Below are positions 1-64,000 of a DNA stretch of 64,000 bases, piece after piece. The stretch's first letter is position 1. Each line of letters begins with the position of its first letter. The notes beneath the pieces were generated by a model. The model saw nothing but the letters and a program-made list of their open reading frames with translations, searched no databases and was not told where the DNA came from. Made by a program: the position numbers and the translations under genes. Origin of the DNA: Jejubacter calystegiae (GTDB lineage Bacteria; Pseudomonadota; Gammaproteobacteria; Enterobacterales; Enterobacteriaceae); the NCBI RefSeq assembly GCF_005671395.1, contig NZ_CP040428.1, positions 2,046,001 through 2,110,000 of the forward strand, given 5' to 3'.

Positions 1-1
1 T

Positions 2-850
2 TTTGGTCGCGGTGGTCATTCCCGTCTTATCCTGTCCCGTCTGGGGCCGGAAGGACGTCTGTTGGCTATCGATCGCGATCCTCAGGCAATTGCCGCCGCG
101 CAGGCCATCGACGATCCGCGTTTTTCCATCATTCATGGGCCTTTTTCTGCGCTTGGCGATTATATGCGCGAGCGCTCGCTAGCCGGTCGTATCGACGGCA
201 TTCTGCTTGACCTTGGGGTCTCTTCCCCCCAGCTCGACGATCCTGAACGTGGATTCTCGTTCATGCGCGATGGCCCGCTGGATATGCGAATGGATCCCAG
301 CCGTGGCCGTTCGGCCGCCGAATGGCTGATGGATGCCGAAGAGGATGAAATCGCCCGGGTATTGAAAACCTGGGGCGAGGAGCGTTTCGCAAAACGCATC
401 GCCCGCGCCATCGTGGAGCGTAACCGGGAGCAGCCGATGACCCGGACCCGCGAGCTGGCGGAAGTGGTGGCGGCAGCTACCCCGGTCAAAGACAAGCATA
501 AACACCCCGCGACCCGTACCTTCCAGGCGGTGCGCATCTGGGTAAACAGTGAACTGGAGGAGGTAGAGCTGGCGCTAAAAGGCTCGCTGGACGTACTTGC
601 CCCGGGAGGGCGGCTTTCCATTATCAGTTTCCACTCGCTGGAAGATCGGCTGGTGAAGCGCTTTATGCGTGAATACAGTCGTGGGCCTCAGGTGCCGGCG
701 GGGATCCCGATGACGGAAGCGCAGCTTAACCAATTGGGCGGTCGCCAGCTGAAAATAATAGGAAAAATGATGCCGGGTGCAGAAGAAGTGGCGGACAACC
801 CTCGAGCCCGGAGTTCAGTTCTGCGTATTGCAGAGAGGACGAACGCATGA
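2..850 (+). CDS. rsmH: 16S rRNA (cytosine-1402-N4)-methyltransferase RsmH, 5' end cut off
   Basis: SAM-dependent methyltransferase that N4-methylates C1402 of 16S rRNA in the ribosomal P site. The reading frame is open from base 2 and starts inside the SAM-binding loop (FGRGGHSR, then LLAIDRDPQ). Compared with the roughly 313-residue E. coli protein, about 30 N-terminal residues lie outside the window. The core motifs [14 protein letters not shown] and the C-terminal [11 protein letters not shown] and [10 protein letters not shown] are intact. An in-frame TTG at 62 is not a real start, because homology continues upstream of it. The stop overlaps the ftsL start (ATGA at 847-850), as usual at the head of the dcw cluster. 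Very confident of identity; only the start is missing. Confidence 0.97.
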
Positions 851-1212
851 TTAGCAGAGTGACAGAGGCCCTGAGCAAAGTAACCGGGTCGATCGGAAGC
901 AACGAGCGTCATGCTTTGCCTGGCGTAATCGGAAGCGACCTGTTGCGATACGGGAAGCTGCCACTCTGTCTTTTCATTGCCATTATCGTCACTGCCATTT
1001 TTGTGGTCACCACCGCGCACCATACCCGCCTGCTTACCGCCCAGCGCGAGCAACTGGTACTGGAGCGCGACGCGCTGGATATCGAATGGCGCAACCTGAT
1101 TCTGGAAGAGAATGCCCTTGGCGATCACAGCCGGGTGGAGCGTACGGCCACGGAGAAACTGCATATGCAGCATGTGGATCCGGCGCAGGAAAATATCGTG
1201 GTGCAGAAGTAG
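847..1212 (+). CDS. ftsL: Cell division protein FtsL
   Basis: Small bitopic protein of the FtsQLB divisome subcomplex, which activates FtsWI septal peptidoglycan synthesis. It has 121 codons, the same length as E. coli FtsL. A short cytoplasmic tail is followed by one membrane segment (about residues 38-57, [20 protein letters not shown]). A periplasmic heptad-rich coiled coil comes next ([22 protein letters not shown]), with the [12 protein letters not shown] stretch typical of the family. The start overlaps the rsmH stop by 4 bases, so it is probably translationally coupled. ftsI, its functional partner, follows 35 bases later. Confidence 0.96.
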
Positions 1213-1247
1213 ATGTTTTTGATGAAGTCTAAGGAACCTGGTAACCA

Positions 1248-3014
1248 ATGAGAGCCGCGACGAGATCGCAAAAACCGAAGCGTCAGGACGATCAGGCCAA
1301 CTTTATCAGTTGGCGTTTTGCGTTGCTGTGCGGCTGCATTCTGTTAGCACTGGCGTTTCTGTTGGGACGCGTGGCCTGGTTACAGATAATTAATCCCGAC
1401 ATGCTGGTTCGTCAGGGGGATATGCGTTCACTGCGCGTTCAGGAGGTTTCCACCTCACGCGGCATGATTACCGACCGTGGCGGACGTCCGTTGGCGGTCT
1501 CGGTACCGGTGAGCGCCGTCTGGGCTGACCCGAAAGAGCTGCATGCCGCTGGGGGGATTACCCTGGACAACCGCTGGCAGGCGCTGGCGGATGCGCTGAA
1601 GATGCCGCTGGATCAGGTAGCGAAGCGAGTAAACGCTAACCCTAAGGGGCGCTTTATCTATCTGGCGCGTCAGGTGAATCCGGATATCAGCGATTACATC
1701 AAAAAACTCAAGCTGCCGGGCATTCATCTGCGTAAAGAATCCCGTCGCTACTATCCCGCCGGGGCGGTAACGGCCCAGATAATCGGTTTTACCAACGTCG
1801 ACAGTGAAGGGATCGAAGGCGTTGAGAAGAGTTTTGATAAGTGGCTGACGGGGCAACCCGGTGAGCGCATCGTGCGTAAGGATCGCTATGGACGGGTGAT
1901 CGAGGATATCTCCTCTACCGACAGTCAGGCGGCCCATAACCTGGCGCTGAGTATCGATGAACGCCTGCAGGCTCTGGTGTATCGCGAACTGAACAACGCC
2001 GTAGCGTTCAACAAAGCGGAATCGGGCAGTGCGGTGTTAGTGGATGTTCACACCGGTGAGATTCTGGCGATGGCGAACAGTCCGTCGTACAACCCGAATA
2101 ATCTGGCGGGAACACCGAAGGATGTGATGCGTAACCGCACCATCACAGACGTGTTTGAACCGGGCTCCACGGTGAAGCCCATGGTGGTAATGACTGCGCT
2201 ACAGCGCGGTGTGGTACGGGAAAACAGCGTGTTAAACACCGTTCCCTACCGGATTAGCGGACATGAAATTCGGGACGTGGCGCGCTACAGCGAGCTGACC
2301 GTCACCGGAATTCTGCAGAAGTCGAGTAACGTCGGCGTTTCCAAGCTGGCGTTAGCGATGCCGTCCTCGGCGTTAGTAGATACTTACTCACGCTTCGGAC
2401 TGGGAAAGGCGACCAATTTGGGGTTGGTCGGAGAACGCAGTGGCTTATATCCAAAAAAACAACGGTGGTCTGACTTAGAGAGGGCCACCTTCTCTTTCGG
2501 CTACGGGCTGATGGTAACGCCGTTACAGTTAGCGCGAGTCTACGCAACAATCGGTAGCTACGGGGTGTATCGTCCCCTGTCTATCACTAAGGTCGATCCG
2601 CCGGTTCCCGGCGAGCGCGTTTTTCCGGAATCCATCGTACGTACGGTGGTTCATATGATGGAGAGCGTGGCGCTGCCTGGCGGCGGCGGGGTGAAGGCGG
2701 CAATTAAGGGGTACCGAATCGCCATCAAGACCGGTACCGCCAAGAAGGTGGGTCCTGATGGACGCTATATCAACAAATATATTGCTTACACCGCGGGCGT
2801 AGCCCCTGCCAGCAACCCACGTTTTGCGCTGGTGGTGGTCATTAACGATCCGCAGGCGGGTAAATATTACGGTGGCGCCGTTTCGGCTCCGGTATTTGGC
2901 GCCATCATGGGCGGTGTATTGCGTACCATGAACGTCGAGCCGGATGCGCTGCCGACGGGCGATAAAAACGAATTTGTGATTAATGAAGGTGGGAAAACGG
3001 GTGGCAGATCGTAA
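1248..3014 (+). CDS. ftsI: Septal peptidoglycan transpeptidase FtsI (PBP3)
   Basis: Class B penicillin-binding protein that cross-links septal peptidoglycan with FtsW; target of aztreonam and cephalexin. It has 588 residues, equal to E. coli. A short cytoplasmic N-terminus is followed by one membrane anchor (about residues 24-40, [17 protein letters not shown]), the pedestal domain ([15 protein letters not shown]) and the transpeptidase domain. The three active-site motifs fall at the expected codons: STVK with nucleophile Ser307 and Lys310, SSN at 359-361, and KTGT at 494-497. The last codons overlap the start of murE. No insertion of the YRIN or YRIK type associated with beta-lactam tolerance is seen near residue 333 (sequence there is VPYRISGHE). 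Confidence 0.98.
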
Positions 3015-4488
3015 TTTGCATGACCTGGTGGCTCCCTGGGCGCCGCAGGCGCCGGAGCGAACGCTTCGGGAGATGACGCTCGATAGCCGCGTGGCGGCGT
3101 CGGGGGATCTCTTTGTCGCGGTAAAAGGTCATCAGGCTGACGGACGTCGTTTCATTCCGCAGGCGATAGCGCAGGGCGTTGCCGCTGTCGTGGCGGAAGC
3201 GGAAGGCGAAGCCGCCGACGGTGAGGTGCGAGAAGTTCACGGCGTACCCGTTATCTGGCTGAGCCAGCTTAATCAGCGCCTGTCCGCGCTGGCGGATCGC
3301 TTTTATGGCTCCCCGTCGCACCATTTACGTCTGGTCGGAGTCACCGGAACCAACGGTAAAACCACCACCACGCAGCTGTTGGCTCAGTGGGCGCAGTTGA
3401 TGGGGGAAACCAGCGCGGTAATGGGGACGGTAGGTAACGGGCTGCTCGGCCACGTGGCGCCGACCGAAAATACCACCGGTTCAGCGGTAGATGTGCAGCA
3501 GGTACTGGCTGGTCTGAAAAGTCAGGGCGCGACCCTGGCTGCGATGGAAGTGTCTTCTCACGGCCTGGTACAGCATCGCGTTGCCGCGTTGCATTTTGCG
3601 GCCGCTGTCTTCACCAACCTGAGCCGCGATCACCTCGACTATCACGGTGATATGGCGCATTACGAAGAGGCCAAATGGCAGCTCTTCTCCAACCATCACT
3701 ACGGTCAGGCGATTATCAACGCCGATGATGAAACCGGTCAGCGCTGGCTGGAACAACTGCCGGACGCGGTAGCGGTTTCGATGGAAGACCGGGTTAACCC
3801 GAACGGTCATGGCCGCTGGTTGAAAGCAACCGGCGTCGATTACCACGATAGCGGCGCCACCATCCGCTTCAGTTCGAGCTGGGGCGAGGGCGAAATCGAA
3901 AGTCGTCTGATGGGGGCTTTTAACGTCAGCAACCTGTTGCTGGCACTGGCGACGCTACTGGCGCTGGGCTATCCGCTGGAGAAACTGACGGAGAGCTCCG
4001 CACGACTGCAACCGGTGTGTGGTCGCATGGAAGTTTTCGCGGCGCCCGGTAAACCGACCGTGGTGGTGGACTATGCGCACACGCCGGATGCGCTGGAAAA
4101 AGCGCTGGAAGCGGCGCGTCTGCACTGTAAAGGCCAGCTATGGTGCGTCTTTGGCTGCGGTGGCGATCGCGACAAAGGTAAACGTCCTTTGATGGGCGCC
4201 GTGGCTGAAGAGTTCGCAGACCGGGTGGTGGTAACAGATGATAACCCGCGTACCGAAGAGCCGCGGGCCATCGTAGAGGATATCCTGGCCGGTATGACCG
4301 ATGCCGGGCTTGCCCGAGTGGTGGCGGGGCGTGCCGAAGCGGTGACTAACGCCATTATGCAGGCAGGAGCCGACGATGTGGTGTTGGTGGCCGGGAAAGG
4401 ACACGAAGACTATCAGGTAGTTGGCAATCGCCGTCTGGACTATTCGGATCGCGTCACCGTCGCGCGACTGCTGGGGGGGGGGGCATGA
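3001..4488 (+). CDS. murE: UDP-MurNAc-tripeptide synthetase MurE (meso-DAP adding)
   Basis: Cytoplasmic ATP-dependent ligase that adds meso-diaminopimelate to UDP-MurNAc-L-Ala-D-Glu. I place the start at the GTG at 3001 (VADRNLHDL), giving 495 residues, exactly the E. coli length. The frame is open further upstream, but only inside ftsI. The ATP loop GTNGKTT lies at residues 116-122. The DNPR motif near residue 413 selects meso-[24 protein letters not shown] and [16 protein letters not shown] are family signatures. It overlaps the ftsI stop at the 5' end and murF (ATGA) at the 3' end. Its last codons are encoded by an 11-G run (LLGGGA), unlike the rest of the gene. Confidence 0.98.
4473..4483 (+). 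repeat. Homopolymer of 11 G at the murE 3' end
   Basis: Eleven consecutive G residues encode the last three glycines of MurE and run to within 2 bases of the murF ATG (4485). Long G runs are prone to replication and transcription slippage. A one-base change would alter the MurE C-terminus and the murE-murF coupling. An assembly artefact is also possible. Confidence 0.9.
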
Positions 4489-5843
4489 TTAGCCTGTCAC
4501 TGAGCCAGCTGGCGCAGGCGGTTAATGGTCGTCTGGTCGGCGCCGATGGTGTCATCGAGGCGGTGACTACCGACACGCGTAAAGTCACGCCGGGCTGTCT
4601 GTTTGTCGCGCTGAAGGGCGAGCGTTTCGACGCCCACGATTTTGTCGACCGGGCGCTGGAAAGCGGCGCGGGTGCGCTACTGGTGAGCCGCGAGCTTGCC
4701 GTTAAGGCGCCGCAGGTGGTGGTTGAAGATAGCCGCCACGCCTTCGGGCTGCTGGCCGCCTGGGTGCGCCAGCAGGTACCGACCCGGATTGTGGCCCTGA
4801 CCGGCTCTTCCGGTAAAACCTCGGTAAAAGAGATGACCGCGGCGATTCTGCGCCAGTGTGGCAACACTCTCTATACCGAGGGCAATCTGAACAATGATAT
4901 CGGCGTGCCGATGACGCTGCTGCGTCTGGCGCCGGAACATCAATACGCGGTGATTGAGCTGGGGGCGAACCATCAGGGTGAAATCGCCTGGACCACCAGC
5001 CTGACGCGGCCGGAAGCGGCGCTGGTCAATAACCTGGCGGCGGCGCATCTGGAGGGTTTCGGCTCGCTGGCTGGTGTCGCGAAGGCGAAGGGGGAGATCT
5101 TTGAAGGTCTGTCTTCCGAAGGGACGGCGATTATCAACGCTGACAGCAACGATCTGGAAAACTGGCGCGGGATCATCGGCAATCGCCGCACCTGGCGCTT
5201 TTCTCCCGACGCGGCGGGCTGTGATTTTAGCGCCAGCGACGTGCGGATTCGCGCTGATGGCACTCACTTTATGCTGAATACCCCCGATGGAACCTTTGAG
5301 GTGACGCTGCCGCTGCCGGGTCGCCATAACATTGCTAACGCGCTGGCAGCGACGGCGCTGGCGATGGCGGTTGGCGCCGCACCCCAGGCCGTGCAGCAGG
5401 GGCTGGCGCAGTTGAAAGCGGTTCCCGGGCGCCTGTTCCCGATTGTTCTTTCAGAAAATCAACTGCTGCTGGACGATAGCTATAACGCCAATGTGGGCTC
5501 AATGACTGCTGCGGTGCAGGTTCTGGCGGAAATGCCGGGCCAGCGCGTACTGGTGGTGGGCGATATGGGCGAGTTAGGAAGCGAAGCACAGGCGTGCCAC
5601 CGTCAGGTGGGCGATGCGGCTCGTGCTGCGGGAATCGATAAGGTGTTGAGCGTAGGCGTTCTGAGTCAGGCGCTGAGCCATGCGAGCGGCGTGGGCGAAC
5701 ATTTTAATGATAAACAGGCTCTGGTAGCGCGTCTGAAAACGCTGCTGGCCGGAAATGCCGCGGTAACAATTTTAGTGAAAGGTTCACGTAGCGCTGCCAT
5801 GGAACAGGTGGTGCAAGCAATACAGGAGAAGGGGACATGTTAG
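4485..5843 (+). CDS. murF: UDP-MurNAc-tripeptide:D-Ala-D-Ala ligase MurF
   Basis: Cytoplasmic Mur ligase that adds D-Ala-D-Ala to complete UDP-MurNAc-pentapeptide, the substrate of MraY. It has 452 residues, equal to E. coli MurF. The ATP loop GSSGKT is at residues 107-112, followed by the [10 protein letters not shown] and [10 protein letters not shown] segments, the central-domain [13 protein letters not shown] and the C-terminal [13 protein letters not shown] motif. The start overlaps the murE stop by 4 bases, immediately downstream of the 11-G run. The 3' end overlaps mraY by 7 bases. It uses the product of ddlB, encoded 6 kb downstream in the same cluster. Confidence 0.98.
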
Positions 5844-6919
5844 TCTGGCTGGCCGAACATCTGGTCCAATTTTATTCTGGCTTCAACGTCTTTTCATACC
5901 TGACGTTCAGGGCCATCCTCAGCCTGCTGACAGCGCTGTTTATCTCTCTGTGGATGGGGCCGCGACTGATCGCCCGCCTGCAGGAGCTCTCTTTCGGTCA
6001 GGTGGTCCGTAACGACGGTCCGGAGTCCCACTTCAGCAAACGCGGGACCCCGACCATGGGCGGGCTTATGATCCTGACGTCGATTGTGATCTCCGTACTG
6101 ATGTGGGCCTATCCTTCCAACCCCTACGTCTGGTGCGTGCTGTTCGTGCTGGTGGGGTATGGCATTGTGGGCTTCGTGGATGATTACCGCAAAGTCGTGC
6201 GTAAAGACACCAAAGGGCTGGTGGCCCGCTGGAAATATTTCTGGATGTCCGCCATTGCGCTGGTGGTGGCTTTCGTTCTCTATATTACCGGCAAAGGAAC
6301 CCCTGCCACCGAACTGGTGGTGCCGTTCTTTAAAGATGTGATGCCCCAGTTGGGGATTTTCTACATTCTGCTGGCCTACTTTGTGATTGTCGGTACCGGG
6401 AATGCGGTAAACCTGACGGACGGTCTGGATGGTTTGGCGATAATGCCGACGGTACTGGTTGCCGCAGGCTTTGCGCTGGTGGCCTGGGCCACCGGGAACA
6501 TGAACTTCGCCGGTTATCTGCACATTCCCTATCTGCGTCACGCGGGGGAACTGGTGATTGTCTGTACGGCCATTGTTGGCGCGGGGCTGGGTTTCTTGTG
6601 GTTTAACACCTATCCGGCGCAGGTCTTTATGGGCGATGTGGGCTCGCTGGCACTGGGCGGTGCGCTGGGCGTGATTGCGGTGCTGCTGCGTCAGGAATTT
6701 CTGCTGGTCATTATGGGTGGAGTCTTCGTGGTGGAGACGCTGTCGGTCATTCTGCAGGTAGGCTCCTTTAAGCTACGCGGTCAGCGCATTTTCCGGATGG
6801 CGCCTATCCATCACCACTATGAGCTGAAAGGCTGGCCGGAGCCGCGAGTTATCGTGCGGTTCTGGATTATTTCACTGATGCTGGTCCTGATTGGGCTGGC
6901 GACGCTGAAGGTACGTTAA
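5837..6919 (+). CDS. mraY: Phospho-MurNAc-pentapeptide transferase MraY
   Basis: Polytopic inner-membrane enzyme that transfers phospho-MurNAc-pentapeptide to undecaprenyl phosphate, forming lipid I. It has 360 residues, the E. coli length, with about ten membrane segments. Conserved polar motifs are visible: the GTPTMGGL substrate loop, the acidic GFVDDYRK pair, [33 protein letters not shown] and the [13 protein letters not shown] histidine motif. It starts inside the end of murF. murD starts 2 bases after its stop. Confidence 0.98.
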
Positions 6920-6921
6920 CG

Positions 6922-8238
6922 ATGGCGGATTACCAGGGGAAAAAGGTAGTCATTATCGGCCTGGGCCTGACCGGGCTCTCCTGCGTGGACTTTTTCCGGG
7001 CGCGCGGCGTTACGCCGCGCGTTATGGATACCCGTACTTCGCCCGGCGGACTGGACAAGCTGGCGCCGGAAATCGAACGTCACCTGGGTGGTCTGAATGA
7101 AGTCTGGTTACTGGAAGCGGATCTGATTGTTGCCAGCCCGGGTATTGCGTTGGCAACGCCAGCACTGGTTGCCGCTGCCGATGCCGGTGTCGAGATCGTC
7201 GGCGATATCGAACTGTTCTGCCGTGAGGCGCAGGCCCCTATTGTCGCTATCACCGGCTCTAACGGTAAAAGTACCGTCACCCGCATGGTGGGTGAAATGG
7301 CGGAAGCCGCCGGCGTTAACGTCGGCGTGGGCGGCAATATCGGTTTACCGGCGCTGATGCTGCTGGATGCCGAGCGCGAGCTCTACGTGCTGGAGCTATC
7401 CAGCTTCCAGCTGGAGACCACATCCAGCCTGAAAGCGGCGGCGGCCACGGTACTGAATGTGACCGAAGATCATATGGACAGATATCCGCTTGGTTTGCAG
7501 CAGTATCGTGGCGCCAAGCTGCGTATCTATGAAAACGCGGACGTCTGCGTCGTTAACGCTGACGATGCCCTGACCATGCCGGTGCGCGGCGCCGATGAGC
7601 GCTGCATCAGCTTTGGGGTGGACGTGGGGGATTATCACCTTAATCACCAGCAGGGCGACACCTGGCTGCGGGCGCGTGGCGAAAAAGTGTTGAACGTCAA
7701 TGAGATGCAGCTTGTCGGGCAGCATAACTATACCAACGCGCTGGCGGCGCTGGCGCTGGCGGATGCGGTAGCGTTGCCCCGGTCCAGCAGCTTGCTGGCG
7801 CTGACGACCTTCGGGGGGCTGCCGCACCGCTTCCAACTGGTGCTCAATCATAACGATGTGTGCTGGATTAATGATTCGAAGGCGACCAATGTGGGCAGTA
7901 CTGAGGCGGCCCTGAGCGGCCTGCGGGTAACCGGCACCTTGCATCTACTGGTGGGCGGAGACGGAAAATCGGCGGATTTCGCGCCGCTGAACCGTTTTCT
8001 GCAGGGCGACCGTATCCGTCTCTACTGCTTTGGCCGCGATGGCGGCGAGCTGGCGGCGCTGCGCCCGGAGATTGCGGAGCAGACCGAAACCATGGAGCAG
8101 GCAATGCGCCTGATCGCTCCAAGGGTTCGCCCCGGCGATACAGTGCTGCTGTCACCAGCCTGCGCCAGTCTCGATCAGTTTAAAAATTTTGAACAGCGTG
8201 GAGACTGCTTCACGCAACTGGCGAAGGAGTTAGGCTGA
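6922..8238 (+). CDS. murD: UDP-MurNAc-L-alanine:D-glutamate ligase MurD
   Basis: Second of the four Mur amino acid ligases; it adds D-Glu to UDP-MurNAc-L-Ala in the cytoplasm. It has 438 residues, as in E. coli. The N-terminal Rossmann fold starts with [12 protein letters not shown]. The ATP loop GSNGKST is at residues 112-118, followed by [19 protein letters not shown] (central domain) and the C-terminal [16 protein letters not shown] and [15 protein letters not shown] motifs. The last base of the stop codon is the first base of the ftsW ATG, so the two are coupled. Confidence 0.98.
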
Positions 8239-9506
8239 TGCGACTCTCTCTCCCGCGCCTGAGAATGCCGCGTATGCCACATATACCGGGCGGCGGCGCT
8301 ATTGGCGCGTTGCTGGCATGGCTCTTTACCGCGCTCAGGGGCTGGGTGATGGGCTCCCGCGAAGCGGACGACAACAGCATGGTGCTCTACGATCGCGTGC
8401 TGCTGTGGTTGACCTTCGGTCTGGCGGCTATCGGCTTCATTATGGTGACTTCGGCCTCAATGCCCGTGGGACAGCGTCTGGCGGACGATCCTTTCCTGTT
8501 CGCCAAGCGTGATGCTATCTACCTGCTGCTGGCTTTTCTGCTGGCGATGGTGACGCTGCGTCTGCCAATGGCGTTCTGGCAGCGCTACAGCGCCGTGATG
8601 CTTCTGGCCTCGATCGCGATGTTGTTGATCGTGCTGGTGGTGGGGAGCTCGGTTAACGGGGCCTCGCGCTGGATCTCGCTGGGGCCGCTGCGTATTCAGC
8701 CCGCGGAGTTTACCAAGCTGTCTCTGTTCTGTTACCTGGCGAACTACCTGGTGCGTAAGGTTGACGAGGTGCGTAACAACCTGCGCGGCTTCCTGAAGCC
8801 GATGGGCGTGATTCTGGTGATGGCGGTGCTGCTGCTGGCACAGCCGGACCTCGGTACCGTGGTGGTGCTGTTTGTGACCACGCTGGCCATGCTGTTTCTG
8901 GCAGGCGCCAAGCTGTGGCAGTTCCTGGCCATTATCGGTATGGGGATTGCGGCGGTGGTCCTGCTGATCCTGGCGGAACCCTACCGTATGCGGCGTGTGA
9001 CCTCCTTCTGGAACCCCTGGGAAGATCCCTTCGGCAGCGGTTACCAGCTGACCCAGTCGCTGATGGCTTTCGGGCGCGGCGAATTCTGGGGACAGGGGCT
9101 GGGGAACTCGGTTCAGAAACTGGAGTATCTGCCCGAAGCGCACACCGACTTTATCTTCTCCATCATCGGTGAGGAGCTGGGATATATCGGTGTGGTGCTG
9201 GCGCTTTTGATGGTATTCTTCGTGGCCTTTCGCGCTATGTCGATAGGGCGCAAAGCGCTGGATATGAACCAGCGTTTCGCTGGCTTCCTGGCCTGCTCTA
9301 TCGGCATCTGGTTTAGCTTCCAGGCGCTGGTCAACGTGGGTGCCGCGGCCGGTATGCTACCGACCAAAGGGTTGACCCTGCCGCTGATCAGTTACGGTGG
9401 TTCGAGTCTGCTGATCATGTCGACGGCCATTATGATGCTGCTGCGAATTGATTATGAAACCCGGCTGGCCAAAGGCCAGGCGGTGACAAGAGGTGCTACG
9501 CGATGA
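8238..9506 (+). CDS. ftsW: Septal peptidoglycan glycosyltransferase FtsW
   Basis: SEDS-family inner-membrane glycosyltransferase that polymerises lipid II at the septum with FtsI. It has 422 residues, slightly longer than the roughly 414 of E. coli. The extra length seems to lie in the basic N-terminal tail before the first membrane segment. Ten or so hydrophobic helices are interspersed with SEDS motifs: [26 protein letters not shown] (catalytic Asp region), [16 protein letters not shown] and [11 protein letters not shown]. The gene overlaps murD by 1 base and murG by 4 bases (ATGA). Confidence 0.97.
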
Positions 9507-10561
9507 CGAAGCGGTTAATGGTGATGGCGGGTGGTACTGGCGGGCACGTATTTCCGGGCCTGGCAGTCGCGCACCATTTACATTCCCAGGGCTGGGAGAT
9601 TCGCTGGCTGGGCACCGCGGACCGAATGGAGGCGGACCTGGTACCGAAACACGGTATTGAGATCGATTTTATCCGTATTTCCGGGCTGCGCGGCAAAGGG
9701 CTGAAGGCTCAACTGCTGGCGCCGCTGCGTATTTTTAACGCCTGGCGTCAGGCGCGGGCCATTATGAAGCACTTTAAGCCGGATGTGGTGCTGGGTATGG
9801 GCGGTTATGTTTCTGGCCCTGGCGGTCTGGCTGCCTGGTCGCTGGGCATTCCGGTGGTGCTGCATGAACAGAACGGCATTGCCGGCCTTACCAACAAGTG
9901 GTTGGCGAAGATTGCCCGTACGGTGATGCAGGCATTTCCGGGCGCTTTTCCCAATGCGGAAGTGGTTGGTAACCCGGTACGCAGCGATGTATTAGCGCTG
10001 CCTGCCCCCGAAGTACGCTTCGCGGATCGCGAAGGTCCGGTACGGATTCTGGTGATTGGCGGCTCTCAGGGGGCGCGCATTCTGAACCAGACAATGCCGC
10101 AGGTGGCGGCACGGCTGGGCGAGAGCGTGACTATCTGGCATCAGACCGGTAAGGGCGCGCAGCAGGAAGTGGAGCGGGCCTATGCTGAGGCGGGTCAGCC
10201 CCAACACCGGATTGCGGAGTTTATTGACGATATGGCTCAGGCCTGGGGATGGGCCGATGTGGTGGTCTGCCGCTCTGGCGCCTTGACGGTCAGTGAGATC
10301 GCGGCCGCTGGCGTACCGGCGCTGTTTGTCCCCTTCCAGCACAAAGATCGCCAGCAGTACTGGAATGCGCTGCCGCTTGAAAAAGCGGGAGCGGCGAAGA
10401 TCCTGGAACAGCCGCAGTTCACGGTAGATGCGGTAGCGGAAACCCTGGCAGGTTGGGACCGCGCAACCTTATTGACTATGGCCGGACGTGCGCGTGCGGC
10501 CGCGATTCCGGATGCTACGGAGCGCGTGGCGAAGGAGGTTAGCGCTGCGGCGCTGGCCTGA
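9503..10561 (+). CDS. murG: Lipid II synthase MurG (GT28 N-acetylglucosaminyltransferase)
   Basis: Peripheral inner-membrane glycosyltransferase that adds GlcNAc from UDP-GlcNAc to lipid I, giving lipid II. It has 352 residues, close to the 355 of E. coli. Seen are the N-terminal glycine loop [12 protein letters not shown], the second loop [11 protein letters not shown] with [11 protein letters not shown], the third loop [10 protein letters not shown], and the nucleotide-sugar site [23 protein letters not shown] followed by DRQQYWNA. It overlaps ftsW by 4 bases. A 75-base gap separates it from murC, the longest space in this part of the cluster. Confidence 0.98.
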
Positions 10562-10636
10562 TGATTCGGGCGCGATTTTGTGCCCCGGAGTGATATTTAA
10601 GAGGTAAGGCGCTGATTGCGCCGTGGGTATTAAAGA

Positions 10637-12112
10637 ATGAATACACAACAACTGGCGAAACTGCGTTCAATCGTGCCCGAGATGCGTCGCGTCCGGCACA
10701 TACACTTCGTTGGCATCGGCGGGGCCGGCATGGGCGGCATCGCGGAAGTGCTGGCGAATGAAGGCTACCAGATCAGCGGTTCCGATCTGGCGCCGAACCC
10801 GGTTACCCGGCAGTTGTCTGAGCTCGGCGCAACGATCTATTTCCATCACCGCCCGGAAAACGTGCGGGATGCGAGCGTGGTAGTGGTGTCATCTGCCATC
10901 ACTCAGGATAACCCTGAGATCGTTGCGGCCCATGAGCTGCGCATCCCGGTGATTCGCCGGGCCGAGATGCTGGCGGAACTGATGCGTTTTCGCCACGGTA
11001 TCGCGATTGCCGGTACCCATGGAAAAACCACCACCACGGCTATGGTGGCAAGTATTTATGCGGAGGCGGGACTGGACCCCACCTTTGTTAATGGTGGTCT
11101 GGTGAAGTCGGCCGGTACCCATGCGCGACTGGGTTGCAGCCGTTACCTGATTGCGGAAGCGGATGAGAGCGATGCCTCCTTCCTGCATCTGCAGCCGATG
11201 GTGGCGGTGGTCACCAATATCGAAGCCGACCATATGGATACCTATCAGGGCGACTTCGAGAATCTGAAGCAGACGTTTATTAACTTTCTGCATAACCTGC
11301 CGTTTTACGGTCGTGCGGTGATGTGTGTTGACGATGCGGTCATTCGCGAGTTGCTGCCGCGAGTAGGGCGTCATGTGACCACCTACGGCTTTAGCGATGA
11401 TGCGGACGTGCGGATTGAAGATTACCGGCAGAACGGCGCCTGTGGTCTGTTTACCCTGGTGCGCCAGGATAAACCCGCCATTGCAGTACAGCTTAACGCA
11501 CCCGGGCGCCATAACGCGCTGAACGCGGCGGCGGCGGTGGCGGTGGCGACCGAGGAAGGCATCGACGATGAGGCCATTCTGCGGGCTCTGGAGAGCTTCC
11601 AGGGCACCGGGCGGCGTTTCGACTTCCTGGGCGAGTATCCGCTGGCGCCGGTGAACGGCAAAACGGGCAGCGCCATGCTGGTGGATGACTATGGCCACCA
11701 TCCGACGGAGGTGGATGCCACCATTAAGGCCGCGCGCGCTGGCTGGCCGGATAAAAATCTGGTGATGGTCTTCCAGCCGCACCGTTATACCCGTACCCGG
11801 GATCTCTATGATGACTTCGCCGGGGTGCTGTCGCAGGTGGACGCATTACTGATGCTGGAGGTGTATTCGGCCGGTGAAGCGCCGATTCCGGGCGCCGATA
11901 GCCGCTCGCTATGTCGCACCATTCGCGGTCGCGGCATGGTGGATCCGATCCTGGTGCCGGACGCAGAACAGGTAGCCTCGATCCTGGCGCCAGTTCTGAC
12001 GGGAAATGACTTGATCCTGGTGCAAGGTGCCGGGAACGTCGGGAAAATTGCGAAAAAACTGGCTGAAATCAAATTGCAACCCCAAACTCAGGAGGAGGAT
12101 CAACATGGTTGA
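10637..12112 (+). CDS. murC: UDP-MurNAc:L-alanine ligase MurC
   Basis: First Mur amino acid ligase of the pathway; it joins L-Ala to UDP-MurNAc. It has 491 residues, equal to E. coli. It begins with the UDP-binding Rossmann motif [17 protein letters not shown]. The ATP loop GTHGKTT is at residues 126-132. The central-domain [13 protein letters not shown] and the C-terminal [10 protein letters not shown] and [12 protein letters not shown] are present. In the 75-base leader a small inverted repeat (GGCGC/GCGCC near 10608-10622) sits just before the start. Its 3' end overlaps the ddlB start by 8 bases. Confidence 0.98.
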
Positions 12113-13016
12113 AAAAGTTGCCGTCCTGCTGGGGGGAAGTTCGGCAGAGCGTGAAGTTTCACTGCAGTCCGGAAGCGCGGTACTGGCTGGCCTGCGCGAG
12201 GCGGGTATCGACGCCTATGCCGTGGATCCGCGGGATATCCCCGTTACCTCGCTGAAAGAAGAGGGTTACGACAGGGTCTTTATCGCGCTACACGGGCGCG
12301 GTGGTGAAGATGGCACGCTGCAGGGCATGCTGGATTTGATGGGGATGCCCTATACCGGTAGCGGTGTGATGGCCTCTGCCATCACTATGGATAAACAGCG
12401 CACCAAGCTGTTATGGCAGGGTGCCGGATTGCCGGTAGCGCCTTCGGTGACGCTGAACGCGCATGACGGTTTTACGGCGAGCCTGGCAATCCAGGTCGCC
12501 GCGTTGGGAATGCCGGTGATTATTAAGCCCAGCCGCGAAGGATCGAGCGTTGGTATGTCGAAAGTGACTACCGCCGATGAACTGGCGGATGCGCTGGAGT
12601 TGGCGTTTAAATACGACGACGAAGTGCTGGTCGAAAAATGGCTGAGTGGCCCGGAGTATACCGTGGCGGTGCTGGGGGAAGAGACGCTGCCTTCTATCCG
12701 TATTCAGCCGGCAGGCATCTTTTATGATTATGAAGCCAAATATCTGTCGGACGATACCCGGTACTTTTGCCCGGCGGGACTGAGCGATGAGCGTGAGGCG
12801 GAACTGCAGGATCTGGCTATCCGAGCCTGGCAGGTTCTGGGTTGCAGCGGCTGGGGGCGCGTGGACGTGATGGAAGACAGCGACGGCAGTTTCCGTTTGC
12901 TGGAAGTCAACACCGCGCCCGGTATGACCAGCCACAGCCTGGTGCCGATGGCGGCGCGCCAGGCGGGGATGAGCTTCCCGCAGCTGGTGGCGCGTATTCT
13001 GGAACTGGCGGACTGA
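12105..13016 (+). CDS. ddlB: D-alanine--D-alanine ligase B
   Basis: ATP-grasp ligase that makes the D-Ala-D-Ala dipeptide used by MurF; target of D-cycloserine. I chose the ATG at 12105, preceded by a strong ribosome site GGAGGAGG at 12091-12098. This gives 303 residues (E. coli DdlB has 306) starting [20 protein letters not shown]. An upstream in-frame ATG lies well inside murC and has no family homology. Motifs: [44 protein letters not shown] and [19 protein letters not shown]. ftsQ starts one base after the stop. Confidence 0.97.
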
Positions 13017-13017
13017 T

Positions 13018-13848
13018 ATGTCTCAGGCTGCTCTGAATACTCGCCCCCGGGAGGAAGAAGAAAAATCCTCCGGCCGCAACAACGGTACGCACCTGGCGGG
13101 CATTATTTTTTTGCTGGCGGTGGTGATGTCGGTCGTGATTGGCGGCTGGATGGTCATCGGATGGATGGAAGACGCTCAGCGTTTGCCGCTGTCGAAGCTG
13201 GTGGTCACCGGGGAGCGCCACTACACGCGCAACGATGATATTCGCCAGTCGATAATGTCGCTGGGGGCGCCTGGTACCTTTATGACGCAGGATGTGAACA
13301 TCATCCAGCAACAGATTGAGCGCCTGCCGTGGATTAAGCAGGCGAGCGTCAGAAAGCAATGGCCGGACGAATTGAAGATTCATCTGGTTGAATATGTGCC
13401 CATGGCGCGGTGGAATGACCAGCATATGGTTGACGCTGCGGGAAACTCCTTCAGCGTGCCCGCGTCCCGCACCCGTAACCAGACGTTGCCGAAGCTTTTC
13501 GGCCCGGAAGGTAGCGAAAAAGAGGTGCTTACGGGCTACCGCGATATGAGTGAAGTGCTGGCGAAAGCCAGATTTACGTTGAAAGAGGCGGCAATGACCG
13601 CCCGTCGTTCCTGGGTCTTAACGCTTAATAACGATATTAAGCTCAATCTGGGTCGGGGCGATACGATGAAACGTCTGAATCGCTTTGTGGAACTCTACCC
13701 GGTTCTGCAACAGCAGGCACAGACCGACGGCAAGATTATCAGCACCGTCGATCTGCGCTATGACTCAGGCGCAGCGGTCGGTTGGGCGCCGGCCCCTGTC
13801 GAGGAACTTAATCAACAACAGAATCAGGCACAGGCAGAGCAACGATGA
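13018..13848 (+). CDS. ftsQ: Cell division protein FtsQ
   Basis: Bitopic inner-membrane divisome protein; with FtsL and FtsB it regulates septal synthesis. It has 276 residues, the same as E. coli. A charged cytoplasmic tail ([13 protein letters not shown]) is followed by one membrane helix (about residues 27-48), a periplasmic POTRA domain ([19 protein letters not shown], then [21 protein letters not shown]) and the beta domain. Its C-terminus is rich in glutamine. The stop overlaps the ftsA start (ATGA at 13845-13848). Confidence 0.97.
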
Positions 13849-15101
13849 TTAAATCGACGGACAGAAAACTGGTAGTAGGACTGGAGATTGGCACTGCGAA
13901 GGTGGCCGCTTTAGTAGGGGAAGTTCTGCCCGACGGTATTGTGAATATCATTGGCGTGGGCAGTTGCCCGTCGCGGGGTATGGATAAAGGCGGTGTTAAC
14001 GATCTGGAATCGGTGGTGAAGTGCGTACAGCGCGCCATCGATCAGGCCGAACTGATGGCTGATTGCCAGATCTCCTCGGTCTATCTGGCGCTTTCGGGTA
14101 AGCATATCAGCTGCCAGAACGAGATTGGTATGGTGCCGATCTCTGAAGAAGAGGTGACTCAGGAGGACGTGGAAAACGTCGTCCACACCGCAAAATCGGT
14201 ACGCGTACGCGATGAACACCGGGTTCTTCACGTTATTCCTCAGGAATATGCTATCGATTACCAGGAAGGAATTAAGAATCCGGTAGGACTTTCCGGGGTC
14301 AGGATGCAGGCAAAGGTGCACCTGATTACCTGCCATAACGATATGGCGAAAAACATTGTTAAAGCCGTGGAACGTTGCGGCCTGAAAGTTGACCAACTTA
14401 TTTTCGCGGGTCTGGCGGCGAGTTATTCGGTCCTGACCGAGGATGAACGTGAGCTGGGTGTCTGCGTCGTTGATATCGGCGGTGGTACAATGGATATGGC
14501 CGTCTATACTGGCGGCGCGCTGCGTCACACTAAGGTTATTCCCTACGCCGGGAATGTGGTGACCAGCGATATCGCATATGCCTTCGGCACGCCGCCGAGC
14601 GACGCGGAGGCGATTAAAGTGCGCCATGGCTGTGCGCTGGGTTCGCTGGTTGGCAAAGACGAGAGCGTGGAGGTCCCAAGCGTTGGGGGCCGACCGCCGC
14701 GTAGCTTGCAGCGGCAGACGCTGGCTGAAGTGATTGAGCCGCGTTATACCGAGCTGCTTAATTTAGTGAATGAAGAGATTCTGCAACTGCAGGAGCAACT
14801 GCGCCAGCAGGGTGTGAAACATCATCTGGCGGCGGGTATCGTTCTGACCGGCGGTGCTGCACAAATTGAAGGACTGGCCGCCTGCGCGCAGCGTGTCTTC
14901 CATACGCAGGTGCGTATCGGGCAGCCGCTCAATATTACCGGGCTGACGGATTATGCCCAGGAGCCTTACTATTCAACGGCTGTCGGACTGCTGCATTACG
15001 GGAAAGAGTCCCATCTGAGCGGTGAGGCGGAAGTAGAGAAACGAGCATCAGTCGGTTCATGGATTAAGCGAATCAACACCTGGCTGAGAAAAGAGTTTTA
15101 A
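13845..15101 (+). CDS. ftsA: Cell division actin homologue FtsA
   Basis: Actin-like ATPase that tethers FtsZ to the inner membrane and recruits later divisome proteins. It has 418 residues; E. coli has 420. Actin-fold motifs: [17 protein letters not shown] (phosphate 1), [15 protein letters not shown] (phosphate 2) and [14 protein letters not shown] (adenosine). The C-terminus is the amphipathic membrane-targeting helix [14 protein letters not shown]. From memory of the E. coli protein, two residues are missing just before this helix (EKRASVGSW here against EKRVTASVGSW), in the flexible linker, so function is unlikely to be affected. Confidence 0.97.
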
Positions 15102-15110
15102 TTTTTTTAA

Positions 15111-15135
15111 GAGACCGTAGAAAATTAGCGGTCTC
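15111..15135 (+). other. Hairpin in the ftsA-ftsZ spacer
   Basis: GAGACCG (15111-15117) and CGGTCTC (15129-15135) form a 7-bp perfect inverted repeat between the ftsA stop and the ftsZ start. A T-rich run precedes rather than follows it, so it does not look like an intrinsic terminator. It may shape the ftsZ mRNA leader or mark a processing site. Confidence 0.5.
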
Positions 15136-15164
15136 AGGCGACAGGCACAAAACGGAGAGAAACT

Positions 15165-16322
15165 ATGTTTGAACCTATGGAACTAACCAACGACGCGGTG
15201 ATTAAAGTCATCGGCGTCGGTGGCGGCGGCGGCAACGCCGTAGAGCACATGGTGCGCGAGCGCATCGAAGGCGTAGAGTTCTTCGCAGTCAATACCGATG
15301 CTCAGGCATTGCGTAAGACGGCGGTAGGGCAGACCATCCAGATTGGTAACGGCATTACCAAAGGTCTGGGCGCAGGGGCGAACCCGGAAGTGGGACGCAA
15401 CGCGGCCGATGAAGACCGCGAGGCGCTGCGCGCCGCGCTGGAAGGTGCGGACATGGTGTTTATCGCAGCGGGCATGGGTGGCGGTACCGGTACGGGTGCA
15501 GCACCGGTCGTGGCTGAAGTAGCCAAAGACCTGGGGATCCTGACCGTGGCCGTTGTGACCAAGCCGTTCAATTTTGAAGGCAAGAAGCGTATGGCTTTCG
15601 CGGAGCAGGGGATTACCGAACTGTCCAAGCACGTGGACTCGTTGATCACTATTCCGAACGATAAGCTGCTCAAAGTACTGGGCCGCGGCATCTCTCTGCT
15701 GGACGCCTTCGGCGCCGCTAACGACGTGCTGAAAGGCGCAGTGCAGGGTATTGCCGAACTGATTACCCGTCCGGGTCTGATGAACGTCGACTTTGCGGAC
15801 GTTCGTACCGTGATGTCCGAAATGGGCTATGCGATGATGGGCTCCGGCGTTGCCAATGGCGAAGACCGTGCCGAAGAAGCGGCCGAAATGGCGATCTCCA
15901 GCCCGCTGCTGGAAGATATCGACCTGTCCGGCGCGCGTGGCGTTCTGGTCAACATCACCGCTGGCTTCGACCTGCGTCTGGATGAGTTTGAAACCGTGGG
16001 TAACACCATCCGCGCGTTTGCCTCCGACAACGCCACCGTGGTTATTGGTACCTCACTGGATCCGGATATGAATGACGAACTGCGTGTTACCGTCGTCGCG
16101 ACCGGTATCGGTATGGACAAGCGTCCGGAAATTACCCTGGTGACCAAACAGCAGCAGCAGGTACAGCAGCCGGTGATGGATCGTTACCAGCAGCACGGTA
16201 TGTCTCCGCTGACTCAGGAGCAGAAAACCGTCGCTAAAGTGGTCAACGACAACAGCGGTCAGGCGGCAAAAGAACCGGATTATCTTGATATCCCGGCGTT
16301 TCTGCGTAAGCAGGCGGATTAA
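15165..16322 (+). CDS. ftsZ: Cell division tubulin homologue FtsZ
   Basis: GTPase that polymerises into the Z ring, scaffold of the divisome. It has 385 residues (E. coli 383). The tubulin signature GGGTGTG lies at residues 105-111, after the N-terminal [15 protein letters not shown] loop. [11 protein letters not shown]-type T7 loop residues are seen as [15 protein letters not shown]. After a glutamine-rich linker, the C-terminal peptide [15 protein letters not shown] is the conserved docking tail for FtsA, ZipA, MinC and also ZapD, whose gene is at 21.7 kb in this window. A GGAGAG ribosome site precedes the ATG. Confidence 0.99.
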
Positions 16323-16337
16323 GAATTAACCGGAAGT

Positions 16338-16366
16338 TTGGGTTTTATAGCCCGATGTGCTACAAT
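16338..16366 (+). promoter_or_regulatory. lpxC promoter (sigma70-type)
   Basis: A -35-like TTGGGT (16338-16343), a 17-bp spacer and a -10 TACAAT (16361-16366) lie between ftsZ and lpxC. This predicts a start near 16373 and a leader of about 50 bases. It fits the known separate expression of lpxC from the dcw cluster in enterobacteria. Confidence 0.7.
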
Positions 16367-16403
16367 GCCCCACCGATTGTGATGTACACTTTCGGTTGGA
16401 TGA

Positions 16404-17342
<939 letters not shown>

Positions 17343-17365
17343 CACAACGCGCCTGACTTAAAAAG

Positions 17366-17415
17366 ACGGCTGGTTTACCTGGCACTCTCTCCGGCCAGGG
17401 GAACCAGTCGTTTTT
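17366..17415 (+). terminator. Terminator after lpxC
   Basis: ACGGCTGGTT (17366-17375) pairs with AACCAGTCGT (17402-17411) with one G-U pair. An inner CCTGG/CCAGG stem extends it, and five T follow. It separates lpxC from the secM-secA unit. Confidence 0.75.
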
Positions 17416-17615
17416 GTCTTGCCTGTCTCCCCATTTCCTCTCAACGCTATTTTCTTTGGCTGACGACGCAACTGCTTTTTTATTACGCGATCCGCGTCGG
17501 GCACCCGATGATTACAGATGCCGCCAGGCGGGATTGATGGTACTATCTGGCACAAATTTTCACGTTCTGAAATGCGGGCTGCGCCCATCTGTCTATTAAA
17601 CTTCTGGTGACTTGA

Positions 17616-18119
17616 GTGATTGGCATCCTTGTTCGATGGCGACAATTCGGCAGGCGATATTTCTGGCCGCATCTCCTTTTGGGGATGGTCGCGGCCAGTC
17701 TTGGCCTGCCCGCGCCGAACAATGACGCAGGTACAGGACCTCAGGCAGAAGCCGCAGCCAGTAATCCGGAACGTCGTCCGACGCTGGATTTTTCCAGTCT
17801 GGTTTTGCTACAGGATGCTAATCGCCGCACCTCTTTCAGCGTCGACTACTGGCATCAGCACGCCCTTCGTACGGTTATTCGCCATCTCTCTTTCGCGATG
17901 GCGCCTCAGGCGCTGCCGACGACAGAGGCACCGCTTCCCCTGAAGGCACAGCAATTCGCGCTACTGGATACGTTAAGCGCGTTGCTTACCCTACAGGGCA
18001 AACCTCCGGCTGTCCGCAGCACGCGACTGTCCGCCTTTCCTCCCGCGCATCGCTTTAGCGTGAAAAACTGGCTGAGCCAGGTTCGCGGTATTCGCGCCGG
18101 ACCTCAGCGCCTCGTTTAA
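17616..18119 (+). CDS. secM: Secretion monitor SecM (arrest peptide)
   Basis: Secreted regulatory peptide whose translation arrest exposes the secA ribosome site when export is slow. I use the GTG at 17616, giving 167 residues (E. coli 170). The start reads [19 protein letters not shown], followed by a signal peptide to about residue 37. The arrest motif is intact at residues 147-163: F147, W152, then GIRAGP at 158-163, four codons from the end. The position usually occupied by Ile after the Trp is Leu here. The middle of the protein is poorly conserved, as expected. secA follows after 65 bases. Confidence 0.95.
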
Positions 18120-18184
18120 TCGGGTTATCTGTTTTTTTTCATTCTATTACCCCGCCGTAATGAGGCGTCTGAGATTTTATTATC

Positions 18185-20890
18185 ATGCTAATTAAGTTAT
18201 TAACGAAAGTATTTGGTAGTCGCAACGATCGTACCCTGCGCCGCATGCGCAAGCAGGTGGCGAAGATTAACAGCCTTGAGCCGGAGCTGGAAAAACTCTC
18301 CGACGAAGAGCTGAAAGGCAAGACGGCGGAATTCCGCGCGCGCCTGGAAAAGGATGAGTCCCTGGAATCTCTGCTACCGGAAGCCTTTGCGGTGGTCCGC
18401 GAAGCCAGTAAGCGGGTATTCGGCATGCGTCACTTTGATGTCCAGATGCTGGGCGGTATGGTGCTGAACGAACGCTGCATCGCGGAGATGCGTACCGGTG
18501 AAGGTAAAACTCTGACCGCGACGCTGCCCGCCTACCTGAATGCCCTGACCGGCAAAGGCGTGCACGTGGTGACCGTCAACGACTATCTGGCCCAGCGTGA
18601 CGCCGAAAACAACCGCCCGCTGTTCGAATTCCTGGGGCTTTCCGTCGGCATCAACCTGCCGGGAATGCCGGCGCCGGCCAAGCGTGAGGCCTATGCTGCC
18701 GATATCACCTACGGCACCAACAACGAATACGGTTTTGACTACCTGCGTGACAACATGGCGTTCAGCCCGGAAGAGCGCGTTCAGCGCAAGCTTCACTACG
18801 CGCTGGTGGACGAAGTTGACTCCATTCTGATCGACGAAGCCCGTACTCCGCTTATTATTTCCGGCCCGGCGGAAGATAGCTCCGACCTCTATCGCCGTGT
18901 GGATAAAATCATCCCGAACCTGATTCGTCAGGAAAAAGAGGACTCCGACACTTTCCAGGGTGAAGGCCACTTCTCCGTTGATGAAAAATCTCGTCAGGTG
19001 AACCTGACTGAGCGCGGTCTGGTGCTGGTAGAAGAGCTGCTGGTGAACGAGGGCATTATGGAAGAGGGCGAGTCACTTTACTCGCCGACTAACATTATGC
19101 TGATGCACCACGTGACGGCAGCGCTGCGCGCCCATGCGCTGTTCACTCGCGATGTGGACTACATCGTGAAGGATGGCGAAGTTATTATCGTCGACGAACA
19201 CACCGGTCGTACCATGCAGGGTCGTCGCTGGTCAGACGGTCTGCACCAGGCGGTGGAAGCGAAAGAAGGGGTGGATATTCAGAACGAGAACCAGACCCTG
19301 GCGTCGATCACCTTCCAGAACTATTTCCGTTTGTACCAGAAACTGGCGGGGATGACCGGTACTGCAGACACTGAAGCGTTTGAATTCAGCTCTATCTACA
19401 AGCTGGACACTATCGTGGTGCCGACCAACCGCCCGATGATTCGTAAGGATCTGCCGGATCTGGTCTACATGAGTGAAGCTGACAAGATCGTCGCGATTAC
19501 CGAAGATATTAAAGAGCGTACCGCCAATGGCCAGCCGGTGCTGGTGGGGACTATCTCTATCGAAAAATCGGAAGTGGTTTCCCGAGAGCTGACCAAAGCG
19601 GGTATCAAGCACAACGTGCTGAATGCGAAATTCCACGCCCACGAAGCGGAAATCGTCGCTCAGGCCGGCTATCCTGGTACCGTCACCATTGCCACCAACA
19701 TGGCGGGCCGTGGTACCGATATCGTGCTGGGTGGTAGCTGGCAGAGCGAAGTGGCGCAGCTGGAAAACCCGGATGAAGCCCAGATTGAAGCTATTAAGGC
19801 CGAGTGGCAGAAGCGCCACGAAGCGGTGCTGGCATCAGGTGGTCTGCATATTATTGGTACCGAGCGCCACGAATCGCGCCGTATCGATAACCAGCTGCGC
19901 GGGCGTTCCGGTCGTCAGGGGGATGCGGGTTCTTCCCGTTTCTACCTGTCCATGGAAGATGCCCTGATGCGTATTTTTGCGTCCGATCGCGTCTCTGGCA
20001 TGATGCGAAAACTGGGCATGAAGCCGGGCGAGGCCATCGAGCACCCGTGGGTCACCAAGGCTATTGCTAACGCCCAGCGTAAGGTGGAAAGCCGCAACTT
20101 CGATATCCGTAAGCAACTGCTGGAATATGACGATGTGGCTAACGATCAGCGTCGCGCGATTTACACCCAGCGTAACGAACTGCTGGACGTGGCCGATATC
20201 AGCGAAACCATCGGCAGCATTCGCGAAGACGTCTTTAAAGCGACCATTGACGCGCATATTCCGCCTCAGTCGCTGGAAGAGATGTGGGACGTGACCGGTC
20301 TGCAGGAACGTCTGAAAAACGACTTCGATCTGGATATGCCGATCGCCGAGTGGCTGGATAAAGAGCCGGAGCTGCACGAAGAGACCCTGCGCGAGCGCAT
20401 TCTGCAGAACGCCATCGATAGCTATAAGGCGAAAGAAGAGGTGGTAGGCGAAGAGATGATGCGCCACTTCGAGAAAGGCGTGATGCTGCAAACGCTCGAT
20501 TCCCTGTGGAAAGAGCACCTTGCCGCCATGGACTATCTGCGCCAGGGCATCCATCTGCGTGGTTACGCGCAGAAAGATCCCAAGCAGGAGTACAAGCGTG
20601 AATCCTTCTCCATGTTCGCAGCAATGCTGGAATCTCTGAAGTATGAAGTTATCAGCACCCTGAGCAAGGTTCAGGTACGGATGCCGGAAGAGGTGGAAGA
20701 GATGGAGCAGCAGCGTCGCGAAGAGGCCGAGCGCCTGGCGCAGATGCAGCAGCTTAGCCATCAGGACGACCAGCAGGCCGCTGCCGAGGCTATCGCATCC
20801 CAGACCGGGGAGCGTAAAGTCGGGCGTAACGATCCCTGCCCGTGCGGTTCCGGAAAGAAATATAAGCAGTGCCATGGCCGCTTAAGCTAA
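18185..20890 (+). CDS. secA: Sec translocase motor ATPase SecA
   Basis: Cytosolic and membrane-associated motor that drives preproteins through SecYEG. It has 901 residues, equal to E. coli. Walker A is MRTGEGKT (residues 102-109), and the DEAD-like box is [13 protein letters not shown]. The preprotein cross-linking domain, NBD2 motif [27 protein letters not shown] and the helical scaffold are all present. The C-terminal zinc tail [14 protein letters not shown] binds SecB. It is controlled by the secM arrest upstream. A 6-bp hairpin (TCCCTT/AAGGGA near 20894-20909) follows directly after the stop. Confidence 0.99.
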
Positions 20891-20941
20891 TTCTCCCTTA
20901 GCCGAAGGGAAAGGATACGATGGGCGCAGCTTGCTGCGTCC

Positions 20942-21043
20942 TCAGGTTGATGACAAAGAGGGAAAAAACGTGGTTTTTCCCTCTTTGTGGTTATCAGCCG
21001 AAAATCAATGAATTGATTTTCCGTGTTTATTTTTCTGGTGATT
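20942..21043. repeat. 102-bp intergenic repeat, copy 1
   Basis: This block recurs after guaC (24433-24534) with about 7 differences in 102 bases. It contains two perfect inverted repeats: an 11-bp stem (AGAGGGAAAAA...TTTTTCCCTCT) and a 10-bp stem (GAAAATCAAT GA ATTGATTTTC). Copy 1 is flanked by two near-identical hairpins based on GGGCGCAGC-TT-GCTGCG (20922-20941 and 21084-21103). It is followed by a GGCCGAAC/GTTCGGCC stem (21046-21063). No protein is encoded convincingly. It looks like a dispersed non-coding repeat of the enterobacterial intergenic-repeat type, but it is not ERIC, REP or BOX by sequence. Confidence 0.85.
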
Positions 21044-21083
21044 CTGGCCGAACCTGTTCGGCCCAGGTTTGCCATCAGTTTCA

Positions 21084-21109
21084 GGGCGCAGCTTGCTGCG
21101 CCCTTTTTT
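21084..21109 (+). terminator. Intrinsic terminator just upstream of mutT
   Basis: GGGCGCAGC (21084-21092) and GCTGCGCCC (21095-21103) form a 9-bp perfect stem with a TT loop, followed by six T (21104-21109). It ends 13 bases before the mutT start codon. It should stop transcripts from secA, so mutT would depend on readthrough. Confidence 0.8.
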
Positions 21110-21122
21110 ACAGGAAAAATTG

Positions 21123-21512
21123 ATGAAACAGCTGAATATCGCCGTCGGCATCATCCGCAATACCGAGCGGCAGATTTTTATTACCCGTCGGGCCTCCGAT
21201 GCCCATATGGGTGATAAGTGGGAGTTTCCTGGCGGTAAGATTGAACAGGGAGAGAGCCCGGAACAGGCGCTGGTCCGTGAACTGAGTGAAGAGGTGGGCA
21301 TTGAGGCCAGCCGCTACGCGCTCTACCGCAAACTGGAGCACAGCTTTCCCGATCGCCATGTGACGCTGTGGTTCTATCTGGTGGATGCGTGGCAGGGAGA
21401 ACCCTGGGGAAAGGAGGGGCAGCCTGGAGAATGGATCCCGCAGCATGCCCTGAAAATTGACGCCTTTCCGCCAGCCAATGTCCAGGTTATTGAACAGCTA
21501 CTGGCGGAGTAA
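21123..21512 (+). CDS. mutT: 8-oxo-dGTP diphosphatase MutT
   Basis: Nudix hydrolase that removes 8-oxo-dGTP and so prevents A:T to C:G transversions. Starting at the ATG at 21123 it has 129 residues, equal to E. coli; a longer open frame upstream runs through the terminator hairpin and is not coding. The Nudix box is complete: G38, E44, R52, E53, E56, E57 and G59 in GGKIEQGESPEQALVRELSEEVGI-type spacing. The substrate-specificity region WEFPGG and the C-terminal FPPAN are present. An AGGAAA ribosome site overlaps the tail of the terminator, leaving no room for a private promoter. Confidence 0.97.
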   Translation: MKQLNIAVGIIRNTERQIFITRRASDAHMGDKWEFPGGKIEQGESPEQALVRELSEEVGIEASRYALYRKLEHSFPDRHVTLWFYLVDAWQGEPWGKEGQPGEWIPQHALKIDAFPPANVQVIEQLLAE

Positions 21513-21527
21513 AGCGGGCTTCAGGCG

Positions 21528-21725
21528 CTATTCGAAGCGTTCGTTTTCGCTCCAGTCATCGCTGTCGGTGAGATCGCCCTGGCTGGGAATTCGCTTTTCT
21601 TCCGCAGCCCACTCGCCCAGGTCGATCAGCTGACAGCGCTTGCTGCAAAAGGGGCGAAACGGACTCTGTTCGCCCCAGATAACCGATTTGCCGCAGGTGG
21701 GGCAGTTTACGGTGGTATCAGACAT
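21528..21725 (-). CDS. yacG: DNA gyrase inhibitor YacG
   Basis: Small zinc protein that binds GyrB and inhibits gyrase in E. coli. It has 65 residues, the E. coli length. The four zinc cysteines are C8, C11, C27 and C31 (CPTC and CSKRC). The signature [23 protein letters not shown] is intact, followed by an acidic tail. It is the last gene of a coaE-zapD-yacG run on the minus strand and is convergent with mutT, only 15 bases away. Confidence 0.95.
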
Positions 21726-21740
21726 CGTTATATCTCCTTC

Positions 21741-22484
21741 TTAACAGCAGGCCAACTCGAAGTCGAGACGGTCTGGTACTGTTCCGCGCTCGCTGTCCAG
21801 CGGCACAAAGCGAATGGCGAAGCGGCTCTTGTGACCGGAAATCTGCGGATACAGACCGCTGTCGGCAGCAAGCTGCAGCCGTAGCAGATTCGCATCTTCG
21901 CCGTTATCCTGATAAAAGCCGTTCAGGCTGGTCTGCTTGCGCAGCGGTGTGCCGTTGCGGGTGAGCTCCAGCGCCATATCCAGCGGCTGACGCAGCGGCG
22001 TCAGTGAGGCAAGCCAGCCATTTACCAACGTATCACGCATCTCCTGAGGCTGAGCCAGCCAGACATGCAGCGTCGGCAGGTCGAAGCTACAGCAGCCACC
22101 GGGGATACTCAGGCGCTGGCGTACCAGCGCTATCAGGCGATCTTCCCGCAGCGCCTGACCGGGGCGAGGGGCGGACATCAGCGTGCTGCCCAGGGTCTGT
22201 AATTGCGCACGCAGCTCGTTAATGCGTTGGGGATCGACGCCGGGAACCGCTGCCCACTCCTGCAATTTACGCTGCTGGCGTTCCAGCTCCTTAAGAATAT
22301 CCGTGCGCACTTCACCACGCTCCAGAACGTCCAGTAGATCGCCAAGGTTACGGAACAGATGGAGCGCACTGGCGTGATCCTGAACCGGCAGCAGGGCATC
22401 CATCTGCTTGAGCAGAAACTCCATACGCAGCCAGGTACGCATTTTTTCATTCAGTGGGTGTTCAAAAAGGAGTTGAGAGAGCAT
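21741..22484 (-). CDS. zapD: Z-ring associated protein ZapD
   Basis: Cytoplasmic protein that bundles FtsZ filaments by binding the FtsZ C-terminal tail. With the ATG at 22484 it has 247 residues, as in E. coli. One TTG codon upstream extends the frame by a single residue, and I do not favour it. Signatures: [63 protein letters not shown] and [12 protein letters not shown]. The start overlaps the coaE stop (TGATG), indicating coupling. Confidence 0.96.
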
Positions 22485-23104
22485 CAATCATTTTCCTGTG
22501 CTGCTGCCTGCCTGGCCAGAGCCAGATAGTGTTGATGCAGGCGGGTGACTTCCGCAACCGCGTTCTGCGGGTCGCCGTCATTATTTATTACGTCATCCGC
22601 CACAGAGAGCCGGGTTTCCCGGGATGCCTGGGCGGCAAGAATCTGTTGCGCGTGATGGCGGGTAACGCCGTCACGCTTCATGGTTCGGGCTATTTGTGTT
22701 TCTGGCGCAACATCGACGACCAGAACCCGATCGGCCCGGCTCTGAAGCTGATTTTCCACCAGCAGCGGCACCACCCAGAGTACATAGGGGGAGCCAGCCC
22801 TGGCAATGGCTTCGCGGGTACGGTTTTGTATCAGCGGATGTAACAGTGCATTCAGCCAGGCTTTTTCCTGCGGCTCGGCAAAGACGATTTCACGCAGTTT
22901 TCGGCGATTGAGCGCGCCATCCGCAGTTATAACATCGGGGCCAAAATGTGCCTGGATGTCTCTCAGAGCCGGTTCGCCGGGTTCCACAACCTCGCGAGCG
23001 ATCATGTCGGCATCGACAATGACAATTCCCAGTGCGGCAAAGGCATCGGCGACGGTACTTTTTCCGCTGCCGATTCCCCCCGTTAAGGCGACGATATAGC
23101 TCAT
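22484..23104 (-). CDS. coaE: Dephospho-CoA kinase CoaE
   Basis: Last enzyme of coenzyme A synthesis; it phosphorylates the 3'-OH of dephospho-CoA. It has 206 residues, as in E. coli. The P-loop GGIGSGKST is at residues 9-17. [13 protein letters not shown], the LNALLHPLI lid region and [11 protein letters not shown] follow. It heads the coaE-zapD-yacG run and is divergent from guaC across a 254-base spacer. Confidence 0.97.
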
Positions 23105-23254
23105 AAAGGTGATACCTGGAAGTTACGCATTATCAAAAGGATAGATGAAATTTTTCCTGCCGATGATGACAGGAGGGTACAGGAATACGTGCACCTGACC
23201 GTTTTTAAGGTAAATTTCCGGGATTGTAGCGTAAAAAAGGAGAATTTCGCAGTC

Positions 23255-23282
23255 TTGCGGCGTCATTATTAGTGCGTATGAT
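23255..23282 (+). promoter_or_regulatory. Possible guaC promoter
   Basis: A -10-like TATGAT (23277-23282) lies 16 bases after a weak -35-like TTGCGG (23255-23260), about 75 bases before the guaC ATG. It is a sequence match only. Confidence 0.4.
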
Positions 23283-23358
23283 AGCGTCACTGGACCAGGT
23301 CGTTGTACCGCCGAAGTCATCACAGCGAACATCACCATTAACCCAGGAAAATCCGCTC

Positions 23359-24402
23359 ATGCGTATTGAAGAAGATCTGAAATTAGGTTTTAAAGACGTT
23401 CTTATCCGCCCTAAACGTTCTACCCTGAAAAGCCGCTCCGAAGTCGAGCTGGAGCGCGAGTTCACCTTTAAGCATGCGGGTATTAAGTGGTCTGGCGTAC
23501 CCATTATTGCCGCCAACATGGATACCGTCGGCACCTTCGAAATGGCACGTCAGCTTGCCAAATTTGATATTCTGACCGCAGTGCACAAGCACTATGATGT
23601 TGCGGCATGGAGCCAGTTTGTCGATTCGGCCTCCGCCGATGTGCTGAAGCACGTGATGGTCTCTACCGGAACTTCAGATACCGATTTCCAGAAAACCAAA
23701 GATATTCTGGCGCTTTCCCCGGCACTGAATTTCATCTGTATCGATGTGGCTAACGGATACTCTGAGCATTTCGTTCATTTCGTCAGCAAAGCGCGTGCAG
23801 CCTGGCCGGATAAAGTGATCTGTGCCGGTAACGTGGTCACCGGTGAAATGTGTGAGGAGCTGATTCTCTCCGGCGCCGACATTGTGAAGGTCGGCATCGG
23901 TCCTGGTTCGGTGTGTACCACCCGGGTTAAAACGGGGGTGGGCTATCCGCAGCTTTCCGCCGTGATTGAATGTGCGGATGCCGCGCATGGCCTGGGTGGC
24001 CAGATCGTCAGTGATGGCGGTTGCACCATGCCGGGCGATGTGGCCAAAGCCTTTGGCGGCGGCGCTGACTTTGTGATGCTGGGCGGCATGCTGGCCGGTC
24101 ACGAAGAGAGCGGCGGCAGTATTGTTGAAGAGAACGGCGAGAAATTTATGCTGTTCTACGGCATGAGCTCCGCCTCGGCCATGAACCGCCACGTCGGCGG
24201 CGTGGCGCAATACCGCGCGGCGGAAGGGAAAACCGTGAAGCTGCCGCTACGTGGCCCGGTGGAAAATACGGCCCGCGATATTCTTGGCGGTCTGCGTTCT
24301 GCCTGCACCTATGTAGGGGCTGAACGTCTGAAAGAGCTGACCAAGCGCACGACTTTTATCCGGGTTCAGGAACAGGAAAACCGGATCTTTAACAGTCTGT
24401 AA
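23359..24402 (+). CDS. guaC: GMP reductase GuaC
   Basis: NADPH-dependent reductive deamination of GMP to IMP, returning guanine nucleotides to the purine pool. I use the ATG at 23359 ([21 protein letters not shown]), giving 347 residues as in E. coli. An upstream in-frame extension has no homology. IMPDH/GMPR barrel motifs are visible: [48 protein letters not shown] (active-site Cys in GSVCTT) and [15 protein letters not shown]. The gene stands alone, divergent from coaE, and ends in a terminator fused to the second intergenic repeat. Confidence 0.97.
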
Positions 24403-24409
24403 TCTGTGT

Positions 24410-24433
24410 AAAGGGTGCCTTCAGGCGCCCTTT
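24410..24433 (+). terminator. Terminator after guaC
   Basis: AAAGGGTGCC (24410-24419) pairs with GGCGCCCTTT (24424-24433) with one G-U pair. The T-run is short. The 102-bp repeat begins at its last base. Confidence 0.65.
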
Positions 24434-24534
24434 CAGGTCGATGACAAAGAGGAAAAAAACGTGGTTTTTCCCTCTTCGTGGTTATCAGCCGAAAATCAAT
24501 GAATTGATTTTCCTTATTTATTTTTCTGACGATT
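24433..24534. repeat. 102-bp intergenic repeat, copy 2
   Basis: Second copy of the block at 20942-21043, in the same orientation and about 93% identical without gaps. The 10-bp palindromic stem GAAAATCAAT/ATTGATTTTC is identical. The AGAGG-A-run/TTTTTCCCTCT stem has one mismatch here. It fills the whole space between the guaC terminator and the hofC stop codon, which lies at its right edge. Confidence 0.85.
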
Positions 24535-25735
24535 ACCCCATTCCAAATGCCTCCCCCAGCCGAAAGACCGGCAGGTACATGGCGATCACCAGAGTACCGA
24601 TCAGTACCCCCATAATAACCATCACAATGGGCTCCAGGGCACTGCTCAACCCTTCGGCCAGTTCGCGCGTTTTTTCGGTATGCCACTGCGCCAGCTTTTC
24701 CAGCATCAGGTCCAGGGTTCCGCTCTCCTCGCCGGTGCGGACAAGCTGCACGCATAGCGGCGTGAAAATTGGTTCCTGCGCCAGCGCCTGAGAAAAGGGA
24801 GAACCGTCGGTCACACGCTGGCGAACACGCTGTAGCTGCGACTGCCACCAGTGCGAGGTGAGCGCTAACCCGGCGGCCTCCAGCCCCTGCATCAGAGGGA
24901 GACCAGAACGTTGGGTTAATGCCAGCGTGGTATGGATCTGGCTCAGGCGCTGCCCACGAAGCAGTGGCGCAATCAGCGGCAGGCGCATCAGCATACGCTG
25001 CTCTTTGTCCTGCCAGCGTTCATAGCGGCGTAGCCATCGCCAGCACAGTAAAAGGGCGGCGATGGCGACGACCAGTATCGGACCATACCGGACCAGCCAT
25101 GCCGAGAGGTTAATGACTCCCTGCGTCAGAGCCGGAAGCGGGGCAGAGAAGCTCTGGTAGATGGCGGCAAATTCCGGCAGTACGAATCCCACCAGGCCTG
25201 CGCATACCAGCAATGCGACCGCCAGTGTAAATAGCGGATAACGCAGCGCCCTGAGCGTTTTTTGGCGTAATTGATAGAGTTGTGCCTGTTGATCGGCCAG
25301 GCGTTCGCAGCATTCCGCCAGTTGTCCCGTCTGTTCACCGGTGCGTAATAGCGCGATGAACAGGGGTGGGAAAAGTCCGGACCAGTGGGCCAGGATATCG
25401 CTGAGTGTTTTGCCTGCGGCTAATTGTTCTGCAATCTGCGTCAATAGAGCCCGCCAGCCGTCCAGTTCATGAAGTTGCGCTATCAGCCGACATCCCTGCT
25501 CCAGTGCTATCCCTGCCTGTAATAGCGCCGCGAGCTGGCGTAGAAAGTGAATTTTCTGCTGCGGATGCCAGCAGCGTCGCCCCGGAGAAGCAACGCTGCG
25601 CAACTGTATGGGGCAGAGCAATCGTTCATTCAGATGCGCCAGCGCTTCGCGGCGATGGCGGGCGATCATCACGCCATAATATAGCTGGCCGTCGTCATCC
25701 AGCGCTTGCCAGCGCCACAGACGCATAGCGTTCAC
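24533..25735 (-). CDS. hofC: Type IV pilus assembly inner-membrane protein HofC (PilC/GspF family)
   Basis: Platform protein of a type IV pilus apparatus. I favour the GTG start at 25735: it overlaps the hofB stop (GTGA), has an AGGAG site 7 bases upstream, and gives 400 residues, the E. coli HofC length. The alternatives are an ATG three codons downstream and a longer GTG-started frame. Two T2SF domains are visible: LRQLAALLQAGIALEQG with LLRTGEQTGQLAECC, and LALTQRSGLPLMQGLEA with LVRTGEESGTLDLML. Three hydrophobic segments and the terminal IGTLVIAMYLPVF also fit. The stop codon lies in the 102-bp repeat. Confidence 0.92.
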   Translation of the reverse strand: MNAMRLWRWQALDDDGQLYYGVMIARHRREALAHLNERLLCPIQLRSVASPGRRCWHPQQKIHFLRQLAALLQAGIALEQGCRLIAQLHELDGWRALLTQIAEQLAAGKTLSDILAHWSGLFPPLFIALLRTGEQTGQLAECCERLADQQAQLYQLRQKTLRALRYPLFTLAVALLVCAGLVGFVLPEFAAIYQSFSAPLPALTQGVINLSAWLVRYGPILVVAIAALLLCWRWLRRYERWQDKEQRMLMRLPLIAPLLRGQRLSQIHTTLALTQRSGLPLMQGLEAAGLALTSHWWQSQLQRVRQRVTDGSPFSQALAQEPIFTPLCVQLVRTGEESGTLDLMLEKLAQWHTEKTRELAEGLSSALEPIVMVIMGVLIGTLVIAMYLPVFRLGEAFGMG

Positions 25736-27105
25736 GGGGCCACTCCTAACACCCGCCACAGTTCCTGAACCGTGGTTAACCCCTGCTCAACGGCATGAAA
25801 ACCACACTCATGGAGGCCCGGCAGCCCCAGGCCGTTCGCCATTTGGGTAAGCTCTGCCTGCGAGACGCCATTGGCAATCGCCTGGCGAAGGGTTTCGTCT
25901 ACTGGCAGTAGTTCAAACAATGCGTGGCGTTCATAGAATCCACCATAACACTGCTCACAACCCTGTGGCTGCCAGTCCGGTAACGGTCGCGGCCAGAGAT
26001 GTGACGGCAGCACGATGTCGGTGTCGCCCCGGATGCGGCAGTGGGAACAGAGGCGGCGCACCAGGCGCTGGGCGATAATTAGCCGCAGGGCAGAGGCAAT
26101 CTGCCAGCGGGCCACGCCCATTTGTTCCATGCGAGTCAGTGTTTGAACCGCCGAGTGAGTATGCAGCGTGGAGAGTACCAGATGACCGGTCTGGGCCGCT
26201 TTAATGGCTATCTCTGCGGTTTCGCCATCGCGGATTTCCCCGACCATGATGACATCCGGATCCTGACGAAGCAGGGATCTGAGTACTGCCTGAAAGGTGA
26301 GTCCTGCTCGGGGATGAATCTGCGTTTGGGTTATGCCTTCCAGCGGAATTTCCACGGGGTCCTCTACGCTTGAGATATTCACGCCCGGTTGATTCAGCTC
26401 GTTCAGGCCGCTGTAGAGCGTTAGCGTTTTGCCGCTGCCGGTAGGGCCGGTGACCAGCAACAGCCCCTGAGGGCTGTGCAACGCCTGGCGAAAGCAGTTC
26501 AGGGCGTCTGGCGTCATACCCAGCGCATCCGGCGTTAGCGGATGGCTGTTGTTGCGCATCAGTCTTAGTACCACCTTTTCACCGTGCTGGCAGGGCAGGG
26601 TGGAGATTCTTAATGACAGCGCTTCGCTTTCTACCGTCAGCGTGAACTGGCCATCCTGGGGCAGGCGCCGTTCGGCGACGTCCAGATTGCTGAGTACCTT
26701 CAGACGGGTCACCAACGCCCCAGCCATCTCTATCGGGAAAGTGGTTAGCGAATGGAGTACGCCGTCGATGCGCAGGCGGATGCGGCCCTGGGTTGCGCCC
26801 GGTTCGATATGAATATCCGAGGCCCGGCGGGTTACCGCTTTGGCCAGCATGTGGCTGACCAGCTCCACGGCACTGTTTGGTACGGTGCTGAACGGCGTGC
26901 TGCTCTCCCGGGCGTGCTGATATGTTTCCAGTCGCTCCCGGCTCCAGTACTCCAGTTCCACGCTGCGATTATCTGCGAAGTTGAGGGTTTCCAGCAGTCC
27001 GGAAGGGACCTGGTCAGGTACTGCGACCCGAATTCGGCTTTCGTTCATTTCCAGCAGTACGGTCTGATGCTGGCGGCACAGTTGGGCGAGCTCGTCAGGG
27101 GACAT
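25732..27105 (-). CDS. hofB: Type IV pilus assembly ATPase HofB (PilB/GspE family)
   Basis: Hexameric ATPase predicted to power pilin polymerisation. It has 457 residues (E. coli 461). Motifs: RASDIHIEPGATQGRIRLRIDGVL, Walker A GPTGSGKT, the Asp box SVEDPVEIPLEGITQTQIHPRAGL, Walker B-like LLRQDPDVIMVGEIRDGETAEIA and the His box HLVLSTLHTHSA. The zinc site CSHC...CEQCYGGFYERHALFE is near the C-terminus. It lies between ppdD (6 bases upstream) and hofC (overlap). Confidence 0.94.
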   Translation of the reverse strand: MSPDELAQLCRQHQTVLLEMNESRIRVAVPDQVPSGLLETLNFADNRSVELEYWSRERLETYQHARESSTPFSTVPNSAVELVSHMLAKAVTRRASDIHIEPGATQGRIRLRIDGVLHSLTTFPIEMAGALVTRLKVLSNLDVAERRLPQDGQFTLTVESEALSLRISTLPCQHGEKVVLRLMRNNSHPLTPDALGMTPDALNCFRQALHSPQGLLLVTGPTGSGKTLTLYSGLNELNQPGVNISSVEDPVEIPLEGITQTQIHPRAGLTFQAVLRSLLRQDPDVIMVGEIRDGETAEIAIKAAQTGHLVLSTLHTHSAVQTLTRMEQMGVARWQIASALRLIIAQRLVRRLCSHCRIRGDTDIVLPSHLWPRPLPDWQPQGCEQCYGGFYERHALFELLPVDETLRQAIANGVSQAELTQMANGLGLPGLHECGFHAVEQGLTTVQELWRVLGVAP

Positions 27106-27110
27106 GATGA

Positions 27111-27548
27111 TTACTCCGTCGCAAAGCGGAAAATTTCTTCGCAGGCGCCCTGCAGGGCATTGGCCTGCGCCACCTTACAGCCGCGCTTCCATCCCGTTAT
27201 GCCTTCAGCGTTATTCCAGAGTGGCGTGAGGGTAACGGTCAGGCCGGTCAGGCTCTCTTTACCGGTCAGTGTGATAACGCCCTGAGCCACGCTCATTTTC
27301 TCTACATAACGGCTGGTAGCTGGTGCAGGGATCCCATTGGTGCCGGCGCTGCAGGGGGATAGTCCACCGCGCTCAAGGGCACAGATTTCAACTGCGGTAC
27401 GAAAGGGAAGGAAGGTTTGCAACATGTCGGTCAGTGCAGCCTTGCGCAGGTAGTTCTGATAAGCCGGAATGCCGACTGCGCTAAGAATGGCGACGATCCC
27501 GATAACGACCATCAGTTCAATCAGGGTAAAGCCTTTCTGGTTGTGCAT
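27111..27548 (-). CDS. ppdD: Type IV major pilin PpdD
   Basis: Prepilin of the enterobacterial type IV pilus. It has 145 residues (E. coli 146). The leader MHNQKG precedes the cleavage site and the mature N-terminus FTLIELMVVIGIVAILSAVG, with the conserved Glu at mature position 5 (E11). Four cysteines (C56, C66, C124, C136) could form the two disulfides known in PpdD. First gene of ppdD-hofB-hofC. The prepilin peptidase is not in the window, so function needs unlinked genes. Confidence 0.95.
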   Translation of the reverse strand: MHNQKGFTLIELMVVIGIVAILSAVGIPAYQNYLRKAALTDMLQTFLPFRTAVEICALERGGLSPCSAGTNGIPAPATSRYVEKMSVAQGVITLTGKESLTGLTVTLTPLWNNAEGITGWKRGCKVAQANALQGACEEIFRFATE

Positions 27549-27687
27549 ATGAAGCTCCGTGGTGAGTCGGGTAATGGGCTCACTGTGCAGGAGTCATGGC
27601 GGGGTTAGCGAATGGCAAAAACGGGAACGGGAAGCGTGCTTCAGCACAACTTAGCGGCGTTACACGGGTTACATAGGGGGAAGGAAT

Positions 27688-27709
27688 CGCGCCCGCATAA
27701 CCGGGCGCG
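27688..27709 (-). terminator. Hairpin downstream of nadC
   Basis: CGCGCCCG (27688-27695) and CGGGCGCG (27702-27709) form an 8-bp perfect GC-rich stem 8 bases after the nadC stop. The minus-strand downstream sequence lacks a clear T-run, so it is a weak or Rho-assisted terminator at best. Confidence 0.5.
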
Positions 27710-27716
27710 TTTGCTA

Positions 27717-28634
<918 letters not shown>

Positions 28635-28699
28635 TTAGCATGACAGAGAAACATGCTACTCTGAACCTCAGCCTGGTTCCACAGAAAGGAGAAGGACGG

Positions 28700-29263
28700 A
28701 TGCAGCTGAAAGAGGGCTGGCTGGTCGATGCGCGCAGGGCGCATTCCCCTCATTTTGATGAAAGGCCGGAGGGAGAAATTCCCTCGCTGTTGGTGGTGCA
28801 CAATATCAGTCTGCCGCCCGGAGAGTTTGGCGGTCCATGGATCGATGCGCTGTTTGCCGGTACCCTGGATCCCGCTGCTAACCCTTATTTTGCCGATATT
28901 GCCGGGCTGCGGGTCTCGGCGCACTGTTTGATCCGCCGTGATGGCGAAATCGTACAGTATGTGCCTTTCGATAAGCGGGCCTGGCATGCCGGTGTTTCCT
29001 GCTATCAGGGGCGTGAACGCTGCAATGACTTTTCCATCGGTATCGAGCTGGAAGGCACGGATACTGAGCCCTATACCGACGCTCAGTACCGTCAACTGGT
29101 GGCGCTGGCTTGCACGCTGATTCAGCGCTATCCGGAGATAGCTGAACATTTGACGGGCCATTGCGATATTGCACCGGAACGTAAAACCGATCCCGGTCCG
29201 GCATTCGACTGGCAGCGCTTTCGCAGCGCGCTCACGGCATCTTTGGCGCAGGAGGTTCCATGA
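28700..29263 (+). CDS. ampD: 1,6-anhydro-N-acetylmuramyl-L-alanine amidase AmpD
   Basis: Cytoplasmic zinc amidase that removes the peptide from anhydro-muropeptides in cell-wall recycling; its loss derepresses ampC in species with ampR. I use the ATG at 28700 ([13 protein letters not shown]), preceded by AAGGAGAAGG, giving 187 residues (E. coli 183). An upstream in-frame extension has no homology. The zinc ligands fall at H34, H154 and D164, with E116 in the IELEG stretch. The stop overlaps ampE by 4 bases. Confidence 0.97.
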
Positions 29264-30114
29264 CGCTGTTTACCCTGTTACTGGTTTTCATTTGTGAGCG
29301 TCTGTTTAAGCTCGGTCAGCACTGGCAACTGGATCATCGGCTGGAGGCGCTGTTCCGTCGGGTGAAGCACTTTTCGCTGTGGCATACGCTGCTGATGACG
29401 GTGGTGGCGATGCTGGTGGTGGGGCTCTGCCTGCGCGGCTTGTACGGTCTGTTCTTCAACGTGCCGCTACTGGTTTTCTGGATCCTGCTGGGCGTGCTCT
29501 GTATCGGCGCAGGGCAGGTACGTTTGCACTATCACGCTTATTTGCAGGCCGCCAGCCGCGACGACAGCAGCGCCCGGGAAGCGATGGCCAGCGAGCTAAC
29601 GCTGATCCACGGCGTTCCACACGACTGTAACGAAACCGAATTCCTGCGCGAGCTGCAAAATGCGCTGCTGTGGATTAATTTTCGCTTCTATCTGGCGCCG
29701 CTGTTCTGGTTTGTGGTCGGCGGCAGCTGGGGGCCGGTAACGCTGGTGGGCTACGCCTTCCTGCGTGCCTGGCAGAGCTGGCTGGCCCGCCATCATACGC
29801 CGCATCAGCGTCAGCTATCGGGGATTGATGCGGTGCTGCACGTGCTGGACTGGGTGCCGGTCAGGCTGGCGGGAGTGGCCTATGCGCTGCTGGGGCACGG
29901 TGAGAAAGCGTTGCCGGCGTGGTTCTCTTCGCTGACTGATGGCCACACCTCGCAGTATCAGGTATTGACGAATCTGGCGCAGTTCTCGCTGGCGCGGGAT
30001 CCGCATACCGATAAGATTCAGACACCGAAAGCCGCGGTATCTATGGCGAAGAAGTGCAGCTTCGCCATTGTGGTTGTGGTGGCGCTGCTGACCATATATG
30101 GGACGCTGGTGTAG
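29260..30114 (+). CDS. ampE: Inner-membrane regulator AmpE
   Basis: Polytopic inner-membrane protein of unknown biochemical role, co-transcribed with ampD and linked to beta-lactamase regulation in E. coli. It has 284 residues, as in E. coli. N-terminal [16 protein letters not shown] and about four hydrophobic segments are visible, ending in a C-terminal membrane helix ([17 protein letters not shown]). Other enterobacteria have aroP next; here a 3-kb accessory block intervenes. Confidence 0.95.
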
Positions 30115-30120
30115 TTAGAA

Positions 30121-30144
30121 TCACCGCCCCATAAGGGGCGGTGA
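30121..30144. terminator. Bidirectional hairpin between ampE and the small toxin-like gene
   Basis: TCACCGCCCC (30121-30130) and GGGGCGGTGA (30135-30144) form a perfect 10-bp stem with a 4-base loop. It lies 7 bases after the ampE stop and 6 bases beyond the stop of the minus-strand small ORF, so it probably ends both transcripts. Confidence 0.7.
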
Positions 30145-30149
30145 CGAGC

Positions 30150-30269
30150 TTACTTGCTTGCTACGTTGATTACCACTGAGAGCGAGTTGTTGGTGATATT
30201 CCATCCCCCATTCCCGGGTGATAACAACGCACCAGAGACAACGAGCACAATACAAAAGTATCGTTCCAT
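30150..30269 (-). CDS. Candidate type I toxin: 39-residue hydrophobic peptide, TimP-like
   Basis: Short ORF starting MERYFCIVLVVSGALLSPGN and ending NNSLSVVINVASK. The N-terminal half is signal-peptide- or membrane-helix-like: one Arg, then an uninterrupted hydrophobic run. The ATG at 30269 has an AGGGA site 7 bases upstream. That site sits in a hairpin whose stem is GCGGTC/GACCGC (30273-30292), so the ribosome site is partly sequestered. A longer in-frame GTG start at 30335 is less likely because it would begin inside the structured leader. The mRNA leader carries a 15-base segment complementary to the 5' end of a divergent RNA (30477-30576). This is the arrangement of small-peptide type I toxins such as TisB and TimP. 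Similarity to Salmonella TimP (RyfA locus) is recalled from memory and not aligned. Confidence 0.65.
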   Translation of the reverse strand: MERYFCIVLVVSGALLSPGNGGWNITNNSLSVVINVASK

Positions 30270-30333
30270 TGCGCGGTCCCTGCACAGACCGCTTCGCTTT
30301 GACATCACCGGTGATCTCGCAACGAATGCAAGC

Positions 30334-30348
30334 ACGGGGTCGTGCCTG
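30334..30348 (-). promoter_or_regulatory. Predicted antitoxin-RNA target in the toxin mRNA leader
   Basis: On the minus-strand transcript this reads CAGGCACGACCCCGT, 65 to 79 bases upstream of the toxin ATG. The same 15 bases on the plus strand recur at 30478-30492, so an RNA transcribed rightward from there pairs perfectly with this leader. The site can itself form a small hairpin (GCACG/CGTGC with an ACCC loop), which allows a loop-loop contact. Confidence 0.6.
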
Positions 30349-30441
30349 TTTTTACGGTCGTTGGATAGGCTTTCCTTAAACCGGTGCCCGCTTGCTTAAG
30401 GCGGCGGAAAGAACCGTTGGGGTTGTATGATATTTGATCAC

Positions 30442-30470
30442 TTGACAGTAAGTTATTTGCAGATAAGAAT
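30442..30470 (+). promoter_or_regulatory. Promoter of the candidate antitoxin RNA
   Basis: A consensus -35 TTGACA (30442-30447), a 17-bp spacer and a -10 AAGAAT (30465-30470), or TAAGAA with a 16-bp spacer, predict a start near 30477, exactly at the complementary segment. Confidence 0.65.
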
Positions 30471-30476
30471 AACCGT

Positions 30477-30576
30477 TACGGGGTCGTGCCTGCATTTTGT
30501 TGGTAACGAAACTCTGCCGGAAGGGCCGCTTACCCGACCAGCACAAAAAAACCGCCTTAACGGCGGTTTTTTTGTG
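30477..30576 (+). ncRNA. Candidate antitoxin small RNA, TimR- or IstR-like
   Basis: Predicted roughly 100-nt RNA running from a consensus promoter to a strong intrinsic terminator. Its first 15 or so bases (ACGGGGTCGTGCCTG, 30478-30492) are perfectly complementary to the leader of the divergent toxin mRNA. No plausible start codon with a ribosome site was found in it. It is transcribed away from the toxin gene, so pairing occurs in trans through the repeated segment rather than by overlap. Boundaries are inferred from promoter spacing and the terminator. Confidence 0.6.
30542..30576. terminator. Strong bidirectional intrinsic terminator
   Basis: ACCGCC (30551-30556) pairs with GGCGGT (30562-30567), extended by an A-run and T-run (30545-30550 with 30568-30573) and by CAC/GTG. 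It has T-runs in both directions, so it can end the small RNA (+) and the GH43 operon (-). Confidence 0.85.
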
Positions 30577-30589
30577 TCTCTGCACAGCG

Positions 30590-31546
30590 TCAGTCATGCT
30601 CTGGCTGCGGCGTACCAAACTGCGGCATGCCTTGTTTATCCCATTCAAACAGCTGTACCCGGGTATGGCGATTCGGATCGTAGAGCGGATCGCCTTCAAT
30701 TTCGGTGTAATTGCGGGCGTGAAAGACCAGGACATCTCGTCCGTCCCGTGTGGTGGTAAAGCTGTTGTGGCCGGGCCCGAACTGGCGGTTTTCCCAATTG
30801 GTGGTAAAGACTGGCTGCGGTGACTTATGCCAGTTGGCCGGATTCAGCGGACAGGCTTCCATATCTATCCACAGTAGCCCCATACAGTAGTTTTCGTCGG
30901 TAGCACTGGCGGAATAGCTGATGAACAATCGGTTACCGTGGGTGACCACTGCCGGTCCCTCGTTAACCAGAAAACCGCGGCACTCCCATTCGAATTCCGG
31001 CCTGCTGAGCATGACGGGGTCGCCTTTAAGGGTCCATGGATTTTCCAGCTCCGCCAGGTAGATATTGGAGTTACCCGGAATATCCGGCGCCTTTTGCGCC
31101 CACAGATACCACTGCCTGCCCTGATGATGGAATGTGGTGGCGTCCAGAGCGAAAGTATCCCAGGGGGTGACCACCTGACCCTTTTCGATCCAGTGGCCGG
31201 TCAGGGGATCGGCATCGGCGCACTCCAGCGCAAACATCCGGTGCTGGAACATATTTAAGGCATCCAGCGTCTTAGTGGCGGCGGCGGCAAAATAGATATA
31301 CCAGCGGCCGTCAATATGGTGCAGTTCCGGTGCCCAGATAAGCTGGCTCATCGGCCCGCTTTGCGGCTTACGCCATACCACTACCGGCTGCGCTGCCGGT
31401 AGTTTTTCAATGTCGGTAGCGTAGCGGATCTCCAGCCGGTCATACTCCGGCACCGAGGCGATAAAATAGTAGCCGTCGCCGTGGCGCAGAATAAAGGGGT
31501 CGGCGCGCTGTTCAATCAGCGGATTGGGCCAGGGAGAAGGAGTCAT
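30590..31546 (-). CDS. Glycoside hydrolase family 43 protein (arabinofuranosidase or xylosidase type)
   Basis: Predicted to cleave arabino- or xylo-oligosaccharides in the cytoplasm. It has 318 residues, no signal peptide, a single five-bladed propeller domain and no extra beta-sandwich. The three GH43 acidic residues are visible: base D16 in RADPFIL, pKa-modulating D135 in FALDATTF and acid E196 in LVNEGPAVV. It overlaps the upstream sugar symporter by 4 bases (ATGA). The pair resembles yagG-yagH or xynT-xynB style units, but this enzyme is much shorter than XynB. Exact substrate unknown. No regulator gene lies beside it. Confidence 0.88.
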   Translation of the reverse strand: MTPSPWPNPLIEQRADPFILRHGDGYYFIASVPEYDRLEIRYATDIEKLPAAQPVVVWRKPQSGPMSQLIWAPELHHIDGRWYIYFAAAATKTLDALNMFQHRMFALECADADPLTGHWIEKGQVVTPWDTFALDATTFHHQGRQWYLWAQKAPDIPGNSNIYLAELENPWTLKGDPVMLSRPEFEWECRGFLVNEGPAVVTHGNRLFISYSASATDENYCMGLLWIDMEACPLNPANWHKSPQPVFTTNWENRQFGPGHNSFTTTRDGRDVLVFHARNYTEIEGDPLYDPNRHTRVQLFEWDKQGMPQFGTPQPEHD

Positions 31547-32955
31547 AGCGCTTTCCTTACGATATCAGTTGCGGGTTTCTGTTCTTGCCAGTCGCTCAGT
31601 TCCTGATAGCTGGCGCGGCGCTTTTCGAGATCGGCCTGGATGCGCTGCATCAGCGTGCGATCCACCTTCAGCATGCGTACCACGATGGCGGTAATAAAGT
31701 AGCCAATGCCGGGAATTACGGTGAATAGCAGCACGATGCCGTTCAGGGCAGGTGCGCTCTGCTGTTTCAAAGAGGCGTCGTAACCAAACCAGGAGAGCAG
31801 GAAGCCGACCATGGCACCCGCGACGGCCAGCCCTACCTTAAGGAAGAACAGGTTGCCGGAAAAGCTGATGCCGGTAATACGTTTGCCGGTCTTCCACTCG
31901 CCGTAGTCGTCCACGTCGGCCATCAGTGACCAGTGCAGCGGCGAAGGAATCTGATGCAGGATGTTAAGCAGGAAATACATCACCATGATAAGCGTGACGG
32001 CGTGAGGATTCAGGAAATAAAAACCACAGGAGAAGAGGGCCAGCGCGATATTGGTCCAGAAGAACACTTTGAGTTTGCACCAGCGGTCGGTCAGCGGTTT
32101 TGCCAGGGCGCTGCCGATCATCATACCGACCACCCCCAGGCTGATAAACAGGGTGGCGAAGCTGGTGCTCTGTTGCATAACCCAGGTGACGTAGTACATG
32201 GTGGCCGCCATACGGATAAACCCCGGGCAGACGTTGCACAGCGTCAGTAGCAGGATGCGTACCCACTGATCGTTTTTCCAGACGTCTTTCAGGTCCGCTT
32301 TCATGGCGTCACGGGCCGGCACTGCCGGGCGAATTCGTTCGCGTACCGTGGTAAAGCAGAACAGGAACATGCACATACCCAACAGCGCCAGCACCGTCAT
32401 CGCCAGCTGGTAGCCTTTGGCTTTATCGCCGCCGCCGAACCACTCCACCAGCGGCAGCAATGACAGAGAAAGAATCAGCGTGGCGATGCCCACCAGAATA
32501 AAACGGTAGGACTGGCAGGCGACTCGCTCGCCGGGATCGCTGGTGATGACACTGCCCAGCGAGCAGTAGGGGATGTTGATGGCGGTATAGGTGATCGACA
32601 GCAGGAAATAGGTGACAAAGGCATAGATAACCTTGCTGTTATAGCCCCAGTCCGGTGTGGTGAACATCAGGATACTGAATAGGGCAAACGGCAAAGACAT
32701 CCACAGCAACCATGGACGAAAACGCCCCCAGCGACTGTGGGTTCGATCGGCAATTGCGCCCATAATGGGGTCGGTGATGGCATCGATAATACGGGTTGAG
32801 AGCAGTAGTACCCCCACCAGCGCCGGAGCCAGGCCAAAGACGTCAGTATAAAAATAGTTAACAAACAGCATGATGGCGCCGAAAATAATGTTGCATCCGG
32901 CGTCACCCATTCCATAGCCAATCTTTTCTTTTACGGATAATTTGCCGCTTTCCAT
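31543..32955 (-). CDS. GPH-family sugar:cation symporter (MelB/YicJ/XynT type)
   Basis: Twelve-helix inner-membrane symporter expected to import glycosides for the GH43 enzyme. I start at the ATG at 32955 (MESGKLSVKEKIGYGMGD), which has a GGAG site 9 bases upstream. An ATG three codons earlier sits only 2 bases from that site. This gives 470 residues, normal for the family. GPH signatures are present: GYGMGDAGCNIIFGAIMLFVNYFYTDVFGL, DAITDPIMGAIADRTHSRWGRFRPWLLW and the loop-10 region DYGEWKTGKRITGISFSGNLFFLKVGLA. First gene of a two-gene operon inserted between ampE and aroP relative to E. coli. Confidence 0.9.
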   Translation of the reverse strand: MESGKLSVKEKIGYGMGDAGCNIIFGAIMLFVNYFYTDVFGLAPALVGVLLLSTRIIDAITDPIMGAIADRTHSRWGRFRPWLLWMSLPFALFSILMFTTPDWGYNSKVIYAFVTYFLLSITYTAINIPYCSLGSVITSDPGERVACQSYRFILVGIATLILSLSLLPLVEWFGGGDKAKGYQLAMTVLALLGMCMFLFCFTTVRERIRPAVPARDAMKADLKDVWKNDQWVRILLLTLCNVCPGFIRMAATMYYVTWVMQQSTSFATLFISLGVVGMMIGSALAKPLTDRWCKLKVFFWTNIALALFSCGFYFLNPHAVTLIMVMYFLLNILHQIPSPLHWSLMADVDDYGEWKTGKRITGISFSGNLFFLKVGLAVAGAMVGFLLSWFGYDASLKQQSAPALNGIVLLFTVIPGIGYFITAIVVRMLKVDRTLMQRIQADLEKRRASYQELSDWQEQKPATDIVRKAL

Positions 32956-33085
32956 CTTACGCATCTCCGATACAGGGTATGGACAGGATTATTGGCTGTT
33001 ACGGTGCCTGGTGCGCAGAAGGATAGCGTCACAGAGATGGACGATCGTGTTGTGAATAACAAAGTGTGAAGAAGATAACAGAGCG

Positions 33086-33112
33086 CCCGGTCCATTTCTG
33101 GCGCCGGGCGTG
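33086..33112 (-). terminator. Hairpin downstream of aroP
   Basis: CGCCCGG and CCGGGCG form a 7-bp inverted repeat shortly after the aroP stop. No T-run follows on the minus strand, so termination is uncertain. Confidence 0.35.
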
Positions 33113-33123
33113 GAAAAAGAGGG

Positions 33124-34494
33124 TTACTGTGTCTTCAGCGCTTTCTGGCCACGCTGCTTCAGAAAGTAGCCGATAGCGAGGAATACCAGCCAGAAGGGGA
33201 TCATGATGACCGACTCGCGCATACCGGCGTGGATACTCATAATCACCAGGATTCCTGCCAGGAAGACCAGGCACAGCCAGTTGCCGAAGGGGTACCACAT
33301 GGCCTTAAAGCGGGTCTCAACGCCCTGTTGCGCCTTGCTGCAGCGGAACTTAAGGTGCGAGATACTGATCATTGCCCAGTTGATGACCAGCGCGGCCACC
33401 ACCAGGGTCATCAGGAAGCCGAAGGCTTTGCCTGGCATCAGATAGTTGATCAGCACGCAGAGCGCGGTGGCCGCTGCGGAAACGCCCAGAGCGATATAGG
33501 GCACGCCGCGGCGATCCACTTTCAGCAGCGATTTGGGGCCGTTCCCCTGTTTTGCCAGACCGAATAGCATACGGCTGTTGCAGTAAACGCAACTGTTGTA
33601 CACCGACAGGGCCGCCGTCAGTACCACCACGTTCAGGACGTTGGCGATCAGGTTGCTGTTCAGGTCATGGAAGATCATCACGAACGGGCTGCTACCTTCC
33701 ACCACTTTGCCCCAGGGATACAGGGAGAGCAGAACGGTCAGGGAGCCAATATAGAAAATCAGTACGCGCCAGATAACCTGGTTGGTCGCCTGGGGAATGG
33801 TTTTCTCCGGGTTATCCGCTTCGGCGGCGGTGATCCCTACCAGCTCAAGTCCGCCGAATGAGAACATAATCACCGCCATCGCCATCACCAGTCCGGTAAT
33901 GCCATAGGGGAAGAAGCCGCCTTCGTTCCAGAGATTGGTTACGCTGGCCTGGGGGCCGCCGTTACCGCTCAACAGCAGGTATGCGCCGAAGGCGATCATG
34001 CCGATAATCGCCACCACTTTGATAATGGCGAACCAGAATTCCATCTCGCCGTAGATTTTGACGTTAGACAGGTTGATGAGGTTAATCACCACAAAGAAGC
34101 CCAGCGCCGATATCCAGGTGGGGATCTCTGGCCACCAGTACTGGATGTATTTGCCCACGGCGGTGAGCTCCGCCATCGCGACCAGCACGTAGAGCACCCA
34201 GTAGTTCCAGCCAGAGGCGAAACCGGCGAAATCGCCCCAGTATTTATAGGCGAAGTGGCTGAATGAACCAGCGACCGGCTCTTCCACCACCATTTCCCCT
34301 AACTGACGCATAATCAGGAAAGCGATGAAGCCGCCGATCGCATAGCCCAGGATAACCGACGGGCCGGCCATTTTGATGGTGTCAGCTATCCCCAGGAACA
34401 GACCGGTACCGATGGCACCGCCCAGCGCGATAAGCTGAATATGGCGATTTTTCAGGCCGCGCTTAAGCGAGTCGCCGTGCTGTTGACCTTCCAT
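33124..34494 (-). CDS. aroP: Aromatic amino acid permease AroP
   Basis: APC-superfamily proton symporter for Phe, Tyr and Trp in the inner membrane. It has 456 residues (E. coli 457) and twelve membrane segments. Signatures: RGLKNRHIQLIALGGAIGTGLFLG, LMRQLGEMVVEEPVAGSFSHFAYKYWG, FSFGGLELVGITAAEADNPEKTIPQATNQVIWR and LTAALSVYNSCVYCNSRML. It keeps its position next to pdhR, transcribed divergently. A TyrR-like box in the spacer fits its known repression by TyrR in E. coli. Confidence 0.95.
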   Translation of the reverse strand: MEGQQHGDSLKRGLKNRHIQLIALGGAIGTGLFLGIADTIKMAGPSVILGYAIGGFIAFLIMRQLGEMVVEEPVAGSFSHFAYKYWGDFAGFASGWNYWVLYVLVAMAELTAVGKYIQYWWPEIPTWISALGFFVVINLINLSNVKIYGEMEFWFAIIKVVAIIGMIAFGAYLLLSGNGGPQASVTNLWNEGGFFPYGITGLVMAMAVIMFSFGGLELVGITAAEADNPEKTIPQATNQVIWRVLIFYIGSLTVLLSLYPWGKVVEGSSPFVMIFHDLNSNLIANVLNVVVLTAALSVYNSCVYCNSRMLFGLAKQGNGPKSLLKVDRRGVPYIALGVSAAATALCVLINYLMPGKAFGFLMTLVVAALVINWAMISISHLKFRCSKAQQGVETRFKAMWYPFGNWLCLVFLAGILVIMSIHAGMRESVIMIPFWLVFLAIGYFLKQRGQKALKTQ

Positions 34495-34559
34495 TATGAA
34501 ACCTCGTATGTGGTAAAACGCCGATTTTCAGCGTTAATGTAACCCTGCTTTTTGTAGGC

Positions 34560-34577
34560 TGTATTCATTTGTTTACG
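34560..34577 (-). promoter_or_regulatory. TyrR-like box upstream of aroP
   Basis: TGTATTCATTTGTTTACG matches the TyrR pattern TGTAAA-N6-TTTACA at most positions. A weaker half-match (TGTAAC, 34538) lies one box-length nearer the gene, a pairing common at TyrR-controlled promoters. aroP is a classical TyrR target. Confidence 0.5.
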
Positions 34578-34982
34578 GATCCGGTTTCGTTATTTATCGG
34601 CTTCCGGTTCCGTTCGGCAAAGAATAGTGATAAGCGGCGCCAAATGCACCTGGTTTCTGAGTGGGGAGCGGCGGTGTGTCTAAAAAGAGAGCGTTTGACG
34701 CTATCAGGTGAGCTATGTTCCAGAATGCTCGCCAGGTGTTAAAGCGTTTTTAATGAATAATTATTCGTATTTTTCTTTGTTGAATCGGTTCAGATTGCCC
34801 TGGTTTTGCGTCTTTATTGTTAAGATTTGTCAGGTTATTCGTAATGCCGTTATTTTTATGTGGTTATGGGGGTGAAATGCATAATCTGTAATCTTGTTAA
34901 AAAGTGTCGGCTTTCCTGATTTCAATCAAACCAGGATAGACAGAAGGTGAATACTTTGTTACTTTAGCGTCACGAACATGAA

Positions 34983-34997
34983 ATTGGTATGACCAAT
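34983..34997 (+). promoter_or_regulatory. PdhR operator
   Basis: ATTGGTATGACCAAT is a perfect dyad matching the PdhR consensus ATTGGTNNNACCAAT. It lies 33 bases upstream of the pdhR start. It implies autorepression of pdhR-aceEF relieved by pyruvate, as in E. coli. Confidence 0.9.
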
Positions 34998-35030
34998 TGA
35001 CTCCGCGGTTATGGCAAAGAATAGGGAACT

Positions 35031-35795
35031 ATGGCCTACAGCAAAATCCGCCAACCAAAATTATCAGATGTGATTGAGCAGCAGCTGGAGTTTCTGATTC
35101 TTGAGGGGACGTTGCGCCCCGGTGAAAAACTTCCTCCTGAGCGTGAGCTGGCTCGCCAGTTTGACGTTTCCCGCCCTTCACTGCGCGAGGCTATTCAGCG
35201 CCTTGAGGCAAAAGGGCTGCTGCTGCGCCGCCAGGGCGGCGGTACCTTTGTACAAAGTAGTCTGTGGCAGAGCTTCAGCGATCCGCTGGTGGAGTTGCTG
35301 ACCGACCATCCCGAATCTCAGTTTGATCTCCTGGAGACCCGTCACGCGCTGGAAGGCATTGCGGCTTACTACGCGGCACTGCGCGCCAACGAAGAGGATC
35401 GGGCACGCATTCGCGTCTGCCACGAAGAGATCGAACGAGCCCAGAAGGCCGGGGATCTGGATGTTGAATCCAGCGCCGTCGTTAAATATCAAATCGCCGT
35501 GACGGAAGCGGCACACAACGTAGTACTGCTTCATTTGCTACGCTGCATGGAGCCGATGCTGGCGCAGAATGTTCGACAGAATTTTGAATTGCTCTATGCG
35601 AGGCGCGAGATGCTGCCTCTCGTGAGCAGCCATCGCGCCCGAATTTTCGAGGCGATTATGGCGGGGGAGCCGGAGCAGGCGCGTGAAGCCTCGCACCGCC
35701 ACCTCTCCTTTATTGAGGAAATCTTGCTGGATCGCAGCCGTGAGCAAAGCCGACGCGAACGCTCAATGCGCCGCCTGCAGCAACGTAAGGATTAG
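35031..35795 (+). CDS. pdhR: Pyruvate dehydrogenase complex repressor PdhR
   Basis: GntR/FadR-family repressor that senses pyruvate and controls pdhR-aceEF-lpd and respiratory genes. It has 254 residues, as in E. coli. An N-terminal winged helix-turn-helix ([55 protein letters not shown]) precedes an all-helical FCD effector domain with metal-site histidines (residues about 100-245). First gene of the operon. Its perfect operator lies just upstream. Confidence 0.97.
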
Positions 35796-35906
35796 AGTTT
35801 GTGCGAGGGCCGTGGCCCGTGCTTCGGCGGTCGTCGGGCGCAGGAACAGGGGGCTCGCTGTAAGCTCAAAAAAGCGCCCATTTTTAGAGCGCGGCAACTA
35901 AACGCA

Positions 35907-35956
35907 GAACCTGTCTTATTGTGCTTTGGTAAGTCAGAGTGCAATGGGACAGGTTC
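35907..35956 (+). other. Long-range hairpin in the pdhR-aceE spacer
   Basis: GAACCTGTC (35907-35915) and GACAGGTTC (35948-35956) form a 9-bp perfect stem enclosing about 32 bases, 38 bases before aceE. No T-run follows. It could be a processing or stability element or part of the aceE leader. Confidence 0.45.
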
Positions 35957-35994
35957 CAGCATAATCAACGTATTAGATAGATAAGGAATACCCC

Positions 35995-38658
35995 ATGTCA
36001 GAACGTTTACAGAATGACGTGGATCCGATCGAAACTCGCGACTGGCTACAGGCGATCGAATCGGTCATCCGTGAAGAAGGCGTTGAGCGCGCCCAGTTCC
36101 TGATTGACAACCTGCTGAACGAAGCCCGTAAAGGCGGCGTTAGCGTTGCCGCAGGCGCTGGGTCTACAGGTTATATCAACAGCATTAATGTTGATGATGA
36201 ACCGGAATATCCGGGTAACCTGGACCTGGAACGTCGCATCCGTTCTGCGATTCGCTGGAACGCTATCATGACCGTGCTGCGTGCCTCCAAGAAAGATCTG
36301 GAGCTGGGTGGCCACATGGCATCCTATCAGTCCTCTGCCACCGTTTATGAAGTGTGCTTTAACCACTTCTTCCGCGCTCGCAATGAAAAAGACGGCGGCG
36401 ACCTGGTTTACTTCCAGGGCCATATCTCCCCGGGCGTTTACGCGCGTGCTTTCCTGGAAGGTCGCCTGACCGAAGAACAGATGAACAACTTCCGTCAGGA
36501 AGTTCACGGTAACGGCCTGTCTTCCTACCCGCACCCGAAACTGATGCCGGAATTCTGGCAGTTCCCGACCGTCTCTATGGGTCTGGGTCCGATCGGCGCC
36601 ATCTATCAGGCGAAATTCCTGAAGTACCTTGAGCACCGCGGCCTGAAAGACACCTCCGCTCAGACCGTTTACGCCTTCCTGGGCGACGGCGAGATGGACG
36701 AGCCGGAATCTAAGGGCGCAATCACCATCGCAACCCGTGAAAAGCTGGACAACCTGGTCTTCATCATCAACTGTAACCTGCAGCGTCTGGATGGACCGGT
36801 CACCGGTAACGGCAAGATCATCAACGAACTGGAAGGCATCTTCGGCGGCGCCGGTTGGGAAGTGATCAAGGTTATCTGGGGCGGACGCTGGGACGAGCTG
36901 CTGCGTAAAGATACCAGCGGTAAGTTGATGCAGCTGATGGGCGAAACCGTCGACGGTGACTATCAGACCTTTAAATCGAAAGATGGCGCTTACGTGCGTG
37001 AGCACTTCTTTAACAAGTATCCGGAAACCGCCGCACTGGTGAAAGACTGGTCCGACGATGAAATCTGGGCGCTGAACCGCGGCGGTCACGATCCGAAGAA
37101 AATCTATGCGGCACTGAAGAAAGCGCAGGACACCAAAGGCAAACCGATCGTCATCCTGGCCCACACCATCAAGGGCTACGGCATGGGCGACACCGCCGAA
37201 GGCAAGAACATCGCTCACCAGGTGAAGAAAATGAACATGGACGGCGTTCGCTATGTGCGCGACCGTTTCAATGTGCCGGTGGCCGATGCCGATATCGAAA
37301 AACTGCCGTACGTCACCTTCCCGGAAGAGTCCGAGGAGATGAAGTACCTGCGCGCCCAGCGTGAGAAGCTGAATGGCTACCTGCCGACCCGCAGCACCCA
37401 CTTCAGCGAAAAACTGGATCTGCCGACTCTGGAAGATTTCACTGCGCTGCTGGAAGAGCAGAACAAAGAGATCTCCACCACTATCGCCTTTGTGCGTGCC
37501 CTGAACGTGATGCTGAAGAACAAGTCGATCAAAGACAGGCTGGTGCCGATCATCGCCGATGAAGCGCGTACTTTCGGTATGGAAGGTCTGTTCCGTCAGA
37601 TTGGTATCTACAGCCCGAACGGCCAGCAGTACACTCCGCAGGACCGTGAGCAGGTGGCTTACTACAAAGAAGACGAGAAAGGTCAGATTCTGCAGGAAGG
37701 CATTAACGAGCTGGGTGCTGGCGCATCCTGGCTGGCGGCTGCCACCTCATACAGCACCAACGACCTGCCGATGATCCCGTTCTACATCTACTACTCGATG
37801 TTCGGGTTCCAGCGTATCGGCGATCTGTGCTGGGCAGCAGGCGATCAGCAGGCTCGCGGCTTCCTGATTGGCGGTACTTCCGGTCGTACTACGCTTAACG
37901 GCGAAGGTCTGCAGCACGAAGATGGCCACAGCCACATTCAGTCGCTGACCATCCCGAACTGTATCTCTTACGATCCGGCTTACGCCTACGAAGTGGCGAT
38001 CATCATGCATGATGGTCTGCACCGCATGTATGGCGAACAGCAGGAGAACGTTTACTACTACATCACTACGCTGAACGAAAACTACCACATGCCGGCGATG
38101 CCGGAGGGTGCCGAAGAGGGTATCCGTAAGGGTATCTACAAGCTGGAAACCCTGGAAGGTAGCAAAGGTAAGGTTCAGCTGATGGGCTCTGGCTCCATCC
38201 TGCGTCACGTGCGTGAAGCCGCGCAGATTCTGGCCAAAGACTACGGCGTGGGTTCTGACGTGTATAGCGTCACCTCCTTCACTGAGCTTGCCCGCGACGG
38301 TCAGGACTGTGAGCGCTGGAACATGCTGCACCCGCTGGAAACCCCGCGCGTGCCGTATATCGCTCAGGTGATGAACGATGCTCCGGCAGTCGCTTCTACT
38401 GACTATATGAAACTGTTCGCCGAGCAGGTTCGTACCTACGTACCGGCCGATGACTATCGCGTGCTGGGTACCGACGGGTTCGGCCGCTCCGACAGCCGTG
38501 AGAACCTGCGTCACCACTTCGAGGTTGATGCCTCCTACGTGGTGGTAGCGGCTCTGGGCGAACTGGCTAAACGTGGTGAGATCGATGCGAAAGTGGTGGC
38601 TGAAGCCATCAAGAAATTCGACATCGATGCAGATAAAGTCAACCCGCGTCTGGCATAA
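35995..38658 (+). CDS. aceE: Pyruvate dehydrogenase E1 component AceE
   Basis: Thiamine diphosphate-dependent homodimeric E1 that decarboxylates pyruvate and acetylates the lipoyl groups of AceF. It has 887 residues, equal to E. coli. The ThDP motif [32 protein letters not shown] is complete. The active-site loop region and the [28 protein letters not shown] stretch are conserved. Cytoplasmic. A GGAA ribosome site precedes the ATG. aceF follows after 14 bases, so the two subunits are made together. Confidence 0.99.
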
Positions 38659-38672
38659 GAGGTAAACAGATA

Positions 38673-40550
38673 ATGGCAATCGAAATCAACGTACCGGATA
38701 TTGGCGCCGACGAGGTCGAGGTCACGGAGATCCTGGTGAAAGTGGGTGACAAAGTTGAAGTTGAACAGTCACTCATCACCGTAGAGGGCGACAAAGCCTC
38801 TATGGAAGTCCCCTCGCCGCAGGCGGGGGTGATCAAGGAGATCAAAGTGGCCGTGGGTGACAAAGTCGCCACTGGATCCCTGATTATGGTTTTCGATTCC
38901 GCCGATGGCGCAGCTGCTGCTGCGCCCGCGCAGGAAGAGAAGAAAGAAGCCGCAGCACCGGCCGCCGCCAGTGCTGCTAAAGAAGTCATGGTACCGGATA
39001 TCGGCGACGACGAAGTCGAAGTCACCGAAGTCATGGTCAAGCCTGGCGATAAAGTTGAAGCAGAGCAGTCGCTGATCGTCGTAGAAGGCGATAAAGCCTC
39101 TATGGAAGTGCCGGCACCGTTCGCGGGCGTGGTGAAAGAGCTGAAGATAGCCGTGGGCGACAAGGTGAAAACCGGTTCGCTTATCATGGTCTTCGAAGTG
39201 GCGGGCGAGGGCGCTGCTGCGCCAGCACCGGCTGCTGAAGCCGCTCCGGCGGCCGCACCTGCCGCTTCTGCTGCCAAAGAGGTTAACGTACCGGATATCG
39301 GCGGTGATGAAGTCGAAGTGACCGAAGTGATGGTCAAGCCTGGCGATAAAGTTGAAGCCGAGCAGTCGCTGATTGTCGTAGAAGGCGATAAAGCCTCTAT
39401 GGAAGTACCGGCACCGTTCGCGGGCGTGGTGAAAGAGCTGAAGATAGCCGTGGGCGACAAGGTGAAAACCGGTTCGCTTATCATGGTCTTCGAAGTCGCA
39501 GGCGCCGCACCGGCACCGGCACCGGCTGCAGCCCCTGCGAAGCAGGAAGCCGCGCCAGCCGCTGCTCCGGCATCTAAGCCTGCCGCAGCCCCTGCCGCTG
39601 CCGGTAAGTCCGAGTTCGCCGAGAACGACGCCTACGTACACGCCACTCCGCTGATCCGCCGCCTGGCGCGCGAATTCGGCGTGAACCTGGCGAAAGTGAA
39701 AGGCACTGGCCGTAAAGGACGTATCCTGCGTGAAGACGTTCAGGCTTACGTGAAAGACGCTATCAAGCGCGCTGAGTCTGCACCGGCAGCCAGCGGCGGC
39801 GGCCTGCCGGGCATGCTGCCGTGGCCGAAAGTGGACTTCAGCAAGTTTGGTGAAATCGAAGAAGTGGAGCTGGGCCGTATCCAGAAGATCTCTGGTGCTA
39901 ACCTGAGCCGTAACTGGGTGATGATCCCGCACGTAACCCACTTCGACAAAACCGATATCACCGATCTGGAAGCTTTCCGTAAGCAGCAGAACGCCGAAGC
40001 TCAGAAGAAGAAACTGGACGTGAAGATCACGCCGGTCGTCTTCATCATGAAGGCCGTAGCTGCCGCGCTGGAGCAGATGCCGCGCTTTAACAGTTCGTTG
40101 TCTGAAGACGGTCAGAAGCTGACGCTGAAGAAATACATCAACATCGGCGTAGCGGTGGATACCCCGAATGGCCTGGTGGTTCCGGTATTCAAGGATGTTA
40201 ACAAGAAAGGCATCATTGAACTGTCCCACGAACTGATGGCGACCTCTAAGAAGGCACGCGACGGCAAGCTGACGGCCGGCGATATGCAGGGCGGCTGCTT
40301 CACCATCTCGAGCCTTGGCGGTCTGGGGACCACCCACTTCGCGCCTATTGTTAATGCGCCGGAAGTGGCCATCCTTGGCGTTTCCCGCTCCTCTATGGAG
40401 CCGGTATGGAACGGTCAGGAGTTCAAACCGCGTCTGATGATGCCTATCTCGCTCTCTTTCGATCACCGGGTGATTGATGGCGCAGACGGGGCGCGTTTCA
40501 TCACTATCATCAATAACCTGCTGTCTGACATTCGCCGTCTGGTGATGTAA
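38673..40550 (+). CDS. aceF: Pyruvate dehydrogenase E2, dihydrolipoyl acetyltransferase AceF
   Basis: Core of the pyruvate dehydrogenase complex; it transfers acetyl groups to CoA. It has 625 residues (E. coli 630). Three tandem lipoyl domains carry the lipoylation lysines K41, K141 and K240 in GDKASMEVP. They are joined by Ala-Pro-rich linkers and followed by the peripheral-subunit-binding domain ([28 protein letters not shown]) and the catalytic domain with H598 and D602 in [11 protein letters not shown]. Lipoyl domains 2 and 3 are nearly identical at the DNA level. Confidence 0.98.
39033..39496 (+). repeat. Near-identical 167-bp repeats encoding lipoyl domains 2 and 3 of AceF
   Basis: 39033-39199 and 39330-39496 align without gaps at an offset of 297 bases (99 codons), with about three base differences. 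Domain 1 is clearly more diverged. The identity exceeds what protein conservation needs and suggests gene conversion between the two repeats. Confidence 0.85.
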
Positions 40551-40560
40551 CAGCGAGCTA

Positions 40561-40590
40561 AAAAGCCGGCCCTTACTGGCCGGCTTTTTT
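40561..40590 (+). terminator. Terminator after aceF
   Basis: GCCGGCC (40565-40571) and GGCCGGC (40578-40584) form a 7-bp perfect stem with a 6-base loop, extended by AAAA/TTTT and followed by a T-run. It separates aceF from lpd, which therefore has partly independent expression. Confidence 0.85.
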
Positions 40591-40665
40591 CTGGTAATCT
40601 CAGACTGTCATCGGAGGTTGCCAGAGCCGAAAGCACAATTCGTTTGCCGCTTGTTGTTTCAAAAA

Positions 40666-40684
40666 TGTTAACAATTTTGTAAAC
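40666..40684 (+). promoter_or_regulatory. ArcA-like direct repeat in the lpd promoter region
   Basis: TGTTAAC (40666-40672) and TGTAAAC (40678-40684) are spaced 12 bases apart, close to the spaced TGTTAA-type repeats bound by ArcA. lpd is repressed by ArcA in E. coli. It is a sequence match only. Confidence 0.4.
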
Positions 40685-40731
40685 TATTGCGGCAAGATAC
40701 GTCCCGGTGGAAGAGGGCGTTGATAAAAAAT

Positions 40732-40748
40732 GTACCCCCAGGGGGTAC
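40732..40748. other. Perfect palindrome in the lpd leader
   Basis: GTACCCCC and GGGGGTAC around a single central A (40740), 42 bases before the lpd start. It is either a very stable leader hairpin or an operator-like dyad; no known regulator is recognised. Confidence 0.6.
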
Positions 40749-40790
40749 GACAGACGTCAGACCCGCCGGATATAAATTTAAGAGGTCATG

Positions 40791-42215
40791 ATGAGTACTG
40801 AAATCAAAACTCAGGTCGTGGTACTTGGGGCAGGCCCGGCAGGTTATTCCGCCGCCTTTCGTTGCGCTGACTTAGGGCTGGAAACTGTACTGGTAGAACG
40901 CTACAACACCCTGGGCGGGGTGTGTCTGAACGTTGGCTGTATCCCTTCTAAAGCGCTGCTGCATGTAGCGAAAGTGATCGAAGAAGCGAAAGCGCTGGCC
41001 GACCACGGCATCGTTTTCGGCGAACCGAAGACCGACATCAACAAAATCCGTACCTGGAAAGAGAAGGTCATCACCCAGCTGACCGGCGGCCTGGCAGGCA
41101 TGGCTAAAGGTCGTAAAGTGAAGGTGGTTAACGGCCTGGGCCAGTTCACCGGCGCCAACACCCTGGAAGTCGATGGCGAAGGCGGCAAGACCGTGATTAA
41201 CTTCGACAACGCCATTATCGCCGCGGGCTCCCGCCCGATCGAACTGCCGTTTATCCCGCATGATGACCCGCGCGTATGGGACTCCACCGATGCGCTGGAG
41301 CTGAAAGAAGTGCCTGAGCGCCTGCTGATCATGGGCGGCGGTATCATCGGCCTGGAAATGGGCACCGTCTACCACGCGCTGGGCTCTCAGATTGACGTGG
41401 TTGAGATGTTCGACCAGGTGATTCCGGCTGCCGATAAAGACGTGGTGAAAGTGTTCACCAAGCGTATCAGCAAGCAGTTCAACCTGATGCTGGAAACCAA
41501 AGTGACCGCCGTTGAAGCGAAGAAAGACGGTATCTACGTCACGATGGAAGGTAAAAAAGCACCTGCTGAGCCGCAGCGTTACGACGCCGTACTGGTCGCT
41601 ATCGGCCGTACCCCGAACGGTAAGCTGATTGATGCCGGTAAAGCAGGCGTGGAAGTGGACGATCGCGGCTTTATCCGCGTCGACAAGCAGATGCGTACCA
41701 ATGTGCCGCACATCTACGCTATCGGCGATATCGTCGGTCAGCCGATGCTGGCGCACAAAGGGGTGCATGAAGGCCACGTGGCTGCGGAAGTTATCTCCGG
41801 CAAGAAACACTACTTCGACCCGAAAGTGATTCCGTCCATCGCTTACACCGAGCCGGAAGTGGCATGGGTGGGTCTGACCGAGAAAGAAGCCAAAGAGAAA
41901 GGCATCAGCTATGAGACCGCCACCTTCCCGTGGGCGGCATCTGGCCGTGCTATCGCTTCTGACTGTGCAGACGGTATGACCAAGCTTATCTTCGATAAAG
42001 AGAGCCATCGCGTGATCGGCGGCGCCATTGTGGGCACCAACGGCGGCGAACTGCTGGGCGAAATCGGCCTGGCTATCGAGATGGGCTGCGATGCGGAAGA
42101 TATCGCGCTGACCATCCACGCGCACCCGACGCTGCATGAATCCGTGGGTCTGGCCTCCGAAATCTTCGAAGGCAGCATCACCGACCTGCCGAACCCGAAA
42201 GCGAAGAAGAAGTAG
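40791..42215 (+). CDS. lpd: Dihydrolipoamide dehydrogenase Lpd (E3)
   Basis: FAD flavoprotein that reoxidises lipoyl groups with NAD+ in the pyruvate and 2-oxoglutarate dehydrogenase complexes and the glycine cleavage system. I use the second of two adjacent ATGs (40791), best spaced from AGAGG, giving 474 residues as in E. coli. Motifs: FAD loop VVLGAGPAGYSAA, redox disulfide C45 and C50 in GGVCLNVGCIPSK, NAD loop IMGGGIIGLEMG, IYAIGDIVGQPMLAHKG, and C-terminal catalytic His-Glu in HAHPTLHES. Confidence 0.98.
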   Translation: MSTEIKTQVVVLGAGPAGYSAAFRCADLGLETVLVERYNTLGGVCLNVGCIPSKALLHVAKVIEEAKALADHGIVFGEPKTDINKIRTWKEKVITQLTGGLAGMAKGRKVKVVNGLGQFTGANTLEVDGEGGKTVINFDNAIIAAGSRPIELPFIPHDDPRVWDSTDALELKEVPERLLIMGGGIIGLEMGTVYHALGSQIDVVEMFDQVIPAADKDVVKVFTKRISKQFNLMLETKVTAVEAKKDGIYVTMEGKKAPAEPQRYDAVLVAIGRTPNGKLIDAGKAGVEVDDRGFIRVDKQMRTNVPHIYAIGDIVGQPMLAHKGVHEGHVAAEVISGKKHYFDPKVIPSIAYTEPEVAWVGLTEKEAKEKGISYETATFPWAASGRAIASDCADGMTKLIFDKESHRVIGGAIVGTNGGELLGEIGLAIEMGCDAEDIALTIHAHPTLHESVGLASEIFEGSITDLPNPKAKKK

Positions 42216-42238
42216 TTCTCCTTCAATATCAGGTTCTG

Positions 42239-42268
42239 AAACCGGGCGCCGCAAGGCCCCGGTTTTTT
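42239..42268 (+). terminator. Terminator after lpd
   Basis: AAACCGGG and CCCGGTTT arms flank a GC-rich loop and are followed by a T-run, 24 bases after the lpd stop. Confidence 0.85.
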
Positions 42269-42441
42269 CTTCCTTTACCATAATCTCCCGCGTACCTCCC
42301 TGCTTTGAAAAGCTTTTTTATCGTCTGACGCCATATTTTTACTCATTTTCCCTGTCGGATCGGCGTAGTAGCATGCATCGAATTCCTTACATTATCTAAA
42401 CAAAAATTTTACAAGCTTGTTGGTTAATAGAGGGGTATGGC

Positions 42442-43968
42442 ATGTGGACGTTGAGTGAGTGGAAGAAACGCGCAGCACAGCAGCGTTTCATCTGTCAGGC
42501 ACAGATAGAGGGTAAAGCCTGCGACGCGAAGTCGGGACAGACTTTCGCGGTGATCAACCCGGCCACGGATCAGATTCTGGCGCAGGTCGCCGAGTGCGGT
42601 GACGATGAAGTGGAACGGGCGGTGCGTGCGGCTCGCCGCGCATATCAGCGCGGCATCTGGGCCAGGCAGTCGCCGACGGCGCGTAAAGCGGTGCTGTTGC
42701 GCCTTAGCGAGCTGATTATGCAGCATCGTGATGAACTGGCGCTGCTGGATTCGCTCAGCATGGGCAAACCGGTGGTGGAAGCCTGGCAGCTCGATATTCC
42801 CGGCACCGCCCACTTCTTTAGCTGGTATGCCGAAAGTCTGGATAAAATCTACGGTCAGGTAGCGCCCACCGCGGCGGATGCCGTCGCCACGGTCACCCGC
42901 AGTCCGCTTGGCGTGGTGGCGGCCATTGTGCCCTGGAACTTCCCGCTGGAGATGGCCGCGTGGAAGGTGGCGCCTGCGCTGGCGGCAGGGAACAGCGTGT
43001 TGCTTAAGCCTGCGGAGCAGTCGCCGTTTTCGGCCCTGCGTCTGGCGGAACTGGCGCTGGAGGCTGGAATACCTGAAGGGGTCTTTAACGTGCTGCCTGG
43101 TACCGGCGCGGTCACCGGTCAGGCGCTGGGGCGGCATCCGGATATCGACTGTCTGGTATTTACCGGCTCGACCCGGACCGGTAAACGGCTGATGGAATAT
43201 GCCGGGCAGTCCAACCTTAAGCAGGTATGGCTGGAGTGCGGCGGTAAGAGCCCCAATCTTATTTTCGCCGACTGCCACGACCTGGGTCTGGCGGCGGAAA
43301 ATGCCGCCCGCGCCATCTTCTATAACCAGGGGGAAGTCTGTTCGGCCAACTCGCGGCTGCTGGTTGAGCGCCCGGTTTACGAGGCCGTTGTCGAACGTCT
43401 GATCGCTCTGGCCGCCGAATGGACGCCCGGCGATCCGCTGGACCCGAACAGCCGCGCCGGTGCCATGGTGGATGCCCGCCAGACGGCGAAAGTGATGGAT
43501 TCTATCGCAGAGGCCCGGCGTCAGGGGGCACGCCTGGTCTGCGGTGGCGAGCGTCTTACCATTAACGGCGTGACGAATTATATCCAGCCGACGATTTTTA
43601 CCGATGTCGCGCCAGATTCATTACTGGCCCGCGAAGAGATCTTCGGCCCGGTGCTGGCCGTACAGCCCTTCGATAGCGAACAGCAGGCGATTGCCATGGC
43701 CAATGACTCCCACTACGGCCTGGCGGCGTCGGTGTGGAGCGGCTCTTTGAACCGCGCCCATCGGGTGGCTCAGGCGCTGGAGGTTGGTACGGTGTCGGTC
43801 AACACCGTCGATGCGCTTGATATCTGCGTACCCTTTGGCGGCGGTAAACAGTCGGGCTTCGGGCGCGATCTGTCGCTGCACTCTTTCGATAAATACACTC
43901 AGCTAAAAACCACCTGGATTCAGTTGCACCAGTCTGCTGCGCCGGGAGGTGATTATGAAGCGGGATAA
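42442..43968 (+). CDS. Aldehyde dehydrogenase, PuuC-like
   Basis: NAD(P)-dependent aldehyde dehydrogenase, 508 residues. The catalytic residues are E265 (WLECGGKSPN) and C300 (NQGEVCSANSR). The cofactor motifs VPWNFPLEMAAWK, KPAEQSPFSAL and FTGSTRTGK are intact. It is closest in style to PuuC or KauB-type 4-aminobutyraldehyde / gamma-glutamyl-aminobutyraldehyde dehydrogenases. With the aminotransferase two genes downstream it would oxidise 4-aminobutanal to GABA (inference from context). The ATG has an AGAGGGG site. First gene of a three-gene operon inserted between lpd and acnB; overlaps the permease by 14 bases. Confidence 0.9.
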   Translation: MWTLSEWKKRAAQQRFICQAQIEGKACDAKSGQTFAVINPATDQILAQVAECGDDEVERAVRAARRAYQRGIWARQSPTARKAVLLRLSELIMQHRDELALLDSLSMGKPVVEAWQLDIPGTAHFFSWYAESLDKIYGQVAPTAADAVATVTRSPLGVVAAIVPWNFPLEMAAWKVAPALAAGNSVLLKPAEQSPFSALRLAELALEAGIPEGVFNVLPGTGAVTGQALGRHPDIDCLVFTGSTRTGKRLMEYAGQSNLKQVWLECGGKSPNLIFADCHDLGLAAENAARAIFYNQGEVCSANSRLLVERPVYEAVVERLIALAAEWTPGDPLDPNSRAGAMVDARQTAKVMDSIAEARRQGARLVCGGERLTINGVTNYIQPTIFTDVAPDSLLAREEIFGPVLAVQPFDSEQQAIAMANDSHYGLAASVWSGSLNRAHRVAQALEVGTVSVNTVDALDICVPFGGGKQSGFGRDLSLHSFDKYTQLKTTWIQLHQSAAPGGDYEAG

Positions 43969-45388
43969 CGCCAGTAAGCTGGGTTTTTTCTCTCTGTTGT
44001 CGGTGTCCGTAGGGCTGGTGGTTTCCCAGGGCGTGATGGTGATGATGCTGCACGGCGTGGGCATGGCGGGCCTCAGCTTTGTGCTGCCGCTGGCACTCGC
44101 CTGGCTACTGGCGCTGACCTACGCCTGTTCGTTTTCGGAACTGGCGCTGATGATCCCCCGGGCCGGTAGTCTGTGCAGTTATACCGAGGTGGCGCTGGGC
44201 CACTTCCCGGCGATTGTCGCCACTTTCTCCGGCTATATCGTGGTGGCGATGTTCGCGCTTTCCGCCGAGCTGCTGCTGCTCAATCTGGTGATTAGCAGTC
44301 TGTTCCCGGCGCTGGTGTTGCCGCCGATGGCGCTGGCCATGGGAATTCTGGTGCTGTTTACCCTGTTGAATCTGCTTAATATCGATATCTTCGCCCGTCT
44401 GCAGTCGGCGCTGGCGGTAGTGATGATTGTCACCCTGGTGCTGCTTGGGGTGTGCGCGATTGGCAGCGATCAGGCCACGCCCGTTAGCGCGCTGATGACG
44501 CAGCAGAGCGCCGCGCCTATGGGATGGGGCGTCATTGTGCTGGTGGCCGCGGCTATTTGGGGTTTTGTCGGCGCCGAATTTGTCTGCCCGCTGGTAGAGC
44601 AGACCCGGCAACCGCAGCGCAATATTCCCCGCTCGATGATGGTTGGTCTGACAGTGATCTTCCTGACTGTGCTGCTGTACGGTCTGGGTGCCCTGATGGT
44701 GCTGCCGCGGGAACAACTGGTGAATAACAACCTGCCTCACTATCTGTTCGCTATCCACGTATTCGGCCATACCGGCAAGGTGCTGCTGCTGGCGGCAGCG
44801 GTGACGGCCACCTGTAGCACCCTCAACTCTTCGCTGGCGACCATCTCGCGCATGCTGAGCGGTATGGCGGAAAACGGCCAGGCCTTTACCTGCTTTAAAG
44901 CGCACAGCGCTCGCACCGGCGCCCCCTGGGTCGCGGTGCTGTTTGTGGCGCTGATTACCGGCCTGCCGATGCTGCTGATGAACGGCGATGCGGTGGAGAT
45001 TCTGCTGCTGGCCGCCGCGCTGTGCTGGCTGCTGGCCTATATCGTCGCCCACGTGAATGTCATGGTGCTGCGCCGCCGCTATCCCGACCTGAAGCGTCCG
45101 TTTCGCACGCCGCTCTATCCGCTGCCGCAACTGCTTGGCATCGCCGGCATGCTGTACGCCATGTGGAATGCATCGCCTTCACCGGAGATGACCGCTGAAA
45201 TCTTCGGCTATGCCGGTGGCGTACTGGCGCTGGTGGCCGTTATCGCCGCGCTGTGGATTGTGTTTGTAATGCGTAAACCGCTGTTCACGCCCGAGCCGCT
45301 GGAGCAGGCACTGCATCCGTCCCGTACGGAAGTCGCCAACGCCGCCAGGCCGGTACTGAACCGGGCGGAAACCGAGAACAATGCCTGA
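43955..45388 (+). CDS. APC-family amino acid/polyamine permease
   Basis: Twelve-helix inner-membrane transporter of the APC superfamily, 477 residues from the ATG at 43955, which has GGGAGG 5 bases upstream. A GTG two codons earlier is in frame but overlaps that site. It begins KLGFFSLLSVSVGLVVSQGVM and has the family-typical GFVGAEFVCPLVEQTRQPQRNIPRSM and LNSSLATISRMLSGMAENGQAF. The terminal RYPDLKRPFRTPLYPL is typical of amino acid permeases. Set between an amine-aldehyde dehydrogenase and an aminotransferase, it probably imports putrescine or a related diamine; the substrate is not proven by sequence. Confidence 0.85.
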   Translation: MKRDNASKLGFFSLLSVSVGLVVSQGVMVMMLHGVGMAGLSFVLPLALAWLLALTYACSFSELALMIPRAGSLCSYTEVALGHFPAIVATFSGYIVVAMFALSAELLLLNLVISSLFPALVLPPMALAMGILVLFTLLNLLNIDIFARLQSALAVVMIVTLVLLGVCAIGSDQATPVSALMTQQSAAPMGWGVIVLVAAAIWGFVGAEFVCPLVEQTRQPQRNIPRSMMVGLTVIFLTVLLYGLGALMVLPREQLVNNNLPHYLFAIHVFGHTGKVLLLAAAVTATCSTLNSSLATISRMLSGMAENGQAFTCFKAHSARTGAPWVAVLFVALITGLPMLLMNGDAVEILLLAAALCWLLAYIVAHVNVMVLRRRYPDLKRPFRTPLYPLPQLLGIAGMLYAMWNASPSPEMTAEIFGYAGGVLALVAVIAALWIVFVMRKPLFTPEPLEQALHPSRTEVANAARPVLNRAETENNA

Positions 45389-45406
45389 TAACCAATGGAG
45401 AATCAG

Positions 45407-46789
45407 ATGAAAATGCAGAGTAACGACAGCTACAGCACCGAAGTCTGGCAGACCATGGATGCCGCACACCATATCCACGCCTTTGTCGACCAGAAGAAGC
45501 TCAACGCCGAAGGGCCGCGGGTGATCGTCAAAGGCGAGGGGATGTATCTGTGGGACAGCGAAGGTAAGCGCTATCTCGATGGCATGTCCGGGCTGTGGTG
45601 CACTCAACTGGGCTACGGGCGTCGGGATCTTATTGAGGCGGCCAGCCGCCAGATGGAGCAGCTCTCCTACTACAACATGTTCTTCCACACCACGCACCCG
45701 GCGGTGGTAGAGCTTTCCGAACTGCTGTTCAGCCTGCTGCCCGGGCGTTACAGCCACGTGGTTTATACCAATTCCGGCTCTGAATCCAACGAAGTGCTGA
45801 TCCGCACCGTGCGTCGTTTCTGGCAGGTGGTTGGTAAACCCAGCAAACGCATTATGATTGGCCGCTGGAACGGCTATCACGGCTCTACGCTGGCCGCTAC
45901 CGCCATGGGCGGCATGAAGTTTATGCATGAGATGGGCGGTATGCTGCCCGATATCGCCCATATCGATGAACCGTACTGGTACGCTCACGGTGGCGATATG
46001 ACACCCGAAGAGTTTGGCCTGCGCTGTGCCCGCCAGTTGGAAGAGAAAATTCTGGAGCTGGGCAGCGACAACGTGGCAGGTTTTGTCGCCGAACCCTTCC
46101 AGGGGGCGGGGGGGATGATCTTCCCGCCGGAAAGCTACTGGCCGGAGATCCAGCGCATCTGCCGTAAGTATGATGTGCTGCTGTGCGCCGATGAAGTTAT
46201 CGGCGGCTTTGGGCGCTGCGGCGAGTGGTTCGCCCATCAGCACTTCGGCTTCGAGCCGGATACCGTCTCCATCGCCAAGGGGCTGACCTCTGGCTATGTG
46301 CCGATGGGCGGGCTGGTGCTCTCCCGGCGGATGGCAGAAGCGCTGGTGGAGCAGGGCGGCGTGTTCGCGCACGGCCTGACCTATTCCGGTCACCCGGTAG
46401 CGGCCGCAGTGGCTATCGCTAACCTGAAAGCGCTGCGCGACGAGCAGATCGTCGAGCGGGTTAAGACGGATACCGGCCCTTATCTGCAGCGCTGCCTGCG
46501 GGAACTGTTTAGCGATCACCCGCTGGTGGGCGAGATTCAGGGGACGGGTATGGTGGCCGCGCTGCAACTGGCGGACGATAAAGCCACCCGCAAGCGGTTT
46601 GAAAAAGAGGATGAGATTAGCTGGCGTTGCCGGACCCTGGGATTCGAGGAAGGTGTGATCATCCGCTCTACCCTGGGGCGCATGATTATGGCGCCGGCGC
46701 TGGTAGCAAGCCATGCCGAAATCGACGAGCTGCTGGATAAGACCCGGCGGGCTATGGATCGCACTGCGCAATCCTTAGGTCGGGGATAA
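45407..46789 (+). CDS. Class III aminotransferase, SpuC-like (putrescine:pyruvate type)
   Basis: PLP-dependent fold-type I omega-aminotransferase, 460 residues from the ATG at 45407, which has GGAG 6 bases upstream. An ATG four codons earlier lies within that site. The PLP pocket is visible: NSGSES (122-127), GRWNGYHGSTLAA, D262 in CADEVIGGFGR and Schiff-base lysine K291 in SIAKGLTSGYVPMG. Most similar, from memory, to Pseudomonas SpuC, which transfers the amino group of putrescine to pyruvate. E. coli uses PatA or the Puu pathway instead. Other omega-amine substrates remain possible. Confidence 0.87.
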   Translation: MKMQSNDSYSTEVWQTMDAAHHIHAFVDQKKLNAEGPRVIVKGEGMYLWDSEGKRYLDGMSGLWCTQLGYGRRDLIEAASRQMEQLSYYNMFFHTTHPAVVELSELLFSLLPGRYSHVVYTNSGSESNEVLIRTVRRFWQVVGKPSKRIMIGRWNGYHGSTLAATAMGGMKFMHEMGGMLPDIAHIDEPYWYAHGGDMTPEEFGLRCARQLEEKILELGSDNVAGFVAEPFQGAGGMIFPPESYWPEIQRICRKYDVLLCADEVIGGFGRCGEWFAHQHFGFEPDTVSIAKGLTSGYVPMGGLVLSRRMAEALVEQGGVFAHGLTYSGHPVAAAVAIANLKALRDEQIVERVKTDTGPYLQRCLRELFSDHPLVGEIQGTGMVAALQLADDKATRKRFEKEDEISWRCRTLGFEEGVIIRSTLGRMIMAPALVASHAEIDELLDKTRRAMDRTAQSLGRG

Positions 46790-47116
46790 TCTTCGGGCGC
46801 CGGATCCCGGATTCGGCGCCTTCCGTGAATTAAATTCCGGTTATGCTTTATTAAAGAATGATAACCTGCGCTCAGGGATAGCAGTGCCCCTGCAAAGGCC
46901 AAAAGCGGCGCGAAGGCCGGAGCTACGGGGATAACAGGCCGTGACGGTAGTGGAAAATCTTTGTTGCTTTTTTGTAAACAGATTAACATGCTGGTCAAAT
47001 CCTGATATGCTGCCCGATGCGGTACCGGGCCTTTTACCCTACGAAACTTCTGCACCACAGGAGAGTGAAGAGAATTGCCTGGCACCGTTCTGACAATGAG
47101 AGCGAGGAGAACCGTC
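46790..47116. other. Spacer between the amine operon and acnB
   Basis: 327 bases. It has a hairpin after the aminotransferase (GGCGCCG/CGGCGCC, 46796-46820) without a clear T-run, then AT-rich sequence and the acnB promoter. No gene supported. Confidence 0.6.
46983..47011 (+). promoter_or_regulatory. acnB promoter
   Basis: -35 TTAACA (46983-46988), 17-bp spacer, -10 TATGCT (47006-47011), about 105 bases before the start codon. The -35 lies in GTAAACAGATTAACA, resembling an ArcA-type site, which would suit aerobic control. Confidence 0.55.
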
Positions 47117-49714
47117 GTGCTAGAAGAATACCGTAAGCACGTTGCAGAGCGTGCCGCTGAGGGGATTGTTCCAAAACCCCTCGATGCAACCCAAATGGCC
47201 GCGCTTGTCGAGCTGCTGAAAAATCCGCCAGCTGGCGAAGAGGCTTTTTTGCTGGACCTGCTGACCAACCGTGTACCGCCGGGCGTTGATGAAGCCGCCT
47301 ATGTAAAAGCAGGATTCCTGGCCGCTGTGGCCAAAGGTGAAGCGACCTCCCCGCTGGTTACCCCTGAAAAAGCCGTTGAGCTGCTGGGCACCATGCAGGG
47401 CGGTTACAATATCCATCCCCTGGTTGAAGCGCTGGACAACGACAAGCTGGCGCCCATCGCCGCGAAAGCGCTGTCCCATACTCTGCTGATGTTTGATGGC
47501 TTCTACGATGTAGAAGAGAAAGCTAAAGCGGGTAACGCTTACGCGCAACAGATTATGAAATCCTGGGCTGATGCCGAGTGGTTCCTTGCCCGCCCTGAGC
47601 TTGCGGAAAAGATCACCGTGACCGTTTTCAAGGTGACCGGCGAAACCAATACTGACGATCTCTCTCCGGCACCGGATGCCTGGTCGCGTCCGGATATTCC
47701 GCTGCACGCACTGGCGATGCTGAAGAACGAGCGTGAAGGCATTGAGCCGGATCAGCCGGGTGCCGTTGGCCCCATCAAGCAGATCGAGCAGCTTTCGAAG
47801 AAAGGTTTCCCGCTGGCCTATGTAGGCGACGTGGTGGGGACCGGCTCTTCCCGTAAATCGGCCACCAACTCGGTGCTGTGGTTTATGGGCGACGACATCC
47901 CGAACGTGCCGAACAAGCGCGGCGGCGGTGTGGTACTGGGCGGCAAGATTGCGCCGATCTTCTTCAACACCATGGAAGATGCCGGTGCGTTGCCGATCGA
48001 AGTCGACGTCAGCTCTCTGAATATGGGCGATGTGATCGACATTTTCCCGTACAGAGGTGAAGTGCGTAATCACGAAACCGGCGAAGTGCTGGCGACCTTT
48101 GAACTGAAGACCGAAGTGCTGCTGGACGAAGTTCGCGCTGGCGGCCGTATTCCGCTGATCGTAGGTCGTGGCCTGACCACTAAAGCGCGTGAATCTCTGG
48201 GTCTGCCGCAGAGCGATGTCTTCCGTCGCGCTAAAGACGTGGCCGAAAGCACCCGTGGTTTCTCGCTGGCTCAGAAGATGGTGGGTCGTGCCTGCGGCGT
48301 GGACGGTATCCGTCCGGGTCAGTACTGCGAGCCGAAGATGACCTCTGTGGGTTCCCAGGATACCACCGGGCCGATGACCCGCGACGAGCTGAAAGATCTG
48401 GCCTGTCTGGGCTTCTCCGCCGACCTGGTAATGCAGTCCTTCTGCCACACTGCGGCTTATCCGAAGCCGGTGGATGTACAGACTCACCACACCCTGCCGG
48501 ACTTTATTATGAACCGCGGCGGCGTATCGCTGCGCCCGGGCGACGGTATCATCCACTCCTGGCTGAACCGTATGCTGCTGCCGGATACCGTAGGTACTGG
48601 CGGTGACTCCCATACCCGTTTCCCGATCGGTATCTCTTTCCCGGCGGGCTCCGGCCTGGTCGCGTTCGCTGCCGCGACCGGCGTGATGCCGCTGGATATG
48701 CCGGAATCGGTTCTGGTGCGCTTTAAGGGGAAACGCCAGCCGGGTATCACCCTGCGTGACCTGGTGCATGCCATCCCTTACTATGCGATTCAGCAGGGTC
48801 TGCTGACCGTCGAGAAGAAGGGCAAGAAGAACATCTTCTCTGGCCGTATTCTGGAGATCGAAGGGCTGCCGGACCTGAAGGTTGAGCAGGCGTTCGAGCT
48901 GTCTGATGCTTCCGCCGAGCGCTCTGCTGCCGGTTGTACCATCAAGCTGGATCAAGAGCCGATCATTGAGTACCTGAATTCCAACATCGTGCTGCTGAAG
49001 TGGATGATTGCCGAAGGCTACGGCGATCGCCGTACTCTGGAGCGTCGTATCCAGAGTATGGAGAAGTGGCTGGCGGCGCCTGAGCTGATGGAAGCCGATG
49101 CCGACGCGGAATACGCTGCGGTGATCGAGATCGATCTGGAGCAGATCAAAGAGCCGATTCTGTGCGCGCCGAACGATCCGGACGATGCCCGTCTGCTGTC
49201 TGAGGTTCAGGGTAGCACCATCGACGAGGTGTTCATTGGTTCCTGCATGACCAATATCGGTCACTTCCGCGCTGCCGGTAAACTGCTGGACAGCCATAAA
49301 GGCCAGTTGCCGACCCGCCTGTGGGTAGCGCCGCCGACCCGTATGGACGCCACCCAGTTGACTGAAGAGGGCTACTACAGCGTCTTTGGTAAGAGCGGTG
49401 CCCGTATCGAGATCCCGGGCTGCTCCCTGTGTATGGGTAACCAGGCGCGGGTGAACGACGGAGCGACCGTGGTTTCCACCTCGACCCGTAACTTCCCGAA
49501 CCGTCTGGGTAACGGCGCCAACGTTTACCTGGCGTCTGCCGAGCTTGCCGCAGTGGCATCGCTGCTGGGCAAGCTGCCGACGCCGGAAGAGTATCAGACC
49601 TTTATGGATCAGGTTGATAAGACGGCGGATGACACCTACCGCTATCTGAACTTCGACCGCCTGGAGGACTATACCGAAAAGGCTGACGGTGTGATCTTCC
49701 AGACCGCAGTCTGA
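47117..49714 (+). CDS. acnB: Aconitate hydratase B
   Basis: Main TCA-cycle aconitase (also 2-methylisocitrate dehydratase); a [4Fe-4S] enzyme and iron-sensing mRNA-binding protein. I place the start at the GTG at 47117 with GAGGAGA upstream, giving 865 residues, the exact E. coli length. Upstream in-frame codons have no homology. The cluster cysteines fall at C710 (SCMTNIGH), C769 and C772 (CSLCMGNQ). The N-terminal HEAT-like domain ([14 protein letters not shown]), the swivel domain with [12 protein letters not shown] and the [10 protein letters not shown] stretch are typical of AcnB. Confidence 0.98.
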
Positions 49715-49732
49715 TTTTCACTCTGTCTGCTG

Positions 49733-49759
49733 AAAAAGGCCGCTGATGCGGCCTTTTTT
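49733..49759 (+). terminator. Terminator after acnB
   Basis: AAAAAGGCCGC pairs with GCGGCCTTTTT around a TGAT loop; the T-run is six bases. It lies 18 bases after the stop. Confidence 0.85.
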
Positions 49760-49865
49760 ATTGCTCCAGAGCCAGCCACAGCGCTGATTTTCTCTCTGAC
49801 GACTGCGATAATAAGGATAAAGACGCAACCCGGCAGCGGCCAGGACGCAATGAGAGGATACGGGT

Positions 49866-50228
49866 ATGGATTACGAATTTCTGCGTGATATCACCGGCAC
49901 GGTAAAAGTGCGGATGTCGATGGGCCATGAGGCGGTCGGCCACTGGTTCAATGAAGAGGTGAAAGAGGATTTGGCGCTGCTGGACGAGGTGGAGCAGGCT
50001 CTGCTTGCGGTCAAAGGCAGCGAACGTCAATGGCAGCGCAACGGCCACGAGTACACCCTGTGGCTGGACGGTGAAGAGGTAATGGTGCGGGCCAATCAGC
50101 TCGACTTTTCTGGCGACGAGATCGAAGAAGGAATGAGCTACTACGATGAAGAGAGTCTGACCCTGTGCGGGGTCGAGGATTTTCTTCAGGTGTTGCGCGC
50201 TTACCGACAGTTTGTGATGGGGCGTTAG
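49866..50228 (+). CDS. yacL: UPF0231 family protein YacL
   Basis: Conserved enterobacterial protein of unknown function, 120 residues as in E. coli. It starts [43 protein letters not shown] and is acidic, soluble and without membrane segments. Last core gene recognised in the window: in E. coli speE-speD follow, but here the next gene is a convergent sensor kinase whose stop codon overlaps the yacL stop by two bases. Confidence 0.95.
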
Positions 50229-53200
50229 TCCCGTATCTGCCGTTGGGCGCTGCGCATTTGTGCGATAAAGGCGTTAACCAGGTCAGGCATCTCCGCCTGA
50301 CTGACGATGCCCCCGGCGTAGGATGCCGGCAGATTTTCCATAATCTGGCAGAGCCTCCAGCTTTGCTGCATGCGTAACAGGTTCCAGCTATTTTTCAGGC
50401 GGTGCGCTGTTTGGGAGAGGAGCTGTAGGTCGGTGTACTGTTCCTGAAGACGCCGCAGATCCTCATCGATAGCCTGGTCTATTTGTGACAGCATCAGTGT
50501 CACCAGTGATGAATCTTCCCCTGCCAGCGCGCGTAGCTCCTCAAGATTCGGGCTGTTTCCTTCTGTCTCTGGCAGCGTATCCAGTGCCTGACGCAGTCCG
50601 GCTTCACTGAGTGGCTTGCGCAGCAACCGATCCATACCGGCATGCCTTGCCTCCTCCTCTTCACGAGGCAGCGCGCTGGCGGTACATCCCAGTATCATCG
50701 CGGGCAACGTAACGCGTCCCAGCAGGTTGTGTAGCACCACGGAGGCGCACAACTGGTAGCCGCTCATTCCCGGCATCTGGCAGTCGGTGATCAAAACATC
50801 GAAACTTTCGTGCTCCAACCGGGCCAGCGCCTCCTGTCCGCTCAGACAACTCTCGACCTGGTGACCGGCGCGTTCCAGTTGTCGCGTCATCACCGTCAGG
50901 TTAGCCGGAAAATCATCCGCCAGAAGAATGCGCCGCGGCGCCAGTATGGCGTCAGACGCCAGGGATAGGGGCTCTTTCTCTGGTATCTGGCAGGGGACGA
51001 CGGGTAGTGTAACGCTGACCGTTGTCCCCTTACCTTCGGTGCTCTCTATCGTGATTTCCCCGTTCATCAGGGCAATGATTTGATGGCAGATAGCCAGACC
51101 CAGACCGCTGCTTTGGGGAACGGAGCTATCCAGTTGGAACCAGGGCTGGAACAGTATCGGCAGCTGTGCTTCAGGGATGCCGATACCGGTGTCGGTAACC
51201 TCTATTTTAAGGATGGATTCCTGGTAACGACAGATCAGGGAGACTTCACCCTCATGGGTATATTTGATCGCGTTGCCTGCCAGATTGACAATAATCTGGT
51301 TGAGTCGGGAACGGTCGCACAGACACCAGAGTTCGTCGGGAATGGCATTATCGTGGTGCCAGGTCAGTCCCTTTTCCTGGGCGCTACGGGCAAAGATAGC
51401 TGCGGTTGTCTCCATGATTTCGTGCAGATTATGCGGGGCAGGGGCGAGGTGTAGCTCGCCAGCTTCGATACGCGATAAATCCAGAATATCCCCGACCAGA
51501 TCGCGTAGCGTTAGCGCTGCCTGCCAGGCGACCTCCAGAGAAGGATGGGGCTTACGCTCTATCTCCAGCATGCCCAGTATCGCGTTAAGCGGGGTACGGA
51601 TATCGTGACTCATACGAGCAAGGAAAGCCGACTTCTCTTCGCTGGCTTTTTCCGCCTGGCGTAGTGACTGGCTTAGCGCCTCTTCGAGCGCCGCTTTTTC
51701 ACTGATATCGAGCCAGCCTCCGACCATCCCCTGGGCGATCCCCTGGGAATTGCTATAGCCTGCAATCCAGCACAGGAGCGTGTTTTGGCCCAGGGTGACC
51801 TCCCGTAATATTGGCCGGGTGTCGTAGAGCAATGTCTGGCGCGTGGACGGATCCAGCCAGTGAAAGGGTCCCTGTTCAATCTCTCCGAGCAACTCCCCGG
51901 ATTCAAATCCGTCAGGGATAAATGGCGAATCATGGAAGGCCTGGTTCATGCTGCGTATCCGACCAATGGGATCGCAGAAAAACAGGGGGATAGGCGCGCT
52001 GTTGAGCAGCGTTTGCCAGAGGTTAAGCGTATCACTGAGCTGATTATACTGTTGGATTCGGATTTTATTTTTACTTCTTTCGCGTGCGATAAACAGCACA
52101 GATCCTGACGCTGCCAGCAGCGCTAACATAGCTAACAGGCTGGTCCACAGGTGGTGCTGGTCAGCAGTGATGGGGGGGACTTCGATCGTCCATCGGGTTT
52201 TACTGACCTGGATATCGGTATCGGTCATGGCGCTAAGCCGGTTACGTACCTGCTGTATCTTCGGGCTGTCGTCCGCAGTGGTAACAAACCAGAGTGGTAC
52301 CTGAGGTAAGTCGATAGCGCTCAGGCTCAGGTGCCGGTTATTGGCGCGGCGTAGCAGGTAGTCCAGGCTCCATGCGTCGCCGATCAGCCCATCTGCACCG
52401 CCAGCTTCAACCAGGCTGATCCCCTGTCGGAGAGTATTGACCTTCACAATATCCGGATGCTGAGCAACGATCGCGGGGAGGGTGGCCAGCGGTGAACCTC
52501 TGATGATGGCCAGTCTTTTGCCCTGCAATGATGTCAGTGAGCCATTCAGCGGATGGCGTGCGTGACTGACAATCCCCCAGGAGAGAGTATCAAAGCGCAC
52601 TGCCTGATCCGTGGGAAGCGGCGTCGTTTCGCCCATTAGCAGGTCCACTTTCCCCAGGTTCAGCAGTTGTCTGGCCTGCTTTTTGTCACTGACTGGCGTG
52701 ACGGTCAGCCGGTAAAAAGGAGGGGGAAACTGCGAGTTGAGCAGATCCCGCCACATGCCGCGGATAGCGTTGCCGTGGATAATCCGCGGTTCAGGCGCGT
52801 AAAGTAGCGCAACTCTTAACGATACGGGCTCCTTTCCGGGGGGAGGATTACGCTGACTAATCACGCTGTTGGCCGGAAGCTGCCATTTATGTTCCAGCCA
52901 GCGTGCGTCCTGTTGGCGCAGGTTATCGATACGCTGGTTTAATGCCGCCAGCCGATCCGCATGGTTCGCCGCCACCCAGAGAGAGTAGCGAAGGGGGGGA
53001 TGGGCGCTTAACTCCCGCCAGGGAAGGGTTGATTGCGGCACCTGCTGGCGGAATTGCGCAATGGCGAATTCGGGGGCGATCAGGCCGCTGGCCTCTCCAC
53101 GAATGATGCGCCGCACGCTATCGTAGATCGTCGTCCCGGCCGGTATCACGTTGAGTGGTTTGCCCTGCGATGACGTTTGTCGTTGCGTCAATATCTCTGG

Positions 53201-53560
53201 AGATGCCAGTAGGGTGCTCCCGGGGCGATAATTTCCCAGTACTGCAAGGGGAAATACCAGTATCGGCTGGCTGGAAAGTAGCCCCTGACGGCTGAAGTCC
53301 TGCGCGGATATCACCAGATCGAGTTTGCCAGCATTCAGCGCCGCCAGCGCCTCTTCACTGTGGGTATAGTTTGTTATCTGAGGAGGATTCTTCTCCTGTT
53401 GCCACAGTAGTGTGATTTCATCCCTGAGTACGCTTTGTTGTTGCTCATTATCGCTAAATGGTGGGGAGTAGCTCAGAATGCCCACGCGCTCTACGGCATC
53501 GGCGAACGCGGAAAACAAAAAACAGAACAGCAGTGCCCGCACCACCGTGCCTGTGCGCAT
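50225..53560 (-). CDS. Hybrid sensor histidine kinase of the BvgS/EvgS family
   Basis: Inner-membrane phosphorelay kinase, 1111 residues from the ATG at 53560; a TTG two codons earlier overlaps the preceding stop. Domain order: signal peptide (1-24), two periplasmic solute-binding (Venus flytrap) domains (about 25-240 and 247-455), one membrane segment (about 471-493), a PAS domain (about 515-620), HisKA with phospho-acceptor H652 (SHDIRTP), ATPase ([27 protein letters not shown]), a receiver with D926 (LITDCQMPG) and an Hpt domain with H1053 (TAHRLKNSW). All phosphotransfer residues are present. The cognate EvgA-like regulator lies 2 bases upstream. The ligand is unknown; being downstream of chitinase genes suggests, but does not show, a sugar or pH cue. 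Confidence 0.92.
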
Positions 53561-53562
53561 CG

Positions 53563-54174
53563 TCAACTATCCAACCCGATTTTTTGCGCGTACTGATACA
53601 GCTCGAATTCTGATGTGGCGCCAAGCTTACGCATAGCACTGTTTTTTTGTGTGCTGATAGTCTGTTTGGAACGATTTACCAGACTACTGATTTCATTGAC
53701 CGTCATTCCACGCAGGAGCAGGCGTACAACCTCGCTCTCTTTGGGCGAGAGGGCCTCTTTAACCGAAGGCGCCGTTTTCCCCGCTCTGGTGCGTGTTGGC
53801 ATTTCACTGGTTTTCAGCGCAGCGATCAGTTCCGTCGACAGGCTGTTTTTGCTCAGTACCGCGTGGACGCCCAGGCGTGCCAGAGAGGCCAGCAGTGCCG
53901 GATTGGTTATCATGGTAACCACTATCACCGTACTGTCTGGCCACTGGCGTCGCAGATGTTGAATAAGCGCCCTGCCGTCAGGGTAGCGCTCTCCGGGCAT
54001 ACTGAAATCGGTAATAATAATATCCGCCGGTTGCTGTTGCAGTTTGTCGATCAACTGGTCAGTGGTGCTGGCTTCGTGCAGTACCTCATAACGCTCAGAG
54101 TGGGCCTGCAATAGCGTGCGTAACCCCAATAAATAGACGGGATGATCGTCGGCGATCAATACCGTTTTACGCAT
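53563..54174 (-). CDS. NarL/LuxR-family response regulator (EvgA/BvgA/RcsB type)
   Basis: Cytoplasmic transcription regulator, 203 residues, and the likely partner of the adjacent hybrid kinase. The receiver has D9/D10, phospho-acceptor D56 (IITDFSMPG), T87 and K109 in the RcsB-like spacing. The LuxR-type helix-turn-helix covers about residues 140-197 (LSPKESEVVRLLLRGMTVNEISSLVNRSKQTISTQ). Its stop is followed within 2 bases by the kinase ATG, so the two are co-translated. Regulated genes are not known; the chitinase-LPMO operon upstream is a reasonable candidate. Confidence 0.92.
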   Translation of the reverse strand: MRKTVLIADDHPVYLLGLRTLLQAHSERYEVLHEASTTDQLIDKLQQQPADIIITDFSMPGERYPDGRALIQHLRRQWPDSTVIVVTMITNPALLASLARLGVHAVLSKNSLSTELIAALKTSEMPTRTRAGKTAPSVKEALSPKESEVVRLLLRGMTVNEISSLVNRSKQTISTQKNSAMRKLGATSEFELYQYAQKIGLDS

Positions 54175-54269
54175 GTTGGCCTGTCTCCTGACGTCTGTAT
54201 TCGATTGAACACAAAGTATAGCCAGGGAGCTCAGTCGGAGCGGGTCGGGCGGCTGTTATTGCTGAAAAA

Positions 54270-54791
54270 TTAGCGCATTTTGTTCAGAATCTCTTTTTTA
54301 CCCTGTCGTAAGTAGTTGGCGACAGCGGCAATGTGAATAACCAGGAGTACGCCCAGCGCCATACAGCTGATACGGTGTACCTTAAAAAAGAACTGATTAA
54401 CTTCCGGTGATGAGAGAGGCTGTGGTACAGGGATAAGCCAAAACAGATGATAGCCTTTCTCCAGCATCAGAAAACCGCTGATTAAGACAATAAATATCGT
54501 CAGATAAAAGATCTCATGAATAAATGTCACCAGCTGTTTTTTGCGCGTCGAGATATACGATGGCCAGCCGACGGCGGGTCTGAAGAAACGCCATACGAAG
54601 CGGATAACCATAACGGGAGTGGCTATAGTGGCAAGTGACATATTTAGTTCAGAGAAAAAATCAAACCAGCGGCTTCCATCTAAACTATGAAGAATATATC
54701 CCATGATGGTTACGTAAATAATAATAGCAGCAACGCCCCAATGCAATAAGCGTGATAAAAAATCATAACGACAGGAAACGGCAGAAGTCAT
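54270..54791 (-). CDS. Cytochrome b561-family membrane protein
   Basis: Four-helix inner-membrane protein, 173 residues, of the bacterial di-heme b561 (CybB) family. Histidines at likely ligand positions are H17 (SRLLHWG), H139 (KVHRISCMA) and H153 (LVIHIAAVA), with H92 in helix 3. Recalled alignment with E. coli CybB suggests the second-helix histidine (IHVSCG there) is absent (NMSLATIA here), so one heme pair may be incomplete. It lies between two response-regulator genes, an unusual place, so it may act in redox sensing rather than respiration (inference). Lower GC than the core genes. Confidence 0.8.
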   Translation of the reverse strand: MTSAVSCRYDFLSRLLHWGVAAIIIYVTIMGYILHSLDGSRWFDFFSELNMSLATIATPVMVIRFVWRFFRPAVGWPSYISTRKKQLVTFIHEIFYLTIFIVLISGFLMLEKGYHLFWLIPVPQPLSSPEVNQFFFKVHRISCMALGVLLVIHIAAVANYLRQGKKEILNKMR

Positions 54792-54863
54792 TTTTATTTA
54801 AAAGCCTCGAAGGATGACGGTAATCATATTTATTGCAGGTGACTCTCTGGCACCTGCGTAATA

Positions 54864-55547
54864 TCAAATAGCAATATCAAACATTTGAGTTTGAGACAGC
54901 AGAAAAAAGAGATGACAGTCTGATGCTACTCCCAGCTTTTCCATAGCGCGTAGTTTATGGGCGCTGACGGTTTTGTTGCTCAGGTTGAGCTTTCCGGAGA
55001 TCGCCGCAGGTGATAAGCCTTTACACAGCAGACGCAAGACGTCGATCTCTCGCGAGCTGAGCTCCCGTTCGCCCCGGGTAGCAGGCTGAAGCAGAGAGTT
55101 CAGTAAACTTTTTTCGATATAGGTCTCGTTATTCATCATGGCGGTGATAGTTCGCTCCAGCACCTTTTCACAGGTGTTATGGTTAATATAGCCAGAAGCG
55201 CCAGAATCCAGCGCGCTTCGGATGATGTTGGCGTTGTTATAAGGTGACAGCACCACTATTTTTAGCTGTGGGTATTGATTTCTGAGCCATTTTATTAGCG
55301 TAATACCATCTAGTTCGCTTAACGGCGTCTGGCTTTTATAAGTATTAAGGCTAAAACCCAATAGCAGGATATCTACGGGGTTATTGGCCAGCAGGTTTAA
55401 CAATTCGGGGGGAGAGGCGGCATCACCCACAATATTAATGGTATGATGGTTGAAGTTCGGATTGATTTCCGGAAGGTTTTTCACCATCAATACTACACCG
55501 CGACGAATAATAGTATGCTCATCAGCAACGACGATATGGGTTGTCAT
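54864..55547 (-). CDS. LuxR-family regulator with degenerate receiver domain
   Basis: 227 residues: an N-terminal receiver-like domain and a C-terminal LuxR helix-turn-helix (about 168-222, LSSREIDVLRLLCKGLSPAAISGKLNLSNKTVSAHKLRAMEKLGV). The acidic pocket D9/E10 is kept and S101 fits the switch position. The phospho-acceptor Asp is replaced by Gly (G64 in ILLLGFSL) and the conserved Lys by His (H123 in GYINHN). It cannot be phosphorylated in the normal way, so it is an atypical or pseudo-receiver. It is upstream of the b561 and phosphorelay genes, same strand. GC is lower than the neighbours. Confidence 0.85.
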   Translation of the reverse strand: MTTHIVVADEHTIIRRGVVLMVKNLPEINPNFNHHTINIVGDAASPPELLNLLANNPVDILLLGFSLNTYKSQTPLSELDGITLIKWLRNQYPQLKIVVLSPYNNANIIRSALDSGASGYINHNTCEKVLERTITAMMNNETYIEKSLLNSLLQPATRGERELSSREIDVLRLLCKGLSPAAISGKLNLSNKTVSAHKLRAMEKLGVASDCHLFFLLSQTQMFDIAI

Positions 55548-55685
55548 GTACTTTCCTCAGATCGGGCCAGTAAAAATTACGATTGCTTCTGTGATGGGGG
55601 AGAAGATACCTGTGCTGATAAGACCTTTCTATCGTACCAGTAAGAAAAATCGCGAGGTGGTAGGTTGGTATACTGGTTTGAAGAA

Positions 55686-55710
55686 ATGTCGGCCCGCATG
55701 TGACCGACAT
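55686..55710 (-). terminator. Likely terminator after the LPMO gene
   Basis: ATGTCGG (55686-55692) and CCGACAT (55704-55710) form a 7-bp stem; on the minus strand TTTCTT follows. It separates the chitinase-LPMO operon from the regulator genes. Confidence 0.5.
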
Positions 55711-55731
55711 TGTAGGCGTTAAAACATTACG

Positions 55732-57102
55732 TTAGGCCAGTGAGGACCATAGAATATCTTTGATCTCAGGAACATCAGGAGCCCAGGTTTCGGTATAGGA
55801 GGGATGATCCTGAACGCATTTCCAGAGTTTACCTTTGTAGGTGACGATGTCCCCCTTCTTATAGGCCTCGTTGAGTTTCCAGGTCGGATAGTTGCCGCCG
55901 CTATCCTGACTCTTTGTTTGTATCGTTAGCACATTGCTGGGCACTGAGAGGCGGTTATGGCTATCCAGTGCGGCAACAAAATAGCGATACCGGGTATCGG
56001 GCGTCAGCCCTGTATCATTCCAGGTCTGGCTACTACCGGAAACCCGCTGTACCTCTTTACCTTCTCTGTAGATGATGTAACTGGCGATCGCCGCTTCCGG
56101 TAGCGAGGCGCCCCACATAAGACTGACGCTGGTGGCGGTTTCCCCCATACTGTGCAGATTACCCGGTGCCGTTGGCGGCGTATCCTCGCCCCCTAGGGTG
56201 GTCACCATAATGGTATTACCCGGTGCGGATTCGGCGCCATTTTCATCAATGGCGCTGACAAAATAGGTATAGCGGGTGTTTGGCTCCACGCTCTCATCCG
56301 TCCAGGTCAGCAGTGATGCTGCAACGTCGATGGTGGTAATACCGTTACGTGTAATGCGATAGGTGGTAATGGGGGAAGCGCCCGATGAGGCATTCCAGGC
56401 AAGCTTCACGCTCTTACCGGTTACCGTTTCTGTCCGTAGATTACCGGGAGGGGTGGGCAAATGATCCGGAATGTCTGATTTGACGAAATCGAGATCGATA
56501 ACCTGATAAAAAGCATTACCGGTATCGGCAACTTCCCAGACGCCAAGCAGTACATGATATCCGCTGCGTTCCGGTAGCCTGATACTGTGTTTCGTTGGGT
56601 TAGCGGGTTTCAGGGCCGCGTTATGCTGCCAGAAGGGATCCAGCGTTGACTCCACCTGGGTAAAGGGCTTCGCTTCAAACTGATCGCGGGACAGAGGACG
56701 CGTCGAATCCCAGCCGGGTTTGGTAATAAAGTAGTTCCAGCGCCGGGTAAGGTGCGCAGCCGTAAAAAACCAGGAGATATCGATAGCATCGCCGCTGGCG
56801 ACCTGTTTGCGCGGCCAGTTTTTCGTCGGGTCATCCAGAACCCGTCCGGCTTCCTGCCCGGCACTGGCGATTTTTCCGTCAGCCGGTGGAACGGCATTGG
56901 GAACATCATTAGGGGCGACTTTATCCGACAGACCGCCCTGGGTCTCCGGGAAGAATTTCCCCCCTTCACACTGATTGAGCGCACCTTCATCAATAAGGCC
57001 CATCTGGCGGGCGTTCCAGGCGCGTGAACCCGGATCGTAAACGTGTCCATGGTAGGGCGTTGGGCTTAATTGATCGTCAAAGTCTGATTGATACTGTGCC
57101 AT
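55732..57102 (-). CDS. AA10 lytic polysaccharide monooxygenase with FnIII and chitin-binding modules, no signal peptide
   Basis: Copper enzyme expected to cleave crystalline chitin oxidatively. From the ATG at 57102 (GGAG 7 bases upstream) it has 456 residues; an earlier in-frame start overlaps the preceding gene. Domains: AA10 (about 18-207), two FnIII domains (about 217-305 and 312-400) and a C-terminal CBM5/12 (WKLNEAYKKGDIVTYKGKLWKCV). Active-site residues H18 (YHGHVYDPGSRAW), H117 (FFTAAHLTRRW) and F198 (AFYQVIDLDF) are present. The histidine brace needs a free N-terminal His, yet the 17 residues before H18 (MAQYQSDFDDQLSPTPY) are hydrophilic and not a Sec or Tat signal. Processing or an unusual export route is implied. 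41 bases downstream of the chitinase gene. Confidence 0.9.
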   Translation of the reverse strand: MAQYQSDFDDQLSPTPYHGHVYDPGSRAWNARQMGLIDEGALNQCEGGKFFPETQGGLSDKVAPNDVPNAVPPADGKIASAGQEAGRVLDDPTKNWPRKQVASGDAIDISWFFTAAHLTRRWNYFITKPGWDSTRPLSRDQFEAKPFTQVESTLDPFWQHNAALKPANPTKHSIRLPERSGYHVLLGVWEVADTGNAFYQVIDLDFVKSDIPDHLPTPPGNLRTETVTGKSVKLAWNASSGASPITTYRITRNGITTIDVAASLLTWTDESVEPNTRYTYFVSAIDENGAESAPGNTIMVTTLGGEDTPPTAPGNLHSMGETATSVSLMWGASLPEAAIASYIIYREGKEVQRVSGSSQTWNDTGLTPDTRYRYFVAALDSHNRLSVPSNVLTIQTKSQDSGGNYPTWKLNEAYKKGDIVTYKGKLWKCVQDHPSYTETWAPDVPEIKDILWSSLA

Positions 57103-57143
57103 ATGTCTCTCCAGAAACGGTTTATGATGGGTTGTTCTCGTTA

Positions 57144-60100
57144 TTACTGACGCTTCCACAGTGAGGTCGCTTTATCCGGACTCCAGAAGGCATTAGAGGT
57201 GTGCTGCATCACGCACAGCCAGGTGACGCCCTGCCAGCTTACTTTGCTGTTATCCGGGTACCATATATTGCCGTCCTGCCATGGGCTGTCTGGCTCGGTC
57301 GAGCCGCTGGTGCGAGCGGTCACCGCCGCGCTCAGCCCGGAGCTGACGCCCTGCATATTGGTGGCTTTTATCTGGTAGTTATAGGTCTGGTTCGGACTCA
57401 GTCCGGTATCGGTAAAGGGGGGCGCGGTTACGCTCTTAATGGCGGAGCCATCCCGGTATAGCGTGTAGTCGCGAACCTGGGTACGGGAAGGGGTCCAGTC
57501 CAGGGTGACGGAGTGGCTGGTAAAGCTGGTGACCCTGAGTCCGGTGGGAATAGCGGGCGGGGTTGGCTCTGGATCTGGCCCGGGTCCTGGAATCTCTCCT
57601 TCAGAGATCCAGCCATAACGCTTAATAAACTCCCAGTTATAGGGTTCACGATTGATATCGCTACCGGTATCCCAGTTGATGGACCAGGTCATCACGCCTT
57701 TAATGCCCAGACCCTGGCTATCGAGCCGCTGTAGCGCATTTTTCACGTGATCCGGATTAATGACATAACCGGTGCGTGCGGCATCATTGTTGGCGGGCAG
57801 GCCGATAGCGAATTTTTGGTGGGGAATCTTAATAAAGCCGCGGGTGCCGGTCACGATGCTCTCAGTCAGGTAGTAGAGAAACTCTTCCTTCAGTTCATCA
57901 TCATCCTGTTTCAGATACCCGACACCATCGATCCAGAGCCCATCTCCTCCCTGATTGTAATACTGCGGGGCAATAAAGTTGTAGTCACCCTCGAGTCTCT
58001 GGATATAGGGTTCATAGTTTTGCCCGGTACGCAGATAGGGAAACTCTGGTGCCATACTGATAATGAAGTTTTTCCCTTTCTGGCGGTAAAAGTCCTTCAC
58101 CTCTTTTAATGCCTGGGGAATCACTGTGGCATTATCTTTAGCGCTGATAGCATTTTGTTCCAGATCGATATCCAGCCCATCGAAGCCATAGGTTTCCGTA
58201 AGCTGGATAATGCGATCTTTTAACGCCGCTTTATCGCTATTTTGTAGCTCAATATGCGCATCGGCACCGCCCAGTGAGATCAGCACGGCGCGTCCCTGGG
58301 TGTGAAGCGTCTCTATCTGGCGGCGGAATTCCTCTGCTGTTCCCTTATAAGGTGCAAAATCAGGGATATGATCGCTCTGAGAGGCTTTCATAAAGGCGAT
58401 GGCAATAACATTGTAAGCCGTCGGGATCTCGGTGAGTTCCAGATTTTTAAAGTACCCACCCCGGTAACCGCTGCCACCGTGAGTTTCCTGCGGCCAGTTA
58501 TGCCAGAAGCCCATCACAATTTTCTTCTGGCTGATATCCGGGAACTGGCCGTTGTTATCAGACTGATCGGCACTGATTCTGACGGTAACCCGGTTACTGG
58601 CGGGTGACTGGTTACCTTTATTATCAGACGCAATCACCGTGTACTGATATTCCGTTCCGGTAGAGACGGCGCTATCGATATAGCTGTTATTCACCGTATT
58701 GGTAAGAATTGCCTGTTGGTTGCGATACAGGGTAAAAGTAAGACCCGAGCTGCGGCTGTTAACGGACCAGGTTAATTCTACCCGATGGGCTGGGGCCCCT
58801 GTCTGGGTAGCTGAGAGGTGTGGGGCGGGCAGCTCAACCGGTGGCTGTGATTGCTCCATCACTGAAAAGGCCACCAGAGGGGAGGTATGCGTTTTGCCCT
58901 GACGGTCAGTGGCGATAGCGGCAAGTGTATGCTGGCCGGTATTAAGTTGTGATATTTCTCCGTCATAATAGACTTCATCCTGAGTATTGCGTTTGGTTTT
59001 TGAGGCCGTTGCCGGATACTGTTGATTACCAACTTTGAAATAAACTGACGTAGGTGATTCCTGGGCTCGAACCGCTGCCCGAACCTTGATCGGAATTGAG
59101 GGGGGGAAGGCTTCGCCATCGCCCGGGGCAATGATGTTCAGACTGATGGGCTTGTCGATAATATCAGGAGAATCGTAAGAGAAAACCTGATCGATTTTAT
59201 CCGCCAGTATTGAGGTGGCATCGTGGCACTCGACCAGCTTGCCGCCATGTACGGTGGTATTGGTGGTCAGGTTTTGCAGATCGCCGTAGGCAGTCCAGAT
59301 AATCACGCCCGCCAGATTATTATCGACGACATATTTCGCTTTTTCGCCGACTGACCTTTCATTATCATAGCTCAGGAAATATTTCCCTTTGGTCAGATAC
59401 GGGACTTTGGCGTTTTCATCCCAGTGATATTGCCAGCCGTCATACTCCCCCTCGCGGGTTTTTTGAACAATCATGGCGTAATTAGGGGTGCCATCCCATA
59501 CGTTTAATGGCCAGTTGTCAAAGTCACCACAGGTGGAAATAGAACCATCGGGAGGAACGTTCTGTACCGACTTCACCGTTTTTTGATTTAATGCCGCGGT
59601 GCCGTCGGTAATAACCCCACGGCCATAAAAAGCGACGCCGGCATTAATTTTGCTTTCTTTTACCCCCCACTTTTTTAGCGCTCGAATCGTTTTGTCTAAT
59701 GACGAGGCTTCATCGCCACCTTCCTGACCAGGATAGTTATATAATGGAGAGTTATGTCCGGCAATATTTGACCATCCACCATTAATATCATAAGTCATGA
59801 TATTAAAGTAATCCATCGATTCATTGAGACGATGCCATTCAAATCCTTCGAGTAGTTTAATGGCGGTTGAGGTGGCAGCCGTAATGAGATGATCATTGCC
59901 AATTTCTTTTCGGATATCATCGACCAGAGTTGTGAAGTATTTAAAATCATCCGGGCTATGCTCGATAATATTCATGCCCAGACCATTTGGAAACTCCCAG
60001 TCCAGGTCGATCCCGTCAAAACCCATATTGATAAGTCTGCGACACTCAGCGACAAGTTTTTTTCGTTTTACAGGGTCTTTAGCCACGGACGGGAAGTGTT

Positions 60101-60620
60101 TGGACATACTCCAACCGCCCAGGGAGGCCATGACCTTAACGCCATACTGTTTTGCTTTTCTGAGCAGGCCTGGCGGGCCGTCAGGGTCTTCTATGGCCAG
60201 CGGAAAGTCGCCCGATTCGCCGGTGTTAGTATTTATCCAACCGCCAGAGTCGGCTGCACGATAACCCTGGTTCCAGGCATGGCTGCCTTCCGAGATATAC
60301 CACAGAATTTGTTGGGCCCCAAATAAGATATAGCGGTCCCAGCTGCTATAAATATCGTCATGAATCAGGGGCGCTGGTTCCTGAATCTGATCGGGCAGGT
60401 GTATTTGCTTGTTGCGGTAATCAGCGCTGTGTAATGAACCGTCATGTGCTAACCCAAAAAATGAAAAATTCAGGATAGTGTATTTGGAGAAATCAATATT
60501 AAGTTGGTTATATCCCCCCTTAGGAACCAGGTTGGGTATTTCCTTCCATGCATCGTATTGTGTGACGTATCCGATTACTTGCTTCTGATGTTTCCGAAGA
60601 GAGCCTGTTGCTTTATTCAT
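57144..60620 (-). CDS. Multidomain chitinase with two GH18 catalytic domains, no signal peptide
   Basis: 1158 residues from the ATG at 60620 (AGGAG 8 bases upstream). The first GH18 barrel (about 13-480) has the DxxDxDxE motif at D202-E209 (DGIDLDWE) and a SLGGWSMS strand. A bacterial Ig-like/FnIII linker region (about 490-685) follows. The second GH18 barrel (about 697-1020) has the motif at D814-E821 (DGLDIDLE) with SLGGAD. A Pro-rich linker (PGPGPDPEPTPP), an FnIII domain (about 1037-1112) and a CBM5/12 chitin-binding module (NSKVSWQGVTWLCVMQHTS) complete it. Both active sites look intact. The N-terminus (MNKATGSLRKHQKQVIGYV) runs straight into the barrel without a signal peptide, like the leaderless Serratia ChiB and ChiC. 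First gene of an operon with the LPMO. Confidence 0.93.
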   Translation of the reverse strand: MNKATGSLRKHQKQVIGYVTQYDAWKEIPNLVPKGGYNQLNIDFSKYTILNFSFFGLAHDGSLHSADYRNKQIHLPDQIQEPAPLIHDDIYSSWDRYILFGAQQILWYISEGSHAWNQGYRAADSGGWINTNTGESGDFPLAIEDPDGPPGLLRKAKQYGVKVMASLGGWSMSKHFPSVAKDPVKRKKLVAECRRLINMGFDGIDLDWEFPNGLGMNIIEHSPDDFKYFTTLVDDIRKEIGNDHLITAATSTAIKLLEGFEWHRLNESMDYFNIMTYDINGGWSNIAGHNSPLYNYPGQEGGDEASSLDKTIRALKKWGVKESKINAGVAFYGRGVITDGTAALNQKTVKSVQNVPPDGSISTCGDFDNWPLNVWDGTPNYAMIVQKTREGEYDGWQYHWDENAKVPYLTKGKYFLSYDNERSVGEKAKYVVDNNLAGVIIWTAYGDLQNLTTNTTVHGGKLVECHDATSILADKIDQVFSYDSPDIIDKPISLNIIAPGDGEAFPPSIPIKVRAAVRAQESPTSVYFKVGNQQYPATASKTKRNTQDEVYYDGEISQLNTGQHTLAAIATDRQGKTHTSPLVAFSVMEQSQPPVELPAPHLSATQTGAPAHRVELTWSVNSRSSGLTFTLYRNQQAILTNTVNNSYIDSAVSTGTEYQYTVIASDNKGNQSPASNRVTVRISADQSDNNGQFPDISQKKIVMGFWHNWPQETHGGSGYRGGYFKNLELTEIPTAYNVIAIAFMKASQSDHIPDFAPYKGTAEEFRRQIETLHTQGRAVLISLGGADAHIELQNSDKAALKDRIIQLTETYGFDGLDIDLEQNAISAKDNATVIPQALKEVKDFYRQKGKNFIISMAPEFPYLRTGQNYEPYIQRLEGDYNFIAPQYYNQGGDGLWIDGVGYLKQDDDELKEEFLYYLTESIVTGTRGFIKIPHQKFAIGLPANNDAARTGYVINPDHVKNALQRLDSQGLGIKGVMTWSINWDTGSDINREPYNWEFIKRYGWISEGEIPGPGPDPEPTPPAIPTGLRVTSFTSHSVTLDWTPSRTQVRDYTLYRDGSAIKSVTAPPFTDTGLSPNQTYNYQIKATNMQGVSSGLSAAVTARTSGSTEPDSPWQDGNIWYPDNSKVSWQGVTWLCVMQHTSNAFWSPDKATSLWKRQ

Positions 60621-61249
60621 ACATAGGACTCCTAGTTTTTATATGGATATTAGTTGCTGGTTTATTGTTACTGCTCCTGTGGTTTTAGCGATGGTGATGA
60701 ATCCCTGCCTGTTAAGTAATAGATTAAAAATATTATTTTGCAATGCGGTTTTAATATGTCGTTGGTATGTAACGAGTAATAGATGTAATCAGTGAAGAGA
60801 TGTTGTTTATTGTCTGGTGTGTTACGGATAATCTGAGTTTTTATATTTTACTGGAGGTGTTGTTGTTGTTTGATGTATAGTGTAGAGCTATGGGGGCTTT
60901 ATGCTGGTATTTATATTTAATGTTCCGGTTAGTATAGGGGTATTGAAATATTTATGAGTGTCGGATCATGATATCACTTTCAGCTGATGATTTATTTAGA
61001 TATTCATCAGATTTTCTATATGGCTGGGGACGAGTTGCCAGGCCAGGATAGATGCATCCGGTTAACCTGGATAATAAGTATCGACAGTTATTGCAGCAAA
61101 ATCATATCTATGCTGTTTTAGTGGGCGCTTAGCCCACTTTTTTTATATGGAATATCCCTGTCGTCGTGAGCTATGGGCTCTTAGCTGGGGACGAAGCGCA
61201 TTCGTGTCTATAGTTTGGGTTATGTGCCTTAAAGAGTCGGTTACCGGGA
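60621..61249. other. Divergent spacer between chitinase and MASE1 genes
   Basis: 629 bases, strongly AT-rich, and the probable promoter and regulator-binding region for the chitinase operon. A 27-codon ORF (60968 onward) has no recognisable feature. The only definite signal is an intrinsic terminator at 61120-61144. Nothing else seen. Confidence 0.6.
61120..61144 (+). terminator. Orphan intrinsic terminator upstream of the MASE1 gene
   Basis: GTGGGC (61121-61126) and GCCCAC (61132-61137) form a 6-bp stem (7 with an A-T pair) followed by seven T. No recognised plus-strand gene lies upstream, so it may end a small unannotated transcript or attenuate the MASE1 gene. Confidence 0.7.
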
Positions 61250-62488
61250 ATGTATTTTACCTTACGCTGGATGCTGTTTTGCCTGCTATGGGGCGGGATG
61301 GCATTGCTGAGCCTGTCGAACCGTGACCCATGGAGTTTTTCTACGACGACGTGGCTTCCCGGCGGATTGCTGCTGGCAGTTCTGATGATGAGTCGCCTGA
61401 GCCTGTGGCCTGTCTGGCTCGTGACAACGTTGCTGTTACACACATTATGCGGTCTGTATTCTGGACGTCCCCTGATACTGGCTGCTCTGTTTGCTCTTTT
61501 TGATGCCTTCACGCTTCCTCTGTGCGCGCTGGCACTGCGCTATATTACCCGATGTGAGCGTTCAGGGGGGGTGAGGGAACCCCTGCTGGCATTAACGTCG
61601 CTCATCGCGATTGTTTTTGGCTCCGGTTTGTTATTGATGCTGTGCCTGAAGGTGCTGGGCGATGATATCTCACTTTTCCATTTAGTCTCCTGGTCGCTGG
61701 CGCTGCTGACGAGTATCCTGGCCTTCTGGCCACTTACTGACGCGTTGAATAGAGAGGGGAAGGCGTTGGTGGCTGGGGGAAGACGAAATATCCTGGCGAC
61801 TGTGGGGATGCTGATGTTGTTGTTGATGCTGTTTTTACCTTCCTGGCGTCACCTGTCACCGATGCTTTATGGATTTAATCCGATTTGGTTAATATTCACA
61901 GGGGTATTGCTGCTGGCACTGGTTCTGGAGCCCCGGGTTTTGGGGGCGGTACTGCTGTTACAGTATCTGCTCGTGATCGGTACGACCTTGTATGAACGGG
62001 GTCTCTTCGTGGGCGGTGATGAACGCCCGCTGTCGGCCATCTGGAACGCGCAGTGGTATCTTCTGTTTTGCTCGTGGCTTGGTTTTACTACCAACCGCTT
62101 TGCCCGACATACGCGAAGGCTGAAGAATCAACTACAGCAGCGGGCTCGTATAGATAACGCCCTTGCGCCAGCGGCGGCGACAGCGCTATTTCGTCTTTAC
62201 CTGACGGACCGACGATTAATCTGGCAGACGCCGCCGGATGCTTTCTTCGGTGATGAATATTCGGTGACGACGCTTTCGTTACTGGAGGCGCGCAGTGTCT
62301 CTCCCTTTGATGCAGACCTTGAGCTGTGGATTGCCGGAGGAAGAGAAGAGCCTTTCAGAACCAGGATCGCATTATTATTAGATGGCGCTATCGTACGCTG
62401 TCGAATGGTGCTGCTGGGGGGGGATAGTCGGGATGAGATACTGGGGGGGCTGGCCGTAGAGGTGGCGCATCCCCGGGGTGGTGAATAA
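61250..62488 (+). CDS. MASE1-like integral membrane sensor protein without recognisable output domain
   Basis: 412 residues. The first 285 or so form about eight membrane segments with the MASE1-like pattern (WLPGGLLLAVLMM near the start, then paired helices). MASE1 is a membrane sensory domain usually fused to GGDEF, EAL or kinase domains. Here the cytosolic tail (about 290-412) has no GGDEF, EAL or histidine kinase motif and is unrecognised. A weak ribosome site (GGG 2 bases from the ATG) makes the start uncertain. Three G runs (G7 at 61564, G8 at 62416, G7 at 62443) stand out. It is divergent from the chitinase gene. Function unknown. Confidence 0.7.
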   Translation: MYFTLRWMLFCLLWGGMALLSLSNRDPWSFSTTTWLPGGLLLAVLMMSRLSLWPVWLVTTLLLHTLCGLYSGRPLILAALFALFDAFTLPLCALALRYITRCERSGGVREPLLALTSLIAIVFGSGLLLMLCLKVLGDDISLFHLVSWSLALLTSILAFWPLTDALNREGKALVAGGRRNILATVGMLMLLLMLFLPSWRHLSPMLYGFNPIWLIFTGVLLLALVLEPRVLGAVLLLQYLLVIGTTLYERGLFVGGDERPLSAIWNAQWYLLFCSWLGFTTNRFARHTRRLKNQLQQRARIDNALAPAAATALFRLYLTDRRLIWQTPPDAFFGDEYSVTTLSLLEARSVSPFDADLELWIAGGREEPFRTRIALLLDGAIVRCRMVLLGGDSRDEILGGLAVEVAHPRGGE

Positions 62489-62951
62489 GAAATTTCTTGT
62501 TGGGAGAGAGAATACTTCCCTTCCTGCCTGGAAAGACAGCCCGGATCGTCGAGGCCTCTTTTTATTTAGAATAAAATACGTATCCTTCCGTTTACTTCTT
62601 GACCACATCTAAGAAACCAAATAGATCCCACTTCATGGAGTTTATTTCCTGAACTCATGAATGTTGCATTTTTTCTGGAGGTGGCGAAGTGAGGCAGCAT
62701 TTTCAATCATCGAACTTTTATTTCTGATGCGATACCTGATGATCTGATGCTTTTTTTCCTGATGGCATTATGATTTTACTCTGAAATGACTGTGGTGATA
62801 AGAAATGCATAATGAAAAGTGGCAGTATCATCATGAAATCATCAGGCATTGGTCCTGCGGTTATTGTTTCTAACATACTGCACTTTAGTTAATATCAATA
62901 TTTAGATGTCCTTGTGCGTCATATATTGATTGTTATGAGTTAGGGTTTTTT
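62489..62951. other. AT-rich spacer before the winged-helix regulator
   Basis: 463 bases without a supported gene. It contains four CTGATG motifs within 41 bases (starting at 62724, 62736, 62744 and 62759) and a short GAGTT/AACTC dyad near 62637. Possibly regulator-binding sequence. Confidence 0.5.
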
Positions 62952-63758
62952 ATGACAACCAAAATCATTCCCTTGTCATCTCGGGTAACATTTCATTCAG
63001 AATGTTCCTGCCTGAAAGTTGAAAATGCACAGGATGTTTATTTGACGCCAGGTGAACGTAAGCTGTTGGAGCTGGTTCTCGAAGGAAAAGGAAGTAAAGA
63101 AAATGTTTTTGAGCAAATCTGGCTCAGTCGGGGAATCATTGTTGGCGAGTCGAGTTATCATCAGCTGATTAAGACTCTGCGCCGTAAGTTGCAAAGTGCG
63201 GGGTTACCCGCCACGGTAATTAAAACGCTACCGCGCTTTGGTCTCATCTATGTCCGACCTGATGATGGTGCGCCATATGTGGAAGCAGATGTGGAGAAAA
63301 TAGATGAGGAAAGTATGCCGTCCGGTATTGCGCAATCATCAATGGAGGCATCAGTGGATATGGATGACCGCAGCCAGGTAGCATTTCCGTCTGAAGTTTC
63401 TGTTACCCCGATAACGGATAAGCACGAAGGAATGGGACGTCATGTGTGTCTTCCCAGATGGCTGATCGTCGCCTCCTGTACGCTGGCAGTTCTGTTACCG
63501 TTGTTGGTGCAGTATCTCTGGATATCCGGAGAAAGCAATTTCGCAGATACGTTGCAGGCCAGGGGAATCACTTATCATGCGACCAGTGAGCAATTACTTA
63601 TTCCCAAAACGCTGGAAGATATCGTTGGAAAACCAGTAAGCGGAGTGCGGCATATTTACCTTGCAGCTAATGGGCCAAAGGTCTGGATTGCTCAGTGTCA
63701 TAAAGAGATAAATCAGGAAAAAAACCAATGTCATTACAAAAACATATCTATTTATTGA
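62952..63758 (+). CDS. Membrane-bound winged-helix regulator (ToxR/CadC/MarT-like)
   Basis: 268 residues: an N-terminal OmpR-type winged helix (about 1-104, LTPGERKLLELVLEGKGSKENVFEQIW, then SSYHQLIKTLRRKLQSAG and IKTLPRFGLIYV), a long acidic linker, one membrane segment (169-191, PRWLIVASCTLAVLLPLLVQYLW) and a 75-residue periplasmic domain with two cysteines (C249, C260). This is a one-component transmembrane transcription activator. Its 3' end overlaps the next small membrane-protein gene by 31 bases, as in MarT/FidL, YqeI/YqeJ and VtrA/VtrC pairs. Low GC suggests acquisition. Targets unknown. Confidence 0.85.
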   Translation: MTTKIIPLSSRVTFHSECSCLKVENAQDVYLTPGERKLLELVLEGKGSKENVFEQIWLSRGIIVGESSYHQLIKTLRRKLQSAGLPATVIKTLPRFGLIYVRPDDGAPYVEADVEKIDEESMPSGIAQSSMEASVDMDDRSQVAFPSEVSVTPITDKHEGMGRHVCLPRWLIVASCTLAVLLPLLVQYLWISGESNFADTLQARGITYHATSEQLLIPKTLEDIVGKPVSGVRHIYLAANGPKVWIAQCHKEINQEKNQCHYKNISIY

Positions 63759-64000
63759 TTCTGAGCTTACTTTTAGGTGCGCTGTTGGCCGTTATTGTTT
63801 ATTTTTGCAGGTTCAATCCGGAGGTGCCGCAGACACCTTGTAGTAGCACGATGAATAATGGTTTGTTTATGGATGATGATAATCGGCGTTATTCATTTAG
63901 CGGTGGTGTGACCTGGTGGCCGAAAGAGAAAAAAATAAGTTTTTTTGGAGTGAAAAAAGTAAATGAAAACCTGATAACCGTGAAGCGAGTCCTGTCACTG
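63728..64000 (+). CDS. Small membrane protein, FidL/YqeJ-like partner of the regulator, 3' end cut off
   Basis: An open frame of 91 codons runs off the window end. It starts at the ATG at 63728, inside the regulator gene in another frame: MSLQKHIYLLILSLLLGALL, one N-terminal membrane segment (about residues 6-28), then a periplasmic part (RRYSFSGGVTWWPKEKKISFFGVKK). This size and layout match co-component partners such as FidL, which stabilise or tune the periplasmic sensor of the overlapping ToxR-like regulator. The family link is from layout and recall, not alignment. Confidence 0.65.
   Translation, partial: MSLQKHIYLLILSLLLGALLAVIVYFCRFNPEVPQTPCSSTMNNGLFMDDDNRRYSFSGGVTWWPKEKKISFFGVKKVNENLITVKRVLSL

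Follow-up and report, generated by a model that had tools for sequence, protein, structure and literature searches.

Type 10 secretion systems (T10SSs), represented by Serratia ChiWXYZ, the system of Yersinia entomophaga and Salmonella ChiH/ChiP, combine a phage-type holin with a peptidoglycan hydrolase and are the closest described counterparts of the release route considered here. In the available parts of the Y. entomophaga reports, chitinases and chitin-binding proteins are described as released by lysis, nearly all of the enriched cargo being without a known signal (PMC10847048), and the release is ascribed to a holin/endolysin/spanin cassette in a subpopulation of cells; the same sources state that the Serratia release system has also been shown to be lytic (PMC10847048, PMC10101115, PMC10847046). 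For Salmonella, non-lytic T10SS export has been argued, and the chitinase operon has been placed under a ToxR-like regulator, according to the accessible portion of PMC13284979. Leaderless cargo is not universal in type 10 systems, since the Serratia chitinase ChiA and the LPMO Cbp21 bear Sec leaders (accessible portion of PMC5778951).

Sec-exported AA10 enzymes such as CBP21 share the fold and the brace residues of the LPMO described here and, unlike it, have their catalytic histidine freed by signal peptidase. LPMO activity needs a free N-terminal histidine, which is usually generated in this way. A closer relative, BpAA10_A (PDB 3UAM), belongs to the same AA10 branch (profile score 258.9 bits) and is the solved structure nearest to the AlphaFold2 model of our LPMO (rmsd 1.4, 49% identity). 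The 3UAM protein has S-P-R before the brace His, that is, Arg at position -1 in place of the Tyr found here; PMC5094447 and PMC4144037 number this His 19 in their tables, and the available text of neither source comments on removal of the extension.

Here we analyze a leaderless chitinase and a leaderless AA10 LPMO encoded in Jejubacter calystegiae. The window, i.e. the whole stretch of 64,000 nucleotides that was analyzed, spans positions 2,046,001-2,110,000 of a single 5.18 Mb contig; feature coordinates refer to the window, and positions in Mb to the contig.

The chitinase-LPMO operon and its copper site

The two genes form an operon with the chitinase first and the LPMO 41 bases downstream:

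57144..60620, minus strand: leaderless chitinase gene, 1158 aa (Pfam GH18, 238 bits in two stretches; fn3; CBM5/12)
59280..60578, minus strand: first GH18 domain, ChiD-like (PF00704, residues 15-447)
57954..58448, minus strand: core part of the second GH18-type barrel (PF23916, residues 725-889)
55732..57102, minus strand: leaderless AA10 LPMO, 456 aa from the ATG (Pfam LPMO_10, fn3, CBM5/12)
57052..57102, minus strand: N-terminal extension of the LPMO, 17 residues, MAQYQSDFDDQLSPTPY, ending in Pro-Tyr before His18
57049..57051, minus strand: codon of the catalytic His18 (His1 of the mature enzyme), an invariant alignment column
56491..57051, minus strand: AA10 catalytic domain (PF03067)
55768..55884, minus strand: CBM5/12 of the LPMO (PF02839, 44.5 bits)

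Both starts have plausible ribosome sites, the ATG of the LPMO being preceded by GGAGAG; an alternative GTG start of the LPMO at 57159 would add 19 residues. The LPMO consists of the 17-residue extension, the AA10 domain, two fn3 domains and a CBM5/12, and its LPMO_10 score of 133.6 bits against a Pfam cut-off of 23 places it in AA10. A search of the genome found no GH18 protein apart from the chitinase. The C-terminal CBM5/12 of this enzyme scores just below the Pfam cut-off, and its first GH18 domain matches NCBIfam ChiD_Serratia below that model's cut-off. With this proviso, Pfam agrees with the preliminary description of the window, which had assigned chitin-binding modules and FnIII linkers to both proteins.

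The LPMO possesses the full AA10 set of a brace His, a second His and an axial Phe, the latter within an NAFYQ motif; all three (His18, His117 and Phe198 in ATG numbering) are invariant in 26-row alignments of branch members. The alignment agrees with the earlier placement of the first brace His at residue 18, which the gene precedes with 17 codons and follows, from His18 on, with HGHVYDP. The claim that these 17 residues must go for a histidine brace to form likewise stands. In the AlphaFold2 model, which begins at Ala2 and has a mean pLDDT of 93.3, pLDDT falls below 50 at residues 2-4 and 6-14, so that the extension is predicted to be disordered, and the first strand begins directly after the catalytic His.

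Absence of an export leader

The stop-to-stop frame of the LPMO holds only 479 aa (475 aa in the GTG form), and that of the chitinase 1164 aa, against 1158 aa for the protein itself. As a stand-in for SignalP, we used Kyte-Doolittle hydropathy averaged over 11 residues: the highest value within the first 45 residues is 0.05 for the LPMO (from the GTG) and 0.28 for the chitinase, and 88 AA10s that lie outside the leaderless branch have a median of 2.30. No RR pair occurs in the first 45 residues of either protein (the LPMO again read from the GTG), and the chitinase barrel begins within approximately 13 residues of the N-terminus. The frames are too short for a leader and the hydropathy is low, so a start-site error that conceals an upstream signal peptide, a possibility the preliminary description had allowed for, is excluded, and its statement that neither protein carries a Sec, Tat or lipoprotein leader is borne out. 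Both proteins thus show the leaderless trait of type 10 cargo; the LPMO differs in this respect from Serratia Cbp21, for which the accessible part of PMC5778951 gives a Sec leader. No common targeting segment is apparent, the AA10 extension being variable save for its last two residues.

Candidate release genes in the genome

As the preliminary description had noted of holin/endolysin genes, neither a holin (PF05106) nor a phage lysozyme (PF00959) is matched inside the 64-kb window. Genome-wide, there are two matches to the holin and four to the lysozyme profile. The genome-wide check for release cassettes that had been suggested yields a holin-lysozyme-spanin set at 5.041-5.046 Mb, approximately 2.9 Mb away from the operon on the contig and flanked by housekeeping-type genes. 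In this set, a Q antiterminator and a lysozyme are joined by an esterase and a GH20 hexosaminidase, both of which appear leaderless by eye, and by a lambda-type holin with an Rz-type spanin; remnants of phage tail genes follow. We read the set as a decayed prophage in which the lysis genes are left with chitin-type enzymes between them, and it could plausibly serve the operon for release. A prophage-like region at 3.21 Mb contains a second holin-lysozyme pair, so that the type 10 combination of a holin with a peptidoglycan hydrolase occurs at two places. Conservation of a GH20 lysis cassette is ruled out, given that a relative of the GH20 enzyme (E 1e-60) was found in only 1 of 391 other genomes of the family, where it has no adjoining lysis genes.

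Compared to the described type 10 systems, the 5.04 Mb cassette shares the phage-type holin, the peptidoglycan hydrolase and the spanin; it differs in its endolysin, a phage lysozyme (PF00959) rather than a ChiX peptidase or a ChiP muramidase, and in its distance from the operon. The sole Peptidase_M15_4 match in the genome, at 0.458 Mb, lies among genes that look phage tail-like by eye, which disfavors a ChiX-type M15 (L-Ala-D-Glu) endolysin as in ChiWXYZ. No GspD-type secretin is seen: the two secretin matches fall in the hof genes beside aroK/aroB and in a Tad locus, as judged from their neighbors, so no type II route is apparent. Searches for GH108 muramidase and Phage_holin_8 gave no match in this genome and none in the control genomes either, so that such genes may still be present.

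Several further regions are prophage-like by eye, with lysozyme or holin matches at 0.49, 3.21 and 4.31 Mb, and a second leaderless AA10 gene, at 4.276 Mb, ends a run of phage tail-like genes. Among annotated phages, this second AA10 matches 8 records, from Listeria and Enterococcus only, all below 60% identity.

Leaderless AA10 genes beside lysis genes in related genomes

We compared the best 80 of 194 confirmed AA10 relatives from named genomes, together with further genomes; none of the 59 other genomes in the comparison shares the genus code of the window genome. The same leaderless AA10 is found beside a phage holin and/or lysozyme in eight relatives belonging to Sodalis, Erwinia, Enterobacter, Pantoea and one further genus. 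On plasmid pHS1 of Sodalis praecaptivus (L001), the AA10 gene is followed by holin and lysozyme, and a chitinase remnant is present; on a plasmid of Enterobacter huaxiensis (L002), the order is chitinase, AA10, holin, with a lysozyme 3.3 kb past the holin; and in two genomes of one genus (L186, L187) it is chitinase, AA10, holin, lysozyme. A fused chitinase-AA10 gene precedes holin and lysozyme in Erwinia psidii (L010) and E. mallotivora (L011). Of the two lysis genes, only the lysozyme was found after the fusion gene of Erwinia sp. 198 (L006), and only the holin after the AA10 gene of Pantoea allii (L009). No structural phage gene was recognized near the cargo and the holin-lysozyme pair in L001, L010 and L011. 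One leaderless AA10 gene, in the Sodalis-like genome L188, is part of a phage lysis region and adjoins a lysozyme and an HP1-type holin.

Among distinct AA10 genes flanked on each side by 3 kb or more of sequence, a lysis-gene match on the same strand within 3 kb accompanies 9 of 45 leaderless genes (the eight relatives and one prophage locus) and 0 of 68 others, with a Fisher p of 1.5e-4 that is based on few lysis seed sequences and is uncorrected for kinship. The nine loci are not independent, because eight of them fall in one subclade of the tree; the linkage therefore represents few independent events, mostly within that subclade. In 12 of the 68 other AA10s (Xenorhabdus and one enterobacterial bin), a phage lysozyme lies nearby on the opposite strand, which was not counted as linkage. 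No lysis gene was found within 3 kb of the remaining 36 of 45 leaderless genes, a count from which other holins may escape given the few seeds, and none was found linked to the actinobacterial leaderless AA10s. The window operon resembles the loci of Pseudomonas saxonica, Yersinia pekkanenii and Serratia plymuthica (L012-L014), where a chitinase-AA10 pair was found without lysis genes.

The sister loci set a holin and/or lysozyme beside the cargo, and the Serratia holin/endolysin route named in the preliminary description is the right comparison; in the window this linkage is absent, and the genome's own cassette carries GH20 instead. Its suggestion of a new release system is not needed, in view of the sister operons with holin and/or lysozyme, the genome's own lysis cassette and the published lytic route.

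A conserved junction before the catalytic histidine

The leaderless branch was delimited by a profile score of at least 150 bits and contains 53 distinct AA10s, two duplicate rows from the window's own genome being left out. The leaderless status of the relatives relies on this score branch, on hydropathy, whose ranges in the leaderless and other groups overlap, and on start sites picked by eye. Position -1, directly before the catalytic His, is occupied by R in 35 proteins, F in 7, Y in 4, M in 2, K in 2, and L, A and C in one each, i.e. R/K in 37 and F/Y/M/L in 14. Position -2 is P or L in 45 of 53 (P 23, L 22), the share of R/K drops from 70% at -1 to 0 at -2, and from -3 outward the extensions are variable. 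The LPMO of the window has Tyr at -1, and most relatives have Arg, including the actinobacterial L023-L027. R and K are the classic P1 residues of trypsin-like proteases and F, Y, M and L those of chymotrypsin-like ones, and at P2 either P or L is readily accepted. On the maximum-likelihood tree, at least 6 switches occur between the R/K and F/Y/M/L classes, or 5 once the two Met rows are left out.

Of 88 AA10 rows outside the branch, most of which have a hydrophobic leader, 50 have Ala at -1. The Sec-type AA10s of Xenorhabdus, Proteus and Providencia resemble the leaderless ones in that a few residues, often ending in R/K, separate the likely leader cut, placed by eye, from the His; they differ in having a hydrophobic leader, and some of these segments end in N, H or L.

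The junction class was drawn from an initial 34 loci, which form 27 clusters at 85% identity, and recorded before wider searching. It fits 27 of 27 of these clusters and 17 of 19 new distinct members, including 9 of the 10 new members with less than 60% identity to the training set. The chance of at least 17 fits in 19 is 6e-9 to 5e-7 at background rates of 0.25 to 0.33, values that are too small because the members are related. The class fails in L200 (A) and in L190 (C), the latter being a truncated, Sodalis-like gene. Two AA10s of approximately 125 bits also break the rule with A at -1: the second of L193, which has no hydrophobic stretch, and the third of L202, whose leader is ambiguous. 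These cases of A at -1, with L200, count against a single rule, as do the members without a lysis link. Exposure of the His simply by removal of the initiator Met fits poorly, most extensions being at least 5 residues long from the chosen starts; in L005 and L184, a Met that may be a start codon directly precedes the His. The maturation part of the puzzle posed by the preliminary description is real and wider than noted there, with a conserved two-residue junction in 53 relatives.

Chitinase-AA10 fusions in Erwinia

In three Erwinia species, the AA10 domain is part of one polypeptide with the second-type GH18 domain and its CBM5 (Pfam domains checked in L006 only), and the catalytic His is internal, preceded by ALR. 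The fusion frames match the window chitinase at 3e-168 to 2e-173; the GH18 barrel fused to AA10 in Erwinia is the second barrel of that chitinase, where it is joined to the ChiD-like GH18, which indicates that the modules have been joined differently across lineages. In L010, no ATG, GTG or TTG occurs within 43 codons upstream of the catalytic His, so that an active LPMO there would need proteolysis. An internal translation start that yields a free AA10 is ruled out near the His in this locus only, possible starts being an ATG at -10 in L006 and a TTG at -2 and -23 and a GTG at -32 in L011.

Proposed lytic release and extracellular maturation

Lytic release combined with proteolytic maturation outside the cell explains, in our reading, most of the observations, and we favor, with modest confidence, a T10SS-like lysis followed by trypsin- or chymotrypsin-like cleavage that exposes His1. 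The chitinase and the LPMO would fold in the cytoplasm, and the holin and lysozyme of a phage-derived, type-10-like route would open the cell and free both. The released AA10 would be a precursor with a short disordered extension whose last residue (Tyr here, Arg in most relatives) would serve as the P1 residue of a protease site; an extracellular S1-type protease, from a host or from bacteria, would cut before His18, and the freed amine of His18 would complete the copper site. This model draws on the leaderless genes, the intact brace, the lysis cassette of the genome, the linkage at sister loci and the conserved junction, all read from sequence. We infer the cleavage at the junction; the 5.04 Mb cassette and an S1-type enzyme are candidates for the two agents, and no protease gene is linked to the window operon.

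As to release, ordinary prophage induction might free the proteins with no dedicated type 10 system. Several prophage-like regions with lysis genes of their own (0.49, 3.21 and 4.31 Mb) and the position of the second leaderless AA10 at the end of a tail-like gene run agree with this, yet L001, L010 and L011 hold the cargo and a holin-lysozyme pair with no structural phage gene recognized nearby, and we regard induction alone as rather doubtful. Export of both folded proteins without lysis by a further, unrecognized translocator strikes us as very unlikely: neither a chitinase barrel that starts within approximately 13 residues nor an extension variable except for its last two residues offers an apparent common targeting segment, even though the window operon has no adjoining lysis gene, leaderless AA10s are present in actinobacteria too, and non-lytic export has been argued for Salmonella (accessible portion of PMC13284979).

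Two other accounts concern maturation. The AA10 might, after lytic release, never be processed and serve as a chitin-binding anchor, its junction being kept for folding or for packing on the copper face. Chitin binding may persist in an AA10 whose His is not free. The chain record of 3UAM holds 20 residues before the brace His, and the review table in the available part of PMC5094447 lists no metal for it. Against this stand the brace residues, invariant in 26 rows and unneeded for binding alone, the predicted disorder of the window LPMO extension, the four listed 3UAM chains, which hold only 193-200 of 216 residues, and the junction itself, since P/L followed by R/K/F/Y/M/L would suit protease subsites better than packing; we therefore consider an unprocessed anchor unlikely. 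Alternatively, a bacterial enzyme dedicated to this cut, whether cytoplasmic, periplasmic or co-released, might act in place of an outside digestive protease. The junction Arg in actinobacteria (L023-L027), which need not meet an animal gut, speaks for such an enzyme, but visual inspection of the stretches read next to the AA10 genes of relatives revealed no protease gene, and at least 6 switches between basic and F/Y/M/L residues would be odd for one enzyme, so that this account too seems improbable.

Beyond the window, we tentatively suggest, as a possibility short of an even chance, that leaderless AA10s are widespread LPMO zymogens, released lytically by chromosomal cassettes or prophages and switched on outside by a digestive protease, for example in the arthropod gut, that cuts between [P/L]-[R/K/F/Y/M/L] and His, the Erwinia fusions being polyproteins cut at the same place. 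The leaderless branch cannot use signal peptidase to free its His; if the junction is a protease site, its members would be proenzymes with a copper site complete only after release. This would shield the producing cell from an oxidative enzyme and account for LPMOs among type 10 cargo; such AA10s, when produced with the native N-terminus, would probably be inactive, and the proenzyme reading is open to a simple bench test. The release half adds a member to a known kind of system; judged from the open-access literature, the maturation half, if demonstrated, would be new for LPMOs; among the open-access matches listed, no paper on protease maturation of leaderless AA10s was found, which is a weak negative.

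The window also encodes, at 62952-63758, a winged-helix protein with a hydrophobic segment, which bears a weak parallel only to the ToxR-like regulator of the Salmonella chitinase operon.

Regulatory genes in the vicinity of the chitinase-LPMO operon

Downstream of the LPMO gene and on the same strand, Pfam matches in the window at 50225-55547 correspond to a LuxR-type regulator, a cytochrome b561, a second LuxR-type response regulator and a hybrid sensor kinase. The opposite strand near the operon (window 62952-63758) encodes a winged-helix protein that contains a hydrophobic segment; by eye it appears CadC/ToxR-like, its match to PF00486 being under the cut-off of that profile. It offers a weak parallel to Salmonella ChiR, described as ToxR-like (PMC13284979).

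AA10 genes and phage-type lysis genes

The own-genome lysis cassette is adjoined by a gene (G000:C1:5038893-5039918, the same interval as L098:5894-6919) for a protein with an apparent leader, as judged by eye, a DUF3472 domain and a StcE-type beta-sandwich domain. A phage lysis region of a Sodalis-like genome (L188:4875-9806) encloses a leaderless AA10 gene, flanked on one side by genes for a lysozyme and an HP1-type holin, and on the other by those for an Rz-like spanin and terminase-like proteins, the latter flank being assigned by eye. Phage-type lysozymes are also encoded near Sec-type AA10s, on the opposite strand, in Xenorhabdus (L036-L038, L043, L044 and similar loci; 12 loci, counting those with enough flank).

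Additional AA10 genes and their extensions

A second leaderless AA10 gene of the window's genome (G000:C1:4275891-4276508; loci L004 and L096) terminates a run of genes that look phage tail-like by eye, and the same AA10 is found on the IMG/VR contig L180; in its product, MSNITPF precedes HGHAYDP. Genomes of one genus (L202, L193 and L194) carry at least two closely spaced AA10 genes, several of which encode long Cys/Pro-rich extensions with GDLF or GDLY directly before the catalytic His. The actinobacterial AA10s (L023-L027) have extensions of only about 5 to 9 residues, counted from the nearest likely start (that of L024 being uncertain), with Arg as the last residue before His.
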